Below, piece after piece: positions 1-64,000 of a stretch of 64,000 nt of DNA (positions are counted from its first letter, which is position 1; each line of letters starts with the position of its first letter). Both the position numbers and the translations under genes were made by a program. Origin of the DNA: Heterostelium album PN500 (Eukaryota; Evosea; Eumycetozoa; Acytosteliales; Acytosteliaceae); the NCBI RefSeq assembly GCF_000004825.1, contig NW_008805075.1, positions 435,788 to 499,787 of the forward strand. Reading direction: 5' to 3'. The notes below the pieces were generated by a model, which did no database searches, was not told the DNA's origin, and saw only the letters and a list, made by a program, of their open reading frames with translations.

Positions 1-103
1 TATTATTTATTTATTTATTCCTAAATACATTATTTTTTAGTAGTTAGTTTTCTTGTAAAATATATTATTTATTATATTTTTATTAAATTTTAGTTTTAGA
101 GAC

Positions 104-700
104 ATGACATATCACGCAGCAGTAAGTTCATCTAATTTGGAGGAACTAAGAAGATTGTTGGTTGAACAACCACAGAATATCGATGAATTGAATGAGAAAA
201 AAGAGACTCCACTGTTGGTAGCGGTTCACAACAACAATGTGCCGGTAGCACAGATCCTTATTGAAGCCGGTGCCAATCTGAATATTCAAGATCAAATTCA
301 AGATAGTCCCTATCTGTACGCAGGTGCTCACGGTCGTTCCGACATCCTCAGACTGATGTTGAAGCGTAGTGATATCGACTTTACCGTTTACAATAGATAC
401 GGTGGTAACTGTATCATTCCAGCCAGTGAGAAGGGTCACCTGGAGAACGTTCGTATCCTGCTGGCCGACGGTCGTGAGAACATCAACCATATCAACCGAT
501 TGAATTGGACTGCCCTGCTGGAGATCGTCTACTACGACAACGACGATCAACTCTATCAAGACATTGCACGTGCCCTCCTCGAAGGCGGTGCCGATCCAAA
601 CATCCGCTGTGGACACGGTAAAACAGCGTTACAATATGCCAAGGAAAAAGGTTTCAAAAATTTAGAACAACTCATTATTGATTTTGGAGGAAAAGAATAA
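104..700 (+). CDS. Ankyrin-repeat protein, 198 aa, bacterial-like repeats
   Basis: This single-exon ORF encodes a protein made almost entirely of about five ankyrin repeats. Typical repeat signatures are visible: TPLLVAVHNNN (about residues 36-46), AQILIEAGANLN, WTALLEIVYYDND and ARALLEGGADPNI followed by GKTALQYAKEKGF near the C-terminus. There is no signal peptide or other domain, so a cytosolic protein-protein interaction role is inferred. The WTALLE...YQDIARALLEGGADPN block closely resembles small stand-alone ankyrin proteins of bacteria, where GWTALLEAVILGDG-like text is common. The start is the first ATG after an AT-rich stretch. A T-rich TTTTAG just upstream could be an acceptor for a 5' exon outside the window, but the repeats look complete from this ATG. 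It converges on the asparaginase gene, 115 bp away. The ankyrin call is secure; the origin is not. Confidence 0.85.
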   Translation: MTYHAAVSSSNLEELRRLLVEQPQNIDELNEKKETPLLVAVHNNNVPVAQILIEAGANLNIQDQIQDSPYLYAGAHGRSDILRLMLKRSDIDFTVYNRYGGNCIIPASEKGHLENVRILLADGRENINHINRLNWTALLEIVYYDNDDQLYQDIARALLEGGADPNIRCGHGKTALQYAKEKGFKNLEQLIIDFGGKE

Positions 701-739
701 ATAAGTTATTTGTTTTTGTTTTGTTATTATTATAGTATC

Positions 740-777
740 TGTTTGTTTTGTTTTGTTTTGTTTTGTTTTGTTTTGTT
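740..777. repeat. (TTTTG)n microsatellite
   Basis: Seven near-perfect TTTTG units lie in the 115-bp gap between the convergent ankyrin and asparaginase genes, so they fall in the shared 3' region. Confidence 0.9.
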
Positions 778-815
778 GTAATAGTAATTCATAGGTTGGT
801 TGGTTGTTTGCACCA

Positions 816-2165
816 TTAATGATGATTAAAAGTTAATATTTTACTTGAGGTTTTCGAAATGGTTAGTTCACCTCGTAGATCTATTTCCATGAGTTGACGA
901 ACTTGTTCTTTGGAGATGCCGAGCGAGAGCAGCCATCCAAGTTTACTGGCGGCAGCTTCCACTGTCATGTCGTGTCCGCTGACAGCTCCGGCGTCGAGCA
1001 GTGTTTTTCCGGTTTCATAGTGTTTGAGATTGACGGTGCCGTGAACACATTGACTAGTAACAACAACGACCACTCCACGCTTGACGGCAGCGACAATCAA
1101 GTTGAGGAAATGTTTCTTTTTGGCTGGCGCGTTGCCGCTTCCATACGATTGGATGATCAAACCCTCGAGCGGTTCTCTCAGCAGGTTCTCTACGCAGTCA
1201 TCAGAGAATCCCGGTACGAGATGCAAAACCAACACATTCTTATTCATCGTTTCGTGCACACGGAAACGACCTTTTGGTTGTCGCAGCACGATGTTTGTAT
1301 TGATATCGAAATCCATACCGAGCTTACCGAGAGGGTCGCAATTCGGTGATTCAAAGGCAGCCAAACTCCAGGAATCGATCTTCCGACAACGATTGCCACG
1401 CAGCAGCTGATTGTTAAAGAATACACAGACCTCGGGAATATCGAATTTACCGGCAAACATTATCGCCGTCACCAGATTGCGTTTCGCATCGTTTATAACA
1501 TCGCCAATCGGAATCTGGCTACCCGTCAGAATCACTGGTTTACCTAGATTCTCCAACATAAACGAGAGTGCCGATGCAGTGTAAGCCATAGTATCGGTAC
1601 CATGAATAATAACGAATCCATCGTAATCATAGTAGTTCTCTTCGATCATCTTGGCTATTTTAACCCAATCTTCGTGATCCATATCCGAGCTATCAATAGG
1701 TGGATGAAACTATATATATATATAGTTAATTGACCAAACCAATGTTTTGTTTTTAGTTTTAGTTTTAGTTTTAGTTTTAGTATTGTTATTTATTGGTCGG
1801 TTATTTACCTCTGTAAGTTTATAAGATGGCATTTCAGGTGATTTCATCTCTGGTAGCATCTCTAGTTGCTCTACTATGTAGTTTGGTTCGGGACGGAGTG
1901 TACCGTGAATGGGGTCACGTTTCATACCGAGCGTACCACCTGTATAGATAATGAATACACTTGCTTTCAAGACTTTGGAGATCGATGACATTGAAGTTCT
2001 CAACAATGATATATTACTACCGGATACCTCTTGAATCTTTTGTTTTATTTCCGTTTCCTCTTCAACCGTTATATTAGAAGTAGAAGTATAACTAGTTCTA
2101 GTAGATGTAATAGAAGTACCATGATTCAATGTTGTCTCCAACACCGCAGATTTATTACCATTCAT
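816..2165 (-). CDS. Type I L-asparaginase
   Basis: Two exons, 2165-1809 and 1709-816, join in phase 0 to give about 416 aa. The enzyme hydrolyses L-asparagine to aspartate and ammonia. Both active-site threonine motifs of the asparaginase/glutaminase family are present: YTGGTLGM (Thr at about residues 75-78) and HGTDTMAYTASAL in exon 2, next to the conserved text FHPPIDSSDM just after the splice. The C-terminal half carries the smaller-domain elements TGSQIP and VVVTSQCVHGTV. The first ~70 residues are a Ser/Thr-rich extension with no clear targeting signal, so a cytosolic enzyme is inferred. The 99-bp intron contains tandem CTAAAA units on the coding strand. No ankyrin tail follows, unlike the animal asparaginase-lysophospholipase type; the adjacent ankyrin gene is on the opposite strand. 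Confidence 0.9.
1748..1780. repeat. (TTTTAG)n repeat inside asparaginase intron
   Basis: About five TTTTAG units, reading CTAAAA on the coding strand, lie in the asparaginase intron. They resemble repeated branch-point-like sequence; any function is inference. Confidence 0.7.
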
Positions 2166-2415
2166 TCTATAAATATATATAAATCTAATAAGTTATATTG
2201 AATAAAAAACAAGATATAGATAGATAAAACTGATAATTCACATCAATAGATTATATTAAATTTTATTAATTGAGAATTATATTAAAATTAATATTATTAT
2301 TAAATGAAAAATATAATAGTTTAGTTTGTTATTAAAATTGGGATTCTCAAAAATCAATTTGTTTGCATGTTGTTTTTTGTTTTTGTTATTTCGGATTCTC
2401 TGATTTGTTTTATTT

Positions 2416-3123
2416 TTAGAGTAACAAATAAGTAAATATAACAAAACATATAGATGTTATTATTAAGGAATGTGGTTGTTGATAAACTCCGCTAGAGACA
2501 TTCGATATCCATTTAGATTTGTTTTGACATTCTTTAGTGGCATTGTGTATGTTTTGGTCGATAATTGTGCAATTCTTGCATGTGCTATCACATGAGTAGC
2601 TGGTTAGCTCCGTATCTGTACAATTAAAAAATGCGTACTTATTTGTATCCTCTTGAACACAAAGATTCTTTTTTAAGGTATAGCCAACGAAATTCTTTGT
2701 GCACTCGTCGTCAGAGTAAAACATTGCAGCACATGTACCTGATTTAGACAAATCGATGGCTTCACTGTTGAAATTGGCAATCTTCGCTATCTTGGATCTA
2801 TATTTGTTGTCATGAGGCAAACAAATGTTTACATAGTTCTTGGTATTTACTGTGGCATTGACATCGGAATGATCAGTCAGACTGCAATTTATAGAACTTC
2901 CGCCATCAACAGTTTGTGTGTACTCGATATAATAATCATCATAAACAGCAATCAAGCCTGAAACTGAACAAGTATCATAATATTCTGTAATGTATGGAGA
3001 ACCACCACAATCTTGATTAGGGAAATAATTAATAATTATTTGATTTGTATATTTTGTTGGTAATACTAAAGTTGAACTTGTCGATTTTAATAATATTAAT
3101 AATAAAAATATAGTTGTCAACAT
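2416..3123 (-). CDS. Secreted, probably GPI-anchored Cys-rich protein
   Basis: A 235-aa single-exon protein of unknown function. It begins with a clear signal peptide (MLTTIFLLLILLKSTSST) and ends with a hydrophobic tail (SLIITSICFVIFTYLLL) with no charged residues after it, as in GPI-anchor signals. A Ser-Ser-Gly stretch about ten residues earlier is a possible attachment site. The mature part has about a dozen cysteines, including the cluster YSCDSTCKNCT, and several N-glycosylation sequons. The pattern of a short secreted protein with DCGGSPY...YDTC near the start recalls the dictyostelid CfaA/B/C family, but this is only a pattern resemblance. Upstream is the divergent side of an AT-rich 0.5-kb gap containing a TATATATA tract about 30 bp before the ATG. 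Confidence 0.7.
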   Translation of the reverse strand: MLTTIFLLLILLKSTSSTLVLPTKYTNQIIINYFPNQDCGGSPYITEYYDTCSVSGLIAVYDDYYIEYTQTVDGGSSINCSLTDHSDVNATVNTKNYVNICLPHDNKYRSKIAKIANFNSEAIDLSKSGTCAAMFYSDDECTKNFVGYTLKKNLCVQEDTNKYAFFNCTDTELTSYSCDSTCKNCTIIDQNIHNATKECQNKSKWISNVSSGVYQQPHSLIITSICFVIFTYLLL

Positions 3124-3643
3124 TTTTTAATAACTTTTAAAATGATTGTTATATATATATATATAAGAAAACAAAGTATTTTATTGAAATATGTTTAATA
3201 TTGTTATTTGATAATATAATACACTTTTATTTTAAACATATTGGAATATGATCAATGAACATTGAAATTCATGTATTTTATTTATACCCACACTACCTTT
3301 TCCTTTTTAAAAGTAGTGATTAAACTTAACATCTCGATTTCGAGTGTTTTTAATTTATTTGAATCATCTACCATTCAACACATAGTGTTGATTGCAATTT
3401 ATAATAAACATCTTTGAAATTAATAATTTATAAATAGATTATGGTATAGAAATAAAAAGTGATATTCAAATTAATTGTTTGTGAATTTCAATTGGCATGT
3501 TAAACAACCAGTAAGAAATAGTGAATATGTGAATCTTGATAAATTTATAAATTCATTGTATGTTAAGAAATATTATTGATAAATTATTTATTTGATTTTG
3601 TTTTTAATTAATTGAACAACCCTAGAGGTTATTTTAAAGTTGT
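3124..3643. other. AT-rich intergenic region
   Basis: No coding potential was seen. It should hold the promoter of the Cys-rich gene (TATATATATATA at about 3150-3165) and the 3' end of the next minus-strand gene. Confidence 0.6.
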
Positions 3644-4807
3644 TTAAAAAGCAAATGTCAATGGTGAAAAGATTGGCATTGTTAAATTGGAGTTGGGTGA
3701 GTTGGTGTATTCAAGAGTATTGAGATTCAAGGTTGTGAATTCATAGTTGTTGGTTTGGGTGGATGAAATGATGATGGCGTAATCACCGTAGGTTGCAATT
3801 GGAACGATCATAATATTCTGTGGGAAGTAGAATGGAATCTTGAGGAAGAGCTTGTAACTCAAATCCGAGAGATCTACGGAATAGAAGAGGAAAAGAGTTT
3901 CTCTGGTGTCAACGAGAACCATTTGACCGTTGTTGTAGATTGGAACTGGTCTGATCGATTGCAAAGTCATGATTTGCTTGCTGACCATCTTTTTGGTGAG
4001 GAGATTGAAAATGGCGAGGTGAGTCATCGAATTCTTATCGGTGTATGTGATATAATAGTGTCCAGTGGAATCGTCATAACAACCGACTGGTGGTGCGAGG
4101 TATGGAATATTTAATGGTACGACATCACTGGATGATTAATTAATCGAATCGAATCGAATCAAACAATAATTTATTTTGTTAGAAATTTCTAAATCAAATG
4201 AATCAACATTAAGATCTCATAAACTTACATTGTTTTCTTGGCGAAATTCCAAATGTTAATGACCATGGCGCTGTCAACTGCAGTGGCACCAACAACTGCA
4301 ACAATCTTGTGTGCTGCATCGTATGCATAACGTTGAGCAGCAATAGCATAGGAGATGGATTTTTTCATTTCACTTAAAACAATGAATGAGTTGTTCTGTG
4401 TAGATAGATGTTAATAATTATGTTTTTTTATTTATTAACAATATATACAATACTTACTGTAATTGAATATTCAACAAGCCAAGTATTAACTCCTTGAGCC
4501 AATAATGTAATGGTTTGTGAATCTGCATCGGTAGCTAAGACACTGCTGAGATCATAATGTATATCTGGATAAGAGGTATTACCGATAAAGGCTGCAGTGG
4601 ATGCATTGAATACAGTATATTGTGATTCAATTGTGAAGAGACCGAATGTAGTTGGAATATATTCTGAATGTACACACTAAATGTAATAATAATGATTTCA
4701 TTGTAAGAAAAATTATGATCAATTTTTTAATTTCAAAAAGTTAATTTAAAAAATGAAAAATTTACACTTATAGCTAAAATGAGCGCCAAGAATATTATTT
4801 TATTCAT
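3644..4807 (-). CDS. Predicted secreted protein, unknown function
   Basis: Four exons, 4807-4766, 4676-4458, 4395-4229 and 4127-3644, splice in frame to about 303 aa. The first exon is exactly a signal peptide (MNKIIFLALILAIS). The remainder is soluble and beta-rich, with repeated short strands separated by turns (for example GCYDDSTGHYYITYTDKNSM and TLLAQGVNTWLVEYS) and no C-terminal membrane segment. The alternation of GxYxIxY-like strands suggests a beta-propeller or similar fold, but no named family was recognised. All three introns have GTAAGT or GTAAAT donors and TAG or CAG acceptors, and sizes of 60-100 bp. It lies head-to-tail with the other secreted-protein gene downstream, so a small cluster of secreted products is possible. 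Confidence 0.7.
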
Positions 4808-6596
4808 TTTTATCTTTTCTTATTTGTTTTTTATATATTTAATAGTTTTCGTTAATAAATAATTATGATTTGTTATTTTCAAATTGACAACACCCATGAT
4901 TATAAATAGCTATTGTTCTTGTTTCCAAAAGAATCGATTTTTGATATACAATCTTGATTTTTTTTTAAGATTATTTTAAAATTTTAAAAAAAATGTCGGA
5001 TTCTAAATAAATATCAAAGATTTTTGTAAAAATGAAGTGATTTTCATTATTGTTGGTATGGAATACAATATAATTTTTTATTCTCGATCTTATTAAAAAA
5101 ACAATATCCTAATAATAAATATCTTTAAGTTATTTTATCGTATTGCTTATCACCAAATTTTAATTTTTCCAAGTAATAATCTTTTAGGTTTTATTTTTCG
5201 AATTACTTTTCTTATGTTTTATCCTGTCATTTCGGGATCTTACATCATCAACTCAAAAAAATCTTCTCACACTTCGGGATCAATAAAACTCCATGGAGAT
5301 GTTGATATGCTTTCATAATTTAAACAATACAATATTATTAGAATTTGAATTATGAAATCTCACTAAAAGTTGATTATTCTCGAACAGCAACATTGCAGAT
5401 CTAAAGAAAGAGATCTTTCTTTAATGTAATGAAAAAATAAAACTAATTTCTTGTATATATGATTGTACATCTATTACACATTAGTAATTCATGACAAAGA
5501 ATATCAAAAATGGATAGTATTTAAAGTTTAGAAAAAAAATTATTATTTCATTTTACCACTCTTACCACTTTTGCGTTATCTCTTATTTGACGATAACACT
5601 CATTGAAGTTCAAGATAGATTTTTCACTAAATTTTGAATAAGTAAAAAGAAAAAGAACTCCAAAAAAAAAAAAGAATTTTGCAAAAACAAAAAAATTGCA
5701 CATGTTGCAAACATAAAAAAAAAAAAAACACCCATCATTTGGGAAACAAGATCTCATTCTCATCGCACTAAACAACTTAATACATCCCAGAAAAAGTGTT
5801 GTTTTTTAAATTGAATTGTTTCCGTTGTTTTTTTTATTTTATTTTATTTTATTTAATTTTAATTTTATTAATTTGCAATGCTTCTTCCTCAGAAACAAGG
5901 ACTCTGAAGTTTGATATAATATTTTTAGATAATAAACAACAAATAATATCGGTGGTAAACCATCGTTGTAACCCCCAATTTAAATAATAAATAGTCAATC
6001 AGAAATAGATTAGTCAGACTCTTTATTTTTTTGTCATTTCAGAGATTAGTTCAATCATATTCATTATTCATTATCCATTATCCATTGTTTACCATTTTAT
6101 TTATTCGTTTATACATCATTCATACATACGTATTTTATATGAAATTAGTTAGTTGGCAATCATCAACCTTTGAATTAAGTAAGTATTTTGTAAGATAATG
6201 AAATGAATTCATTTAAATGTTGTCATTTGTCGTTTAATGTTGCCAAAAAAAAACTCATTTCTCAAAAACAAACACCATTTTTCATGTTTTTGACCGTCAA
6301 CGAACGATTTTTATTTTATTTTTTCATCATCATGTCTCAATGGGTCTTCAAATCATTACATGCTTGATGTGAATGCAATCATCGAACAATGACGATCACA
6401 ATTGTAATATTCAATAAAGATGATTGTGATCACAAACAAATCAAATAAAATAAATAATGTTGTTGTTGCTGTTGTTTACAAAAGAAATCGAGAGATTTGG
6501 TTTGTTTACAACTTATGTGGATCATACATAATCATCTTTAAATCAGTTATCAATTGAAAAAAAAGTATCTGTTGTGTTATTCGATTCATTGATTAA

Positions 6597-6627
<31 letters not shown>

Positions 6628-7449
6628 GGATTGATAAAATAATTATAATTATTTATATAATTTCATATTTTCACATCACATCGCTTATAAGGTTACAGAT
6701 TTTTAAAAAAAAAGAAGTAAATATAAATGTTTATTTTAATGCAAAAAAAAAATAGTTAGATAGTTTTGTTGTTTTTTCCGTTCCACAATGTGTCATTGGC
6801 GCAAAAATAAGTTTGGTGTTGTTTTGAAATTGATTGGATTTTTTTAGACAAACAAAACAAAAAATAATGCAACTTTGCAGCCACCTCGGTTGCGGACAAC
6901 AATTATAATTTAATAATAACATTGCATTGCATTAATTAAAATATTTAAAATATAGAAATTTTTTAATACAAACAAATAATTAACATTTATTTATTTTTCA
7001 GATTTTTTCATTTTTAAGAATTAAATTAGTTAGTTAGATCAAACTACTTTGTCGAGAGTTTGTTTATATAAAGTAAACAATTAATTTTATAGGTAGGTAC
7101 CTAATCATCATAATTTAATTAAGAATTCTATTGTTATTGTTGATGTCCAAATATATTAATTAGATTGAATCACAAATTTGTGATATTTTTTCCAACACAC
7201 TTTAGGCAATAAATATTCCCAAAAAACTTAGTAAATAAGAGAGAGATAGAGAATTATTATTTTTAAAAGACAGACACTGCAAACCACTGACAACAACAAC
7301 AATATATTGTTTCAGTTTTTAACACAACATCTCCAACACCCCTTCCTTATAACACCTATAATTTTCATACTTCACACCAGTCAAACTCGAAAAACAGTCA
7401 TATTTAATGTGGTAAAGCACCATACTAAAACAATCAAACATTTTCAAAA
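4808..7449. other. Long AT-rich intergenic region
   Basis: 2.6 kb between divergently transcribed genes. It holds homopolymer runs, an (AAAT)n microsatellite at 6597-6627 and several long A/T tracts. Short open frames such as 5548-5775 and 6731-6922 have biased, low-complexity translations and are not convincing. A CGGGATC heptamer occurs twice, near 5232 and 5275. No RNA gene was recognised. Confidence 0.6.
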
Positions 7450-10400
7450 ATGAATAATAATATTAATAATAATAATATTTATTCACACAATACAATTGGT
7501 AATAATAATAATATAAATTTAAACAATTCTCCCATAGACAATAATAATAATTTAAATATCAATGTTAATAGTAATAATAATAATAATAATATAGGAAATA
7601 ATAGTAATAATAGTTATAACTATAATAAATTAAATAGTAATAGAGATAATAAATACGATAAAGTTGGAAATAAAGATAGAGATTGTTTTCTAAGTTTTTC
7701 GACGACGACAACTCAATCCAACGGCAAAATAGGCGGTAAAGTTATGTCTTTTAAGACAAAGTTTGGAATAGCTGCTGGAAACAGGTTGTACAATAGAGTT
7801 TTTAATTTATGGCGATCACAGGTCATTAGACAACTGATTGTGGTGATGCAGGTGGTGTTTCTGGCGTATCTACTCTCGAAAGCCGTTCTAAAGTTTCAGA
7901 TGCTCGACAACAAGTCGACACTGCAGGAGTTTTCGAATTCCGAGTGTTCCGGCGCCGGCCAGAACACCGATTGCACAGTGGGCTCCACCCATTCATTTAA
8001 GCGCGTTCTCTTTTTCTATAACGATGGTTTGGCGCGAGATTTGTCCGATCCGTTGGTGAGCGGATTCGCCGAGCACGCCAACGTATTTAGGATTCAGAAC
8101 GAAGGATTTCCTGCGAGTTACGCTGTGTTCACCTCGTACATGACGGGTGGCGCACCCACCAACTTCATGGGTACGCCGATCGTCGAGGACAACATGATCT
8201 ACCAGCTGGCAAACTCTGGACAAACCATGAAGTTTGTCGGCACGAGAATGCCGGCATACGATGTGTTGAAATCGGGCAACTACTTCAAGGGTGGCGTCAA
8301 AATCGAGTCGACGACGCCCACCTCCAAGCTCTATCAAACGCTGTTTCACTGCGAGTTGAACGATGAGCAGCTGTGCTCGCAGCGCTATCTCAACGAAACG
8401 GCAGCTGGCCAGAGCACGAGTATCTTCTTCTCTGGCGATATAGTCGATGAGCGTAATCACATGACGGGCGACAAGTACGATCCGACCACAATCGAAATCA
8501 TCAACGACTGGATCGGAAACATGGGATACGTCAAGCAATGGATCGATAACAATCCCGATTATCTATTGGTAATATTCAGTGATCACGGTGGTAAACTCAC
8601 TTCAGAGACTGCTGCACACGGTAAGAACAACGGTGGAAACGAAGCATTCATGATCATTTACAATCCGAGAATAACACCACTTCCACCCAATGAACAAGAT
8701 AAATTTATTGATCAAGGTATGTTATGTCAATTAACTATATGATGATGTTAAGTTTGTTATTAATCAACGATCATCATCTATTCTATTATAGTCGATGTTT
8801 GTAGTACAATTTCTCAACATTTTGTTGGATCAGGTGTTTCAATTCCATCTGTTAACATTGGAAAGTTGGTGCCGACAGCGATTTCCTTGAAGGAAAAGTA
8901 TCAGTTGTTAAAGTTGAATGCCGATCAATTCAATGTTCTGGGAAAGAAGTGGAGATATAAAATGAATCAAGCAGACTACATTAGAGCGATAAAACTCGGT
9001 GAGAATACAGAGAATGATCAGGATTACGAAGAGGCAATCAAGCTATTCACTCGATATATCAACAGTTTGAAGTTGCCATTCTTGAATCTAAAGCGATTCC
9101 CTATATTCGAGGTGGTCTTCTTCCCGATAACAATAGCGTTGCTCATAGCAATGCTCATCAGAAAACAGTATGGCAGCGTTAAGAATCTATTCTCAGAGAT
9201 GCGAAACAACATTGCTCTGGTGATGATTCCCTACTTGGTTATCTTTGGAATCACTGCGTTGTTCTCTGGTTTCTGGGTGTTGTATTGGCATGACGATAAC
9301 GAATCGATTCACGTATATGTCGCATCGCTGCTGTCGGCACTCGTCATGTACTACGCACCGAACGCAACACAAAACATCAAGAGAACCGTCAGTAAAACCT
9401 ACAGGTCGCTGTCAGGCGGTTCACTTTCTCAAGTTGCCTATGAGAAGCTCGATAGTGAAGCTGGTGATTCAATAGAGATGAATAGTTTCAATGATGATAT
9501 AAGTTTAGGAAATACAGAGTTTGACGATTGTTCTGTTTCACTATATAGCAATAACAGCAGCAACAACAGTATTAGTAATCCAACATCACCAAATAACAAT
9601 AATCAACAACAACAACAACAACAAACAACAAAGTTAAACAACATTGCAACACCATCAATATCATCAACTTCACAACTTGCATATGAATATAAAACACCTG
9701 GTCAATGGTTAATTAAATATGCATTCTTTTTATTCTTTATGGCAGTCAGTTTATATTTATTAACAGTTCCACTTGAAGATCTATTCTTAGTTGTAAGTAA
9801 AATGATGACAATGTTGTTTATATTATCCAAATATCTAATATAACTTTCTCTCTCTCTCTCAGTATTTATATAAAGGATCTTATTTGTTGGCAGCTTTTGC
9901 TTTGACACTCGAATTCTATATACAAAGAAGAAAGCTGATGACACATTTTGTTCATCGTAAACCAAACACACCGGTACCACGAGGTTTCCTGCTACCGTTC
10001 TATATAAAATTTGCAATCTACTACCTAATTCTACTAGGTATATTTATATATGATAGATCATGGAGAGGTTCACATGTAATGATGCCCAAATTGGCATTCT
10101 GTATCTATTTATTCCTAGGTCTCCATGCATTAGTATTATTCTTTTGTCCAAGATATCTCCAAGCTGATATCTTCTTACCGATTTCAATGGCATTATTCTT
10201 TATTTCAAATGATAAAGTAAGTTGCTACTACTACTACTATTATTAGTAATTTATATATGGTTTAATTAAAATCAAAAGCTAATCCAATTTAAAAACAACA
10301 ATTATTATTATTATAGGAACGATATTATCTTGTATTATTTGTAATTCCACAATTCTATTGTATTAGTAATATGTTTTATTATAAGCTATTCAATACTGTA

Positions 10401-11198
10401 CAACCGATTCTCAACAACTATCGATTATCACAGGGATTCAGTAATAGAAAGTCAAATGCAAACAGTATCTATATGATGAGTCTGAGAGATTTGAATTTCT
10501 TTAGTGGTATCACCGATCACTTCCTGCCGTTCGTTGTACTGCTGCTGGCGAGTATTGCGCTGTCTTGCTACAAGTCGATGAAGATGAACTTCCAGATTGG
10601 CGATGTCGCCATCTACGTGCCGGGTGTATACGATCCCCCCTCGAGACCGGTATTCTCTGGTTTCATCATGGGTTTCCACAAGCTCGGCTACTTCTTCTTG
10701 CTCGGTGCATTCCTCATCAAGTTTGCCAATCCATGTCCACCCGCTCTCTTTGTACGCAAATGGTTCAACAAGCGATTCATGTTTGGTTTCAAGATCAAGA
10801 GTAACAAAGACTACGATAGAATAGTTGAGAGTCTTGGTATTCAGATCTGGGGATTCCTCATGTTAATCTTGCTCTGCGCCATATTCTTCTTCCACTTGGG
10901 ATATTATAATTTCATGATGACAAAGGTAAACCTATCTATCTTGAATAGTCTAAAAATAATATACTAATCACGATCTTTTTTATAATATCATATCATATAG
11001 TCATTTGTATTTACAGTAACGATCAGTGTTTTTGTTATATTCTATGGTATATCTTTGGTCACCTCGAACTTTGGTGTATTCTTGTATAATCTTTTCCAAG
11101 TTATTTTTGGCAAAAAAGTCAAATGGAATGTATTCATCCAATCTACCATATTTCTGTGTACCTCCACACAAGAATTAGAACAGAACAGTATAGAATAA
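7450..11198 (+). CDS. GPI ethanolamine-phosphate-transferase-like membrane protein
   Basis: Five exons (7450-8716, 8792-9792, 9863-10216, 10317-10925, 11001-11198) join in frame to about 1142 aa. Layout: an Asn-rich cytosolic N-terminus (about 1-100), one membrane segment (about 128-146), a large lumenal alkaline-phosphatase-superfamily domain, then a C-terminal half with many hydrophobic segments. Metal-site residues typical of the PIG-N/O/G enzymes are visible: D192 in FFYNDGL, D333-x3-H337, D378-H379 in FSDHGG and H390. These enzymes move phosphoethanolamine onto GPI-anchor mannoses in the ER. The block after D192 (FPASYAVFTSYMTGG) lines up with the family PTxTxxRxxxLTTG nucleophile block but has Ser223 where Thr is usual. 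Overall it is divergent, most like the PIG-O/GPI13 or PIG-G/GPI7 type; which one cannot be decided here. A Gln/Asn-rich loop lies near residue 690. Confidence 0.75.
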
Positions 11199-12435
11199 TA
11201 AAAACATCACCATCTAAGAAACCCAATTTCGATTTCGATTTAGTATGTTCAGCAGTCTATTATTATATTAACATAGGTGTCTGATTGGATTGTGAAAAAG
11301 TCTAAATCTATGATGATGTTTGTTGTTGATATGGTATCCTTTATATGTGCTTATAATAGTGAGGCGAGGTGAGTTGAGGTAAGAGAGTGAGTGGGATTGT
11401 TTGTTTTTAGTTTGTGTCACTCCATTAATTAAGGGCCAAATCAAATACCACCACACCATCCATAGTCACGTGACTAATATGACCGACCTACCTGGTAATA
11501 AATCTAATCAAATCAAATTAAATCACACACACATACAAAAACCTAACATCGTGATTCTTAAAAATAGGAGTTTCTCTAAGATTTATCGCTCTAAAATTTG
11601 AGATATATTTCATTCTCTCTCAGAGTAAGAAACAACCGTTTGGTTCTCTGATGTTTGATTGATTCGATATGCAAACACTAAATTTACATACTCACACATA
11701 CATCACACCAAAAGATTTCATCAAATCGCAAATTTAAAACCTAGCTCATTGGTCGAGTTTAAATTAGATCACTAAAAAATCGAGAGAGAAGAGCCTTCGC
11801 ATATCATTGTGTTACAAAATGTCTTTAAATTTAAAGTGAACCAAAATTTTGGCGCCAAAATCTAACCTAAAAAAAAACCAAAAAAACAAAAGATGGTGTT
11901 TGAGTATATTTTTGCCTCACATCGATGATCACACCCAATCACTGCACTGAGAAATTGCTTTTAATTTTGCCTCACATCGATGATTGATTCACACCATCAC
12001 CAGCCAAGCAGAACCACCACAAAAAACTAAACAGTTTTCGAATTTTTCATTAAAAAAGTGATTTTTATATGTTTGTAAACTAAAAAAGATGTGTTTCTGT
12101 TCCTGAATTCCTGTGATTGCAAAACACTCTTACCCCCAAATTTCTTTATTAGGCAAAGTTATTATGGCTGTTGTTGAAACTGTTTGGTTAATGTTCACCC
12201 AACAAACCAGTGGTGGTGAAATCCGACTCTCACTCTCACTCATTTATAAATTAAATCGCCCACACACAAAAATTATTTTTTCAATATATTTGGGTTAGAT
12301 TGAAATTTAACTCAATCATTTTTTTTTTCACAACAATCCACATTCAAACAAATAAACAAATAAATATAAATATAAATATAAATATCATATAAATAACATT
12401 ATCTAAATAAATAATAATAAATAAATATCCATAAA
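11199..12435. other. Intergenic region with a duplicated promoter-type element
   Basis: No gene was seen. Notable content is a 20-bp direct repeat (see 11909-11984) and several CACACC/CACAC runs, about 450-530 bp before the next ATG. Confidence 0.6.
11909..11984. promoter_or_regulatory. Direct repeat TTTTGCCTCACATCGATGAT, two copies
   Basis: Copies at 11910-11929 and 11965-11984 are identical over 20 bp and about 55 bp apart. Each contains the palindrome ATCGAT and a CTCACA box. The position upstream of the Asn-rich gene at 12436 suggests paired transcription-factor sites; this is inference. Confidence 0.5.
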
Positions 12436-12900
12436 ATGTCAACAAGAACATTAAATTATTGTTTTAGAAATTCAAATTTAAATAATTTTCTATCATCACC
12501 TAATAATAATATTATTATACAGAGAACTTCTTCATCTCTTTTAAATGATAATAATAATATTAATAGTAATATAAATAATTGTAATAATAGTAATATAAAT
12601 ATGGATAAAACATTTTTCAGTTTTTCAAATCTTTCCATTAATAATCATCATACCTCATTTATAACGGAGAATAACTCTGAAAATGATTTATTTATTTCAC
12701 AATCGAGTATACCGATGTTGTTACCAGAGTTTGACCAAGATCATAATCACAGCCACTGCCTAGTGGGCAGCAGCCAGACAAGACCTTCCACACCAACTCC
12801 ACAAAACTACGTACCAAAATGTCCATCTGCACCAAAGAAAAAACCTGTCGTTAAATCAAGAAGAGGTTCTGCAATTCCAAGGATTTTATTCCAAGAATAA
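12436..12900 (+). CDS. Small Asn-rich protein with a basic CPSAPKKKP tail
   Basis: A 154-aa single-exon protein. The first ~60 residues are a low-complexity Asn/Ser/Ile region encoded by AAT repeats. The rest looks constrained: an acidic/Ser stretch, then YVPKCPSAPKKKP, the basic segment VVKSRRGSAIP (RRGS is a good basophilic-kinase site) and a final RILFQE. The C-P-x-A-P-K/R-K motif is reminiscent of the conserved motif of plant SIAMESE-type cyclin-dependent kinase inhibitors, which are also small with a disordered N-terminus. That is a motif-level resemblance only. It has an unusually structured upstream region with duplicated elements, hinting at regulated expression. The ORF has composition and a C-terminus unlike a chance frame. 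Confidence 0.65.
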   Translation: MSTRTLNYCFRNSNLNNFLSSPNNNIIIQRTSSSLLNDNNNINSNINNCNNSNINMDKTFFSFSNLSINNHHTSFITENNSENDLFISQSSIPMLLPEFDQDHNHSHCLVGSSQTRPSTPTPQNYVPKCPSAPKKKPVVKSRRGSAIPRILFQE

Positions 12901-13190
12901 ATAAATAAATAATAATAATGTATAGAAAAGATCTGAAATCCAACAATCAATCAATCAAACAAACAATCAATCAAACAACCTTTACAATACAAAACACAAT
13001 GTTTTGTTTTTCCTTACTATCTCTCGATAATGTACATTTGTATTCTAACTTTAACCAATTAAATTAAATAAATAAATTTAATGTATTAATAATTTACCTA
13101 AAAAAAAAAAAAAACTTTTTTAATTTTTTGATCTTCAATCTGAGACTCTGTTGTTCCACGATTAAAGCTTTTACTTAATAAACTTAAAAC

Positions 13191-15629
13191 ATGTCAAATG
13201 TAACTATTTAATTATATTCTAAACATTATATAATAACATATAGTAACATAACTAACTAAATCAATTATATATATATGTAATATGTTTATTTATTTTTAGA
13301 AAAGAAAAGGTGAAAATGATAATGATGTATCATCTAAATATACAAAGATAGTTGATCAAGTTAGTGATGAAGTTGTAAGTAATATTATAATAATAATAAT
13401 AATAATGATGATGATATCATTTACTAACTTTTACTTTAATTTGTTTAAACCTTACAAAAGTTTGAAGAACTTAATCAAAATACATTAAAGAAACTCGTGT
13501 TATCATTTGAAAAGAAATATAATAATAACCAAGAAATGCGTTTAAAGTATTCTAAACAACCTGAAAAGTATGTAAATGTTTGCTCTTAGTTCTTAGTTAT
13601 ATAGATCTAGCAAAACAATTAATAACTTTAAAATTGATTATTACAAAAAAACTAGATTTATGGACAGTGAAATAGAGTTATATGAAGAGATTAAAAAGTT
13701 ACAGATCATCGCCACAGCACCAGAGTTGTATCCTCTCTTTATTAAACTGGGGTCGGTTACATCGTTGGGATCACTTTTACTACATGACAACACCGATATC
13801 GTTATTGATACAATCGATCTGTTTCAAGAGTTGACCGCACAGGAATCACCTACACAAGATGAATCTCTATCTTTAACAAACAGTATTGTATGTTATTAGA
13901 GTATTGTTAGTCAATCACATAACTAGCTAACTAACTAACTAACTATTCTATTCTTAAGTTTGAAAATGGTATATTAGAGGTATTGGTTCAACAGACATTT
14001 GACAAATTAGAATGTAGTAATCCCGATGAACAACAAGCAGTACACAACATTCTTAATATATTTGAGAATCTTTTAGAGGTAAAGCCACTGGAAACATCCA
14101 AAATACTTGTTGATAAATCAAATGTATTCAAATATATTCTAGACACTATTTCAAATAAATCGACACCATTACCAATTAGATTGTAAGTAATAACCATTAT
14201 TATCTCGAATCTGATGATCTGTTATTACAATTAATATTAATTAATGTTTGATTTATACAAATATATAGATATTGTTGTGAGATCTTATCAATTATATTAC
14301 AAGAGTACGAAGAAAGTAGAACAGAGTTTGGTAAAAAAGATGGAATCGAAAGATTATTAATTGTTATATCTGTAACTATTCGTTGATATATATATATCGT
14401 TATCTATTCATTGTAATTTATAATAAGTATACTAATAATAGATTAAAACCAATAGGCATATAAAAAGAAATCACCAGAATCATTGGAGGAGAGTGAAATG
14501 GTAGAGAATATATTTAGTTCGCTCTGTTCTTGTTTATTTAATCATCGTAAAAACAAAGAGTTATTTATAAAGTCTGAGGGTATTGAGTTAATGTTGTTAT
14601 TTATCAAGTATGTTTGTTATTTTCATTGACATTCAGAGTCAGAGGATAATAATTAACTAATCTTTAACCTCTTCTTTTTAGGAATAAAACAACACTCAGA
14701 AGTTCTGCACTCAAAGTATTCAACTATGCATTGTCCGATGACAGAGTATGTTGTGAAAGATTCGTAGATCAACTCGGTCTCAAGACTTTGTTTTCATCTC
14801 TAATGAAAAAAGTAAAGTCAAAGCATAACAAAAAGGTTTATAATGAATCAGAGGATGAAGGTATGTTATGTTATGCTTTGTTACTATGTTATTGCAACAA
14901 ATAATATAATGATCATAATAAGTTTAAACACTAATTAACTTATTATCTTTATTTTACAAAATTATAAAATTATTATAATAGAGCATATAATTACTACGAT
15001 ATTCTCATTGTTGTTCAATCTTGAGAAACGATCGGAGCGATACAACAGAGTAGTTTCAAAGTTTACAGAGAATCAGTTTGAGAAGATCGACAGATGCTTT
15101 GAGCTAATCGACAAGTACACGAAAAGATTGGTTGCACTTGAGAACGATTTGAAACAAGAAGAGGATGAATACGATGAAGATGAATTGTTTTTAAAGAGAA
15201 TCGATGCAGGTTTATTAAAGCTACAAATATTGGATTTGATCATTGCCATTTTATATTCGGAGCAAAACGATGTAAGTACACACACACTTTGCAACATTAT
15301 TCAAAACGATTGAACACCAAACTTTTAAAGTTATTAACATTTACAAAACAAAAACAAAAACATGCGCTCAACAGTTGAAAAGTAAAATAGATACCTCAAT
15401 GAAACAAAAGAATATCAGTAAGAATAACATTAGACAAGTATTAATAGGTAGGTAGTAACTTTAGAGTTCAAATTTGGTCAATTAATAATTCATTCTAATC
15501 AATATGTTTGTTTTTTCATAATTATTATAATAATATACAGAGTATAGAGATGGACTTGATGATACAACTGAAGAAAAGAGAAAACAAATTGACTATGTTA
15601 GTTCAGTAATAACAAGTTTCGAAAAATAA
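13191..15629 (+). CDS. ctnnbl1: Beta-catenin-like protein 1 (CTNNBL1)
   Basis: Eleven exons: 13191-13199, 13300-13374, 13461-13567, 13656-13887, 13959-14182, 14269-14371, 14456-14607, 14682-14860, 14982-15271, 15375-15447, 15541-15629. They join without a frame break to about 510 aa. CTNNBL1 is an armadillo-repeat protein associated with the Prp19/CDC5L spliceosome complex and acts in the nucleus. Recognisable family text includes KFMDSEIELYEEIKKLQ, LYPLFIKLGSVTSLGSLL, NILNIFENLLEV and FERFxxxF-like segments replaced here by FVDQLGLKTLF. The last exons carry the conserved YRDGL...EEKRKQIDYV helix. The first exon is only nine bases (Met-Ser-Asn) and is inferred from a good GTAACT donor and from the basic KRKGENDND that follows, as in the family N-terminus. 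Length is slightly below the human protein (about 563 aa). Confidence 0.92.
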
Positions 15630-18600
15630 TAATAATAATAATAATAATAATAGTATTAATGATAATTACAGTTAGTTATTCATGAATCAGTGCAGTGTAA
15701 CAAGTAACATAAAGTAAATAAAATTATAATTGGATGTTCATATCGATAACAGTTCAAGTTAAAACGTATCGATAACAGTAAATAATAATATCTTGATATC
15801 ATATTCTTTGAATTCAGTAATTAAACTGTCCAGTAATTTTAATTACTATCCTATGAAATAGATATATATGTAGTTAGATATAGAGAGTTAGATAAATACA
15901 TTTATATTAATAAACAAGTTTATATCATTATGTTAATCAATTTTTTCACTTTCACTACACTACTGTTCAAAACCCAAATTTTTTTACTAATGTTAAAGTA
16001 AAGGTAAGAGATTTAATAACAATAGATAGTGATATACCTTTTGTTAAATTGATTGGATGTATTGACAGATTTTATGCTTATGCTTATTCTAATCAGAAAG
16101 TTGATGGTTAACCTTTTTGTTTTAGTAACTCTATATTCAATAACTTACTACCCAATCATTTATAAATGAAATCATTCACAACAACAGTAGTAGTGGCAGT
16201 AGCTACAACCAACAAACAGTAAGTAAATATAATGTATCTATGTGGACTTTCTTTCGATTGACGTATCCATCAATAGTTGATTGTTTTTGCTGTTTTTGTA
16301 AATCTACTATCATTCAAAACCTTTGGTTTATGAAATATATAGATACGTGTATCAAATCAAATGAAGAGAGAAAAACCAAACCAACTTGACATATATATGC
16401 ATACTTTTATATTAAATATCAATATGACGATAACTTCCAAATAAGTAAAAATCACAATCGCCAATCATATAAGAGACATTCTTTTCTCTCACATTAATAT
16501 ACTAGGTTGACTTCACACCATATATATTCTATTATCTTAATGCATTCCTACTGCTCCTCAAAATAAAATCTTACTACACACAAGTAAGTCCAACTATTAA
16601 AGGAAAGAATGGTTGGATTGGATCACTTTCTTTGTTCGTTTGGTGGTGATTTTGTGTGTGTATATATATATATGATATTCAATAACTAAAACACACACAC
16701 ATTTATATATATGTACATTTATATATGAGTGGAGTGTGTTTTATAGTTAATCAGATGATAGAACAGACCTATGATAATATAAATAGGAGTAGTACAAAAT
16801 GGATGAAGATGTAACTAATGATGATGATGATAATGATGATGTTGTTAATAATGATTTTAAATCAATTATATCTCAGTTTTGATATCACATATCATACCAC
16901 ATCAACAGTTCCCCACCAACTAGATATTATCATTATCATTTATCATCAAACAGCAACAACAACAACAATCACAAACACACACACATATAATTAATGAATT
17001 CATTCCTGATGAGTGTGTTGCTACTCATTAGTGTTTTGTTTTAACGATTTTTTTCAATTGAATCCTCTCTGGTGGTTACACAAGTGATGAGCTGACATCA
17101 ATATGAGAAAACAAATCACTCATGATGTTTGTGTGTGGTGGTAGTAGAATAGATGGTAATGCCAACTCTTGTCAATGTGTTTTTTCTAAAAGAAGATTGT
17201 TCTTGGTAACAGATATATTTCCTGAATATAATATCTGTTGTTTTCTTTACAGCATCATTTTGTGTTTCCTCCAATTAATATATGATTTCCATCATCAAAC
17301 AACCACACCCACTACTACTATTTCTAACACACAATCACCACATCCTCCTAAAACAAATATAACAAATATAACAACAACAACAACAACAATACCATTTTCT
17401 TTTCAATTCATAATTCATTCATATTTAATAAATTAATTAAGTAGTACCATCATTTTAATACTCTGTTTAGTGTTGGTTGTTGTTGTTGTTTGAAGGAAGT
17501 GTTTTGTTTTAATAGATTCAACAAATATATGCAACAATAATACTTGTCGTTGTGTGACACCAGTGGTTTCAGAAAAAAACAATACCAACAACAAGATATG
17601 TTATGTTGTCCTGTTCCATCACTTTTTTTTTTTTTTTTTTGATATTATTTTGGGAAGCATTCAGAGTGTGGTGGTAGTTGATATTCACATGTTTCGAAAT
17701 TTAATACGACCCACTCACCACATATTTTACTCTCTGCTCTAAAAAATATAAAACAAAATACATCAATCAATCAAGACGCATCACCCACCTACCAAAGAAT
17801 CAAAAACAAAACAAGGAAAGCATATATAAATTTTGAGTGCTCTGGATCTAAACAACAACACATTCACGCAACTGAATTTTTATACTCTTGAATTGCTTAG
17901 CGCATCACACATTCACATACAGTTATGCAACAACCACGGTCACTCAAAATTGAAACCATTCTCTTGGGTTAGTCGACTACCAAAATTGAAACATGAAAAT
18001 GATATCAACTGAGAATTTTTTTTATAAGCGATACATCTATATATTAATTTGGTAGTTAAATGAATTGAAATAATATTATAACATAACACCGCACCTGCAC
18101 TTTTCATTCACCCCAAAAAAACATTATTATTAATTTATTACTATTAATATTAATAATATTGTTAATATTATTAATATTATTATGATTATTAAAGTTGGTA
18201 ACCCCCACTACCAATCTGTTAAACACCACCACTCACACACTGATCAGAGGTTAAGTACATATATATATATAACAGTGTGGTGATTTCTTTTAGGTATTGT
18301 TGAAACCAACCATCTTTTTTGTTTTTCTTTTCAAACAACTCCTTCTCTTACACCTAATACCAAACATGATTACTTCCTACTACTATTGGATTTGTTGTTG
18401 TTGTTGTTGTTGTTGTTATTGTTGTTGGTTTGGACCAAAATGGTTGATTTTTAAAAACCAACTCATCATTTTGAACAACATCAACCACTACTGATTTTGA
18501 TAATATCATAAAAATAAAATGTCTCACCAACTCAACCACCACCACCATCATCAACCACTCAGCAATTCACACTCACCATGCGATGCTTCTTCCTTATAAA

Positions 18601-19056
18601 ATATGGATTTATAAAGATATATATTAATTTTTAAAAATATCAAACATAACATATGCTTTTGGGTATTTTATTTCAATTTTGTTGGTAAAAGTAAAATAGG
18701 AATACATAAATCAAAATTTTGTTTAAATATCACATCTTCATCATCAACAAACATTTATCTTTTTTAAATTGCCATTTCTTGATATTTCACATCCATCATT
18801 TTGGCAAAAATATTAATAATATTATTTTTTTTTCCTAAATATTAATAATATTTTCCATTTTCCATTTTTCCACATTCTTTTTTTATAATAATTATATTAT
18901 ATTATTTATTTATTTATAATAATATTTTATTTATTTATTTATTCACCAATTCTTTCCTGAATATTATTTATTTAATTTTAAATTAATTTTTTCCAATTTC
19001 CTCTTTTAATAATTTATAAATTATTAGTTTTTTTCTTTTTTAAATTACAATAAACA
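15630..19056. other. Long gene-poor region upstream of the Myb gene
   Basis: 3.4 kb with no supportable gene. Contents include scattered CA/GT tracts, a self-complementary AT block around 18125-18190 and T runs. Several open frames of 60-100 codons, such as 17122-17436, have translations dominated by repeats. A 27-codon ATG frame at 16799-16881 rich in Asp is probably chance. It likely contains the Myb promoter and possibly unrecognised non-coding RNA. Confidence 0.55.
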
Positions 19057-20539
19057 ATGATGGCAATGGTAAATACTATGGGATATCAAGTTGGCCTTTA
19101 TCCATATCAGAATCCCAATTATGTTCACCAAATCCAAACGGTTCCAACAAACGAATACGATTCCTCATATATTGAGCAAAATCTGTTTTTCCAATATCCA
19201 CAACAACAACAGCAACCACAACATTTGCAACAAATTCCTGCACAACCACTCCAATCAAACACACATCATCACCATCAACAACATCCCCAACAATTCACAA
19301 CAACCAGTCCAACTACTAGTCCCAACAGTAGAAAGCGACCATATGATATTCTTTCTTCGCCACCCAACTACTCCATACAACAACTCTATTCACCAAATAC
19401 ATATCAAATTCATCAACAGCAGTTGCAGCACCAACAACTACAGCAACAACAACTTCAACAACAACAGCAACAACAACTTCAACATATTCAATCTTCACCA
19501 AGCAGCAGTGCCTACAATTTCGTTCCAATTTCACAACCGACTACACCACCAACAACAGATATTGATGAAGATATCGAAGAGCAACTTCGTGACTATCTCT
19601 CACCAATGTTCTCCAAGTTCTTTGACCAAACCACCAAAGAGCATCTATCAACTCTGATCGCCGACTTTTTAAATGATGAACTTCCGCTCAGATCTATCAT
19701 CAATGAACTAAGAATGATGGTAATGGACGACAGATCTTTGCTTCACTATCTCATCGAGATATTTATCGTTATGGACACCACCAACAAAATGTACAGCTTC
19801 CTCCTTGAGAATGGAGTTGAAGAACATGAACTAAATATAGATACAAAGAATTTTGCAATGTTATTTGATACCGAAAATGGTTTCAAAAAGGTAAACTATT
19901 AATCAATCTTTTCTTTTATTAATAATGGTTACTAATTTTTAATTATAATAGTTTAACCTAGACTTACAAAGAGAACGCTCAAGAAAAAGTGTGAGTAGAG
20001 GACTGAGAAATCCACCAAACAAATGGACCAAAGAAGAATCACAGAGATTGATTCAGTTGGTTCACGAGAGTGGTGATAAACAATGGAAGAAGATCGCCAT
20101 CCAAATTGGCGGTGGAAAAACAGGTGCACAATGTGCACAACACTGGAAGCGTGTGCTCTGTCCAGCCATCAGAAAAGGCAGCTGGGACGAAGAGGAAGAA
20201 GCTAAACTTTTCATTTTGGTCGACAAGCACGGACAGAGCTGGAAGAACGTCGCCAGCGAGATTAGAACCAGAACCGACATTCAGTGTCGCTATCAGTACT
20301 TCAAGAGTTGCATGTCACGTGAAGTACCATGGTCGCCAAAGGAAGACGAACTACTACAGAAAAAGGTGATCGAATGCAAACAAGAGGGAAGAGACATCAG
20401 TTGGATGGATCTATCAAAGGCAATGGCACGCGCAAGACAAACAAAGATTCCAAGAACTGCCCTTGAATGTAAATCAAGATGGGAAGCAATCTCCATTGGT
20501 TCAATCGTTGATGGTTTAGATTTATCTTCAAACTTTTAA
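19057..20539 (+). CDS. Three-repeat Myb DNA-binding protein
   Basis: Two exons, 19057-19890 and 19952-20539, join in phase 0 to about 473 aa. The N-terminal half is Gln/His-rich disordered sequence, followed by a compact acidic-helical segment (about residues 165-280). Exon 2 encodes three tandem Myb/SANT repeats: about 300-348 (NKWTKEESQRLIQLV...QCAQHWKRV), 352-398 (KGSWDEEEEAKLFILVDKHG...QCRYQYF) and 402-460 (VPWSPKEDELLQKKV...ECKSRWEAI). The regularly spaced tryptophans of each helix set are present, the third repeat being the most divergent. This is the animal-like R1R2R3 arrangement also found in dictyostelid developmental Myb factors; sequence-specific DNA binding in the nucleus is expected. 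Which Myb paralogue it is cannot be decided here. A 3.4-kb gene-free upstream region is consistent with complex regulation. Confidence 0.88.
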
Positions 20540-21311
20540 TCAAAAGAAAAACAAACTTTACTTTCAAAACATTGTTTGAAAGAAAGGATAAAAAATAATA
20601 ATAATTAAAAAAAAAACAAAAAAAACAATCTAATAAATAAATATTCAGATATTAATATTTGTATATAAAAAAATTAAATTTATCATTTTTATTATTATAA
20701 TTTTAATTTATAATGTTATCCCTACTTTAATTAAAAAAAAAAGAATAAGTTTTAGTTAGTTATAACTTGATAATAAAATAATAATAACAATTTAATAATA
20801 AAGAGTTTTGATATTATATAAATCAGGTTGTATAAGTTAAGGGTCATAGTTGTCACACTAAATCTTTCAATTTTCATCAGATAATAATAATAATATATTA
20901 TAAATATATTTTATTTTATTTATTTATACATACTTCTTGTTGCTTAGACAGTTAAAAATTGATCAAACTTTTGAAAGGTTTTTCTAGCTGCGGAGTCAGC
21001 CGACCTACAAAAAAACAAAACAATACCAAAAATCTTACTATTTTTTAAACAGAACTTCATTATTATTTTTTTCATTAATATTATCATTTTTATTTTTTCA
21101 ATTAATATAATTTTTTTTTTTTTTTTTTGTAAATATTTTTTAAAATTAGTATAATACAGTTATCAACAAAATATAAATTAGGATATAGTAAATATAATAA
21201 AAATTGGAATATAATAATAATAATATAATAGAGTATTTTGTTAGTGATTTTGTTGTTGTTGTTTTTATAGTTTGCATTATCACTTTTCATCTAGTTTCAA
21301 GTTTAATCAAT
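20540..21311. other. Intergenic region between Myb and RanBPM genes
   Basis: Mostly A/T tracts, with one island of coding-like sequence on the minus strand (20944-21004), described separately. Confidence 0.6.
20944..21004 (-). CDS. Possible last exon of a very small minus-strand gene
   Basis: After a strong acceptor (TTTTTTTGTAG, reading the minus strand at 21005 upward) there is a 61-bp stretch with ordinary codon use that ends in TAA, reading SADSAARKTFQKFDQFLTV in one frame. It is the only non-AT-rich patch in this gap. About 70 bp upstream is ATGAAGTTCTGTTTAAAAAATA followed by a GTAAGA donor, but that donor leaves the other frame (ending PFKSLINF). The gene model is therefore unresolved: it could be a tiny protein gene, part of a non-coding RNA, or chance. 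Confidence 0.25.
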
Positions 21312-22882
21312 ATGTTGACATCATCATCATCGTCGTCGTCGAGTCAACAGTCATCATCATCAATGAAAGATGTAACAATGGTTGACTGCTTGGTATCCGA
21401 TGAGTTAAACAATACTAGTTCATCTTATTATGGTCCGTTCAGTGGATTGTTAGAGTTACCGACACATTGGAGTTCCAAAGAGAAAGAGAAATCCGGTAAT
21501 CTCGATTTGAACTCGAGTAATATGCGTGTTACATACAAGTCGCCAAAGGAGAATGGCGATGCCGGATTGGTGCGTGCCAACCACCCGATTCCACCGGCAT
21601 GCGGAATCTACTATTTCGAGGTGAAAGTCATTAGCAAAGGCAAAGATGGCTATATAGGCGTCGGTGTGTGCACACAGCAGATGCTGCTGTCGCGACTGCC
21701 TGGCTGGGAGAAGAATTCCTACGGTTATCACGGTGACGACGGTCACTTTTTCAAGGGTGCCGGCTCGGGCAAGTCTTACGGCCCGACCTACACAACGAAC
21801 GACGTCATCGGATGCTGCATCAATTTTGTACATAATACACTGTTTTTCACAAAGAATGGAGTTCCTCTTGGTGAGGCGGCCAACGACATCAAAGGACTGA
21901 CACTCTATCCTTGCGTTGGACTGCGCACACTTGGCGAGTCGGTAGAGGCCAACTTTGGACAGAAATCATTTGTTTTTGAAATTGCACAACTCTTTAAGGA
22001 GGAGAGATTGAAGATCTATAAAAGTCTGCAGGTCACACCGACCAATCACGAAGAGATGACCTCAACACAGCTCGTTCTCGGATATCTCATGCACCATGGA
22101 TACCCAGAGACCGTTAAACTATTTGCAAATGCAACAGGAATCAATGATAGTAGTTTAGAGTCACAATTAGATGATATAAAGAATAGACAGAGTAAGTAGA
22201 AATGCAATTACATAGTCAATAGTTTGTTTATAAACAGTTTATTAACAATCATTTGTTTGTTTGTTTGTTTGTTTGCTTTGATAATAATTACAGAGATTTC
22301 AGATTTATTATTAAATGGTGATGTCGAAAAGGTGATAGCAGAGTTGAATAGATTATATCCAGAATTCCTTTTAAAGAGAAGAGACATTTTATTTAAGTTG
22401 TATTGTCAAAAGTTTATAGAGATGATAAAGGTTGCACCGTTGGAAGATACATTGGCATTTGGCAAGGATCTATATAAATTCATACAAGAGTCACCCGAGA
22501 ATGAAGCAAGTCTAAATGAAGTATTCTCTTTGATTGCCTATCAGGATCCATACTCAAGTCCTGTCTCCTACCTCATGCAACCAAGTAGGAGAGATCCAAT
22601 TGTTAGTGATTTAAATCGTGCTTTATTAGGTAAATAATCATTCATTCATTAATGAACAGTATTTTAACATTGATTATTAAATAACTAACATTTAAAATAA
22701 TCTACTACTATTTAATCACCTTTTTTTTTTTTTTAGTTTATTGTAATAAACCATCAACACCAGTACTAGAAAAGATAGTTAAACAGGTAAAGGTTGTCAT
22801 TAACGAAGTTGTTGTACATAATGCTGCACCCTCAGCCATATTTATGAATCTAAATGAATTTATAGAGCACGATGAAAACTAA
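21312..22882 (+). CDS. RanBPM-like SPRY-LisH-CTLH protein (GID/CTLH complex subunit)
   Basis: Three exons (21312-22191, 22294-22629, 22737-22882) give about 453 aa. After a Ser-rich start there is a SPRY domain (about 55-215) with GIYYFEVKVISKGKDGYIGVG, WEKNSYGYHGDDG and TLFFTKNGVPLG, then a LisH motif (about 250-280, LVLGYLMHHGYPETVKLF), a CTLH segment (about 292-350, DLLLNGDVEKVIAELNRLYPEFL) and the C-terminal CRA helices. This exact order is that of RanBP9/RanBP10 and yeast Gid1, scaffold and substrate-receptor-docking subunits of the GID/CTLH E3 ubiquitin ligase. The ATG at 21312 is chosen because the longer upstream frame is hydrophobic AT-rich sequence unlike family N-termini. Length is close to plant and fungal homologues. 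The identification is secure; the specific complex role is from the family. Confidence 0.93.
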
Positions 22883-23135
22883 AGCAAGGTACATTCAATT
22901 TATATAAACAAAAATAAACAATATTGTACTTTTTAATGTATAGTTTAAACTAAATGTTTAAAAAACAATATCAATGTATATTTAAAATAGATTATTAGAT
23001 AGATAGTGTTATAGAGTTTAATTATTATGATTGTTTAGCAAATACATTAAAACTAAATGATTTCTTTATTTATTATAATTAGTTAGTTTTACTAAATATC
23101 CTGTTTGTTTTAAATTAAAGGTTGACTTGATTTAT

Positions 23136-24953
23136 TTATTTATCAACCCAATCTACTGATTTTGAAACAGCTTTGTGCCAATCGTTTATTCTCTTCATGT
23201 GATCGATGTTTGGATTAGGTGTGAATCTCTTTCCAATGTGGAATTGCATAGCCGATGACCAAACACCAACTGTAAGTCCGGCAGCATATGCAGCACCAAA
23301 ACATGTTGTCTCTAAATTGTGTGGACGAACAACAGGTAATCCAAGAATATCTGCTTGTATTTGCAATAGAAGATCATTCATAGTCATTCCACCATCGACT
23401 CTCAGCTCTACAAGTTTATCATTTGAATCCTTTTCCATAGATTTCAGAACTTCATACGTTTGAAAACACGTTGACTCTAACATAGCTCTTGCAATATGAG
23501 CTTTATTTGTATGATGTGTTAATCCTACCATTACACTAAAGTAGTATAGTAATAAATAAAAAAAAAAGTTAATATGACGTTTGTTGTATATGTATACGAT
23601 TTGACTTGATTCAGTAAAGTAAAATAAAACTCATACCCTCTTGCATCATCTCTCCAATGAGGAGCGAATAAGCCTGAAAAAGCTGGAACAATATACATTC
23701 CTCCAGTGTCCTGTACAGAGTTGGCCAATGCTTCGATTTCCTTTGAGTTGTTGGCAAATCCTAGATTTTCAATTAGCCATTTTACTCCTGCGCCTGCCAC
23801 GGCGATCGAACCTTCCAGTGCATAGTGTACAGGTGAATCTTTACCAAGTTTGTAGCAAACGGTTGTCAAAAGTCCATGTTTCGAGTGGACAATATCGTCA
23901 CCCGTGTTGTAGAGCAAGAAACAACCGGTACCATAAGTGTTTTTCGCTTGTCCTTTGTCAAAGCACATCTGACCGACCATCGCAGACTGTTGATCACCCA
24001 ACACACTTGCAATGGGTACACCAGCGAGTGGACCACTCTCTACGTGACCGTAGATCTCTGCGGAGCTGCATATCTTTGGTAGCAGGCTGTTTGGAACGTC
24101 AAAGAAATCGCACAGCTTTGAATCCCATTCGAGCGTGGCGAGATTCATTAGCATGGTACGCGAAGCGTTGGTAACATCTGTAATGTGTGTCTTTTTGTTT
24201 GTCAAATTCCAAACTAACCAACTGTCAATGGTTCCAGCGAGTGCATTGCTCTGGTCGATCTCTGGCACGTTTTCAATGAGCCATCTTAGTTTTACAGCAG
24301 AGAAATAGTTGGCAATTGGTAATCCACATATATCTCTAAGATAATCTTTTGGAACTATTTGTTGTTGTGATTGTGATTGTTGTTCTTTTTTCAATAGAGA
24401 CTCTGCTTTTGTGTTGAATCTGTTTACAATGGAAGAAGTTCTAGTATCACTCCAAACGATTGCATTGTGATATGGTTTTCCAGTGTTTTTATCCCAAACA
24501 ATAGTGGTTTCTCTCTGATTGGTGATTCCTATTGCTTTGATATCACTTATTTCACCGATGTTTGTTTCTTTGTATTTGTTCAACACCTGTGAGATACACT
24601 CATTCACTGAATTTATGATTTCCAGACCATCATGTTCAACCCATCTATGATCATAGATTTTATTTTAAAATTAGTTGTAAAAATAACTTTTTTTTTGTTT
24701 TGAATAGAATGATTTACCCTGGATTAGGATGATATTGTTTTAGTGGAATCTGATGAGATAGAACAGTATCACCTTTGGAATCAAATAATATAAATCTTGT
24801 TGAGGATGTTCCTTGATCAATAGAGCCAATGAAAGGCTTTTCAAAATTGATTTGTTGTTGTCCAGACATATAGTTTCTATAAAAGTAAAATTTAACTCTA
24901 TTTATATTTATTATATTTATCTTGTTTGTTGTTTTATTAAATAAAGAGAGCAT
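23136..24953 (-). CDS. gk: Glycerol kinase
   Basis: Three exons (24953-24718, 24644-23637, 23535-23136) join in frame to about 547 aa, or about 519 aa from the second Met at 24869. The enzyme phosphorylates glycerol with ATP to glycerol-3-phosphate. FGGY-family signatures are clear: [17 protein letters not shown] at the N-terminus, [13 protein letters not shown], the [14 protein letters not shown] ATPase loop, [28 protein letters not shown] and [17 protein letters not shown] near the end. The in-frame leader before MSGQQQ (28 residues) has no acidic residue, is rich in Asn/Lys/Arg and Ile/Phe, and could be a mitochondrial presequence; it could also be translated 5' leader. It is transcribed divergently from the mitochondrial TyrRS gene with only 204 bp between them. 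Confidence 0.95.
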
Positions 24954-25157
24954 TATAATGAATGAACTTGTTGTTTAACAAGAAGAGTTTAATTTTGTTT
25001 TTTGATTTTTATTTTTTTTGAACAAAAATAGCGCAATTTGTGTAAAAAAAGTATTGGGTAGGTTTATCTTTGTAAGAAAAGTGGTGCTTTTGAAAGGTGA
25101 AAAGAAATCAGTCGACAAACTTTTTATTTTTCATAGATCTTTCTTTTCAGACGAAAA
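24954..25157. promoter_or_regulatory. Shared divergent promoter of glycerol kinase and mitochondrial TyrRS
   Basis: Only 204 bp separate the two start codons. The stretch holds T runs and a perfect inverted repeat CTTGTT-GTTT-AACAAG at 24967-24982. Co-regulation is inference. Confidence 0.5.
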
Positions 25158-26808
25158 ATGTTTAGATTATTATTTAATCATCAACAACATAGAACTACTA
25201 TTTTAAATACAAATAGATTATTATTTAATAATAATAATAATAGTAGATTCTATTCTTCATATGTTGTTGCTGCAGCTGCTACTGGTGATAATGTAATTAA
25301 AACATTAAGATCAAGAGGATTCATCTATCAGATGACAAATAACGATGAGGAGATGGTGAAGATTACAAACACATCAATATCGTTGTATGCTGGATTCGAT
25401 CCCACTGCAGATAGTCTTCATATTGGTAATCTATTAACTCTGATGGTACTGCTACACTTTAAGCGTCACGGACACAAACCAGTTGCATTGCTTGGTGGTG
25501 CCACTGCACTCATCGGTGATCCAAGTGGTAAATCAACTGATAGACCACAATTAGATAGATCCTATGTTGAAAACAATTCATCATATATCAAGTAAGTAAT
25601 TGTAATTGCACTAGTGGCATTTCGATTGAAAAACAAAAAGTGTAGACTAGTCTGATGATATATACTAACAACTGCTTGCTAATTAATTAACTGTGCAATT
25701 ATAATTGCATTGCAGTGAAAACATTGTTGATATTCTTGGTAAGGATACAACTATCGTTAATAATATCGATTGGAATAAGAGTATCTCTATTATCGATTTC
25801 TTTAGAGATGTAGGAAGATATTTTAGAGTTGGAAATATGCTAAGAAAGGATTTCGTACATAATAGACTTGGAACACTCTCAGAGAATGGTAAACAATTGT
25901 CGTTGAACGACGACGACTCTGCATCGGGTATCAGTTTGCCAGAGTTTTGTTATTCATTGTTCCAGGCCAATGACTTTGTACATCTCAATCAGACACACCA
26001 ATGTGTAATACAAGTTGGAGGTTCAGATCAATGGGGAAATATCACTGATGGTTGCGAACTAATCAAAAAGAAACTGAGTAAACCTGCATACGGTATTACC
26101 ATTCCACTATTAACCAATTCACAAGGTAAAAAACTTGGTAAAAGTGAAGGAAATTCCATATGGTTATCATCAAAAAAGTAATTGTTATCTATCTATCTAA
26201 ACAAATCAATTGAATTGATTACTCAAAATACTAATTAATATTAATATTTGATTTTCAACAGAACAAGCGCATACAATTTCTATCAATATTGGATTCAAGT
26301 TTCCGATCAAGATGTAGAGAAACTTTTGAAACTATTTACTTTGTTGCCACTCGAGGAAATTCAGAGTATCGTTGATGCTCACAACAAAGAACCACATCTA
26401 CGATTGGGACAAAAGAAAATAGCAGAGTGTGTCACTCAACTGGTACACGGAGATAGAGGTTTGGAGGATGCGATTAAAACTACAAATTTATTGTTTGGCG
26501 ATAACAAATTGAATTTACAAGATCATTCCGAATCAAAGGAGATCGGTAGATTGCTCTCTGGTGTCAATATTTCAACTAGTTTGTCCAAGTCAGAGTATCT
26601 GTCGACTCCAATCAGCAGCATCTTTTCCAAGGTTTCCGGTTTGTCAAAGAACCAATCGAAATTGCTAATCAACAACCAATCACTCTACCTCAATGGTGAA
26701 CAAGTTAAATCGCCAGCACAACTGCTGGAGCCCGAATGTTTGATTGACAATAGCTTTGTCATTCTAAGATCTGGTAAAAAGGCATTCCATTTGATCAAAT
26801 TCGATTAA
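25158..26808 (+). CDS. Tyrosyl-tRNA synthetase, mitochondrial type
   Basis: Three exons (25158-25591, 25716-26177, 26262-26808) encode about 480 aa. It is a class I synthetase charging tRNA-Tyr. The HIGH-type motif is HIGN at about 88-91 in [14 protein letters not shown], followed by [17 protein letters not shown]. The tyrosine-binding region [14 protein letters not shown] and the KMSKS-type motif KLGKS (about 284-288, in [15 protein letters not shown]) are as in bacterial and mitochondrial TyrRS. The C-terminus has an S4-like segment ([22 protein letters not shown]). The first ~40 residues are basic/Asn-rich with aromatic residues and no acids, fitting a mitochondrial presequence. The stop lies only 44 bp from the stop of the convergent kinase-acetyltransferase gene. 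Confidence 0.95.
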
Positions 26809-26852
26809 CATTTTTAAAAATAAATAGAGTAGTAGTTCCGTTTCATTGTTTA

Positions 26853-29181
26853 TTAAAAGTTTTTTAATTTCGGTTTTCTCTCGAGCACCCAAACAGAATT
26901 GATTCCTTTAGGCAATTCTTCACCGTTGATCTCCACTGAAACTTCAAAGCCAAGTTTTTGGAAAAATGGAATCGATCTCTGTTTAAAGATCAGTGCCTTA
27001 CAAATACGACTGGAGAAATCACACCATTCTAAAACTGGAGCTAATAAATATTGGCCAATGCCCTTTGATCTTGATTCTTTTGATACTGCACAATAGGCTA
27101 AATGATAGTAGTTGTCATTGGAATTATTGTTTGTCTTTTCCATTATCTTATCGATCTTGGCCATTAAATCCTTGATTCTCTTTGAATTTACTAAACCCAG
27201 TTTTGGCAACAACTTAATCATCTTCATTATTATCTAAAAAACAAATAAAAAAATTGTTAAATAAATTTCTCTATTTTTAAAATAAAATAAATATTACACT
27301 TGTAAAAGGTACTCGTTTTCTACAATCTGGAGTCATCCAACATGCAACACCATTTAATACATTATCTGAATTATGATATCCCTATTTTTGTTTTAAATAT
27401 TAATAAAATTATTTATCAATTTAATAATTAAATATATACGAAAACAACTTACCCATAGTAAAAATCTTTCTTCAAACATAATCTTAAGACCATTGTAAAA
27501 GAACATCTTTCTTAAACTGTGGGATTTGGGTTTATCTTTTTTTCCAATCCAAGAGAATCTTGGGTCGTTATCATAGGCTTCAGCCAACAAAGCAGACGAT
27601 GCTACTAAATCAGCTTTTTCCAATTGCTTTCTAAATCCACCATGAGGTGAAATTGAAAAAGTTGATACATTTGATACGCTGGTTGCAGAAACTTCAACTT
27701 TTTCAAAACTCTTTGGAATCTTGAAAACATCAAATATTTTATGTTGTAAAATTAAATCAATTGAAGGTCTGTATTCTGCATTTTCATCTAACATTTTCAA
27801 AACTAAATCTGCTAAATCGTGATAATCCTAATTTTAAAATAATTAATTTTTAAGATTCTATTTACAAAACAATATAATACTTACAGTAGGAAATTCCTTT
27901 TTGAAACTTGCAGCATCAAAAGTTCCTGAAATGAGTTCCTCGGCAATACATCTCTTAGTTAGAGGTAACAAATGTAAGGTAGTCATTTCATAAATGATAC
28001 ATCCTAAAGAAAAGATATCTGCAGGTCTACAGTATCTATGAAATAAAATTTATTAATAATTTTAATCCTTTTTTTAAACTTGAAAAAAATAATAACAATA
28101 TTTACGGTTGATTATTTAATATTTCTGGTGAGGAATAATAATAGGTACCGGCAACACCTTTTACACTAGATTCAAATTTAGTAGCCAAACCAAAATCACC
28201 AATTTTAATTTGACATTGTGATAAGAATATATTTTCAGCTATAAATATATTGCAAAAATATTAGTTTCTTTTTTAAACAAATTATTAATTTAATAAATAA
28301 TTACATTTTAAATCTCTGTGTATGAAATGAGAATTATGAATTTGATGAACTCCAAGACAAAGTTGATAAATCCAATTATATAAAACTTTTGGAGGAATTA
28401 ATATTCTAGTTTTCTTGTTACCATAATTGATTGTAGGACTAAGAGGTGGTAGAAATGGTTGTTCTGTATTGGAAATTGAAAAATCTTTTTGATCCTTAGA
28501 TTTTCTTCTATACCAGCTAGATGATTTCTTTTTCTGAGTATCTGTCTTTTCATCTAGTTTTCTATCTTGATATAAAAGTAGTTGATATGCCTTTTGTTGT
28601 TCGTAGATTCCAGAGTGTGTTAATGTACTCTGTTGTGGTGACAAGTTTATTTTTGGCATATCTTTGAACGATGTTGGAAAAGATTCTGGGGTTGAACAAT
28701 AGCTGTAACTAGATATATTGGAGGTGGTGCTGGTGGTTGTACAGCTACTAGTACTACTGGTGGTGCTAGATGATGGTGATGTCGATGATATAGTATACTC
28801 CTCTTCCTCCGATTCCTCTATCTCTTCTAACTCCAAGGTATCTTCTATCTCGTTGCCATGAGAAGCGGAACCTCCAGCCAATATTAAATTGATCATAAAT
28901 TCAAATAGATCGCCACCATCACAGTACTCCATAACTATACATAGACTGAATCCATTATTTCCATTGTTGACGATGAACACTTCTTCGAATTTTACAATGT
29001 TTGAATTTTGGAGTTTCGCCAATAGCATTGCTTCATTTAATCCGTCGTTGGCCTCTTCAATGTCAGTGAAATTCCTCTGTTTGATAACAAACATTTGTTC
29101 GTTCTCTATTTTTCTGACAAGTATAGCTTTGCCTTCTGAAGAACCCACACCAATTACTTTGATTACAGAATATTTATTCAT
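26853..29181 (-). CDS. Protein kinase fused to a GNAT N-acetyltransferase
   Basis: Six exons (29181-28305, 28238-28106, 28035-27885, 27827-27453, 27381-27298, 27233-26853) join in one continuous frame to about 666 aa. N-terminus: a Ser/Thr kinase with Nek-like opening MNKYSVIKVIGVGSSEG, catalytic Lys34 (VIK), HRDLK at about 288-292, DFG at 307-309 and SSPEIL. An acidic/Ser/Thr-rich insert of roughly 130 residues sits between the hinge (MEYCDGGDLFEFM) and the catalytic loop. After the last kinase helix (NAEYRPSIDLILQH) and a ~35-residue linker, a GNAT fold starts near residue 455 (DLVASSALLAEAYDNDPRF), with the acetyl-CoA loop RSKGIG at about 595-600 and IPFFQKLGFEV. Both enzymes look intact. 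An in-frame open stretch continues upstream to 29319 without ATG but with an acceptor-like TGTAG, so an extra 5' exon is possible. Confidence 0.85.
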
Positions 29182-29892
29182 TTTCAAAATTTCTAAAACT
29201 ATTGAATCATAAATGTTGTTTATTGTTGATATTTTTGTTGTTATTGACGGTTGTTGATTATCTAAACTGAGATCAGTTAATTCAGATTTGGTGATATTCA
29301 CTACATCAAATAAAAACAAATGATATTAATATCATCCATTCAAAAACATAAATCAAATAAAAATCATATTATTAATAAACATGTAGTCTATGTGGACATC
29401 TTACTCTTTAATATTTTATAATAATAATTTGAGGAGGTGGTAATATTAATTATTTTTTTCTGAATTTATGACTATCTATATATATATTCTTTGTAATTAA
29501 ATGATTGATTAAATGATGATGATATTAATTAAAAAAAAACATATAATATATGATTTCTTTTCTAATTTTGTTTAATTTCTTTTATGTGATACCCAAAAGA
29601 AAAAAATAATAATTAATAACACATAGATGTGCAAATTAATTAAAAAAAAAATTAATATGATCAGGTGTGATGTTGTTTATTTTATACTTTGAAAAAAAGA
29701 TAAACCACAACCACTTTATAAACATGTTTGATCGATCACACACAAAATTAACACAGCAAAGACACACTCTCTATTTCATCAACTCCATATAAAACAACCT
29801 ATAAAAACACATTGACCAATCAGAAGCAAAAATCAAACAAATTTATAAAATCAGATTAAATTTCTTATTTTTTTTTCTTGCCATTTTATTAT
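29182..29892. other. Intergenic region
   Basis: AT-rich; no gene beyond the possible 5' exon of the kinase-GNAT gene in 29182-29319. The T run near 29870 lies at the 3' side of the TRM5 gene. Confidence 0.5.
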
Positions 29893-31067
29893 TTAGTGTT
29901 TAATTTTCTTTCCTTCACCACCACTTGACACCGCTTCATTGTAATCTATTTTGTTATTGTTATTGTTATTGCTGCTATTATTGTTATTTTCTTGATCATC
30001 ATTATTCTCGGTGTCTTTTCGTTTTTTTAGAGTTGGCATTTTAAATGAAATTCTCATCATTCTTTTATTTGGTGATACGTCTCGAACTTCATACACAGTG
30101 GTATCTGCAGGCAATGGATGTTTGATGATAGCTTCAACATTTTTAATGGTCAACTCTTTGAGGTCGCCACCAGCTGTCTCTGACACCGGTGTAAAAGTAT
30201 AGCAATGTATGGTTGGCGCTGGAATGGGTGGTGCTTTCTCTGGATTCAAGAATATCTCTCTAAAGACATCCAAGAACTCGATCGATGTCGACGGCAGATT
30301 CATGATGGCCTGTGTGAATGCAACGGGTGGATCTCTACTGACCAATTCGCGAACGAAATCTCTTGCGTCCAAATTACTGATTTCGATTGTCGATGCTTTG
30401 TTTCTCGTTGCATTCTCTCGCATGTACTTGACAGAGTTTGGATTCAAGTCATTGGCATAGACCTTGCATTTCACCAGCTTCGAAGCGGGAACTGCAAAAG
30501 GTCCGACACCTGCAAACATATCGACCACTATATCATGACTCTTAAATGTTTGGATAAGATTCGAATGTTCAAATTGTAATCTACTATTCCAATAAACCTC
30601 TGCAAAATTAAATTTAAATATACATTCATTTTCTTTCTACGTGTTTTGTTTTAAAAAGTGTTAATAATACAATTATAACATTATATATATTATATACATA
30701 CTACTTGTGCTAATAAATCATTATCACCAGCCAATAATTCGAAATTAAATGTTCTGAATACAGTATCTATCTTGCCAACTTTGTTTAGAACCGTTCTGAT
30801 TTGAGGACCTTTCTTATCGAGAATGACTTGACCAATCATGTTCTTGTATGGCAATAGCTCTTCCTTCAGATTGAGATGTGCAATGTGACCGATCTTTTCG
30901 AATGCATGTGGTATTGGTAGTCCAGTTGGTATCAACTCTTTCATTACCTCCTCATAGCTAAAGTTATTGTAATTCAATTGCACTTGATGTTTAACAACCT
31001 CTATACTATGAGTTTTCAAGAATGATTGTAAATTATCTGGTAATTGTTTATCTATATTATTATTATT

Positions 31068-31102
<35 letters not shown>

Positions 31103-31419
31103 GATTAAATTTCGATCAATAATATAATAATAGTTTAAAAGATAGATATTAGATTAGATTGTTTTGTTTTTGTATTTTATTTATAGTAGTAACTAACTCC
31201 ATATGCTCCTACATTACCATTTTCAATAGATTCAGATAAGAGTACTAATTTCTTATCTTTTGAATCGGAATCATCTACTATATGCTTAACTCTATCTCGA
31301 ATCAATAAATAACCTTTGAACTCCTGTGCCAATGTCTTTAGTAGTGTTTTATTAACTTTCAAACCAACGATACTTATTGATTTTGAAAATATTTCTTTGT
31401 TCAACAACAATGAACTCAT
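29893..31419 (-). CDS. trmt5: tRNA (guanine37-N1)-methyltransferase TRM5
   Basis: Three exons (31419-31194, 31051-30702, 30636-29893) give about 439 aa. TRM5 methylates N1 of G37 next to the anticodon using S-adenosylmethionine, in the nucleus/cytosol and mitochondria. Visible motifs: IPHAFEKIGHIAHLNLKEEL (D2/D3 linker), VYWNSRL (about 206-212), the SAM motif VDMFAGVGPFAVPA (about 230-243), NDLNPNSVKYM, and the catalytic NLP at about 305-307 (IMNLPS). The third exon boundary was set at 30636 because this adds ECIFKFNFAEVYWNSRL, matching the family FxFDFxxVYWNSRL; a later acceptor would delete it. The first intron needs a GTTACT donor, weaker than the others. The C-terminus is a Lys/Asn-rich tail ending GEGKKIKH. 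Confidence 0.92.
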
Positions 31420-33232
31420 TCTTTTTTGGTGTAATAATCAACGACGACAAACAACAAACAGAAACAACAAAAAACAATTTAACTTTTGAACAGTTACTAA
31501 ACTAAAAAAAAAAATGTTGTTATAAAAAATCGAGAAATTTAAAATAAAAATTTTGAAATTTTTATCTTAAAAAGATTTTATCTATCTTTTAAATAATCAT
31601 AGATCTATCTATCAATCCATCCAACCAACCATGTTTTAGTTATAACTACTATTTTTAACAACGACAGTACAGTACTGTTTTTTAAAGAATAAATCAATCA
31701 TTTCATTCATTCATTCATTCATGTAACCAATTTATTCTATTAAAAAGAGGATCAATCAAATAGTAGTCAATCAATCATTCAATCAATCAATCAATAAATT
31801 TTATTATGAATGATGCTATCGAATTGGTGTAACTATTCAACTAAATAAATGTACCTTTTTATTGTTTATTCTTTAATGATTTTAACTTTAACAGCTTAAA
31901 ACAGAAGAGATATTGAATAAATCATTTAAGTTTATATGACAACAACAATCTGACATTTAATCTTTCGATTTATTAGACAATCTTATTGTTAGAGGATTCA
32001 AAATAAAGAATGGAGCTTTTTTGTTAAAAATGGTTTTATCTTTCTTGTTTTATTAATTAATAATTGCAGCAAAAACAAGTAAAAGTTTATAGAGAGTGTG
32101 TAAGCATGTGTTTGATGTTTTTGCATTTATTGTGTGTTTGTTTTTGTTTGATCAAAAAGTGAAACGATATATATATTATGAGTGTGTTTATGGTGTCTGT
32201 GATTTTAGTGACAATCTTTAAAATTAACTAGGTAGAATCATTATTTTAATACGATCAAGTCAAGCTCAAGATGTACATAACATGTTTTTCAGATTTCTGA
32301 AATGTGAATATCAGGTGATTGATCAAGTGGTTTGGGTTAGTGGTGTTGGTGGTGTTGGTGGTAGTGGTGTGTGTCTCTTACAATTTTAAGTAATATTTTA
32401 TCAATAAACACCAGATGTGGATGATAATTAATAATAATAATAATTATAATCAATTTATTAATAATAATCAGGTTTTTGTAGTTTATTTTAAATAGAAAAT
32501 CAATTTGACATAACATCAGTCTTTTTTTTTCTTTTTAAATGTATTTGAGTACTACTACTATTATTTCTATATCATAACAAAACAACCAACAAACAAATAA
32601 ACAAATAATACATAAAATAGTTTAAAAAGTAGAGTGAGTGTTTCTCTCGGTTTCGATACGATCAATAAATAAATTATAGGTATGTGTGTGTTAAGTTAAA
32701 AGAGCACCAACGTTGGACTTTTTTTTTTGTTTAATAACTAACTTTACTCATCATCAACAACATCATCTTCCACAATCAACTTCTTTTCCACAAAAACACC
32801 ACTATACCGCTTTTTTTTTGATATTATAATTATAATATAATATTATTAATTTATATAATCAAATTGATTTTACCATTAATGGAACCACTGTTATTGGTAA
32901 CACGTTTCTCCAAATTTGATTTAACTGATTAACTTATCAATATATATTAATAATATAAATACTCTTATATTTTCAATTATATTTTCTCTTTTTGTTTTCC
33001 ACATACGACCAATCAACCAAAGTCAATCATTACAAATTTCAACATCAAGAATCAACACATTTATTACTTTCCTATCTATCTAAATATTATGATATATATA
33101 AATTAGTTTTGATTTTGAATACCCCGAAATATATACACCCAACAACCATTATTATATTTGTAAATAAATATTAATATATTAATTATTATTATTTTTTTTC
33201 ATTTTATCTTCTCTTGCCAATTATCATCAGTC
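31420..33232. other. Intergenic region between divergent TRM5 and LRR genes
   Basis: 1.8 kb, AT-rich, with ATTC and AATC tandem runs around 31700-31790, a GGTGTTGGTGGT run near 32340 and T tracts. No gene or RNA was recognised. Confidence 0.55.
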
Positions 33233-35794
33233 ATGATAATTTCACAAAGCAACAAACTAAATGTTATTCCATCACTCAATCTTGGATCAATGAGAAATAG
33301 AAATTATAGCTATTCCAATCTTCCAGCTACACCAATGTCAATATCACCATCCAGAAAAATGGCACAGCTCTACAAAGATTTCTGTGTCAAATACTTGAAT
33401 CTTCATACGCTCACCATAAGATTGTCGTCATCGATGGAACTAGTCACAATTGCTGAGGCATTGAAGCTAAAGCATGGAATTGTATATCTAAATCTTAGTC
33501 ACAATAAATCCATTAAAGATCTAGATGCATGGATTGCATTTGGTTCCGCTCTGAAACTTCCAACTCAAACCATTGCAAAGTTGGATCTGTCACACAATTA
33601 TTTGGGACCGGAAGGACTTTCCCCTATCATTTCCGATGTCATCAGATCGAATAAGAGCATTCAATGGCTCAATCTCAGTCACAATACACTCGACCAAGAC
33701 GAAAACCATTCGATCCTCGGTGCTCTTCTCCACAACCAAACCATATCACATCTAGACCTGTCGTCGAACGAATATCAGTTGTCCTCTGATGTTTCTAAAT
33801 ACCTTTGTAAATATATCGAACAATCACTCTCACTCGAATCACTCAATTTTAGTAAAAACAGTACACGAAATCCACTGTGTGGACTCTCAAAAGCAATCGC
33901 CACCAACACAACTCTCAAATCAATCGATCTAAACTCTATGATCATCTCCGACCAAGACTCTGAACAACTTATAGAATCGCTATTCAATAGCAAAACCATC
34001 AGTTCAATCAATTTGGATCAATGTATCCTATCATCTTCCAATCAAAATTGCTACGGCAATATCATTTCTCATAATCTGGCGGTCCGATACAACGAGTTGG
34101 ATCTAATTGACGAAGCTAGTAAATACAACAAAGCCATGACACAAGAGGAGGAAATGAATATGTTAATTGACCAACTCTCCAACAAACAAGAGGAAATCAG
34201 TATGAAATGTCTGGATTTTACACCGCTTAGCTATTTGAATATTGGTGGTATCAATTTCGGAAAGATTGGATTCCCAAATTTTCTTGATATCCTCGCAAGA
34301 AATCAAGACCTCACAATTCTTGATGTCAGTTCCAATCATCTCCAAGAGAGCAATGGTGATGAAATTGCCAATTTCATCAGATTAAATGAATCGATTCATA
34401 CTTTAAATATAAGTGACAACGATTTCTACGAAGCAACCGTTGCCATTGGAGAAGCTCTCGCTGCCAACAAATCCATTACCAATCTAAATATTTCAAACAC
34501 CAAATCTTCCAATCTCATTGGAAAAGTACTTGCCAAAACACTATCAACCAATCATTGCATAAAGATTCTTGACATCTCACACACCAAACTTGGTCACAGT
34601 GGTATATTAGATTTTGCCATAGGACTGAGCTCCAACTATATTACTTTGGAAATCCTTTCAATCAATGATTGTGATCTACAAGACAAAGGTGCTATTCATA
34701 TAGGTGAGTCACTTCTCTCCAACGTTACACTGACTCAACTCTACATGAACTCCAACTCCATTGAAAAGGAGGGAGCCAAAGCGATTGCAAAATCATTGAA
34801 ACGAAACACCACCCTGAAAACCCTACATCTTGGAAACAACCAAATAGGAGTAAAAGGTATTAAATCTTTGGGATCCGCTCTAAAATCCAATAGAACTTTG
34901 TTGGATCTCTCTGTTAAGAGCAATTCAATCCAAGAGAAAGGAGGTGTCAACCTTGCAGAATACCTAAAGTCGAATAATTCTCTTGAATATCTTAACCTTA
35001 GAGGAAACTATCTTGGCAACAAAGCTGGTAATGCACTCATTAAACTGCTCGGTCAAAATCAATTCCTCATAAACATTGATGTCTCACATAATCCAATGGA
35101 TAAAGACCTAACGCAACGAATTGCATCCGCTCAAAAGAAGAACCAATATATCACCTCTATGAATATAAGCCAAACCGAGATGGAATCAATCTCAATCGAT
35201 AGTCCGAGATTCATGGCATCGGGTGGCACCTCACTCTTCTCCTACACCACACAAAGCGAAGGAGATAGAGTTATTGTAGGAGGAGGAGGTGGAGCAGGAG
35301 GAGAGAGTATACCACATACCTGCACACTCCAATCATCGACATCTTGCTACTCACTACCAACAACACAATCGGGTGGACTTTCGGGATTCGAAGTCAACTC
35401 CATGGTATCGTCTTGCTCTTCGAGCTCCAGTTCGACATCCAGTTTAAGCTCGCTAGGATCCGGTTCAAGTTCTGGCTCTGGCTCGAGTTTCGGAAGTGTT
35501 TCATCACATTCATCTTCTGCCGGCGTACCCACCAATAAAAAGATTTCAAGATTCGCCAGGAAAGATGGATCACTACCAAACCTAACACTTGGTCTATCTT
35601 CAATGAACATACCACCAGCACCCCCATCACCACTCTCTGGAAATAGTAGTCCTATTTCATTCCCACCCACAGTTGATACATCGACACGTGCCAACTCATC
35701 ATCGGCAGCACCATCACCGACCGCCATTAAATCACACAGCATGTTCTTTATCAAGGATAATGGTAGTCCATTTATCTTTGAGAACACTCATTAA
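33233..35794 (+). CDS. Leucine-rich-repeat protein with Ser/Gly-rich tail
   Basis: A single-exon 853-aa protein. Roughly nineteen LRRs of about 28 residues (ribonuclease-inhibitor type) run from about residue 80 to 640. Examples are YLNLSHNKS, KLDLSHNYLGPEG, ILDVSSNHLQES, KTLHLGNNQIGVKG and EYLNLRGNYLGNKAG. A less regular stretch near residues 275-345 breaks the array into two blocks. The C-terminal ~200 residues are Gly/Ser/Pro-rich and probably disordered, with basic Ser-rich spots (for example KKISRFARKDGS). There is no signal peptide or membrane segment, so it is presumably a cytosolic scaffold. No catalytic or NACHT domain is present. The specific orthologue was not recognised. Confidence 0.88.
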   Translation: MIISQSNKLNVIPSLNLGSMRNRNYSYSNLPATPMSISPSRKMAQLYKDFCVKYLNLHTLTIRLSSSMELVTIAEALKLKHGIVYLNLSHNKSIKDLDAWIAFGSALKLPTQTIAKLDLSHNYLGPEGLSPIISDVIRSNKSIQWLNLSHNTLDQDENHSILGALLHNQTISHLDLSSNEYQLSSDVSKYLCKYIEQSLSLESLNFSKNSTRNPLCGLSKAIATNTTLKSIDLNSMIISDQDSEQLIESLFNSKTISSINLDQCILSSSNQNCYGNIISHNLAVRYNELDLIDEASKYNKAMTQEEEMNMLIDQLSNKQEEISMKCLDFTPLSYLNIGGINFGKIGFPNFLDILARNQDLTILDVSSNHLQESNGDEIANFIRLNESIHTLNISDNDFYEATVAIGEALAANKSITNLNISNTKSSNLIGKVLAKTLSTNHCIKILDISHTKLGHSGILDFAIGLSSNYITLEILSINDCDLQDKGAIHIGESLLSNVTLTQLYMNSNSIEKEGAKAIAKSLKRNTTLKTLHLGNNQIGVKGIKSLGSALKSNRTLLDLSVKSNSIQEKGGVNLAEYLKSNNSLEYLNLRGNYLGNKAGNALIKLLGQNQFLINIDVSHNPMDKDLTQRIASAQKKNQYITSMNISQTEMESISIDSPRFMASGGTSLFSYTTQSEGDRVIVGGGGGAGGESIPHTCTLQSSTSCYSLPTTQSGGLSGFEVNSMVSSCSSSSSSTSSLSSLGSGSSSGSGSSFGSVSSHSSSAGVPTNKKISRFARKDGSLPNLTLGLSSMNIPPAPPSPLSGNSSPISFPPTVDTSTRANSSSAAPSPTAIKSHSMFFIKDNGSPFIFENTH

Positions 35795-36443
35795 TTTTTT
35801 TAAATAAATAATAAAAAAAAACGAAAAATAAAATAAAAAAAACTGTAGTTTGTAAATATTTTAAATAATGTTATTAGAACTCTTTACATTCTTTGTTGAA
35901 AATTCATCTGGATGTCGTTGATTCTAAAATTTTTCTTTGGTAGTTTACTATCTTATTTCGATTGAGCTGAGAGTCCTTTAAGGAAAAGAATGGAAAACAG
36001 AGAAACACAGTATAAGAGATGCTCATACCTATTACAGCATACTAGGCTAGTAGATCATAAGACTAATATATATCCAACTCATAGATTAGCTGCGATCTAG
36101 ATAGATACTGATGCTGAAACATTCTGGAGAAATTGATATAATAAAATAACTATTGAAACATGACTATTTAGAAAATACGATTTCACAAAATTGATATATT
36201 ATTTGAAATTAATTCTATTCTATCTATTTCCTGTTTGATGAAAAGTGATAATTCAGAGGAACTCAAGTATTACCAACAACATATTATGATGAAAAAAAGA
36301 AAATGTTATTTTTGTGCTTAAAAATTTTTTTTTTTTTTTTTTTTTTTGATTTTTTTTTTTTATTGAAATTTTGAAAATCCCAATTTTCATTAATGTTGTA
36401 ATCACTTTTTCATTAGCTATTTTATATCTTCATTCATTTAAAA
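35795..36443. other. Intergenic region with oligo(T) promoter tract
   Basis: No gene. A 23-base T run followed closely by a second T run (36325-36361) lies about 90 bp before the mutase ATG, typical of dictyostelid core promoters. Confidence 0.6.
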
Positions 36444-38743
36444 ATGAATAAGTTAATAAATAATTCTATAACGAGAAATCTTATTAGAGTATGTTTATTT
36501 ATATCTATTTAAATATATATTTTGTTAATATATTAACATTTTTTCATTGATTATTATTGTTTGATTATTATTAGAGAAGTTATTGTCAAATAAATACTAC
36601 TACACCTGCTTTACCAAAGGAATGGATTGATTTAGCAAAGAAAGAGATTAAACATGATGACCCAGCAAAGAAGTTGACTTTTTCATCACCAGAGGGTATT
36701 CAAATCAAACCACTCTACATGAAAGAGGATGTAAAGAACGTTCAAGATGAAATTCCAGGTAAATTCCCGTTCACTCGTGGTCCCTATGCAACGATGTATT
36801 CGAATCGTCCATGGACTATTCGTCAGTACGCAGGTTTCAGTACTGCCGAAGAATCAAATAAATTCTACAAAAAGAACATGGCTGCCGGTCAGAAAGGTCT
36901 GTCGGTTGCATTCGATTTGGCAACACATCGTGGTTACGATTCCGATCATCCGAGAGTGGTCGGTGACGTCGGTATGGCCGGTGTCGCTATCGATTCCGTC
37001 GAAGACATGAAGATCCTATTCGATAGTATCCCGCTGAAGGACGTCTCCGTCTCGATGACTATGAACGGTGCTGTGTTGCCAGTGTTGGCAATGTATGTGG
37101 TCGCCGGTGAGGAGCAAGGCGCCAAACAAGCACAACTCAGCGGTACCATTCAAAACGATATTCTCAAGGAGTTCATGGTGAGAAATACATTCATCTATCC
37201 ACCAGAGCCATCGATGCGTATCATCAGTGACATTATGGCGTACACATCAAGAAACATGCCAAAGTACAACTCGATTTCAATCTCTGGTTATCACATGCAG
37301 GAAGCCGGTGCCGACATTGCGCTCGAGCTTGGATTCACAATTGCCGACGGTCTCGAGTATGCCAGATGCGGTATGCAAGCCGGTGTCACCGTCGATGAGA
37401 TTGCACCACGTTTCTCTTTCTTCTTTGGTATCGGAATGAATTTCTACATGGAGATTGCCAAGTTGAGAGCTGCACGTAGACTTTGGGCACACTGGGTAAA
37501 GAAGATCTTCAATCCAAAGGATGAGAAATCGTTGATGCTCAGAACACATTGTCAGACATCGGGATGGTCACTCACCGAGCAAGATCCATACAACAACGTC
37601 ATTAGAACCACTGTCGAAGCGATGGCTGCCGTTCTCGGTGGAACTCAGAGTTTGCACACCAACGCTCTCGACGAAGCCATCGGTTTGCCAACTGAATTCA
37701 GTGCAAGAGTAGCCAGAAACACCCAGTTGATTCTCCAAGAGGAGACTGGTATCCCAAGAATCATTGACCCATGGGGAGGTTCCTACGCAATGGAAGCACT
37801 CACCAACGAACTTGAGGCACGTGCTCAATCGATTATCGAGGAGGTTGAATCTATGGGTGGTATGTCAAAGGCTGTCGCCGAAGGTATGCCAAAGCGTAGA
37901 ATCGAAGAGTCTGCCGCCGGAAGACAAGCTAGAATCGATTCCGGTTCGGAAACTATCGTTGGTGTAAACAAGTATCGTTTGAAGAATGAAGATCCAATCG
38001 ATATCTTGGCAATCGACAACAAGATCGTAAGAAAATCGCAGATCGATCGTTTGGAGAAGATCAAGGCAACCAGAGACAACGATGCCTGCCAAAAGATTCT
38101 CGCCGAGATGACCGAGGCTGCCAGAAACAAGACTGGCAATCTTTTGGAGCTTGCTATCAAGGCCGCTCGTTTGAGATGTACTGTTGGTGAGATTTCCTAT
38201 GCATTGGAGACTGTCTACGGACGTTACAAGCCAACCCACTCCCTTGCAAGCGGTGCCTACAAGACCAACTATGGAAAGACCAACGAGATCGACAATGTTG
38301 TGTCAGAGGTCAAGCGTTTCACCGAAAAGTATGGTCGTCCACCACGTATTTTGGTTGCCAAAATGGGTCAAGACGGTCACGATCGTGGTGCCAAGGTTAT
38401 TGCTTCTGGATTCTCTGATTTAGGTTTCGATTGTGATGTCGGTCCCTTATTCTCCACTGCCAACGAAGTCGCTCGTCAAGCAATCGATGCTGACGTTCAC
38501 GTCGTTGGTATTAGTTCACAAGCAGCTGGTCACAAGACTTTGGTTCCAGAATTGATTGAAGAGCTCAAGAAGCTTGGTGCTGGTCATATTGCCGTTGTTT
38601 GTGGTGGTGTCATTCCAGCTCAAGATTACGATTTCCTCTATAAGGCTGGTGTTGCCGATATCTTTGGTCCTGGAACTAAAGTTACTGATGCTGCAATCAA
38701 CGTTATCAAGGCTGTCGAAGAGAATCTTGAAAAACAAAAATAA
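36444..38743 (+). CDS. mut: Methylmalonyl-CoA mutase, mitochondrial
   Basis: Two exons, 36444-36488 and 36575-38743, give about 737 aa. The enzyme interconverts (R)-methylmalonyl-CoA and succinyl-CoA with adenosylcobalamin, in catabolism of branched-chain amino acids and odd-chain fatty acids. The substrate-binding TIM barrel carries [26 protein letters not shown] and [16 protein letters not shown]. The C-terminal B12 domain has DGHDRG with the axial His at about residue 617, then SSQAAGH and VVCGGVIP. The first exon ([15 protein letters not shown]) is a basic, acid-free presequence fitting mitochondrial import; the splice falls immediately after it. Length matches human MUT (750 aa). Codon use is rich in C-ending codons, suggesting good expression. 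Its stop is about 100 bp from the stop of the convergent kinase gene. Confidence 0.97.
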
Positions 38744-38841
38744 ACAACAACACAAATTATTATTATTACTTTTAAGAACAAAAAAAAAAAACATTTCTTA
38801 GTTGTTTTTTTTATTTTTATTGATTCATTAATACACTATAT

Positions 38842-40932
38842 CTATATATGACCTTCAAAACCTTCAAAAGAAGAATCACTATTATCTTGAGATGTTGAAA
38901 GTTTTAGATCGGTTTCTTTGTGGTCGGTTCGATGCGATATAAAACTAGAGAGATGATAGAATGGTCCAAATCCTTGTCTTTGTGCTATGATATTCCAATC
39001 GATGTCTGAAAACCAAGAATGATTCTTAATCTCATTGACTCCCATATGTGAACCTATTCTGTGATCCTGATTGAAATGCAGCAGCTTCTCAATTAGATCT
39101 TTACATTGGCTGGACAGGTGGGAAGGGAAATCAATTTTTCTCGAATTATCATCTCCATTCAAAAAGTTTGCTATACTATTGGTGCTGCATTCATTCTGAT
39201 CTGGATCCAATGCAAAAGGTGGATTCCCAACGATCATTTCGAATAAAACAATACCAATCGACCAGTAATCGACTGCTTTTCCATGACCTTTTGATAACAT
39301 TATTTCCGGTGCCATATAATCAATAGTACCTAATAATTAAATAATAATAATATTGGTAAGTAAATGAATTGAACTTATAATCTAATTATTTGTCTAATAA
39401 TAAGACGACATACCACAAACACTCATTGTTTTTTCATTAATTCTCTTTGCAAAACCAAAATCAGCGAGTTTTATATGTCCATCTATATCAACCAATACAT
39501 TCTCTGGTTTTAAATCTCTATATACAATATTTTGTTGGTGAAGATAATCGATTGCCAATATTATCTCTGCTATAATCATCTTTGCAACTCTCTCTTCGAT
39601 TTGATTCTCTGATCTTATATAATTAAATAATTCTCCTTTGTCAATATATTCCATAACAAAATATAAATAGGTTGATGATTTATAAGTAGCATATCTAAAA
39701 TTAAAACATAGCAATTATTAGTATACATCCTCTAAACAGATCTAAAAATGATTACCTATTTTATCTTACAATTTTACAATGAAAGGATTTGATATGGATA
39801 ACATAATATTTTTCTCATTCAATATATGTTCAATTTGTTTTGCATGTGTAATCCTGTTTCTATTCAAAATCTTTAAACAAAAATGATTTCCAGTTTGATT
39901 GTGGACGATTTTAAAGACCGTGCCAAATGACCCTGATCCAATCTCTGAAAGTAATGTAAAATGATTAAGGCAAGTGGAACTCCAATCGATTTGATTTACA
40001 TGAAATATTGGTTGTGGTACTAGCTCCAATGGGGTAAAAACATAGTTAAAAGGGGAAGGAAGGTAATTGTTGTTGCGAGTTGGAATACAAATAGGTGTGT
40101 TTTGATTGGAATACGATTGTGAATTCGATAGATTCTGAATTGGTATTTGGATGGATATTGGTGTTGTTTGTGTTGGTCTATTTACATAGCTATTGGTGTC
40201 ATCCAATAGAAATAAGGGAGGTGGAGGTGAAGTTGATTGTTGGTGTGGTTGTTGTGCATAGTATTTTGTAAACTGTAGAGAAGGTGAACTCAATGACAGC
40301 ATTTGTGCTTTCTGTGCAACCAAAGTTGGTGAAGTAGTTGGATATGGTGTTTTTTTTGGTCTGGTTTTCGGTGACTTTAAATTAAAAGATCTCTGTTGTT
40401 GTAATTGCTGTTGTTGCTGTTGCTGTTGTTGTTGAATTTGTATATTTAATTGTTGTCTTTGACTAACTGTCATGCTATCCATTAAATGATGAGGAGGTGA
40501 TAGTGAAAAAGGTGCGAGTGGTGGCGATGATGGTGGTGGAGTTTTTATATTGACTGGATAGGATTGTTGATGTTGACCGATATCTTGGCTATATGAGTGA
40601 TTTTCGGCAATAAAAACGTTTCCTTCATTATATTTTTCGATATTGTCAATCAGAGAATAAATAATGGATTTGGCAACTTTGACTTGAGATTTTACGTTGA
40701 AATGTGAGTCATTTATATTTAGAATCTAAAATATAAAATTTGATAGTCATGTCAGTTAAAATGTCAAAGTGTGTTGGTCGCCAATCAACTTGGATAGAAT
40801 AAGAAGAATCTTTACACTAATCATTTCCTCTAAAAGTTTCAAAGACTGTGTAGATAAAATATAAAGTTTATCAACAATGGTTGTTGTTGAATAGTTTTGC
40901 GAACTAAATATATCTTGACTAGAGCTAGACAT
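38842..40932 (-). CDS. AGC-family Ser/Thr protein kinase
   Basis: Four exons (40932-40816, 40725-39770, 39694-39414, 39329-38842) give about 613 aa. The N-terminal ~290 residues are Ser/Pro/Gln-rich with a poly-Gln run. The kinase domain starts near residue 295: glycine loop GSGSFGTV (302-309), Lys324 in [13 protein letters not shown] (catalytic Asp about 418), DFG (about 436-438) and MAPEIML. The substitution of Tyr for His in YRDLKPEN, the text [12 protein letters not shown] and [21 protein letters not shown], and a C-terminal extension with FGPFYHL all point to the PKA/PKG/AKT (AGC) group. A Ser/Thr-rich tail follows the kinase. The exact subfamily and activator are unclear. It is convergent with the mutase gene. 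Confidence 0.9.
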
Positions 40933-41340
40933 TGTTTGGTAAATGGTTTGAAAGAAATATGAACATATTATACTCTTTTTTTGTTTTTTTTTTCTCTCTG
41001 TCTATCAATCTATCTTTAAAATAATTAAATAGACATTAACAATAAATAAATTAAAAAAACACTAAAAGGTGATTGGGTTATTAACGTGAAATAAAATAGC
41101 TATCCATCTATTCATTTTCAACACTTTTATTTCGCACATTTAACGTTGAAAATGGGTTTTTTGATCACGCAGCGGGATCTGAAAAATCTCACAATTTTTT
41201 TGTTTATCAAACCTTTTTTCTATTATTAGCATTTTTTTGACATTATTGCTCGCTCACATAATATTGATAAAAACAATAATAAATAAAAAAACAAACAATA
41301 ACAATAAAATAAGAAATCAATAGACACTTTGTTTTAAATC
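40933..41340. other. Intergenic region
   Basis: AT-rich 0.4 kb containing the kinase promoter and the 3' end of the multi-zinc-finger gene; nothing else seen. Confidence 0.6.
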
Positions 41341-44300
41341 TTATTTATTGGTATTATACTTTAACATAATATTATTATGATATCGTGAGTGTTCCTTCCA
41401 CATTAATGATTGATGCTCTTTAGTACAAAAATAGGTAGCATATCCTGTTTTAGCACAATTATAACATTCTAAAATTGATTCCTCACCACAATAACTAAAT
41501 AATAAAAGTAATAATAAATCGATCGATTAGTTAGTTAGTTGAAAGAGAGTGTTTAACGAATGGTAGTTAGTGTTAAGTTTACTTACCAACAAGGTCTTTG
41601 AGGTGGATGTGAAAATTTGTATTTTTCAATGACTGATTCTCTTGCTTTTTGTTTGTCTTTTTCGAATTGTTCTGCGGTTTGTTGTTGTTGAAGTTGTTGC
41701 TGTTGGATTTGTTGTTGTTGTAGCAGATGTAATTGTTGAGGTGTTGTGAGTTGTGGGTTTTGGAAGTTTAATGATGACGATGGTTGATTCTTTTGTTGTT
41801 GTTGTTGTTGTGGATAGTATGAGGTTGGTTGCATAGAGGTTTGGAATGGTTTGAATGATGATGTAAACTGAGAAGTGTTATTATTGTTATTGTATGGAGA
41901 GTATAGTCCTTGATAATAATCATTGGTTGGCGATGATTGACGGAAAAGTGTGTTATCTGGTGTAAACAATGAAGATATGCTGCTAATATTATTATTGGTA
42001 TTTGTATTCTCTTGTGATACCGCTGGCGATAGATAGCTATTGCCATTGGCAGAGAAAGCAGAGGACCAACCAAATATAGGATCTTGTGAAAATGTATTGC
42101 TGTTAAGTAGGTTACTGGTAACTGGTGTTGATTGATCTAAATAGCTAGAAGTATTTACAAAACCTGGTTGCGAAAACATATTATAATATTGATATTGTTG
42201 TGAAATATTATTTTGTTCTTGTTGTTGTTGCTGTTGTTGTTGTTGTTGTTGAATCGAATTAATTTGTTGACTATTATTGTTAAGTTGACTAATTGGATTG
42301 TTATTATTATTATTATTTTGAATTGGTGTTATATTTGATAGACCTGCTAGCTTTGAAATGGTTTGTTGTTGGAGTGTTATTGGTGTTACTGGGATTGGTG
42401 TTGGTGTTGGTGTTGTTGTTGTTGGTTGTGAAATTTTAGATTTAGTTGGAGAAGTCGTCAAAATTGGTGAGGATGGGGTGGTAGAAGGCGGTGAAACATT
42501 CAACTGTGAACTAGTATTGGCGCTATTGGTGTTTGGTGTATTCGATGGCTGCTTTAGTTTTGATTTCGATTTGGAAACTTGGTTTAATGATGGATACTCT
42601 TCTTCATAATGCTCTGGTTGGATTGGTTGTGTTGGTTGTGGAATCTGTTGAATTGGTATTGATTGGAGTGGTTGTGTTGGTAGCTGCAAAATGTTAACAG
42701 GTTGATTGGTAAGACTATTGGAAAGCAACTGAGCAAATGGATTATTAATATTATTAATATTTTGTGAAATCTGAGTGTATGGAGGAGGCGATGACGAGGA
42801 GGGTGCCGTTGTACCATTGACTACTGCTGTTGGTAAATTGAGATGAGCGCTAGAGAAATGAACGGCAGAGCTAGATGAAGAAATAGATTGTTGTTGTAGT
42901 TGTGGTTGTTGTTGTTGTTGTTGTTGTAAAGGAGGTGAAGGTGTTGTTGATGGTGGAATAACATTTGAAATTGAAATCGATTGAGCTGAGTTATTTAAAG
43001 AAATCTTTTGTTGTTGTTGTTGTTGTTGTTGATTAGTTTGTTGTTGTTGCTGTTGAATAACCTGTTGTTGGTTATCTGATTGTATTGATAACTTATTTTC
43101 ATTCTTCTTCTTTTCTGATGCGTTGGTAGTTGTTGGTTCTTTCTTTGAGGGAGTCGATGGTAACACTTGAGAAGCTGGCAAATCCTCGGAGCTAGAATCT
43201 TTTTGATAGCTGGTTTGAATGCTAAGTTTCTTTGACTTTTTGCCTGGAACCGACCACTCGTTGTCGTTGTTGCCGTTGGGTGCGGTGTAAGGAGTCTCAC
43301 ACATTGAACAATTTGGTACGTTATCGTTGATAAAAGTACATAGATTACATCTCCACTGACCGGGTTTCAAATCGACAAACTCGTCTGGATCGCCACCGGC
43401 ACCACCACTACCACCATTGGCGCTGTTGTTGCTCTCGTTGGCCTTTGCGGTGACATTCGAGTTGTACTCGTCAAAGTAGGCATCGGAAAGCGGTGCACCG
43501 TACTCTGAGAGAGTGTCGGCCATTCCTTCGATCTTTGGGAGAATCTTGTTCAACTGGAATAGCAGTTTCTCTCTGTTTGACTCGCTGATCACCGGTTTCT
43601 GTTCGTTCTGAGCTAAAACATCAGGACCAACCGAAGATCCACGCGACGACGATAGTTTGTCGGACTGTGTAACGAATGGCATCTCCTCAATATACTGAAT
43701 AGCCTCTACAACCTGTTGATGAAAACGTATAACTGATTTCTGAGCTGTTGTCAACTTTGAGGCAATCTTTTCATCTAAAAACGAATGATTAGCAGTATCC
43801 GAGTTTCTAGCATTCCTTTGTGGTAATTTAATATCTTTAAATTCTGAAATATCTGGTTATTTTTTAAACAAACAACAACAACAACAATTTATTAATATAA
43901 TATCTATTATACTGGTAATTAATAAACTTACTATTTCTTAATTTAGTTAATCTATCTTTTACATGACGAAGTTTACAATGTTTCTCTAAAAGATTAAAAA
44001 CTTGTTCGTATGTCAAATCCTCTTCCTCCTTTGGTAACAATTGATTCCATTCACTCCAAATCGATGTGATAACTTCTTCAATCTAAACCGTTATTTGAAA
44101 AAATTGGAACAGATTAATTTTCAATTTCAAAAAAAAAAAAAAAAAAAAAAAAAAGTCGTCTTTTTTTTTTTTGCCAAAAATGTTAACACAACAACTTACC
44201 TCCATCTCAACTAATTTACCTCTACGCTTAGCTTGACAGCTCTTATTCTTAAGATTTCTGTCACCTAAAACTACAAGGCAATCGGCTTTTGAATTGGTTA

Positions 44301-45371
44301 TAATCTCTGCAAGATTCTCTGTTTTTATACCTGACGATTATTGATTTTTAATTTAGTTGTTAAAATAATGTTGTTTTGTTGTTGTTTAGTTTGTTTTGTT
44401 ATTGTTAACATACTTTGAGAGTTTTCTTCGGTTTTAAGAAAAACATCGATTCCACCTTCTAAAAATTGGTTTTGAACTTCTTTTGCAAAACGTAATACAC
44501 GTGCGTCGGATGCATAGAGGACGACCAACTGTAGAAATGGACGACGACCAGCCATGCGTGAGGGATTAGATCTGCAGTGATACGAGATGAACTCTTCCGA
44601 GTCGTCGAGTGTCAAACTGTTGAGAGGAAGTGATGTTAGAGATTGTTGCAACTGTTGTTGAGATAAAGCGATTAATCCTGGACTCTGTAAAGACGACGAC
44701 GAAGACGATATCAAAGGGTTGGGTAATGAAGTAGGTTGTGGAAATGGAAGTGGTGCTGGTACTGTATTACTATTACTATTGCTATTACTGTTATTCAGAT
44801 CGATCTTTTTACTATGCTTACTATTGTCTCCACCTATACTATTACTGCTGCTATCATTATTATTGTTTATTAAATTACTTTTTACATTGTTATTGCTGTT
44901 GTTATTGTTGTTATTGTTAAAAGAGGAAGAAGAAGAAGAAGAAGAACTTGGTATTGGTGGATGTAAAGGAAGTGAATTACTTTGTTGTTGTTGTTGTTGA
45001 AGTGAAAATTGTGGTGGATGCAGTATTGGATTGGGTAAGAGAGATGGCGATTGTGGAAGGTTGTTTGGCGAGGATGTAGTGGGAGTATGCGAGAATCTAC
45101 AAGAGTCACCTAGTTTGCAGGTGCCAGATTTATAGTATTTACAAACAACAGGATATCTAGTTGTATTACTACTACTGCTATTGGTGGTTGAGTTTGCTAC
45201 TGAAGCAGAACCACCCGACGATGAACTTGCATGTGTATTGTTGCTGTTGTTTGAAGAAAGAACAGCGGGCCATTCTTTAGTGGTAGCGGTGGTTGTAGTG
45301 GTCGTTGTTGTTGAACTATTATTATTATTATTAGATATCACCGAATGATGATGATGCTGTTTTATATTCAT
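41341..45371 (-). CDS. Large multidomain zinc-finger protein (CCCH, anticodon-binding-like, RanBP2-type, MYND-like)
   Basis: Five exons (45371-44414, 44330-44200, 44082-43932, 43843-41587, 41494-41341) splice in one frame to about 1216 aa. In order: a CCCH finger near residues 77-97 (CKYYKSGTCKLGDSCRFSH, C-x7-C-x5-C-x3-H), suggesting RNA binding; an alpha/beta segment about 275-365 (LQLVVLYASDARVLRFAKEV...DVFLKTEENSQ...ADCLVVLGDRN) that looks like the anticodon-binding fold of class II tRNA synthetases; a RanBP2-type finger about 577-595 (WRCNLCTFINDNVPNCSMC); a very long Gln/Asn/Ser/Pro-rich region; and a C-terminal MYND-like finger (about 1165-1205: CCYCGEESILECYNCAKTGYATYFC...H...H). Low complexity between domains makes exon limits there easy but orthology hard. 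A role in RNA or ribonucleoprotein regulation is inferred; I recognise no named orthologue. Confidence 0.82.
44129..44172. repeat. Poly(A)26 / poly(T)12 inverted pair in an intron
   Basis: A 26-base A run, the hexamer GTCGTC and a 12-base T run lie within the intron between the second and third exons of the multi-zinc-finger gene. It could form an A-T hairpin. Confidence 0.8.
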
Positions 45372-45726
45372 TATTCTTACTACTAATATATTATTCTTTC
45401 AAAAATAAAACAATTTCAATTCAAAAATGATAAAAAATAGATTAGATAGATAGATACAAGAAAGATAGAGATAATTTTACTTGTTGTTGTTTTGTTTTTG
45501 TTTTTGTTTTTTTTTATTTTTATTTTTTTCTATTTTTTTGTTTTTTTTTTTTATTTTAGTTTTTTTTTTTATTTTGAAAAAAAATAATTAAAAAAATAAA
45601 AAGAACTGAATTGAATTCGATCGTTTCAAATTTCAGCTTGTTTTTGGGTTTTTTTTTTCATTTTCAAATTTCAAAAACAACAAAATTGTTTTTAATTTTT
45701 AATTTAATTTTTTATTTTTTAATTGT

Positions 45727-46829
45727 TCAATTGATAATTGACATGTTGAAAGATTTGGGTGTTAGAATGATTGGCAGTTGTTGCTCGATATCATAATGGT
45801 TTGCGCTATTTTTTTTGGGTGAAGTTGAAGATGATGATGATCCTCTGGTGTATGGATGCATTCTCGACTGACTTGAAGACAAGCTTGGGACATGGAATCG
45901 GTTTCCATTGTCAACACCTTCCAACCATGGATCTATTTTTCCGTCTCTTAGTTTCCAAAATCCATTTTGACCCAGTGATCCTGAACCAGATTCAAATGTA
46001 GTTTTACTATGTGATAGCTATTATTTGATATCAAGTTAAACACATGTTAGTTACCGAATTTCGGTTTAAACTACTTAATATTAATTTAAAAATCATCACT
46101 TACCATATCTTGTATTTGTTTATGCCAATTGTCACATTTCTTTTTATCGAGTGAGAGTAGTTCCCAGTGACACTCTATGAATCTATATACATCATTTTTT
46201 AGCGAGAAGAATGAAGTTGATTGTACAAAGGTGAGAGAGTAGAATACAACTTTCATGATGGTCGCCCAAGTAGGAGACTTTTCAAGAATCCTTGGTTTTC
46301 CATTGGCGCAGAGAACACACTGCGATCCGTAGGTGCATGCTATTTTTTCGGGTGGTGGAGCACACTGTGATTTCGAGTGTTTGGTTTTTGGTTTCTTTTT
46401 CGAGAGCTTTGGCGAGATCGACGGTGAGGACTTTGGTGAGATCTGGTAGAGTTCAACATCAAAGTCTTCTTCGTCCGAGGAGGAACATCCAACGAAAATC
46501 GAGGAGTCGGAACTGTTAAGAGATCTCGGAAGTTGATGGAATGAATTGTCACTATCGGATGATATATCGCTGCTGTCAATTAGAAACTGGTTATTCGAGT
46601 GATCCTCAAACAATGGATTGCTTGGAATGCAATATTTCGGTAACTCCTTGAGGTATGACGACTGGTGATGATTATTATTTTTGGTCTCTTTAGTTAATAG
46701 TTCAATGGATGGAAGTACATTGTTTTGACTGAGAGTTGGTACGATATGATAAGATGATAGCTCTTTTAGGTTGATCAACATAAGAGAGCATATTTCTTCA
46801 TCGTTTGGATTGTGATTCAATTTTTGCAT
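45727..46829 (-). CDS. Protein with a forkhead-like winged helix
   Basis: Two exons, 46829-46104 and 46017-45727, join in phase 0 to about 338 aa. The N-terminal ~165 residues are acidic and Ser-rich with a basic Lys/Ser/Pro patch (about 150-165). Residues about 186-270 read like a forkhead domain: PTWATIMKVVFYSL (helix 1), a small-residue turn, FFSLKNDVYRFIECHW (helix 2), WHKQIQDMLSHSKTTFE (recognition helix; forkheads have WQNSIRHNLSxNxxF), then GSLGQNGFWKL (forkheads have GKGSYWxL). The splice falls inside the recognition helix. A short Cys-containing segment (CAPPP...CTYGSQCVLC) precedes it. Nuclear DNA binding is inferred. The ATG at 46829 is chosen because the open frame upstream is AT-rich leader. 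What else it could be: another winged-helix family. Confidence 0.75.
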
Positions 46830-49560
46830 GATTTTTGATGATGTTAAGTTAAGTTTTAGTTTTTTTTTTTTTTGAAAAATTAAATAAATAAATAAATATC
46901 TATTAAGGAAAATGTTATTATATTTACAATATATAAATAAATAAAATAACAATAGGAATATATCTGTTTGTTTTTTTTTGGTAAAAAACTTTAAAGTTTT
47001 AATATAAAAAATTCTGATAATAAAAAATGGAAAATATATTATTTACAATATAAAATTAAGCGTCGAGCATGCAAATATACAATTATATATTTATAATAAA
47101 AGGAAAAAGAAAGATAGGAAATAAAATTAAAAAAAAACAAATTTATATTGTTTTTTTTCTTGTAAAAAATAAAGTTAAATAATAATATATTTATATATAA
47201 ATAAAACAATTAGAAAGAAATAATAGAAAGTAATAAAAGTTTTTAACTAAATCGTTTATGTTTAGAAATGAATTTTAGAAATTTAATTAGTTAGCTAGTT
47301 TTGGTACATCAAATTAAAAAACAAAAACTATAATATGTCAGTAAGTTATTGTTGTCGGTGATGTCTGAAAAGGTTGCCGTAGAAAGATAGCTTTTTAGTA
47401 ACAATATTGAAATTATTTGAAAGATCAGACAATAGTTTTTTTTGTTTTTTTTTCAAACACAATTTTATTGTATCTGGAAAGAAAATAATAGATTGTGAAT
47501 AATTATTTGAGTCGAACTCGAAAGATCTATCAGTAGTATATTGACAACAATTCAAAAATATAGTTTTGTTTTATAGATGTTTAGATAGTCGAAAGATTAT
47601 TTATTATTTAATTTCCATATTATTATTTAATTAAATATTAATTTATATAAAAGATAATTAAAAACCTACAAATAATTGTTTTTTACTAGTCTTTCTTTAT
47701 TTTTCCCAATGTTTTTGCTTTTGGTATGCGATGGAATTGGAGGACCACTATTTGATGGTGTATTTATATGTTTGTACAATGATTGAAAAAGTGAAGTGAA
47801 TTGAAAAAACAAAAAAAAAAAAGTTTAGAAATTTAATTAATTCAATTGAAAATTATATATACATCTTATAAGTGTGTTGTAGGTGTGAGTGAGTGAGTGA
47901 TAAGTTATTGTAAAGACCAATAGAACTTAGGAGAAAAAATTTTTTGATAGTGGTAGGAGCTTTTAGATTTATAAATCGATTTTAAAAAAAAACTATGTTT
48001 TGAGGAGGGTAGGCGAGAATTTAAAAATAACTATGTGTGTGTCTATTGTTGAGTAGGTATGAGATATATTATTGTTACTCTCAGAGGGAGAGAGTGTTCG
48101 TGTTGTGTTTTATTATTGTTGCCTGCTTTTACTTTCAAAGGGTGAGAAGTGTTGAGTTTTTGGTGAGTGCTTTTGAGTTTTAGTGTGTGTGTGTGTGTGT
48201 TATTATTGTGTTCTCTGTGTGTGTGTGTGTTTATTGCTATTCTATTATTATTTGTTCTTTTTTTTTTTTTTATTTTGACCAGTAGGTTGGTAGAGTTTTA
48301 TATATTTGATGTGTTTGCTATTCATAAAAAAAAAAAAATTGTTTTTAGTTCAAACCTACTTTTTCTCCACTATTTTAATAAAATCTCGCTTTATGGAGAA
48401 ACATAACAAACTAACCACGCAAGCCCTCCTAAATATGTAGTGCTACACAATTATTGTACAATATTGTATGTATTTTGGTAATATATTATTTTTTGAATTT
48501 TTGATAAATTAAAAAAAAAACTGGTTCACATACCAAAAAGGAAATTAATTAATTTAAATTTTTTCTTTTCTTCTTATTAAATGTGGCCAAATGTGGGAAA
48601 AGTGTTCCAATATGAGCAAAATCACACTGACTCTTAACTATTTGAATGGAACTAAAAAAATAAAGAACCACATCCTCACTCCATTATTAGTCTATAAGAG
48701 TGTTTCCATTGTTTGTTTGTGAATCGAAAAAAATATTAGATTTTATTTTCAGTGTGTGTTGTTCCATCCGATTCTTTAAAAGAATTATTATTATTATTAT
48801 TTGTTGTGTGAGAGTGTGTTTGTTTGTTTGTGTGGAAAGGTGTGGGGGTGGTGAATGATGTTGTTACTGCAGTTGTTGACTGATGTTCTTGATGTTGTTG
48901 ACTGACTTTACTATACTATACTAATAGTATCGTACTATTTCTTTTGTTGTTGTTGCTGTTTGTTGTCATAAGTGGTGTTGTGATTTCATCACACCCTTCG
49001 ATTTCAACTATAATTGTTTATACTATGTAACTCTTGCCAATCAATGGGTATGGGAATTGCAATCAACTCTCACCCTAATGCCGGAATGAGAATATGTTGT
49101 TGAAAACCCATCATAATAGTTAAATTCGAACGCATGTGCACACGACTAGCTTCTAAAAGTTAATACTGCACATACAAGAAATCTCCATTGAACTATTAAT
49201 AATCACCAAATGTTTGGGTGAGTATTCCTTAGAACACACCATACTACACATACACATACTACTACACATACACACCGCACCAAATGAAATTAAACTATCG
49301 ATCCAATAGCTTCAAACTAAACACAGAAATAAACACGAGTTTTAACCGATTTATCAAAAAAGTAGTACTTGTAAATCTAAATGAGAGCAAATGAAAGCAA
49401 ATGAAGACAGAGAGAGATAGAGATAGAGAGAATGAGTATGAGTATGAGTATGAGTCTGAGGATGAGAGAGAGTGTGTAAGTGTGTGTATGTGTTATTTAT
49501 AATAAATATTTAAACAAGTTTACTATTTAGTTTGTTTAAAGAGTGTGTGGAGTGAGTGTA
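46830..49560. other. Long gene-poor region
   Basis: 2.7 kb with no secure gene. Contents include poly(A/T) runs, GTGT and GAGA tracts near 48180-48230 and 49405-49480, and inverted AT blocks. A minus-strand stretch at 47346-47555, with another coding-like fragment near 47695-47800 (SNSGPPIPSHTKSK), has fairly normal codon use and could be exons of an unrecognised gene or long 5' leader of the winged-helix gene; splice joins were not found. Confidence 0.45.
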
Positions 49561-51125
49561 CTACCGTTCTTGAACGACCATGGGTATGGTATCCTCAGCT
49601 AAAGTGTTACTTCTAAGTTGATTAAAATGGTTGGATGGCAAAGGCTTCATAAGTTTTTGTAAATGACCACGAGAATATGCTACCACTATGATGCTGTATA
49701 CTAAACAGGGAACTTGTTATTTTAACATATAATTTTGTCAGTTAGTTGGTTAGTTTGTTGATTGTTAATTGTCATTTTTTGATGTTATTATAATAATTCA
49801 ACAATAATAATTATTATTATTATTGCTATAATTAATATTAATAACACTATCTATGATTGTATTTACCAATATATAATAAAGCTGGCTGACCTTTCTTTGA
49901 TATCGATACGGCTGTGTATGAAACGAGCAAGCCAACCAAATAGAATACCAACGATAGTCTAAAGTATCCCATCTTTCTGGGTGAGTATGGCTCTGACTTT
50001 TGATTGAGAGCAAATCCATAGAAGAGGTCAAGGTTATAGAGTTGACATATGAAAACACCGGGCAGTGCAATATCACCATTGCCGAGACCTGTCCATCCCT
50101 CGGAGAGACACAACGGCAATGATATCGACATTGGTAAGCTAATAACTTTAATTGCAACTGATTCCCTATTATTATTGATGATAGTTTTGATTTTAAAAAT
50201 AAATAAAATTAATCTTTTTAAGTACAACATTCATTTCTTCTTATTATTATTATTATTATTATTATCCTAATTAATCATTTTATAATCTTACATTACACTT
50301 TCACCAAAGATGGTTTTTGATTGAAATACCCAAAATACATCATATACTAAGAATGCTGATAACAACAATGATATCGTAAGCAATGAGTTAATTCTTAAAA
50401 ATGTTAATGAAGTGATTCCTATACAAATAGATAGAACTAAATATTCAAAGATGATTTGTTAGTTAGTTTCTAAACAAACATAATACAGTATTAATGTTAA
50501 TCTTAGTTACCATTTACAAAGAAATGATTGTTTGTATATCTCCAAGACAACATAAAAATCAAACCAACAATACCAGAGAATAATTCTTTAAATGTAAATT
50601 CAACTGTATCATCACCTAATTTAATTCTGTATGTATTGTAAAATACAATATTAATGAGTTAGTTGTTATGCTTTACTAAAATGCATAGTATAATAGTATA
50701 GTTATAATAGTAATTACTTTTTAATGAGTGTAGATGAAATTGATAGATAATCGAATACTGGATAAACTACAAATGCTACAGCGAATACCGAGAGACATGA
50801 TGTCATAAAACTTAGAATAGTGTACATTTCATTCAAATAGTAAAAGAAAGCAAGTAATACAATTGAACTGAATAGTGGCATCAATAAATATACATATTTA
50901 GGTATCTGTTCGAATTGATCTGTTTTGTTTAATAAATAGAAGTTTATTATTTTTAAATTAAAATTCAGTAAATCTATATATATATATTACTAACATCCTA
51001 TTCTAATTACCTTGAATATCATTCTCAGCATGAAAGTGATAAGATCTTTTACAACCCACATAGATGATTGTCAATGCAATAGCAAACATCAAATAGGTTG
51101 TAGGTTCAATTAACCATTGAAACAT
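49561..51125 (-). CDS. Signal-peptide-peptidase family intramembrane aspartyl protease
   Basis: Six exons (51125-51011, 50919-50718, 50626-50511, 50418-50292, 50165-49867, 49700-49561) give about 332 aa with roughly nine hydrophobic segments. SPP-family proteases cleave leftover signal peptides and other type II membrane segments in the ER and endosomes. The three family motifs are present: YD in FLVYDVFWVF (Asp about 171), GxGD in GLGNGDIALPG (Asp about 218) and PAL in GQPALLYI (about 281-283). The GxGD box reads G-N-G-D, whereas G-L-G-D, G-I-G-D or G-F-G-D is usual in this family. The first exon supplies membrane segment 1 (TYLMFAIALTIIYVG) without a long lumenal N-domain, so it is closer to SPP/SPPL3 than SPPL2. 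It is divergent from the Gln-rich gene 282 bp away. Confidence 0.92.
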
Positions 51126-51407
51126 ATTATTTAAATAATCAATATATATATATAGATGATATGATATCTATATCTAAACAATTGATAGATTAACTTTTAG
51201 ATATCTATTTAAATCTATAGATATGATATATAGGTTTCTTTTAAATTAAATATAATATTCACATACACGGTTGAAAATTTAATAAAAGACTGAAAAATTT
51301 AATTTAAAACACTTTCAGATACAAAAGCAATTGTCGTGTGTTCATTCATTAATTAAAGTCAGTTTGATTGTTATTATTACTAAATTTACAGATAATTTAT
51401 ATAAATA

Positions 51408-52008
51408 TGTATAGTAATAAAGATGTAGTTTATATACCACCAGAAATCAATCAAATAATTAAAGATCATCAATTAAAGATATCACATCCTTTCTACAAGA
51501 GAGACAGGTTGATACATCAACAACAAAGACAACATCATTTTCAACAGCAATATAATTATGATCAGCAACAACAACAACAACAACAACAGCAATATGATTA
51601 TGACCAGCAACAACAATACTATCAGCAATACTATGATTATATAAATTATTATCAAAATCAAAATGTAGAGCAACAACAACAACAATATTATGAAGAAGAA
51701 GAAGAAGAAGTAGAAGTGGTCCTGCAACTTTATCCGGATCCATAAAGTAAGCAAAAACAATAGAGGAGGTTATCAATATGTTTTATCAGATGAAGCAATA
51801 GCAATGTTTGCTAAAACAGAAATAAGAAGAAGAGGTATGTTAAGTTTATTTATAAATGATCTAATTTCAACAAAGCATGTACTAACAGACTATCTTTTTT
51901 AAAAATATTATAACAGAACAAAGAAAACAAAGAGAGAAAGATAAGAAAAAACAAATTGAAATAGAGTCATCAAATCCTGCAGAAGAATCACCTGTTACTC
52001 ATTCATAG
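51408..52008 (+). CDS. Gln/Tyr-rich protein; internal frame join unresolved
   Basis: The first part (from 51408) reads MYSNKDVVYIPPEINQII and then a long Gln/Tyr-rich and acidic stretch, ending in-frame at 51745. Beyond it, sequence in another frame is clearly coding-like: KNNRGGYQYVLSDEAIAMFA up to 51834, a GTATGT...TAACAG intron, then 51917-52008 ending QIEIESSNPAEESPVTHS. No donor/acceptor pair in the first part restores that frame (all GT donors there are phase 0), so either there is a one-base shift near 51745 or the splice is unusual. The conserved part (NRGGYQYVLSDEAIAMF and a basic RRREQRKQREKDKKK) has no recognised family. It is a host gene, possibly with a sequencing or assembly slip in a repeat-rich stretch. 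Confidence 0.5.
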
Positions 52009-52433
52009 CTACTTTGAGAAAATGTATCTCCACCTATAGGTTGTTACAAATTGGTTTTAAAAGGAAAAAATTGTATTGTGATTAGTGTGAACAATATCAA
52101 ATTCAATGAATTAATTATTAATAATAATAATATTTATAGTAATAAATCAAATCAATCTTTCACCAATCAGCTTGTAAAAATGAATTTGCAACAATAATAA
52201 TAGTTATACTTATAACCTACTAGGAAAATAATTAAAAATGGTGACAATACTAATAATGTATAACAATCAATCAACATGTCTATTAAAATTGGATGTAAAA
52301 TATTTATAAATATTTTGTTAATAATGGATTACCTTACTATACTTGTAGTGTAGTTACTAAATGAAATTATAATTACATTATTATTATTATAGAAATAAAA
52401 TACTAAAGATAGTTATATTTATTTTAAAAAGAA
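52009..52433. other. Intergenic region
   Basis: AT-rich, nothing recognised. Confidence 0.5.
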
Positions 52434-54929
52434 ATGATTTATCTATTTCTATATTTTGTATTTTCTTTTTCTATAAAATATTGTAATGGTAGTAGTAATC
52501 AACAACAACAACAAAAGATAATATTATTTAATAATAATTATAATAGCTACCAACTAAACTATGGACAATCTAAATTTAGTTTTCAATCAACAACAGGCTA
52601 TGGCTATGCTTTCCTAAATAGAAATCAATTAATGTTATTCAGTAGGCAGTTACAATCACAACAACAACCTATGGATCCAATTGGAGGAACACCAATTAAC
52701 TATTCAGATGGTAGTGAAGTGCTGAATTCAGTAATCAACGTCGATGAAATGCTATATGCTTTCGATAATACAGAGGTACATCTGTTCGATCTATCTCAAT
52801 CAAACTATAGCTCAGACTAAAGTATCCAATGGGTTTTGGTGTGACAAATCACTTCGTTATGCTGATAGAATCTATTGTGTCAATCCATCAAACAAACAAA
52901 TTCTCAGCTTTCAATATCAGTCATTCAGTGAAAATTTAAATATATTCCCTCCTCCAGGTTACACTATCATCGATATAAAATCAACTTTATATTTCTTTGA
53001 ATATTCATTGTATGTATAATGACAATCAACCTTTGAAAATAATACTAAATTCAATTCAACACTTCTAATCTGGAAATTAATTTCAAAAGTATTGTAGATC
53101 CATCAAATGGGATAGCATTTCTGGGTGATAAACTTGGTAGTATTGTTTTATTTGATTTACAAAGAAGTAGACAAATAGGGTAATTTATCATCAATATCTA
53201 TTTTTGGATGCTTCCAAATATCAAGAAATTAAACTAATCTACTTTAATCTTGATTTCTTTTAGTGTATTTTCAACCTCAGTTGTTTCGAACCGATTAGCA
53301 GTAGCACTAGATAGTGATAGGAAAAGATTATATTATTGTTCTGGTACTTCGAAATTGATTTTGGATGTTCTCTCATACTCTAGCAGTGGTATTCAATTTC
53401 TTTATTCACTTTCACTCAATAACTTGGAGTATTGCTATCAGGTGGCGATTGATCATAGTAATAATGTTGCCATCGTTGTTGGCAGTAGCAATGGTAACTT
53501 GGCTGTTCTGGCAATCGACATTGAAAATGCCAACGTTCAGAGTGTCTATAGATTTTCCAATCCTTCCAGTCAAATCGATAGGATATCGTTGAACATCGAT
53601 GTATACGATAAGACAATAATAATATTTACATCAGACAAGATCATAGTCATAACATATAATATTATCATCGAACCGATTACTTCATCAACAACCTCCACAA
53701 CTTCTACAACTTCCACTAGTGGAACAACAGGTACTACCTCGAGGACAACTGGTTCACAAACAACACGAACATCCACAACTAGATTTCCAACAACTAGATT
53801 TTCAACTCTGAATACATTTACAACTGGTAGTACATTTTCAACAATCGTACTGACTACAAGTAGAACATCGACAAGTAGTACTTTCTCAACAATTGCATTG
53901 ACAACTGGAACTTCGTCAACTACCGATACTTCATCAACTACTGACGACTCATCATCAACTACTGATGGTTCATCTACAACAGATGACTCTTCTACATCAA
54001 CATCCACAACCGGTACTTCATCCACAACTGATGATCCATCATCCACCACCGATGATTCTTCTACATCAACATCTACAACCGGTACTTCATCAACTACTGA
54101 TGGATCATCTACAACCGATGACTCTTCAACATCTACAACTAGTACCTCATCTACTTCTTGTACAACGGATGGCACAACATCATCAACTACCGATTGTTCA
54201 ACATCAACAACTGGTACTTCATCAACTACTGATGACTCATCATCAACCACCGACGGTTCATCTACAACAGATGATTCTTCCACGTCGACATCTACCACTG
54301 GTACCTCGTCTACATCTTGTACAACGGATGGCACAACATCATCAACTACCGATTGTTCAACATCAACTTCCACGACAAGTACAACTGATGGATCTTCCAC
54401 TACCGATGATTCTACATCTACTACAACCGATACTACAACATCGACAACCGATAACTCTACGTCTACCACAGGCACATCAACAACCTATGGCTCTTCCACG
54501 TTTACAACATTTAGTTCCAATTTTACAACATCAACAACTTCATTTAATCAAACAACAGGCACCTCTACCTATAATTCAACAACAACCTCTTCAACAACTG
54601 ATTCTACCAACTCTACCACCTCTGGTAGCTCCAATTATACAACAACAAGTTTAACTACCAATGGAAATATGACAACTAGTAACTCCTCCACAACAATTGG
54701 GAATTGTACAATTGGAAATAGTACAACAACCACTTCTACTGGTGGCGCTTCAACTATTAATATAACATCGATTGGTGCTACTACATCAACAGATATTTCT
54801 ACAACAATCGACTATCTAACAACTCTAACCTCATTTTCGGAATCAAAATCAACTAAAATCTATCTATCAATAATCGATATTCTATTTGTTGTATTGTTAA
54901 TTGTTGTTTATCTAATAAATTATTTTTAA
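52434..54929 (+). pseudogene. Ser/Thr-rich cell-surface protein gene, apparently frame-disrupted
   Basis: The start encodes a signal peptide (MIYLFLYFVFSFSIKYCNG) followed by beta-propeller-like text (YAFLNRNQLMLFS, MLYAFDNTEVHLFDLSQS, ADRIYCVNPSNKQILSFQYQ, GDKLGSIVLFDLQ, KRLYYCSGTSKLILDV). The last exon (53264-54929) adds a mucin-like region of about 300 residues built on TTDGSSTTDDSS/TSTTGTSS repeats and a hydrophobic end (SIIDILFVVLLIVVYLINYF), giving a membrane- or GPI-attached surface protein. A good intron joins 53179 to 53264. Upstream of that, the pieces lie in different frames (changes near 52810 and between about 53010 and 53060) with no plausible introns, so the gene is either decaying or affected by sequence errors. 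The repeats are long and well kept, which favours recent damage or error. Confidence 0.55.
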
Positions 54930-55027
54930 AATACATGTATTTATTATTAATATTTAAATTGTCGGGTTTGTTTGTTTAATTATTATTATTATTATTATTA
55001 ATGACTTTTTCTTTCTTTCTTTTTTAA

Positions 55028-57958
55028 TTATTCTGATGGTTGTTCATCGCTATATTGTTGTTTCTTTAATACAGAAAGACCTTTTCTGGCATGTTCCAAT
55101 TCCTTTTCCAATCTTAAAATAGCCATCTGTTGCTCCATCTCCTTAACTTTGTAACCGGTGACCGTTAGTTTACCGAAATCGATGTCGTCTTCACCAACCA
55201 TCTGTGCTACGGCCTTGGCAGCAGCTACCAATAGATTGGTGGCATTCTGTACACTCTTGGCACAATTACTGAGTTTGTGTTGCGATGGACTGTTGATATC
55301 GGATTTCGATTTACATGCGGAAACCAACTGTGATGTGGCAGCAGTCACTGCCTTGGATGTGGCGATCAACGCCTCTTCAACACCACCGGCAATCTCTTGT
55401 CCGTTGGCCGCTTTATTGGCGGTATCTACGAGGGCACGTGTAGCGGCAGCTACATTCTTGGCTGCGGAAATGAGACCCTCAGCCCAGGTTGGATCTTTCT
55501 TGTAGAGTGGTCCGTCGTGTCCAGCTCTACCCTTTTCTACACGCTCCTTCTGAGCGAGTGTGGCAGCACCGACCAACGAGGAAGTGGCATTGGTAATTGC
55601 CATGGCGGCTTCGAGAATTGCCTCGGCTACATCTGGTGCGTCTCCATCCTTCTTTGGTGGTCTCTTGTTCTTTGAGACCATCAAAGATTTAGCGGCATCT
55701 TCGATTGCCTTGGCGGCAGCCATAAGCTCTCTCTCTGCCAAGTCATCCAAATCGAAACCGTTCTCGTCCAATCTGTTGTCGGCCTGTGATGTCGACAGTG
55801 CTTGTTTGGTGATTGCTTCGAGTGAAGCAGTACCCTGTTGTAGATCCTTGATATTTCCAGCGATTCTCTTTCTGTCCTCTTCGTCTTGACATTGTCCTCC
55901 TTGGATACGAACGGAATCAAAGAGATTCTGAGTGAGAGAACCAATCTTTCTGGCGGCGTCCAAGAATCTGCTTTGGTCGGCTTGATTTCTAATGAGACGG
56001 GACAAACCTTTGGCGTCTTGGAATAGATTCTTCAATGAATCCGAGACACCATTGACTGCACCAAACAAACTCATCTCTGGGATGTCACCCTCCTGATAGC
56101 AGGTGTTCATGAGATTGTGTGCCTGACCAAGGTGGTGAATCAAATCGGAAATCAACATCTGTTCGGTTGCCTCTTGATTTCCAAGATTGTTGGGGTTGTC
56201 CAGCAGTGAAATGAATTGACCGATATCTCTTTGTGCTTTAGTGAAATCGGATTCGAGACGAGCGATTCTCTGCTTCTCATAGTAATCTCTGAGAGCGATG
56301 AATTGCTCACGAAGCTGGTCGTTCTGCTTGACCACCTCAGCAGTGTATTGGTCGTTCGATTCGGTCATCTCTGCCAAACGCTTTCTGGCGGTGGTGACCT
56401 CCTGAATCATTGCTTCGCGCTCTGACAATCTGAGTGTGAGTTGCTTGTTCTTCTCCTGCTCCTCTGCCAACAGTCGCTCGAGCTCTTCGATTCTCGCGCG
56501 AAGTGCATTCAACTCTGCGGTGTTGCTCACTGTCTTGGTGATGATCTTTGTGATAACTCTAGTCTTTTCGGGTGGATTGGACTGTGCTGTCGATGGCACC
56601 AATGGTGATCCTCCCTTCTCGAGCGACCCTTCCTTCTTTTCGAGTGGTGCCGGTGTAGATGACGAACGTTGTCTGTTGCTTGCTTCCTCATCGAATGTCA
56701 CCCACTGCGACTGTTGATTGATGGGGATGGGTGGAGGTGGTGGTTCTTGAATCATTGGTGGAGGTGGTGGAGTTGGTTGCTGCTGTTGCATTGGCATTGG
56801 ATTGTACATTGGAGCACCGCTATTGAATTGTCCCCACATTGTATTGTCTTGTTGTTGCATGAATGGATTTCCATAGACAACGGGTACAGTCTGTCTAATG
56901 AATACCGGTGTTGGAACGGGTACTGGAATCTGAGTGATCTCTGGCTGGGGAGGTGGTTCTCTCTTTACGGGTGGTGGAGACAGATCCTTTGGAACCGGTC
57001 TCTGCTTGGGTTGCTCTCTTCTCTTCTTAATGAACTTGGGGGGATCTGGTGGTAGATTTGGCACAGCAATCACACTGGAAACACTATTGATAGCATTAGC
57101 ATTTATATAGAAATTTCTCAATGTCTGATACTGCATATAGAATCTCTGAATTGCAAATTCATTCAGCTCCATACTGTCTGTCTCTATAATTATGAATAAA
57201 GTAAGTAAGTAAACAAATAGGAAGAAAACAATAGAAAAAACACTTACTATCAACAAGAGTCGTTAGGAATTGAACAACCAATAGATAGATTGCATAGGAT
57301 TCCAAGACGAGTGGGATGAATGAAGATGTTTTACACTCGTTGTAGGGAGCGGAATCGACTACTGCGTTTTGCATACGGAAGACGGCGTCCAGCAGATCCA
57401 TGAGATGACTGACCGTTTGTAGTCCTTTGTTGACGTCGATGTCGTCGAGACGATAGGCCTTCTGGTAGTTGTCCAACGACAATCCACCGTCAAACTCTGG
57501 GTGAGCCTGATGGAATCGGATCTTGTCAATCATAAAAGTGCAGTACTCTGACACCAGATGACCGTATCCCTTTGCATCGGGGTGTCGCTTCCAGTGACCT
57601 CTCAGACTCTCGAACCAATTGATCTTTGTGCTGACGTCGTTGAGCGCGTTTCTCGGTCCCTCCTGAACCACCTTGTGAAGAGTGACCAGCGCCTTGTAGC
57701 AAACTACATCATTGCTATCCAACGGTCTCTTATACAACTCCTGTAAGAATGAACGTGCACTATTCTCACTATGACACTCCAAAACAATTGCTATAAAAAA
57801 ATAATAATAATAATAACAAAAAAATTGATTAATTATTATTCCTTTTTCCAAAAAAAGAAAAATCAATATAATATAATCATACATCTAACATGTTTTCGCT
57901 TTGGTGCAACTTGTTTAGAGTTTGTTGCTTTATGAACGATAATTTCAAACTCTGTCAT
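55028..57958 (-). CDS. hipA: Hip1r/Sla2-type clathrin-actin adaptor
   Basis: Three exons (57958-57883, 57790-57248, 57183-55028) give about 924 aa. Order of domains: ANTH (about 1-270) with KHVRSIVLECHS split over the first splice, FLQELYKRPLDSNDVVCYKAL and HKVVQEGPRN; a Pro/Gln-rich linker (about 250-385); a coiled coil (about 427-527, ELNALRARIEELERLL...); and a C-terminal talin-like I/LWEQ (THATCH) actin-binding region (about 680-895) with many short Ala-rich helices. This is the arrangement of yeast Sla2 and animal HIP1/HIP1R, which link clathrin-coated pits and phosphoinositides to F-actin; D. discoideum has such a protein, Hip1r. The exceptional C-ending codon use fits a well-expressed cytoskeletal gene. 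The first exon is 25 codons and ends in the ANTH core. Confidence 0.94.
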
Positions 57959-58692
57959 TTCTGTTGTTGTTGTTGTTTTGTTTTTTTTTTAGTATTGTTT
58001 TTGTTGTTTCTCTCCAATCTACTATCTATATCTATATATTTAACTTAATTTGTTCAAATTTCAATTGTTTTAGATTAAATAATATGTTTTTGATAAAAAT
58101 AAAAATAACAATAATAAATAAAATATATAAATAATAAAATGTCAAAAAATATAGATAATTTAATAATTGATGAATTTGGGGGTTTTAACTTTATTTATAT
58201 TTTTTTTTGTTTTTTAATTTATTTTTTTCATAATAACCACAATGATAAAAAAATTTTCAAATAATTTTAGTTTTGTCAACTTCACCCAGATATTAACAAC
58301 AAAATTTTCAAAAAATTATTAAAAAATCCTGACTTTGTATGTTTCCATTAACAGTTAAAAACTTTAAACAGTTGTTAACAATAAATTAATTATTATTAAA
58401 AAAAAATGATATAAACAATACAGATTATATATATATATAACTTTCAAAAAACCAATTTACAAAATTGATCAATTTTGGTTTCAATCCTTAATTCATTTTC
58501 CTAAAGTAAATTAATTTTCAATTGAGAGATATAAAATTTTCTAAGTATTTACTTTTATTTATTTTCTATTATAATATAATTTTCACTTTAGTTTTGATTT
58601 TTTTTATTTTTATTTTTATTTTATTAAAATTAATAATATATACTTATTTATTTATTTACTTAATTACTTTCAAAGTAGAGTAAAGTTGACAT
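57959..58692. other. Divergent intergenic region between Hip1r and PARP-fold genes
   Basis: AT-rich, with T runs and TATATATATATA at about 58424-58438. It should hold both promoters; no gene was seen. Confidence 0.6.
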
Positions 58693-60098
58693 ATGAATAC
58701 AAAGAATAAGGAATTGAATGTATGTGTATCGTAAATTTTAAAAAGATAGTACTACTTTTTTTGAGTTTATATATTTATAAGTCTATTATATAATAGTACG
58801 CTGCTTTACTTGAAAAGTTAAATGTTGATATAATACCATTGGATAGGCAGTGTACAAAGTACAAGTCGATTGAAAACTATATAAGTGTTGGTGCAGATCA
58901 CAAGAAGAACAGTGTTCATATCAAATGCTTGGATATCTTTGAGGCGAAACGAAAGGTTGACACTCACAAGCATTTCCCCGACATTGAAGAACCTACTCTA
59001 AAGCGTCCTCTCTATTGGTATGGTTGTCTAGTGAGTAGCGTTGCCGCCAAACTAAAGAATGGTATTGCCTTTTCACATAATAAATATACCTCTTATAGAG
59101 CTGGTATGTATCAATAACATACAATATACAATACATCTTTATTTCACTAATAAACTAATATTTAAACAATGCTATAAGTATCACTATGGGATAATGTTAT
59201 AGGATGTTCTCAGAATATAGGATTGTTAAACTTTAAGGATTCAACACCAAACAAAGGTGTGCTAATGTTGTTCGAAGTGAACTACAAGAATAAGAAGATT
59301 CCAGTAGAGATGGAAATAGACAAGGAGAAGAGCGCCAACTATTTTAAATCGTTAGAGAACTTTAATGATAATGATGATACAGACGATGAATCAGAAATAA
59401 GCAACAACAACAACAACAACAACAATAACAATAACAATAAGAGTAAAGATAATAGTGATAACGATAAGAATGTTTACTGTACAGATATAAAAGACACTAT
59501 CGATTTAACAGAGATGTTACATATCACTGGTAAATACTCACCCAATCCCAATGGTCATATATTGTAAGTTTAATCATCATGATGATTTATCATGTTTTAT
59601 CGATAATCCAATCTAATCTATCTTAATCTTATTATTACTAGTGATGGCAATATCTTTATACCTGCAGGTGAACTTGTTCCAACGACTCAAGTCAATCAGT
59701 CACAAGGTTGGTTGAATGGATTTATCAAAGTGTGGGGTGACTATAATCAATTCCTTTTGCTCAACCAAAATTTGGTATGTTCTTTTTGTTATTCCTACTT
59801 CAAAAGTTGATTATGTAATAGTACTAATATGCTTTATTTACAAATCCAGTTAAAACTAAGATATATAGTTATGGTAGAATGTAGTAAGGCAACAAATCAA
59901 CAAAAGAAACAGCAGCAGCAACAACAATCAAATCAACCTATAGATTTAGATGCTGAAAATATAGATAAGAATAACAAGAAATCAACTACTACTAAAAATA
60001 ATGAAGATATATGGCGATCAGTTATAAAGAAGAGGTCACATGACGATGATGAAAACGAAGAAGGTAATAATAATAGTAGTAGGAAGAAAGTAAAGTAA
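58693..60098 (+). CDS. PARP catalytic-domain protein with altered active site
   Basis: Five exons (58693-58719, 58797-59103, 59203-59563, 59642-59774, 59850-60098) give about 358 aa. The whole protein is essentially one PARP catalytic fold plus tails. It matches DNA-dependent PARPs at IIPLDRQCTKYKSIENYI (family: ..LDxxSxEYKxIxxY), VHIKCLDIFEAKR (LEVIDIFKIER), KGVLMLFEVNYKN (GLLLLCEVALG), LHITGKYSPNPNG (VKGLGKTxPDPS), the DGNIFIPAG strand and LKLRYIVMVEC. The catalytic triad is changed: the WHG histidine is Tyr84 (LYWYGC), and the YNEYIVY glutamate is Gln268 (DYNQFLL). The donor-loop region is shortened and an Asn-rich acidic insert (about 165-205) splits the domain. Basic RKKVK at the end suggests nuclear location. 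It is probably not an active poly-ADP-ribose polymerase; a binding or regulatory role is inferred. The short first exon (MNTKNKELN) is less certain. Confidence 0.8.
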
Positions 60099-60679
60099 TA
60101 TAATCGATTATTTTTTTTTAATTTTTTAATAAAAAAACGATACAATACGAAATGAATGTTGTTCCAATAAAAATAAAAAATGGTTGATTGATCTATATTA
60201 CTTTATTTTATCTTAATCTTTTTTTTTTTTTACAATCCTGTAATGAAAATTTCAAATAAAAACAATTTTTTTTCAAACTTAATTATCGCACTCACTTAAA
60301 AATTAAATGAATTATGAAAAAGATTTATTTGAAAAAAGTGGGTGGGTTATGATCATAATGGGTTTCATTCATTTTATCATACTCAGCAAAAAAGCTTGAT
60401 TATATTAAAAAAATTTAACCACTGCAGTGGTGTTCCAAAACAAAAAAAAAAAACAAAAAAAATTAATTTTTTTTTTAAAAATAAAAATACCTTCAATCAT
60501 TTTTTAGATTGGTTTATTTTTTTGATAATTACTATTATTATTATTTTATTGTTTTTTTTTGTAATAATAGTAAATATAATAATTGTAAATTTTAGTTTTA
60601 GATAAGATTCAAGATATATAATAATAATAAAATAAATATAATATATACTATAAATAAATAAATAAATATTTTTTAGAAA
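60099..60679. promoter_or_regulatory. Cortexillin promoter region with a perfect 12-bp palindrome
   Basis: 0.6 kb before the cortexillin ATG. It contains a G-rich box GTGGGTGGG (about 60338-60346), the perfect palindrome CCACTGCAGTGG at 60419-60430, and T runs at about 60465 and 60550. These are the only non-AT sequences here and are likely factor-binding sites; function is inference. Confidence 0.5.
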
Positions 60680-62154
60680 ATGACAGATTTACATAAAGAA
60701 TGGGAAAAAGTACAAGAGATGGCTTTTGCTTCATGGGTCAACTCTGTATTGGAGAAGCGTGGTGGTGTCGAAAAGATTTCCGATGTCTCCACTGATTTGA
60801 GTGATGGTGTCAAGCTAATCTTTTTCTTAGAGTCTGTCTCTGGCAAGAAGTTCCCAAAGAAATTCGATTTGGAGCCAAAGACACGTATCTTGAGAATTCA
60901 AAATCTCCATTTGGCAATGTTGTTCGTTGATGAAGATCTCAAAGTTAAAGTTCAAGGTGTTGCTGCTGAAGGTAAGTTCAAAATCAATCAAATACATATC
61001 AAATACATATAATATCTAATAAACTAATTCCATTCATTTCTCTCTCTCTTTTTTTTTTTTTTTTTTTCTTAACTACCACCACCACCAACAATGCAGAATT
61101 TGTTGACAATAATAAAAAGATGATTCTTGGTTTCTTGTGGACTTTGTATCGTAAATATCGTATCTCTGTCATCAATGAAGGTGACAAGAGTTCAGAGGAA
61201 GGTTTGTTGGCATGGGTAAAGAAGACTACCGATGGATACTCCGGTGTCAATATCACCAACTTCAAGGCGAGTTTCCGTGATGGAAACGCCTACTTGGCAC
61301 TGGCACACAAGTTTGATCCATCGGTGTTCAAATACGACGAGTTCTCCGGAAAGGATCAGATCGAGCGTCTCAACGCCGCTTTCGACTTTGCAGAGAAAGG
61401 ACTGGGTATCCCCAAGTTGCTCGACGCCGAGTCACTCTCAAAGGGCAACGTCGACGAGCGTTCCATCATTTTGTACACATCGTTGTTCTTCCACGCCTAC
61501 CGTGCCAAGGAGGAGCGTGAAGCGTTGGAGGCATCACAGAATTCGTTGGCCAACAAGCTTGCCTCGCTCGAGCAGTCGCTCGAAGGCGAGAAGACCTCGC
61601 AGGACGAGCTCGCCCGTCAAAAGAAAGAGTTGGAAGAGTCGTTGCGTTTGATTCGTCAGCAAAACGAACAGCGTAATCAACGTATCGCCGACATCCAATC
61701 AAAGATCGACGACGCCCTCAGAGGAATCGACGACGAGAAGATGGCCAAGCTCGACTTGGAGTCGCGTCTCTCCAAGACCGAGAAGGACAAGGCCATTCTC
61801 GAGTTGAAGCTCGCCGAGACACTCGACGAGAACGAGCGTCTCCGCAACAAGATCGAAGAGGACAAGAAGCGTGCCGCTGCCGAAGCCGAGGGTCTCGGAC
61901 TGCTCCGTACTCACATCGGTCACCAAATCACAGACATTGCCAAGTGGCAGTCGTTCCTCGACAACCCAGAGGCTGTACCATACACCAAGACACCGGTAAA
62001 CCTCGAGGCAGAACTCGCTTCACTCCAATTCGAAGAGCAAGCCAAGAGATTAGGTTCCAAGGTCGAAAACGAAAACATTTCATTGGAGAAATACTTGTCA
62101 CTCAAGGAAGAGGAATTGAAGAGTGCTGGTGCTCCAAAGAAGAGAACCAAGTAA
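60680..62154 (+). CDS. Cortexillin (actin-bundling protein)
   Basis: Two exons, 60680-60971 and 61097-62154, give about 449 aa, matching cortexillins I and II (about 440 aa). Two calponin-homology domains make the actin-binding region (about 10-110 and 120-225): [35 protein letters not shown], then [39 protein letters not shown] and [20 protein letters not shown] long heptad coiled coil follows (about 235-365) for parallel dimerisation, and a C-terminal tail ends in basic KKRTK, the type of site that binds PIP2 in cortexillin I. Cortexillins bundle actin in the cell cortex and are needed for cytokinesis. Whether this is ctxA or ctxB cannot be decided by eye. Extreme C-ending codon bias indicates high expression. 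The intron carries a long pyrimidine run before CAG. Confidence 0.95.
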
Positions 62155-62399
62155 ATAATAATAATAATAAATAAAAAAAAAAAACAACAACAAATAACAA
62201 ATAACAAATAATCATAAGAGAGAGAGTGTGAGAGAATAATATAAAAATAACATTCTCTTTCTCTCTCTCTCAACTAAACCAACAACAACAACAAACTAAT
62301 AAGTATATTATTACACTCAAATTCATATCTTTTTTTCGCCTATCCAAAATGTTTAATAATAAATGTACAATTTTACACTTTATATTTATAGACTCATTG

Positions 62400-62450
62400 T
62401 TAATGTTGAGTTGCTTCTACACCTTTTTGAAGATCTAAAGTAAAATTCAT
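62400..62450 (-). CDS. Possible 16-codon micro-ORF or terminal exon
   Basis: Reading the minus strand, ATG to TAA gives MNFTLDLQKGVEATQH. Composition is like a real protein (Asp, Gly, Val, Glu, Ala, balanced codons) in an otherwise AT-only stretch. No acceptor precedes it in frame, so it would be a stand-alone peptide or part of a transcript not resolved here. Confidence 0.25.
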   Translation of the reverse strand: MNFTLDLQKGVEATQH

Positions 62451-62769
62451 TGTGGTTTCATATTATCACATTATCATTATTATTATTATCTAATAATTTA
62501 AAAAAAAAATGGATAACATTGTCAGATCAACCAAGAGGTAATATACTAAAGAAGTTTTATATAATCTTTTCATATAGTATTAATTATATTCTTGAGTTTA
62601 AACAAAATATTAAATTATTAATGAAAAGATAAATAAAATGAAATAATTGAGAATTGAAAAAAATCAAAAAAAATTAGACAAGATTTATTCTTTGAAAAAA
62701 TATCATGATTAAACAAGAAATCGACATTGTTATTAATTAAGTGTTGTTGGGAACTTGGGAATTTACACC

Positions 62770-62888
62770 ATGTCAATTTTTAATACCTACATTAAACCAC
62801 GTAAGTTCAATAACAAAAATTACTTTTTTAATTTTAATTCTTATTTTTTTTAACATTTTTTTTACTAGTTATAAATACTGATGTTTAA
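62770..62888 (+). CDS. Possible two-exon 16-codon micro-gene
   Basis: Exon 62770-62800 (MSIFNTYIKP plus one base) is followed by a textbook GTAAGT donor; 68 bp later TTTTTTTTTACTAG precedes 62869-62888, which closes the frame as LINTDV and stop. The intron is as well formed as those of the neighbouring genes. The peptide has no recognised family. It could instead be a spliced non-coding transcript. Confidence 0.25.
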
Positions 62889-62925
62889 ATGTTATATTTA
62901 ATATCATATGATTTTTCTACAAACA

Positions 62926-62938
62926 AAATAAAATAAAA

Positions 62939-62985
<47 letters not shown>

Positions 62986-62990
62986 TCAAA
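62926..62990. repeat. (AAAT)n/(AAT)n microsatellite
   Basis: About 60 bp of AAAT/AAAAT units grading into AAT, 45-110 bp upstream of the lipid-kinase-like ATG. Confidence 0.9.
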
Positions 62991-63034
62991 TCATATAATA
63001 ATTGTTATATATTTATAAAATAATATTAAAAATA

Positions 63035-64000
63035 ATGTCTAATATATTAGAAAATAATAATAATAATAATAATGTTGAAGGAACAACAAATATAAATGAA
63101 GAACATCCAACTACACCACCTTCTCTGTTTGAGCTGAGTTATAATTGGAAGATGTTAGGATTGTTTATGTTGTCGTTGATGGTGCTGCTGTCAGCGTTGA
63201 ATTCGACGACCAGGAAGAAACTGGTGGCAATTCTGAGAGGACTTGGAATAGGTGTAAGAAGAGTACCACGTGTCATCAAAGAACTAAAGAGAAAGGGTTT
63301 CCATTTTAGTGGTTTGATCATACCGATCATCTATCTATTCGGTTTGAACTACACAACTTTTATAACACAGAAATTCGCCTTTAACTTGATGGGTTCAATA
63401 ACTTTAGGTATGCAAACAACAAACAACAACAACAACAACAATAACTAATTTATTTGTTCGACTATATATATAATATAATTGTATAGGTTATTTCATTTGG
63501 GAATGTCTTAGATTGAATATTCCAGCAGTGAAAGAGTTCTGTCTGAAAGCATACGGCGGTATGATGAGAGAGAAAGAACGTGATTCATTCAATGGTGTAC
63601 TCTTTTATCTTTTAGGTTCAACTTTGTGTATATATTTCTTTAGGTAGGTACTAACTATAGTTATTGTAATTGTAAGAGTAATATATATTTAATAATAATA
63701 TGTTTGTTAATTTGTGTATAGACCATTGATTGCAATTGCAAGTATATTGTTTTTGATTATTGGTGATTTCTGTGCGGCTTTAATTGGTATTTCATATGGA
63801 AAGACAAGAATATTTGGAAAGAAATCGTTGGAAGGCACATTGGCAATGTTCTTTGTTTGTCTATTGATTAGTTTAGCATTGTTTTGGCAATCAAATCTGT
63901 GCGAACAATTGGCATTCTGGGGAGCTTTATCTGCAGCTCTGGTCGAATTACTCAACCCATCGTTTATCGATGATAATCTGACAATCCCAATAGTCAGTGG
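63035..64000 (+). CDS. CTP-dependent lipid kinase (DGK1/dolichol kinase family), 3' end beyond window
   Basis: Three exons are visible (63035-63407, 63487-63643, 63722 to the window end), about 270 aa so far and incomplete. After an Asn-rich start there is a membrane segment (LGLFMLSLMVLLSALN), then the family entry motif KELKRKGFHFSGLIIPIIYLF, in which ELxRKxxHxxG is typical of DGK1, dolichol kinase and phytol kinase. Several more membrane segments follow, and the CTP-transferase signature GDFCAALIGISYGKTRIFGKKSLEGTLA is split over two motifs (D-x2-A-A-x2-G and FGKKSxEGT). These ER enzymes phosphorylate diacylglycerol or polyprenols with CTP. The short N-terminus favours DGK1 or phytol-kinase-like over full-length dolichol kinase. 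Confidence 0.82.

Follow-up and report, generated by a model that had tools for sequence, protein, structure and literature searches.

The window analysed here, the whole 64 kb stretch C14:435788-499787, belongs to a genome of 32.9 Mb in 39 contigs with a G+C content of 32.2%. On the minus strand of the window, from position 29181 to position 26853, lies a gene of six exons that encodes a protein kinase joined to a GNAT acetyltransferase domain, and this kinase-GNAT protein was named KG1. Rebuilt from the DNA, the six exons give a single reading frame of 666 amino acids with no stop inside, as an earlier note on this DNA had claimed. All five introns are of the GT...AG type and 57-71 nt long, and their G+C content is 9-12%, compared with 29-34% in the six exons. 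Asparagine-rich runs and very A+T-rich short introns were also seen in the window, features that fit a dictyostelid.

Exon 1 (28305..29181) encodes, with subdomains named by reading, the N-lobe of the kinase with the Gly-rich loop and Lys34, the hinge, helix alpha-D, an insert, alpha-E and the HRDLK motif (HRD at residue 288). Exon 2 (28106..28238) continues with SENIFL at the end of the catalytic loop, DFG at residue 307, the activation segment and SPE at residue 329, and exon 3 (27885..28035) with alpha-F (ADIFSLG) and further parts of the kinase C-lobe. The fusion junction is held by exon 4 (27453..27827), which encodes the end of the kinase (YRPS), the linker (27615..27728, approximately residues 421-458, limits set by hand) and the first part of the GNAT. 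The middle of the GNAT is encoded by exon 5 (27298..27381), and its C-terminal part by exon 6 (26853..27233), with strand 4, the acetyl-CoA loop RSKGIG (residues 595-600), Phe631 at the position of Tyr171 of puromycin acetyltransferase (PAC), and the stop codon. The positions of the four kinase motifs and of the loop were as the earlier note had given them.

The reading frame of KG1 is open upstream as far as 29325, and a candidate coding 5' extension (29182..29300, minus strand) could be reached through a putative intron at 29404-29301 (GTAAGA...TGTAG). With a donor at 29404 (AAAGA followed by GTAAGA) and, before 29300, an acceptor (TTTGATGTAG followed by TGAATATC), joining 29405 to 29300 creates an in-frame start codon split into A and TG, which would add 40 residues and yield a 706-amino-acid protein. 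We suggest, tentatively, that the true start may lie at this upstream codon. The added stretch has a G+C content of 24.4%, compared with 16.3% in 29407-29700 and 21.8% in 29500-29880, and the putative 5' intron one of 21%, above that of the five other introns. Base composition leaves the choice between the two starts undecided, as does the short N-terminus of the paralogue described below. Upstream of the gene, on the minus strand at 29893-30636, lies what we take to be a relative of Trm5-type tRNA methyltransferases. A plus-strand frame, presumably a tyrosyl-tRNA-synthetase-like gene, ends at 26808 and converges with the KG1 gene, with 44 bases between the two stop codons (26808-26853); the 3' ends of the two genes probably overlap.

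In the Pfam search, the kinase half of KG1 matched Pkinase with 156.5 bits (E 1.2e-45). The VAIK lysine, the HRD aspartate, the DFG aspartate and the APE glutamate are present in KG1 and also in its paralogue KG2, so that both copies combine the catalytic motifs with a Pkinase score above the cut-off, the features by which eukaryotic protein kinases are recognised. An insert of about 160 amino acids, rich in Ser, Thr and Glu, follows alpha-D in KG1. The Gly-rich loop is slightly atypical, with one residue more than in NEK1 in KG1 and without the first Gly in KG2. When each sequence was searched alone against the PDB, NEK1 came first for KG1 (1.7e-40, among the best 60 of 1001 matches) and for KG2 (1.6e-36, among the best 60 of 89 matches). 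With a profile of both kinases without the insert, the match to NEK1 reached 7.2e-56 and spanned almost the entire domain; no other PDB sequence came in at or below the 1e-42 limit of that search. The claim that the kinase is Nek-like was thereby borne out; a NEK-like assignment is supported by the closest kinases of known structure, and we do not file the protein as a member of the NEK family. An eIF2-alpha-kinase type, suggested by the insert and by the presence of PERK, GCN2 and PKR among the KG2 matches, was rejected since NEK1 lay far ahead.

Both halves of KG1 find their partner at one place in the same genome. The best non-self match of the kinase was C13:63052-63525 (54% identity, 3.6e-47), and the GNAT part matched C13:63841-64353 (37%, 2.9e-31) and C13:63632-63838 (30%, 3.4e-6), so that the kinase match and the GNAT match (63632-64353) follow each other on the same strand. 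The next kinase match by E-value was a kinase on C3 with 31% identity; a two-piece match on C33 had 40% identity and E-values weaker than those of the C3 kinase. The gene on C13 and its protein were named KG2. Its exons (L015 1777-1935, 2010-3064, 3129-3336 and 3402-3863) encode 627 amino acids and are separated by GT...AG introns with 15-24% G+C. Pfam finds Pkinase in KG2 at 5.6e-41 and Acetyltransf_1 at 18.8 bits, under the cut-off of 20.7, so routine annotation may miss this second fusion.

Between the two proteins, 131 of 255 aligned residues are identical in the kinase without the insert (51.4%) and 75 of 205 in the GNAT (36.6%). The insert occupies the same place in both kinases, with 26 of 127 residues identical, and the linker retains 7 of 27 aligned residues. 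The domains are thus conserved and the stretches between them are not. A single intron position is common to both genes, the phase 0 intron between W and GY that precedes exon 5 within the GNAT of KG1, and the remaining introns differ, as do the frames that flank the two loci; the frame downstream of KG2 is presumably that of a proteasomal-ATPase-like protein. Synonymous sites are saturated (pS 0.67-0.85), and for this reason no dN/dS value is given. Both domains have been retained since the duplication of a fused gene.

The earlier note had placed the fusion within one exon and not at a join of neighbouring genes, and the DNA sustains this. In KG1 the kinase ends at about residue 420 and the GNAT starts at about residue 459, both within exon 4, which is open across the junction; none of 20,000 base shuffles stayed open. 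Met is absent between residues 399 and 495. A separate GNAT that began at an ATG would hence include part of the kinase or lack its own beginning, and the corresponding stretch of KG2 (between 373 and 466) is equally free of Met, leaving no ATG from which an intact separate GNAT could start there either. That two adjoining genes have been read as one could still be argued from KG2, whose linker holds an intron and whose join thus depends on splicing. Against this, the KG1 junction sits within a single exon, and two loci concur on the pairing. A paralogue with the same architecture makes chance untenable as an explanation of the fusion, and the shared domain order, insert place and GNAT intron position indicate that the fusion preceded the duplication and is no artefact. 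We thus give an annotation artefact next to no credence and rejected the join of neighbouring genes; at the level of the genome sequence, the fusion is confirmed as real, with a single polypeptide as its predicted product.

A survey of kinase-GNAT pairs was made by comparing by eye at least 152 and at least 145 kinase matches with at least 50 GNAT matches, all from searches that match single exons. Among the matches listed, a kinase and a GNAT lie within 6 kb on one strand at four places, namely KG1, KG2 on C13, and one place each on C38 and C11. The C38 pair consists of a frame of 879 amino acids with GNAT-like repeats located 3.6 kb before a piece of kinase, and in the C11 pair 5.5 kb, including another frame, separate the kinase from the GNAT; both pairs look like separate genes. 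The C38 frame (L037 1131-3770) seemingly contains three GNAT-like repeats, two of which are matched by Pfam Acetyltransf_1.

For the GNAT half of KG1, Pfam yielded Acetyltransf_1 with 27.4 bits (E 4.4e-6, cut-off 20.7) at residues 579-636, Acetyltransf_7 with 27.2 bits, just over its cut-off of 27, and Acetyltransf_10 with 18.1 bits, under its cut-off of 23.6; a search of NCBIfam gave no match near any cut-off. The earlier note's prediction that a domain search of the 666-amino-acid product would find Pkinase, and a GNAT after residue 450, therefore held. The acetyl-CoA loop pattern R/Q-x-x-G-x-G/A is present as RSKGIG in KG1 and as RNGGIG in KG2. The loop and a curated score are the marks of the GNAT superfamily; KG1 shows both, and KG2 has the loop with a score below the cut-off. 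The motifs LGFEV, VLEW and LAY are likewise conserved between the two GNATs.

Searches against the PDB placed PAC (7k09) first, at 1.4e-4 for the KG1 GNAT alone, at 1.3e-6 for a profile of both copies (2qec followed at 1.6e-4), and at 3.1e-8 for the KG2 GNAT alone, over residues 8-217 of 219 (2qec, 4.3e-6). In the available part of the PAC paper, 2qec is named as the closest structural homologue of PAC (PMC7933286), so the two top matches form one group. A first structure model, built from the two sequences, was weak (pLDDT 49), and a second, built from the last exon of KG2 and three other GNAT pieces of the same genome, remained a weak model (pLDDT 61, pTM 0.62). With the second model, Foldseek placed PAC first (3.4e-7, TM 0.57, 141 columns), and at E values up to 0.001 for this weak model 16 of 17 matches were N-acetyltransferases by title, the other (3ld2) being a putative acetyltransferase. 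The model has two helices (26-39 and 41-61) before strand 4, with low local confidence. Taken together, the sequence and fold matches point to a GNAT of the PAC/2qec type.

Two pattern scans of genome contigs, which matched 18 and 34 stretches, confirmed no prokaryotic GNAT relatives, and since the patterns were narrow this has little bearing on the origin of the domain. When the two-copy profile was run over a small set of loci from the same genome, weaker relatives appeared on C29 (5.3e-7) and C3 (2.9e-5). The GNAT on C29 (L036 700-1740) has Phe at the PAC Tyr position, follows further coding-looking sequence and may likewise be part of a multidomain protein or a divergent GNAT. In the standalone GNAT on C3, the Tyr is kept and a Glu stands at the spacing found in PAC. 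This domain was considered as evidence that the fused domains have lost these residues and was set aside, its best PDB match being 3fb3 (0.0055), with PAC fifth (0.049).

The passages of the PAC paper that were available describe Tyr171 as very likely the general acid and Glu161 as involved in puromycin binding (PMC7933286). In our sequence alignments, in which the numbering of the PAC chain is apparently offset by 2 from that of the paper, Tyr171 aligns with Phe631 of KG1 and Leu590 of KG2, and Glu161 with Leu and Met, respectively, so that neither copy has the pair that marks PAC. Thus, of the intact GNAT that the earlier note had described, the acetyl-CoA loop stands and the PAC Tyr and Glu do not, and acetyl transfer is not assured. 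A motif scan of 13 other GNAT loci of the genome, from which one chance match in the linker of KG1 had been dropped, was readable in 6 and gave nothing in 7. The Tyr position is occupied by Tyr in three of the readable loci (L016, L028, L031), by Phe in two (L032, L036) and by His in one (L029). L032, which we take to be a GCN5 look-alike, has Phe at this position and a Glu in strand 4; Tyr is therefore not universal, and Phe is no proof of inactivity. The strand-4 place of the L032 Glu is taken by His584 in KG1 and by Phe in KG2. A Tyr eight residues ahead of the acetyl-CoA loop is common to both copies and might act in catalysis.

From the gene, its domains and motifs and its paralogue, we infer kinase activity, acetyl-CoA binding, acetyl transfer, cross-talk and substrates as follows. 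KG1 and KG2 would be bifunctional signalling enzymes, present as two paralogous copies, in which a NEK-like kinase and a PAC/2qec-type GNAT act within one polypeptide. The kinase, whose catalytic motifs are retained, would phosphorylate partner proteins; the tethered GNAT would bind acetyl-CoA and acetylate an amine, which could belong to that partner, to the kinase itself or to a small molecule close by; and control of the GNAT by the kinase in cis would be the switch. Of the readings considered we favour this one, at about even odds. Everything observed so far is shared with another reading, which differs in its chemistry: the GNAT would have kept its loop and lost transfer, and acetyl-CoA would allosterically tune the kinase so that its output follows metabolic state. 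The replacement of the Tyr171 and Glu161 equivalents in both copies, next to a preserved loop, agrees with such sensing, as does the kinase being the better conserved half (51.4% versus 36.6%). Yet there is no direct sign of allostery, other GNATs of the genome do without the Tyr, His584 or the Tyr shared by both copies before the loop might act, and in the available text the authors of PAC propose that water probably compensates for a missing acid (PMC7933286). We regard the sensing kinase as the main rival and as a tentative possibility. Its evolutionary form, in which a NEK-like kinase captured a PAC-type GNAT that lost its acid and its substrate Glu, kept the loop to report acetyl-CoA and was then duplicated and retained as a small family of acetyl-CoA-gated kinases, is rather more doubtful.

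Two further explanations concern what the GNAT half might do. It could be a detoxifying enzyme, a PAC-like acetyltransferase of xenobiotics or small amines, with the attached kinase controlling its activity or its location. PAC and 2qec are indeed the closest solved relatives, and a soil amoeba would encounter antibiotics, but the residue at the substrate-contacting Glu161 of PAC is not kept. To our knowledge, there is no precedent for a resistance GNAT fused to a kinase, and we consider this explanation unlikely. Alternatively, the GNAT could be a degenerate domain that serves docking or folding with no use of the cofactor, as its identity below that of the kinase and the sub-threshold Pfam score in KG2 might suggest. 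Decay of the loop would then be expected, whereas both copies still share it together with the motifs LGFEV, VLEW and LAY, and a degenerate domain seems very improbable. The replaced acid within a conserved GNAT makes the bifunctional and sensing ideas separable by assays of binding and of transfer. The link between phosphorylation and acetyl-CoA-dependent acetylation usually runs through separate proteins; a duplicated and retained NEK-GNAT fusion would be a single-gene handle on the cross-talk between the two or on direct acetyl-CoA sensing by a kinase.

Many multidomain kinases, including ones with attached catalytic or regulatory domains such as GEF, GAP or phosphatase, are described for Dictyostelium discoideum in the available text of Goldberg et al. 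(PMC1420674), which makes the architecture alone only moderately surprising. No words beginning with "acetyl" or "GNAT" occur in the main text of that paper. Neither "acetyl" nor "acetyltransferase" gave a word match in PMC4931340 on five dictyostelid genomes, PMC4758236 on Physarum, PMC4053784 on Acanthamoeba, PMC2031824 on NEK phylogeny or PMC8534566 on the Dictyostelium centrosome, and in the accessible parts of PMC11412873 and PMC7159879 kinase and acetyltransferase domains appear only as separate items. Among the open-licence PMC papers listed for this pairing, covered through titles, abstract starts and some passages, no fusion of a protein kinase with a GNAT was found, in agreement with the earlier note, which knew of no established family with this pairing. 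Judged from the literature alone, the domains are known and their pairing may be unusual or new; automatic annotation may already cover this architecture.

NEKs typically carry C-terminal regulatory tails of the coiled-coil or PEST type. KG1 resembles NEK1 (PDB 4apc/4b9d) in the profile match over the whole kinase and in the N-terminal location of this domain; it differs in the insert after alpha-D, in the extra residue of the Gly-rich loop, and in having a linker and a GNAT in place of the regulatory tails. PAC (PDB 7k09/7k0a) and 2qec, the top matches by sequence and by Foldseek, have the acetyl-CoA loop in common with both copies, and the helix pair before strand 4 of the low-confidence model may correspond to the helical hairpin that PAC has between strands 3 and 4. 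In contrast to PAC, the GNATs of KG1 and KG2 are fused to a kinase and their loop starts with Arg, where the available PAC text gives Gln (PMC7933286). Among proteins for which both activities have been claimed on one polypeptide, the consulted part of a review on bifunctional kinases reports TAF1 and CIITA as kinases and acetyltransferases, CIITA autophosphorylation raising CIITA acetyltransferase activity, and also names two D. discoideum bifunctional kinases, none of them a NEK-GNAT protein (PMC9138534). The likeness to TAF1 and CIITA ends there, as their architectures differ and that text describes neither of them as a GNAT joined to a NEK-type kinase. The N-acetylglutamate synthase-kinase of Xanthomonas (PMC1865377) also unites a kinase and an N-acetyltransferase in one polypeptide, but the kinase there belongs to the small-molecule amino-acid kinases of arginine synthesis and is not a protein kinase.
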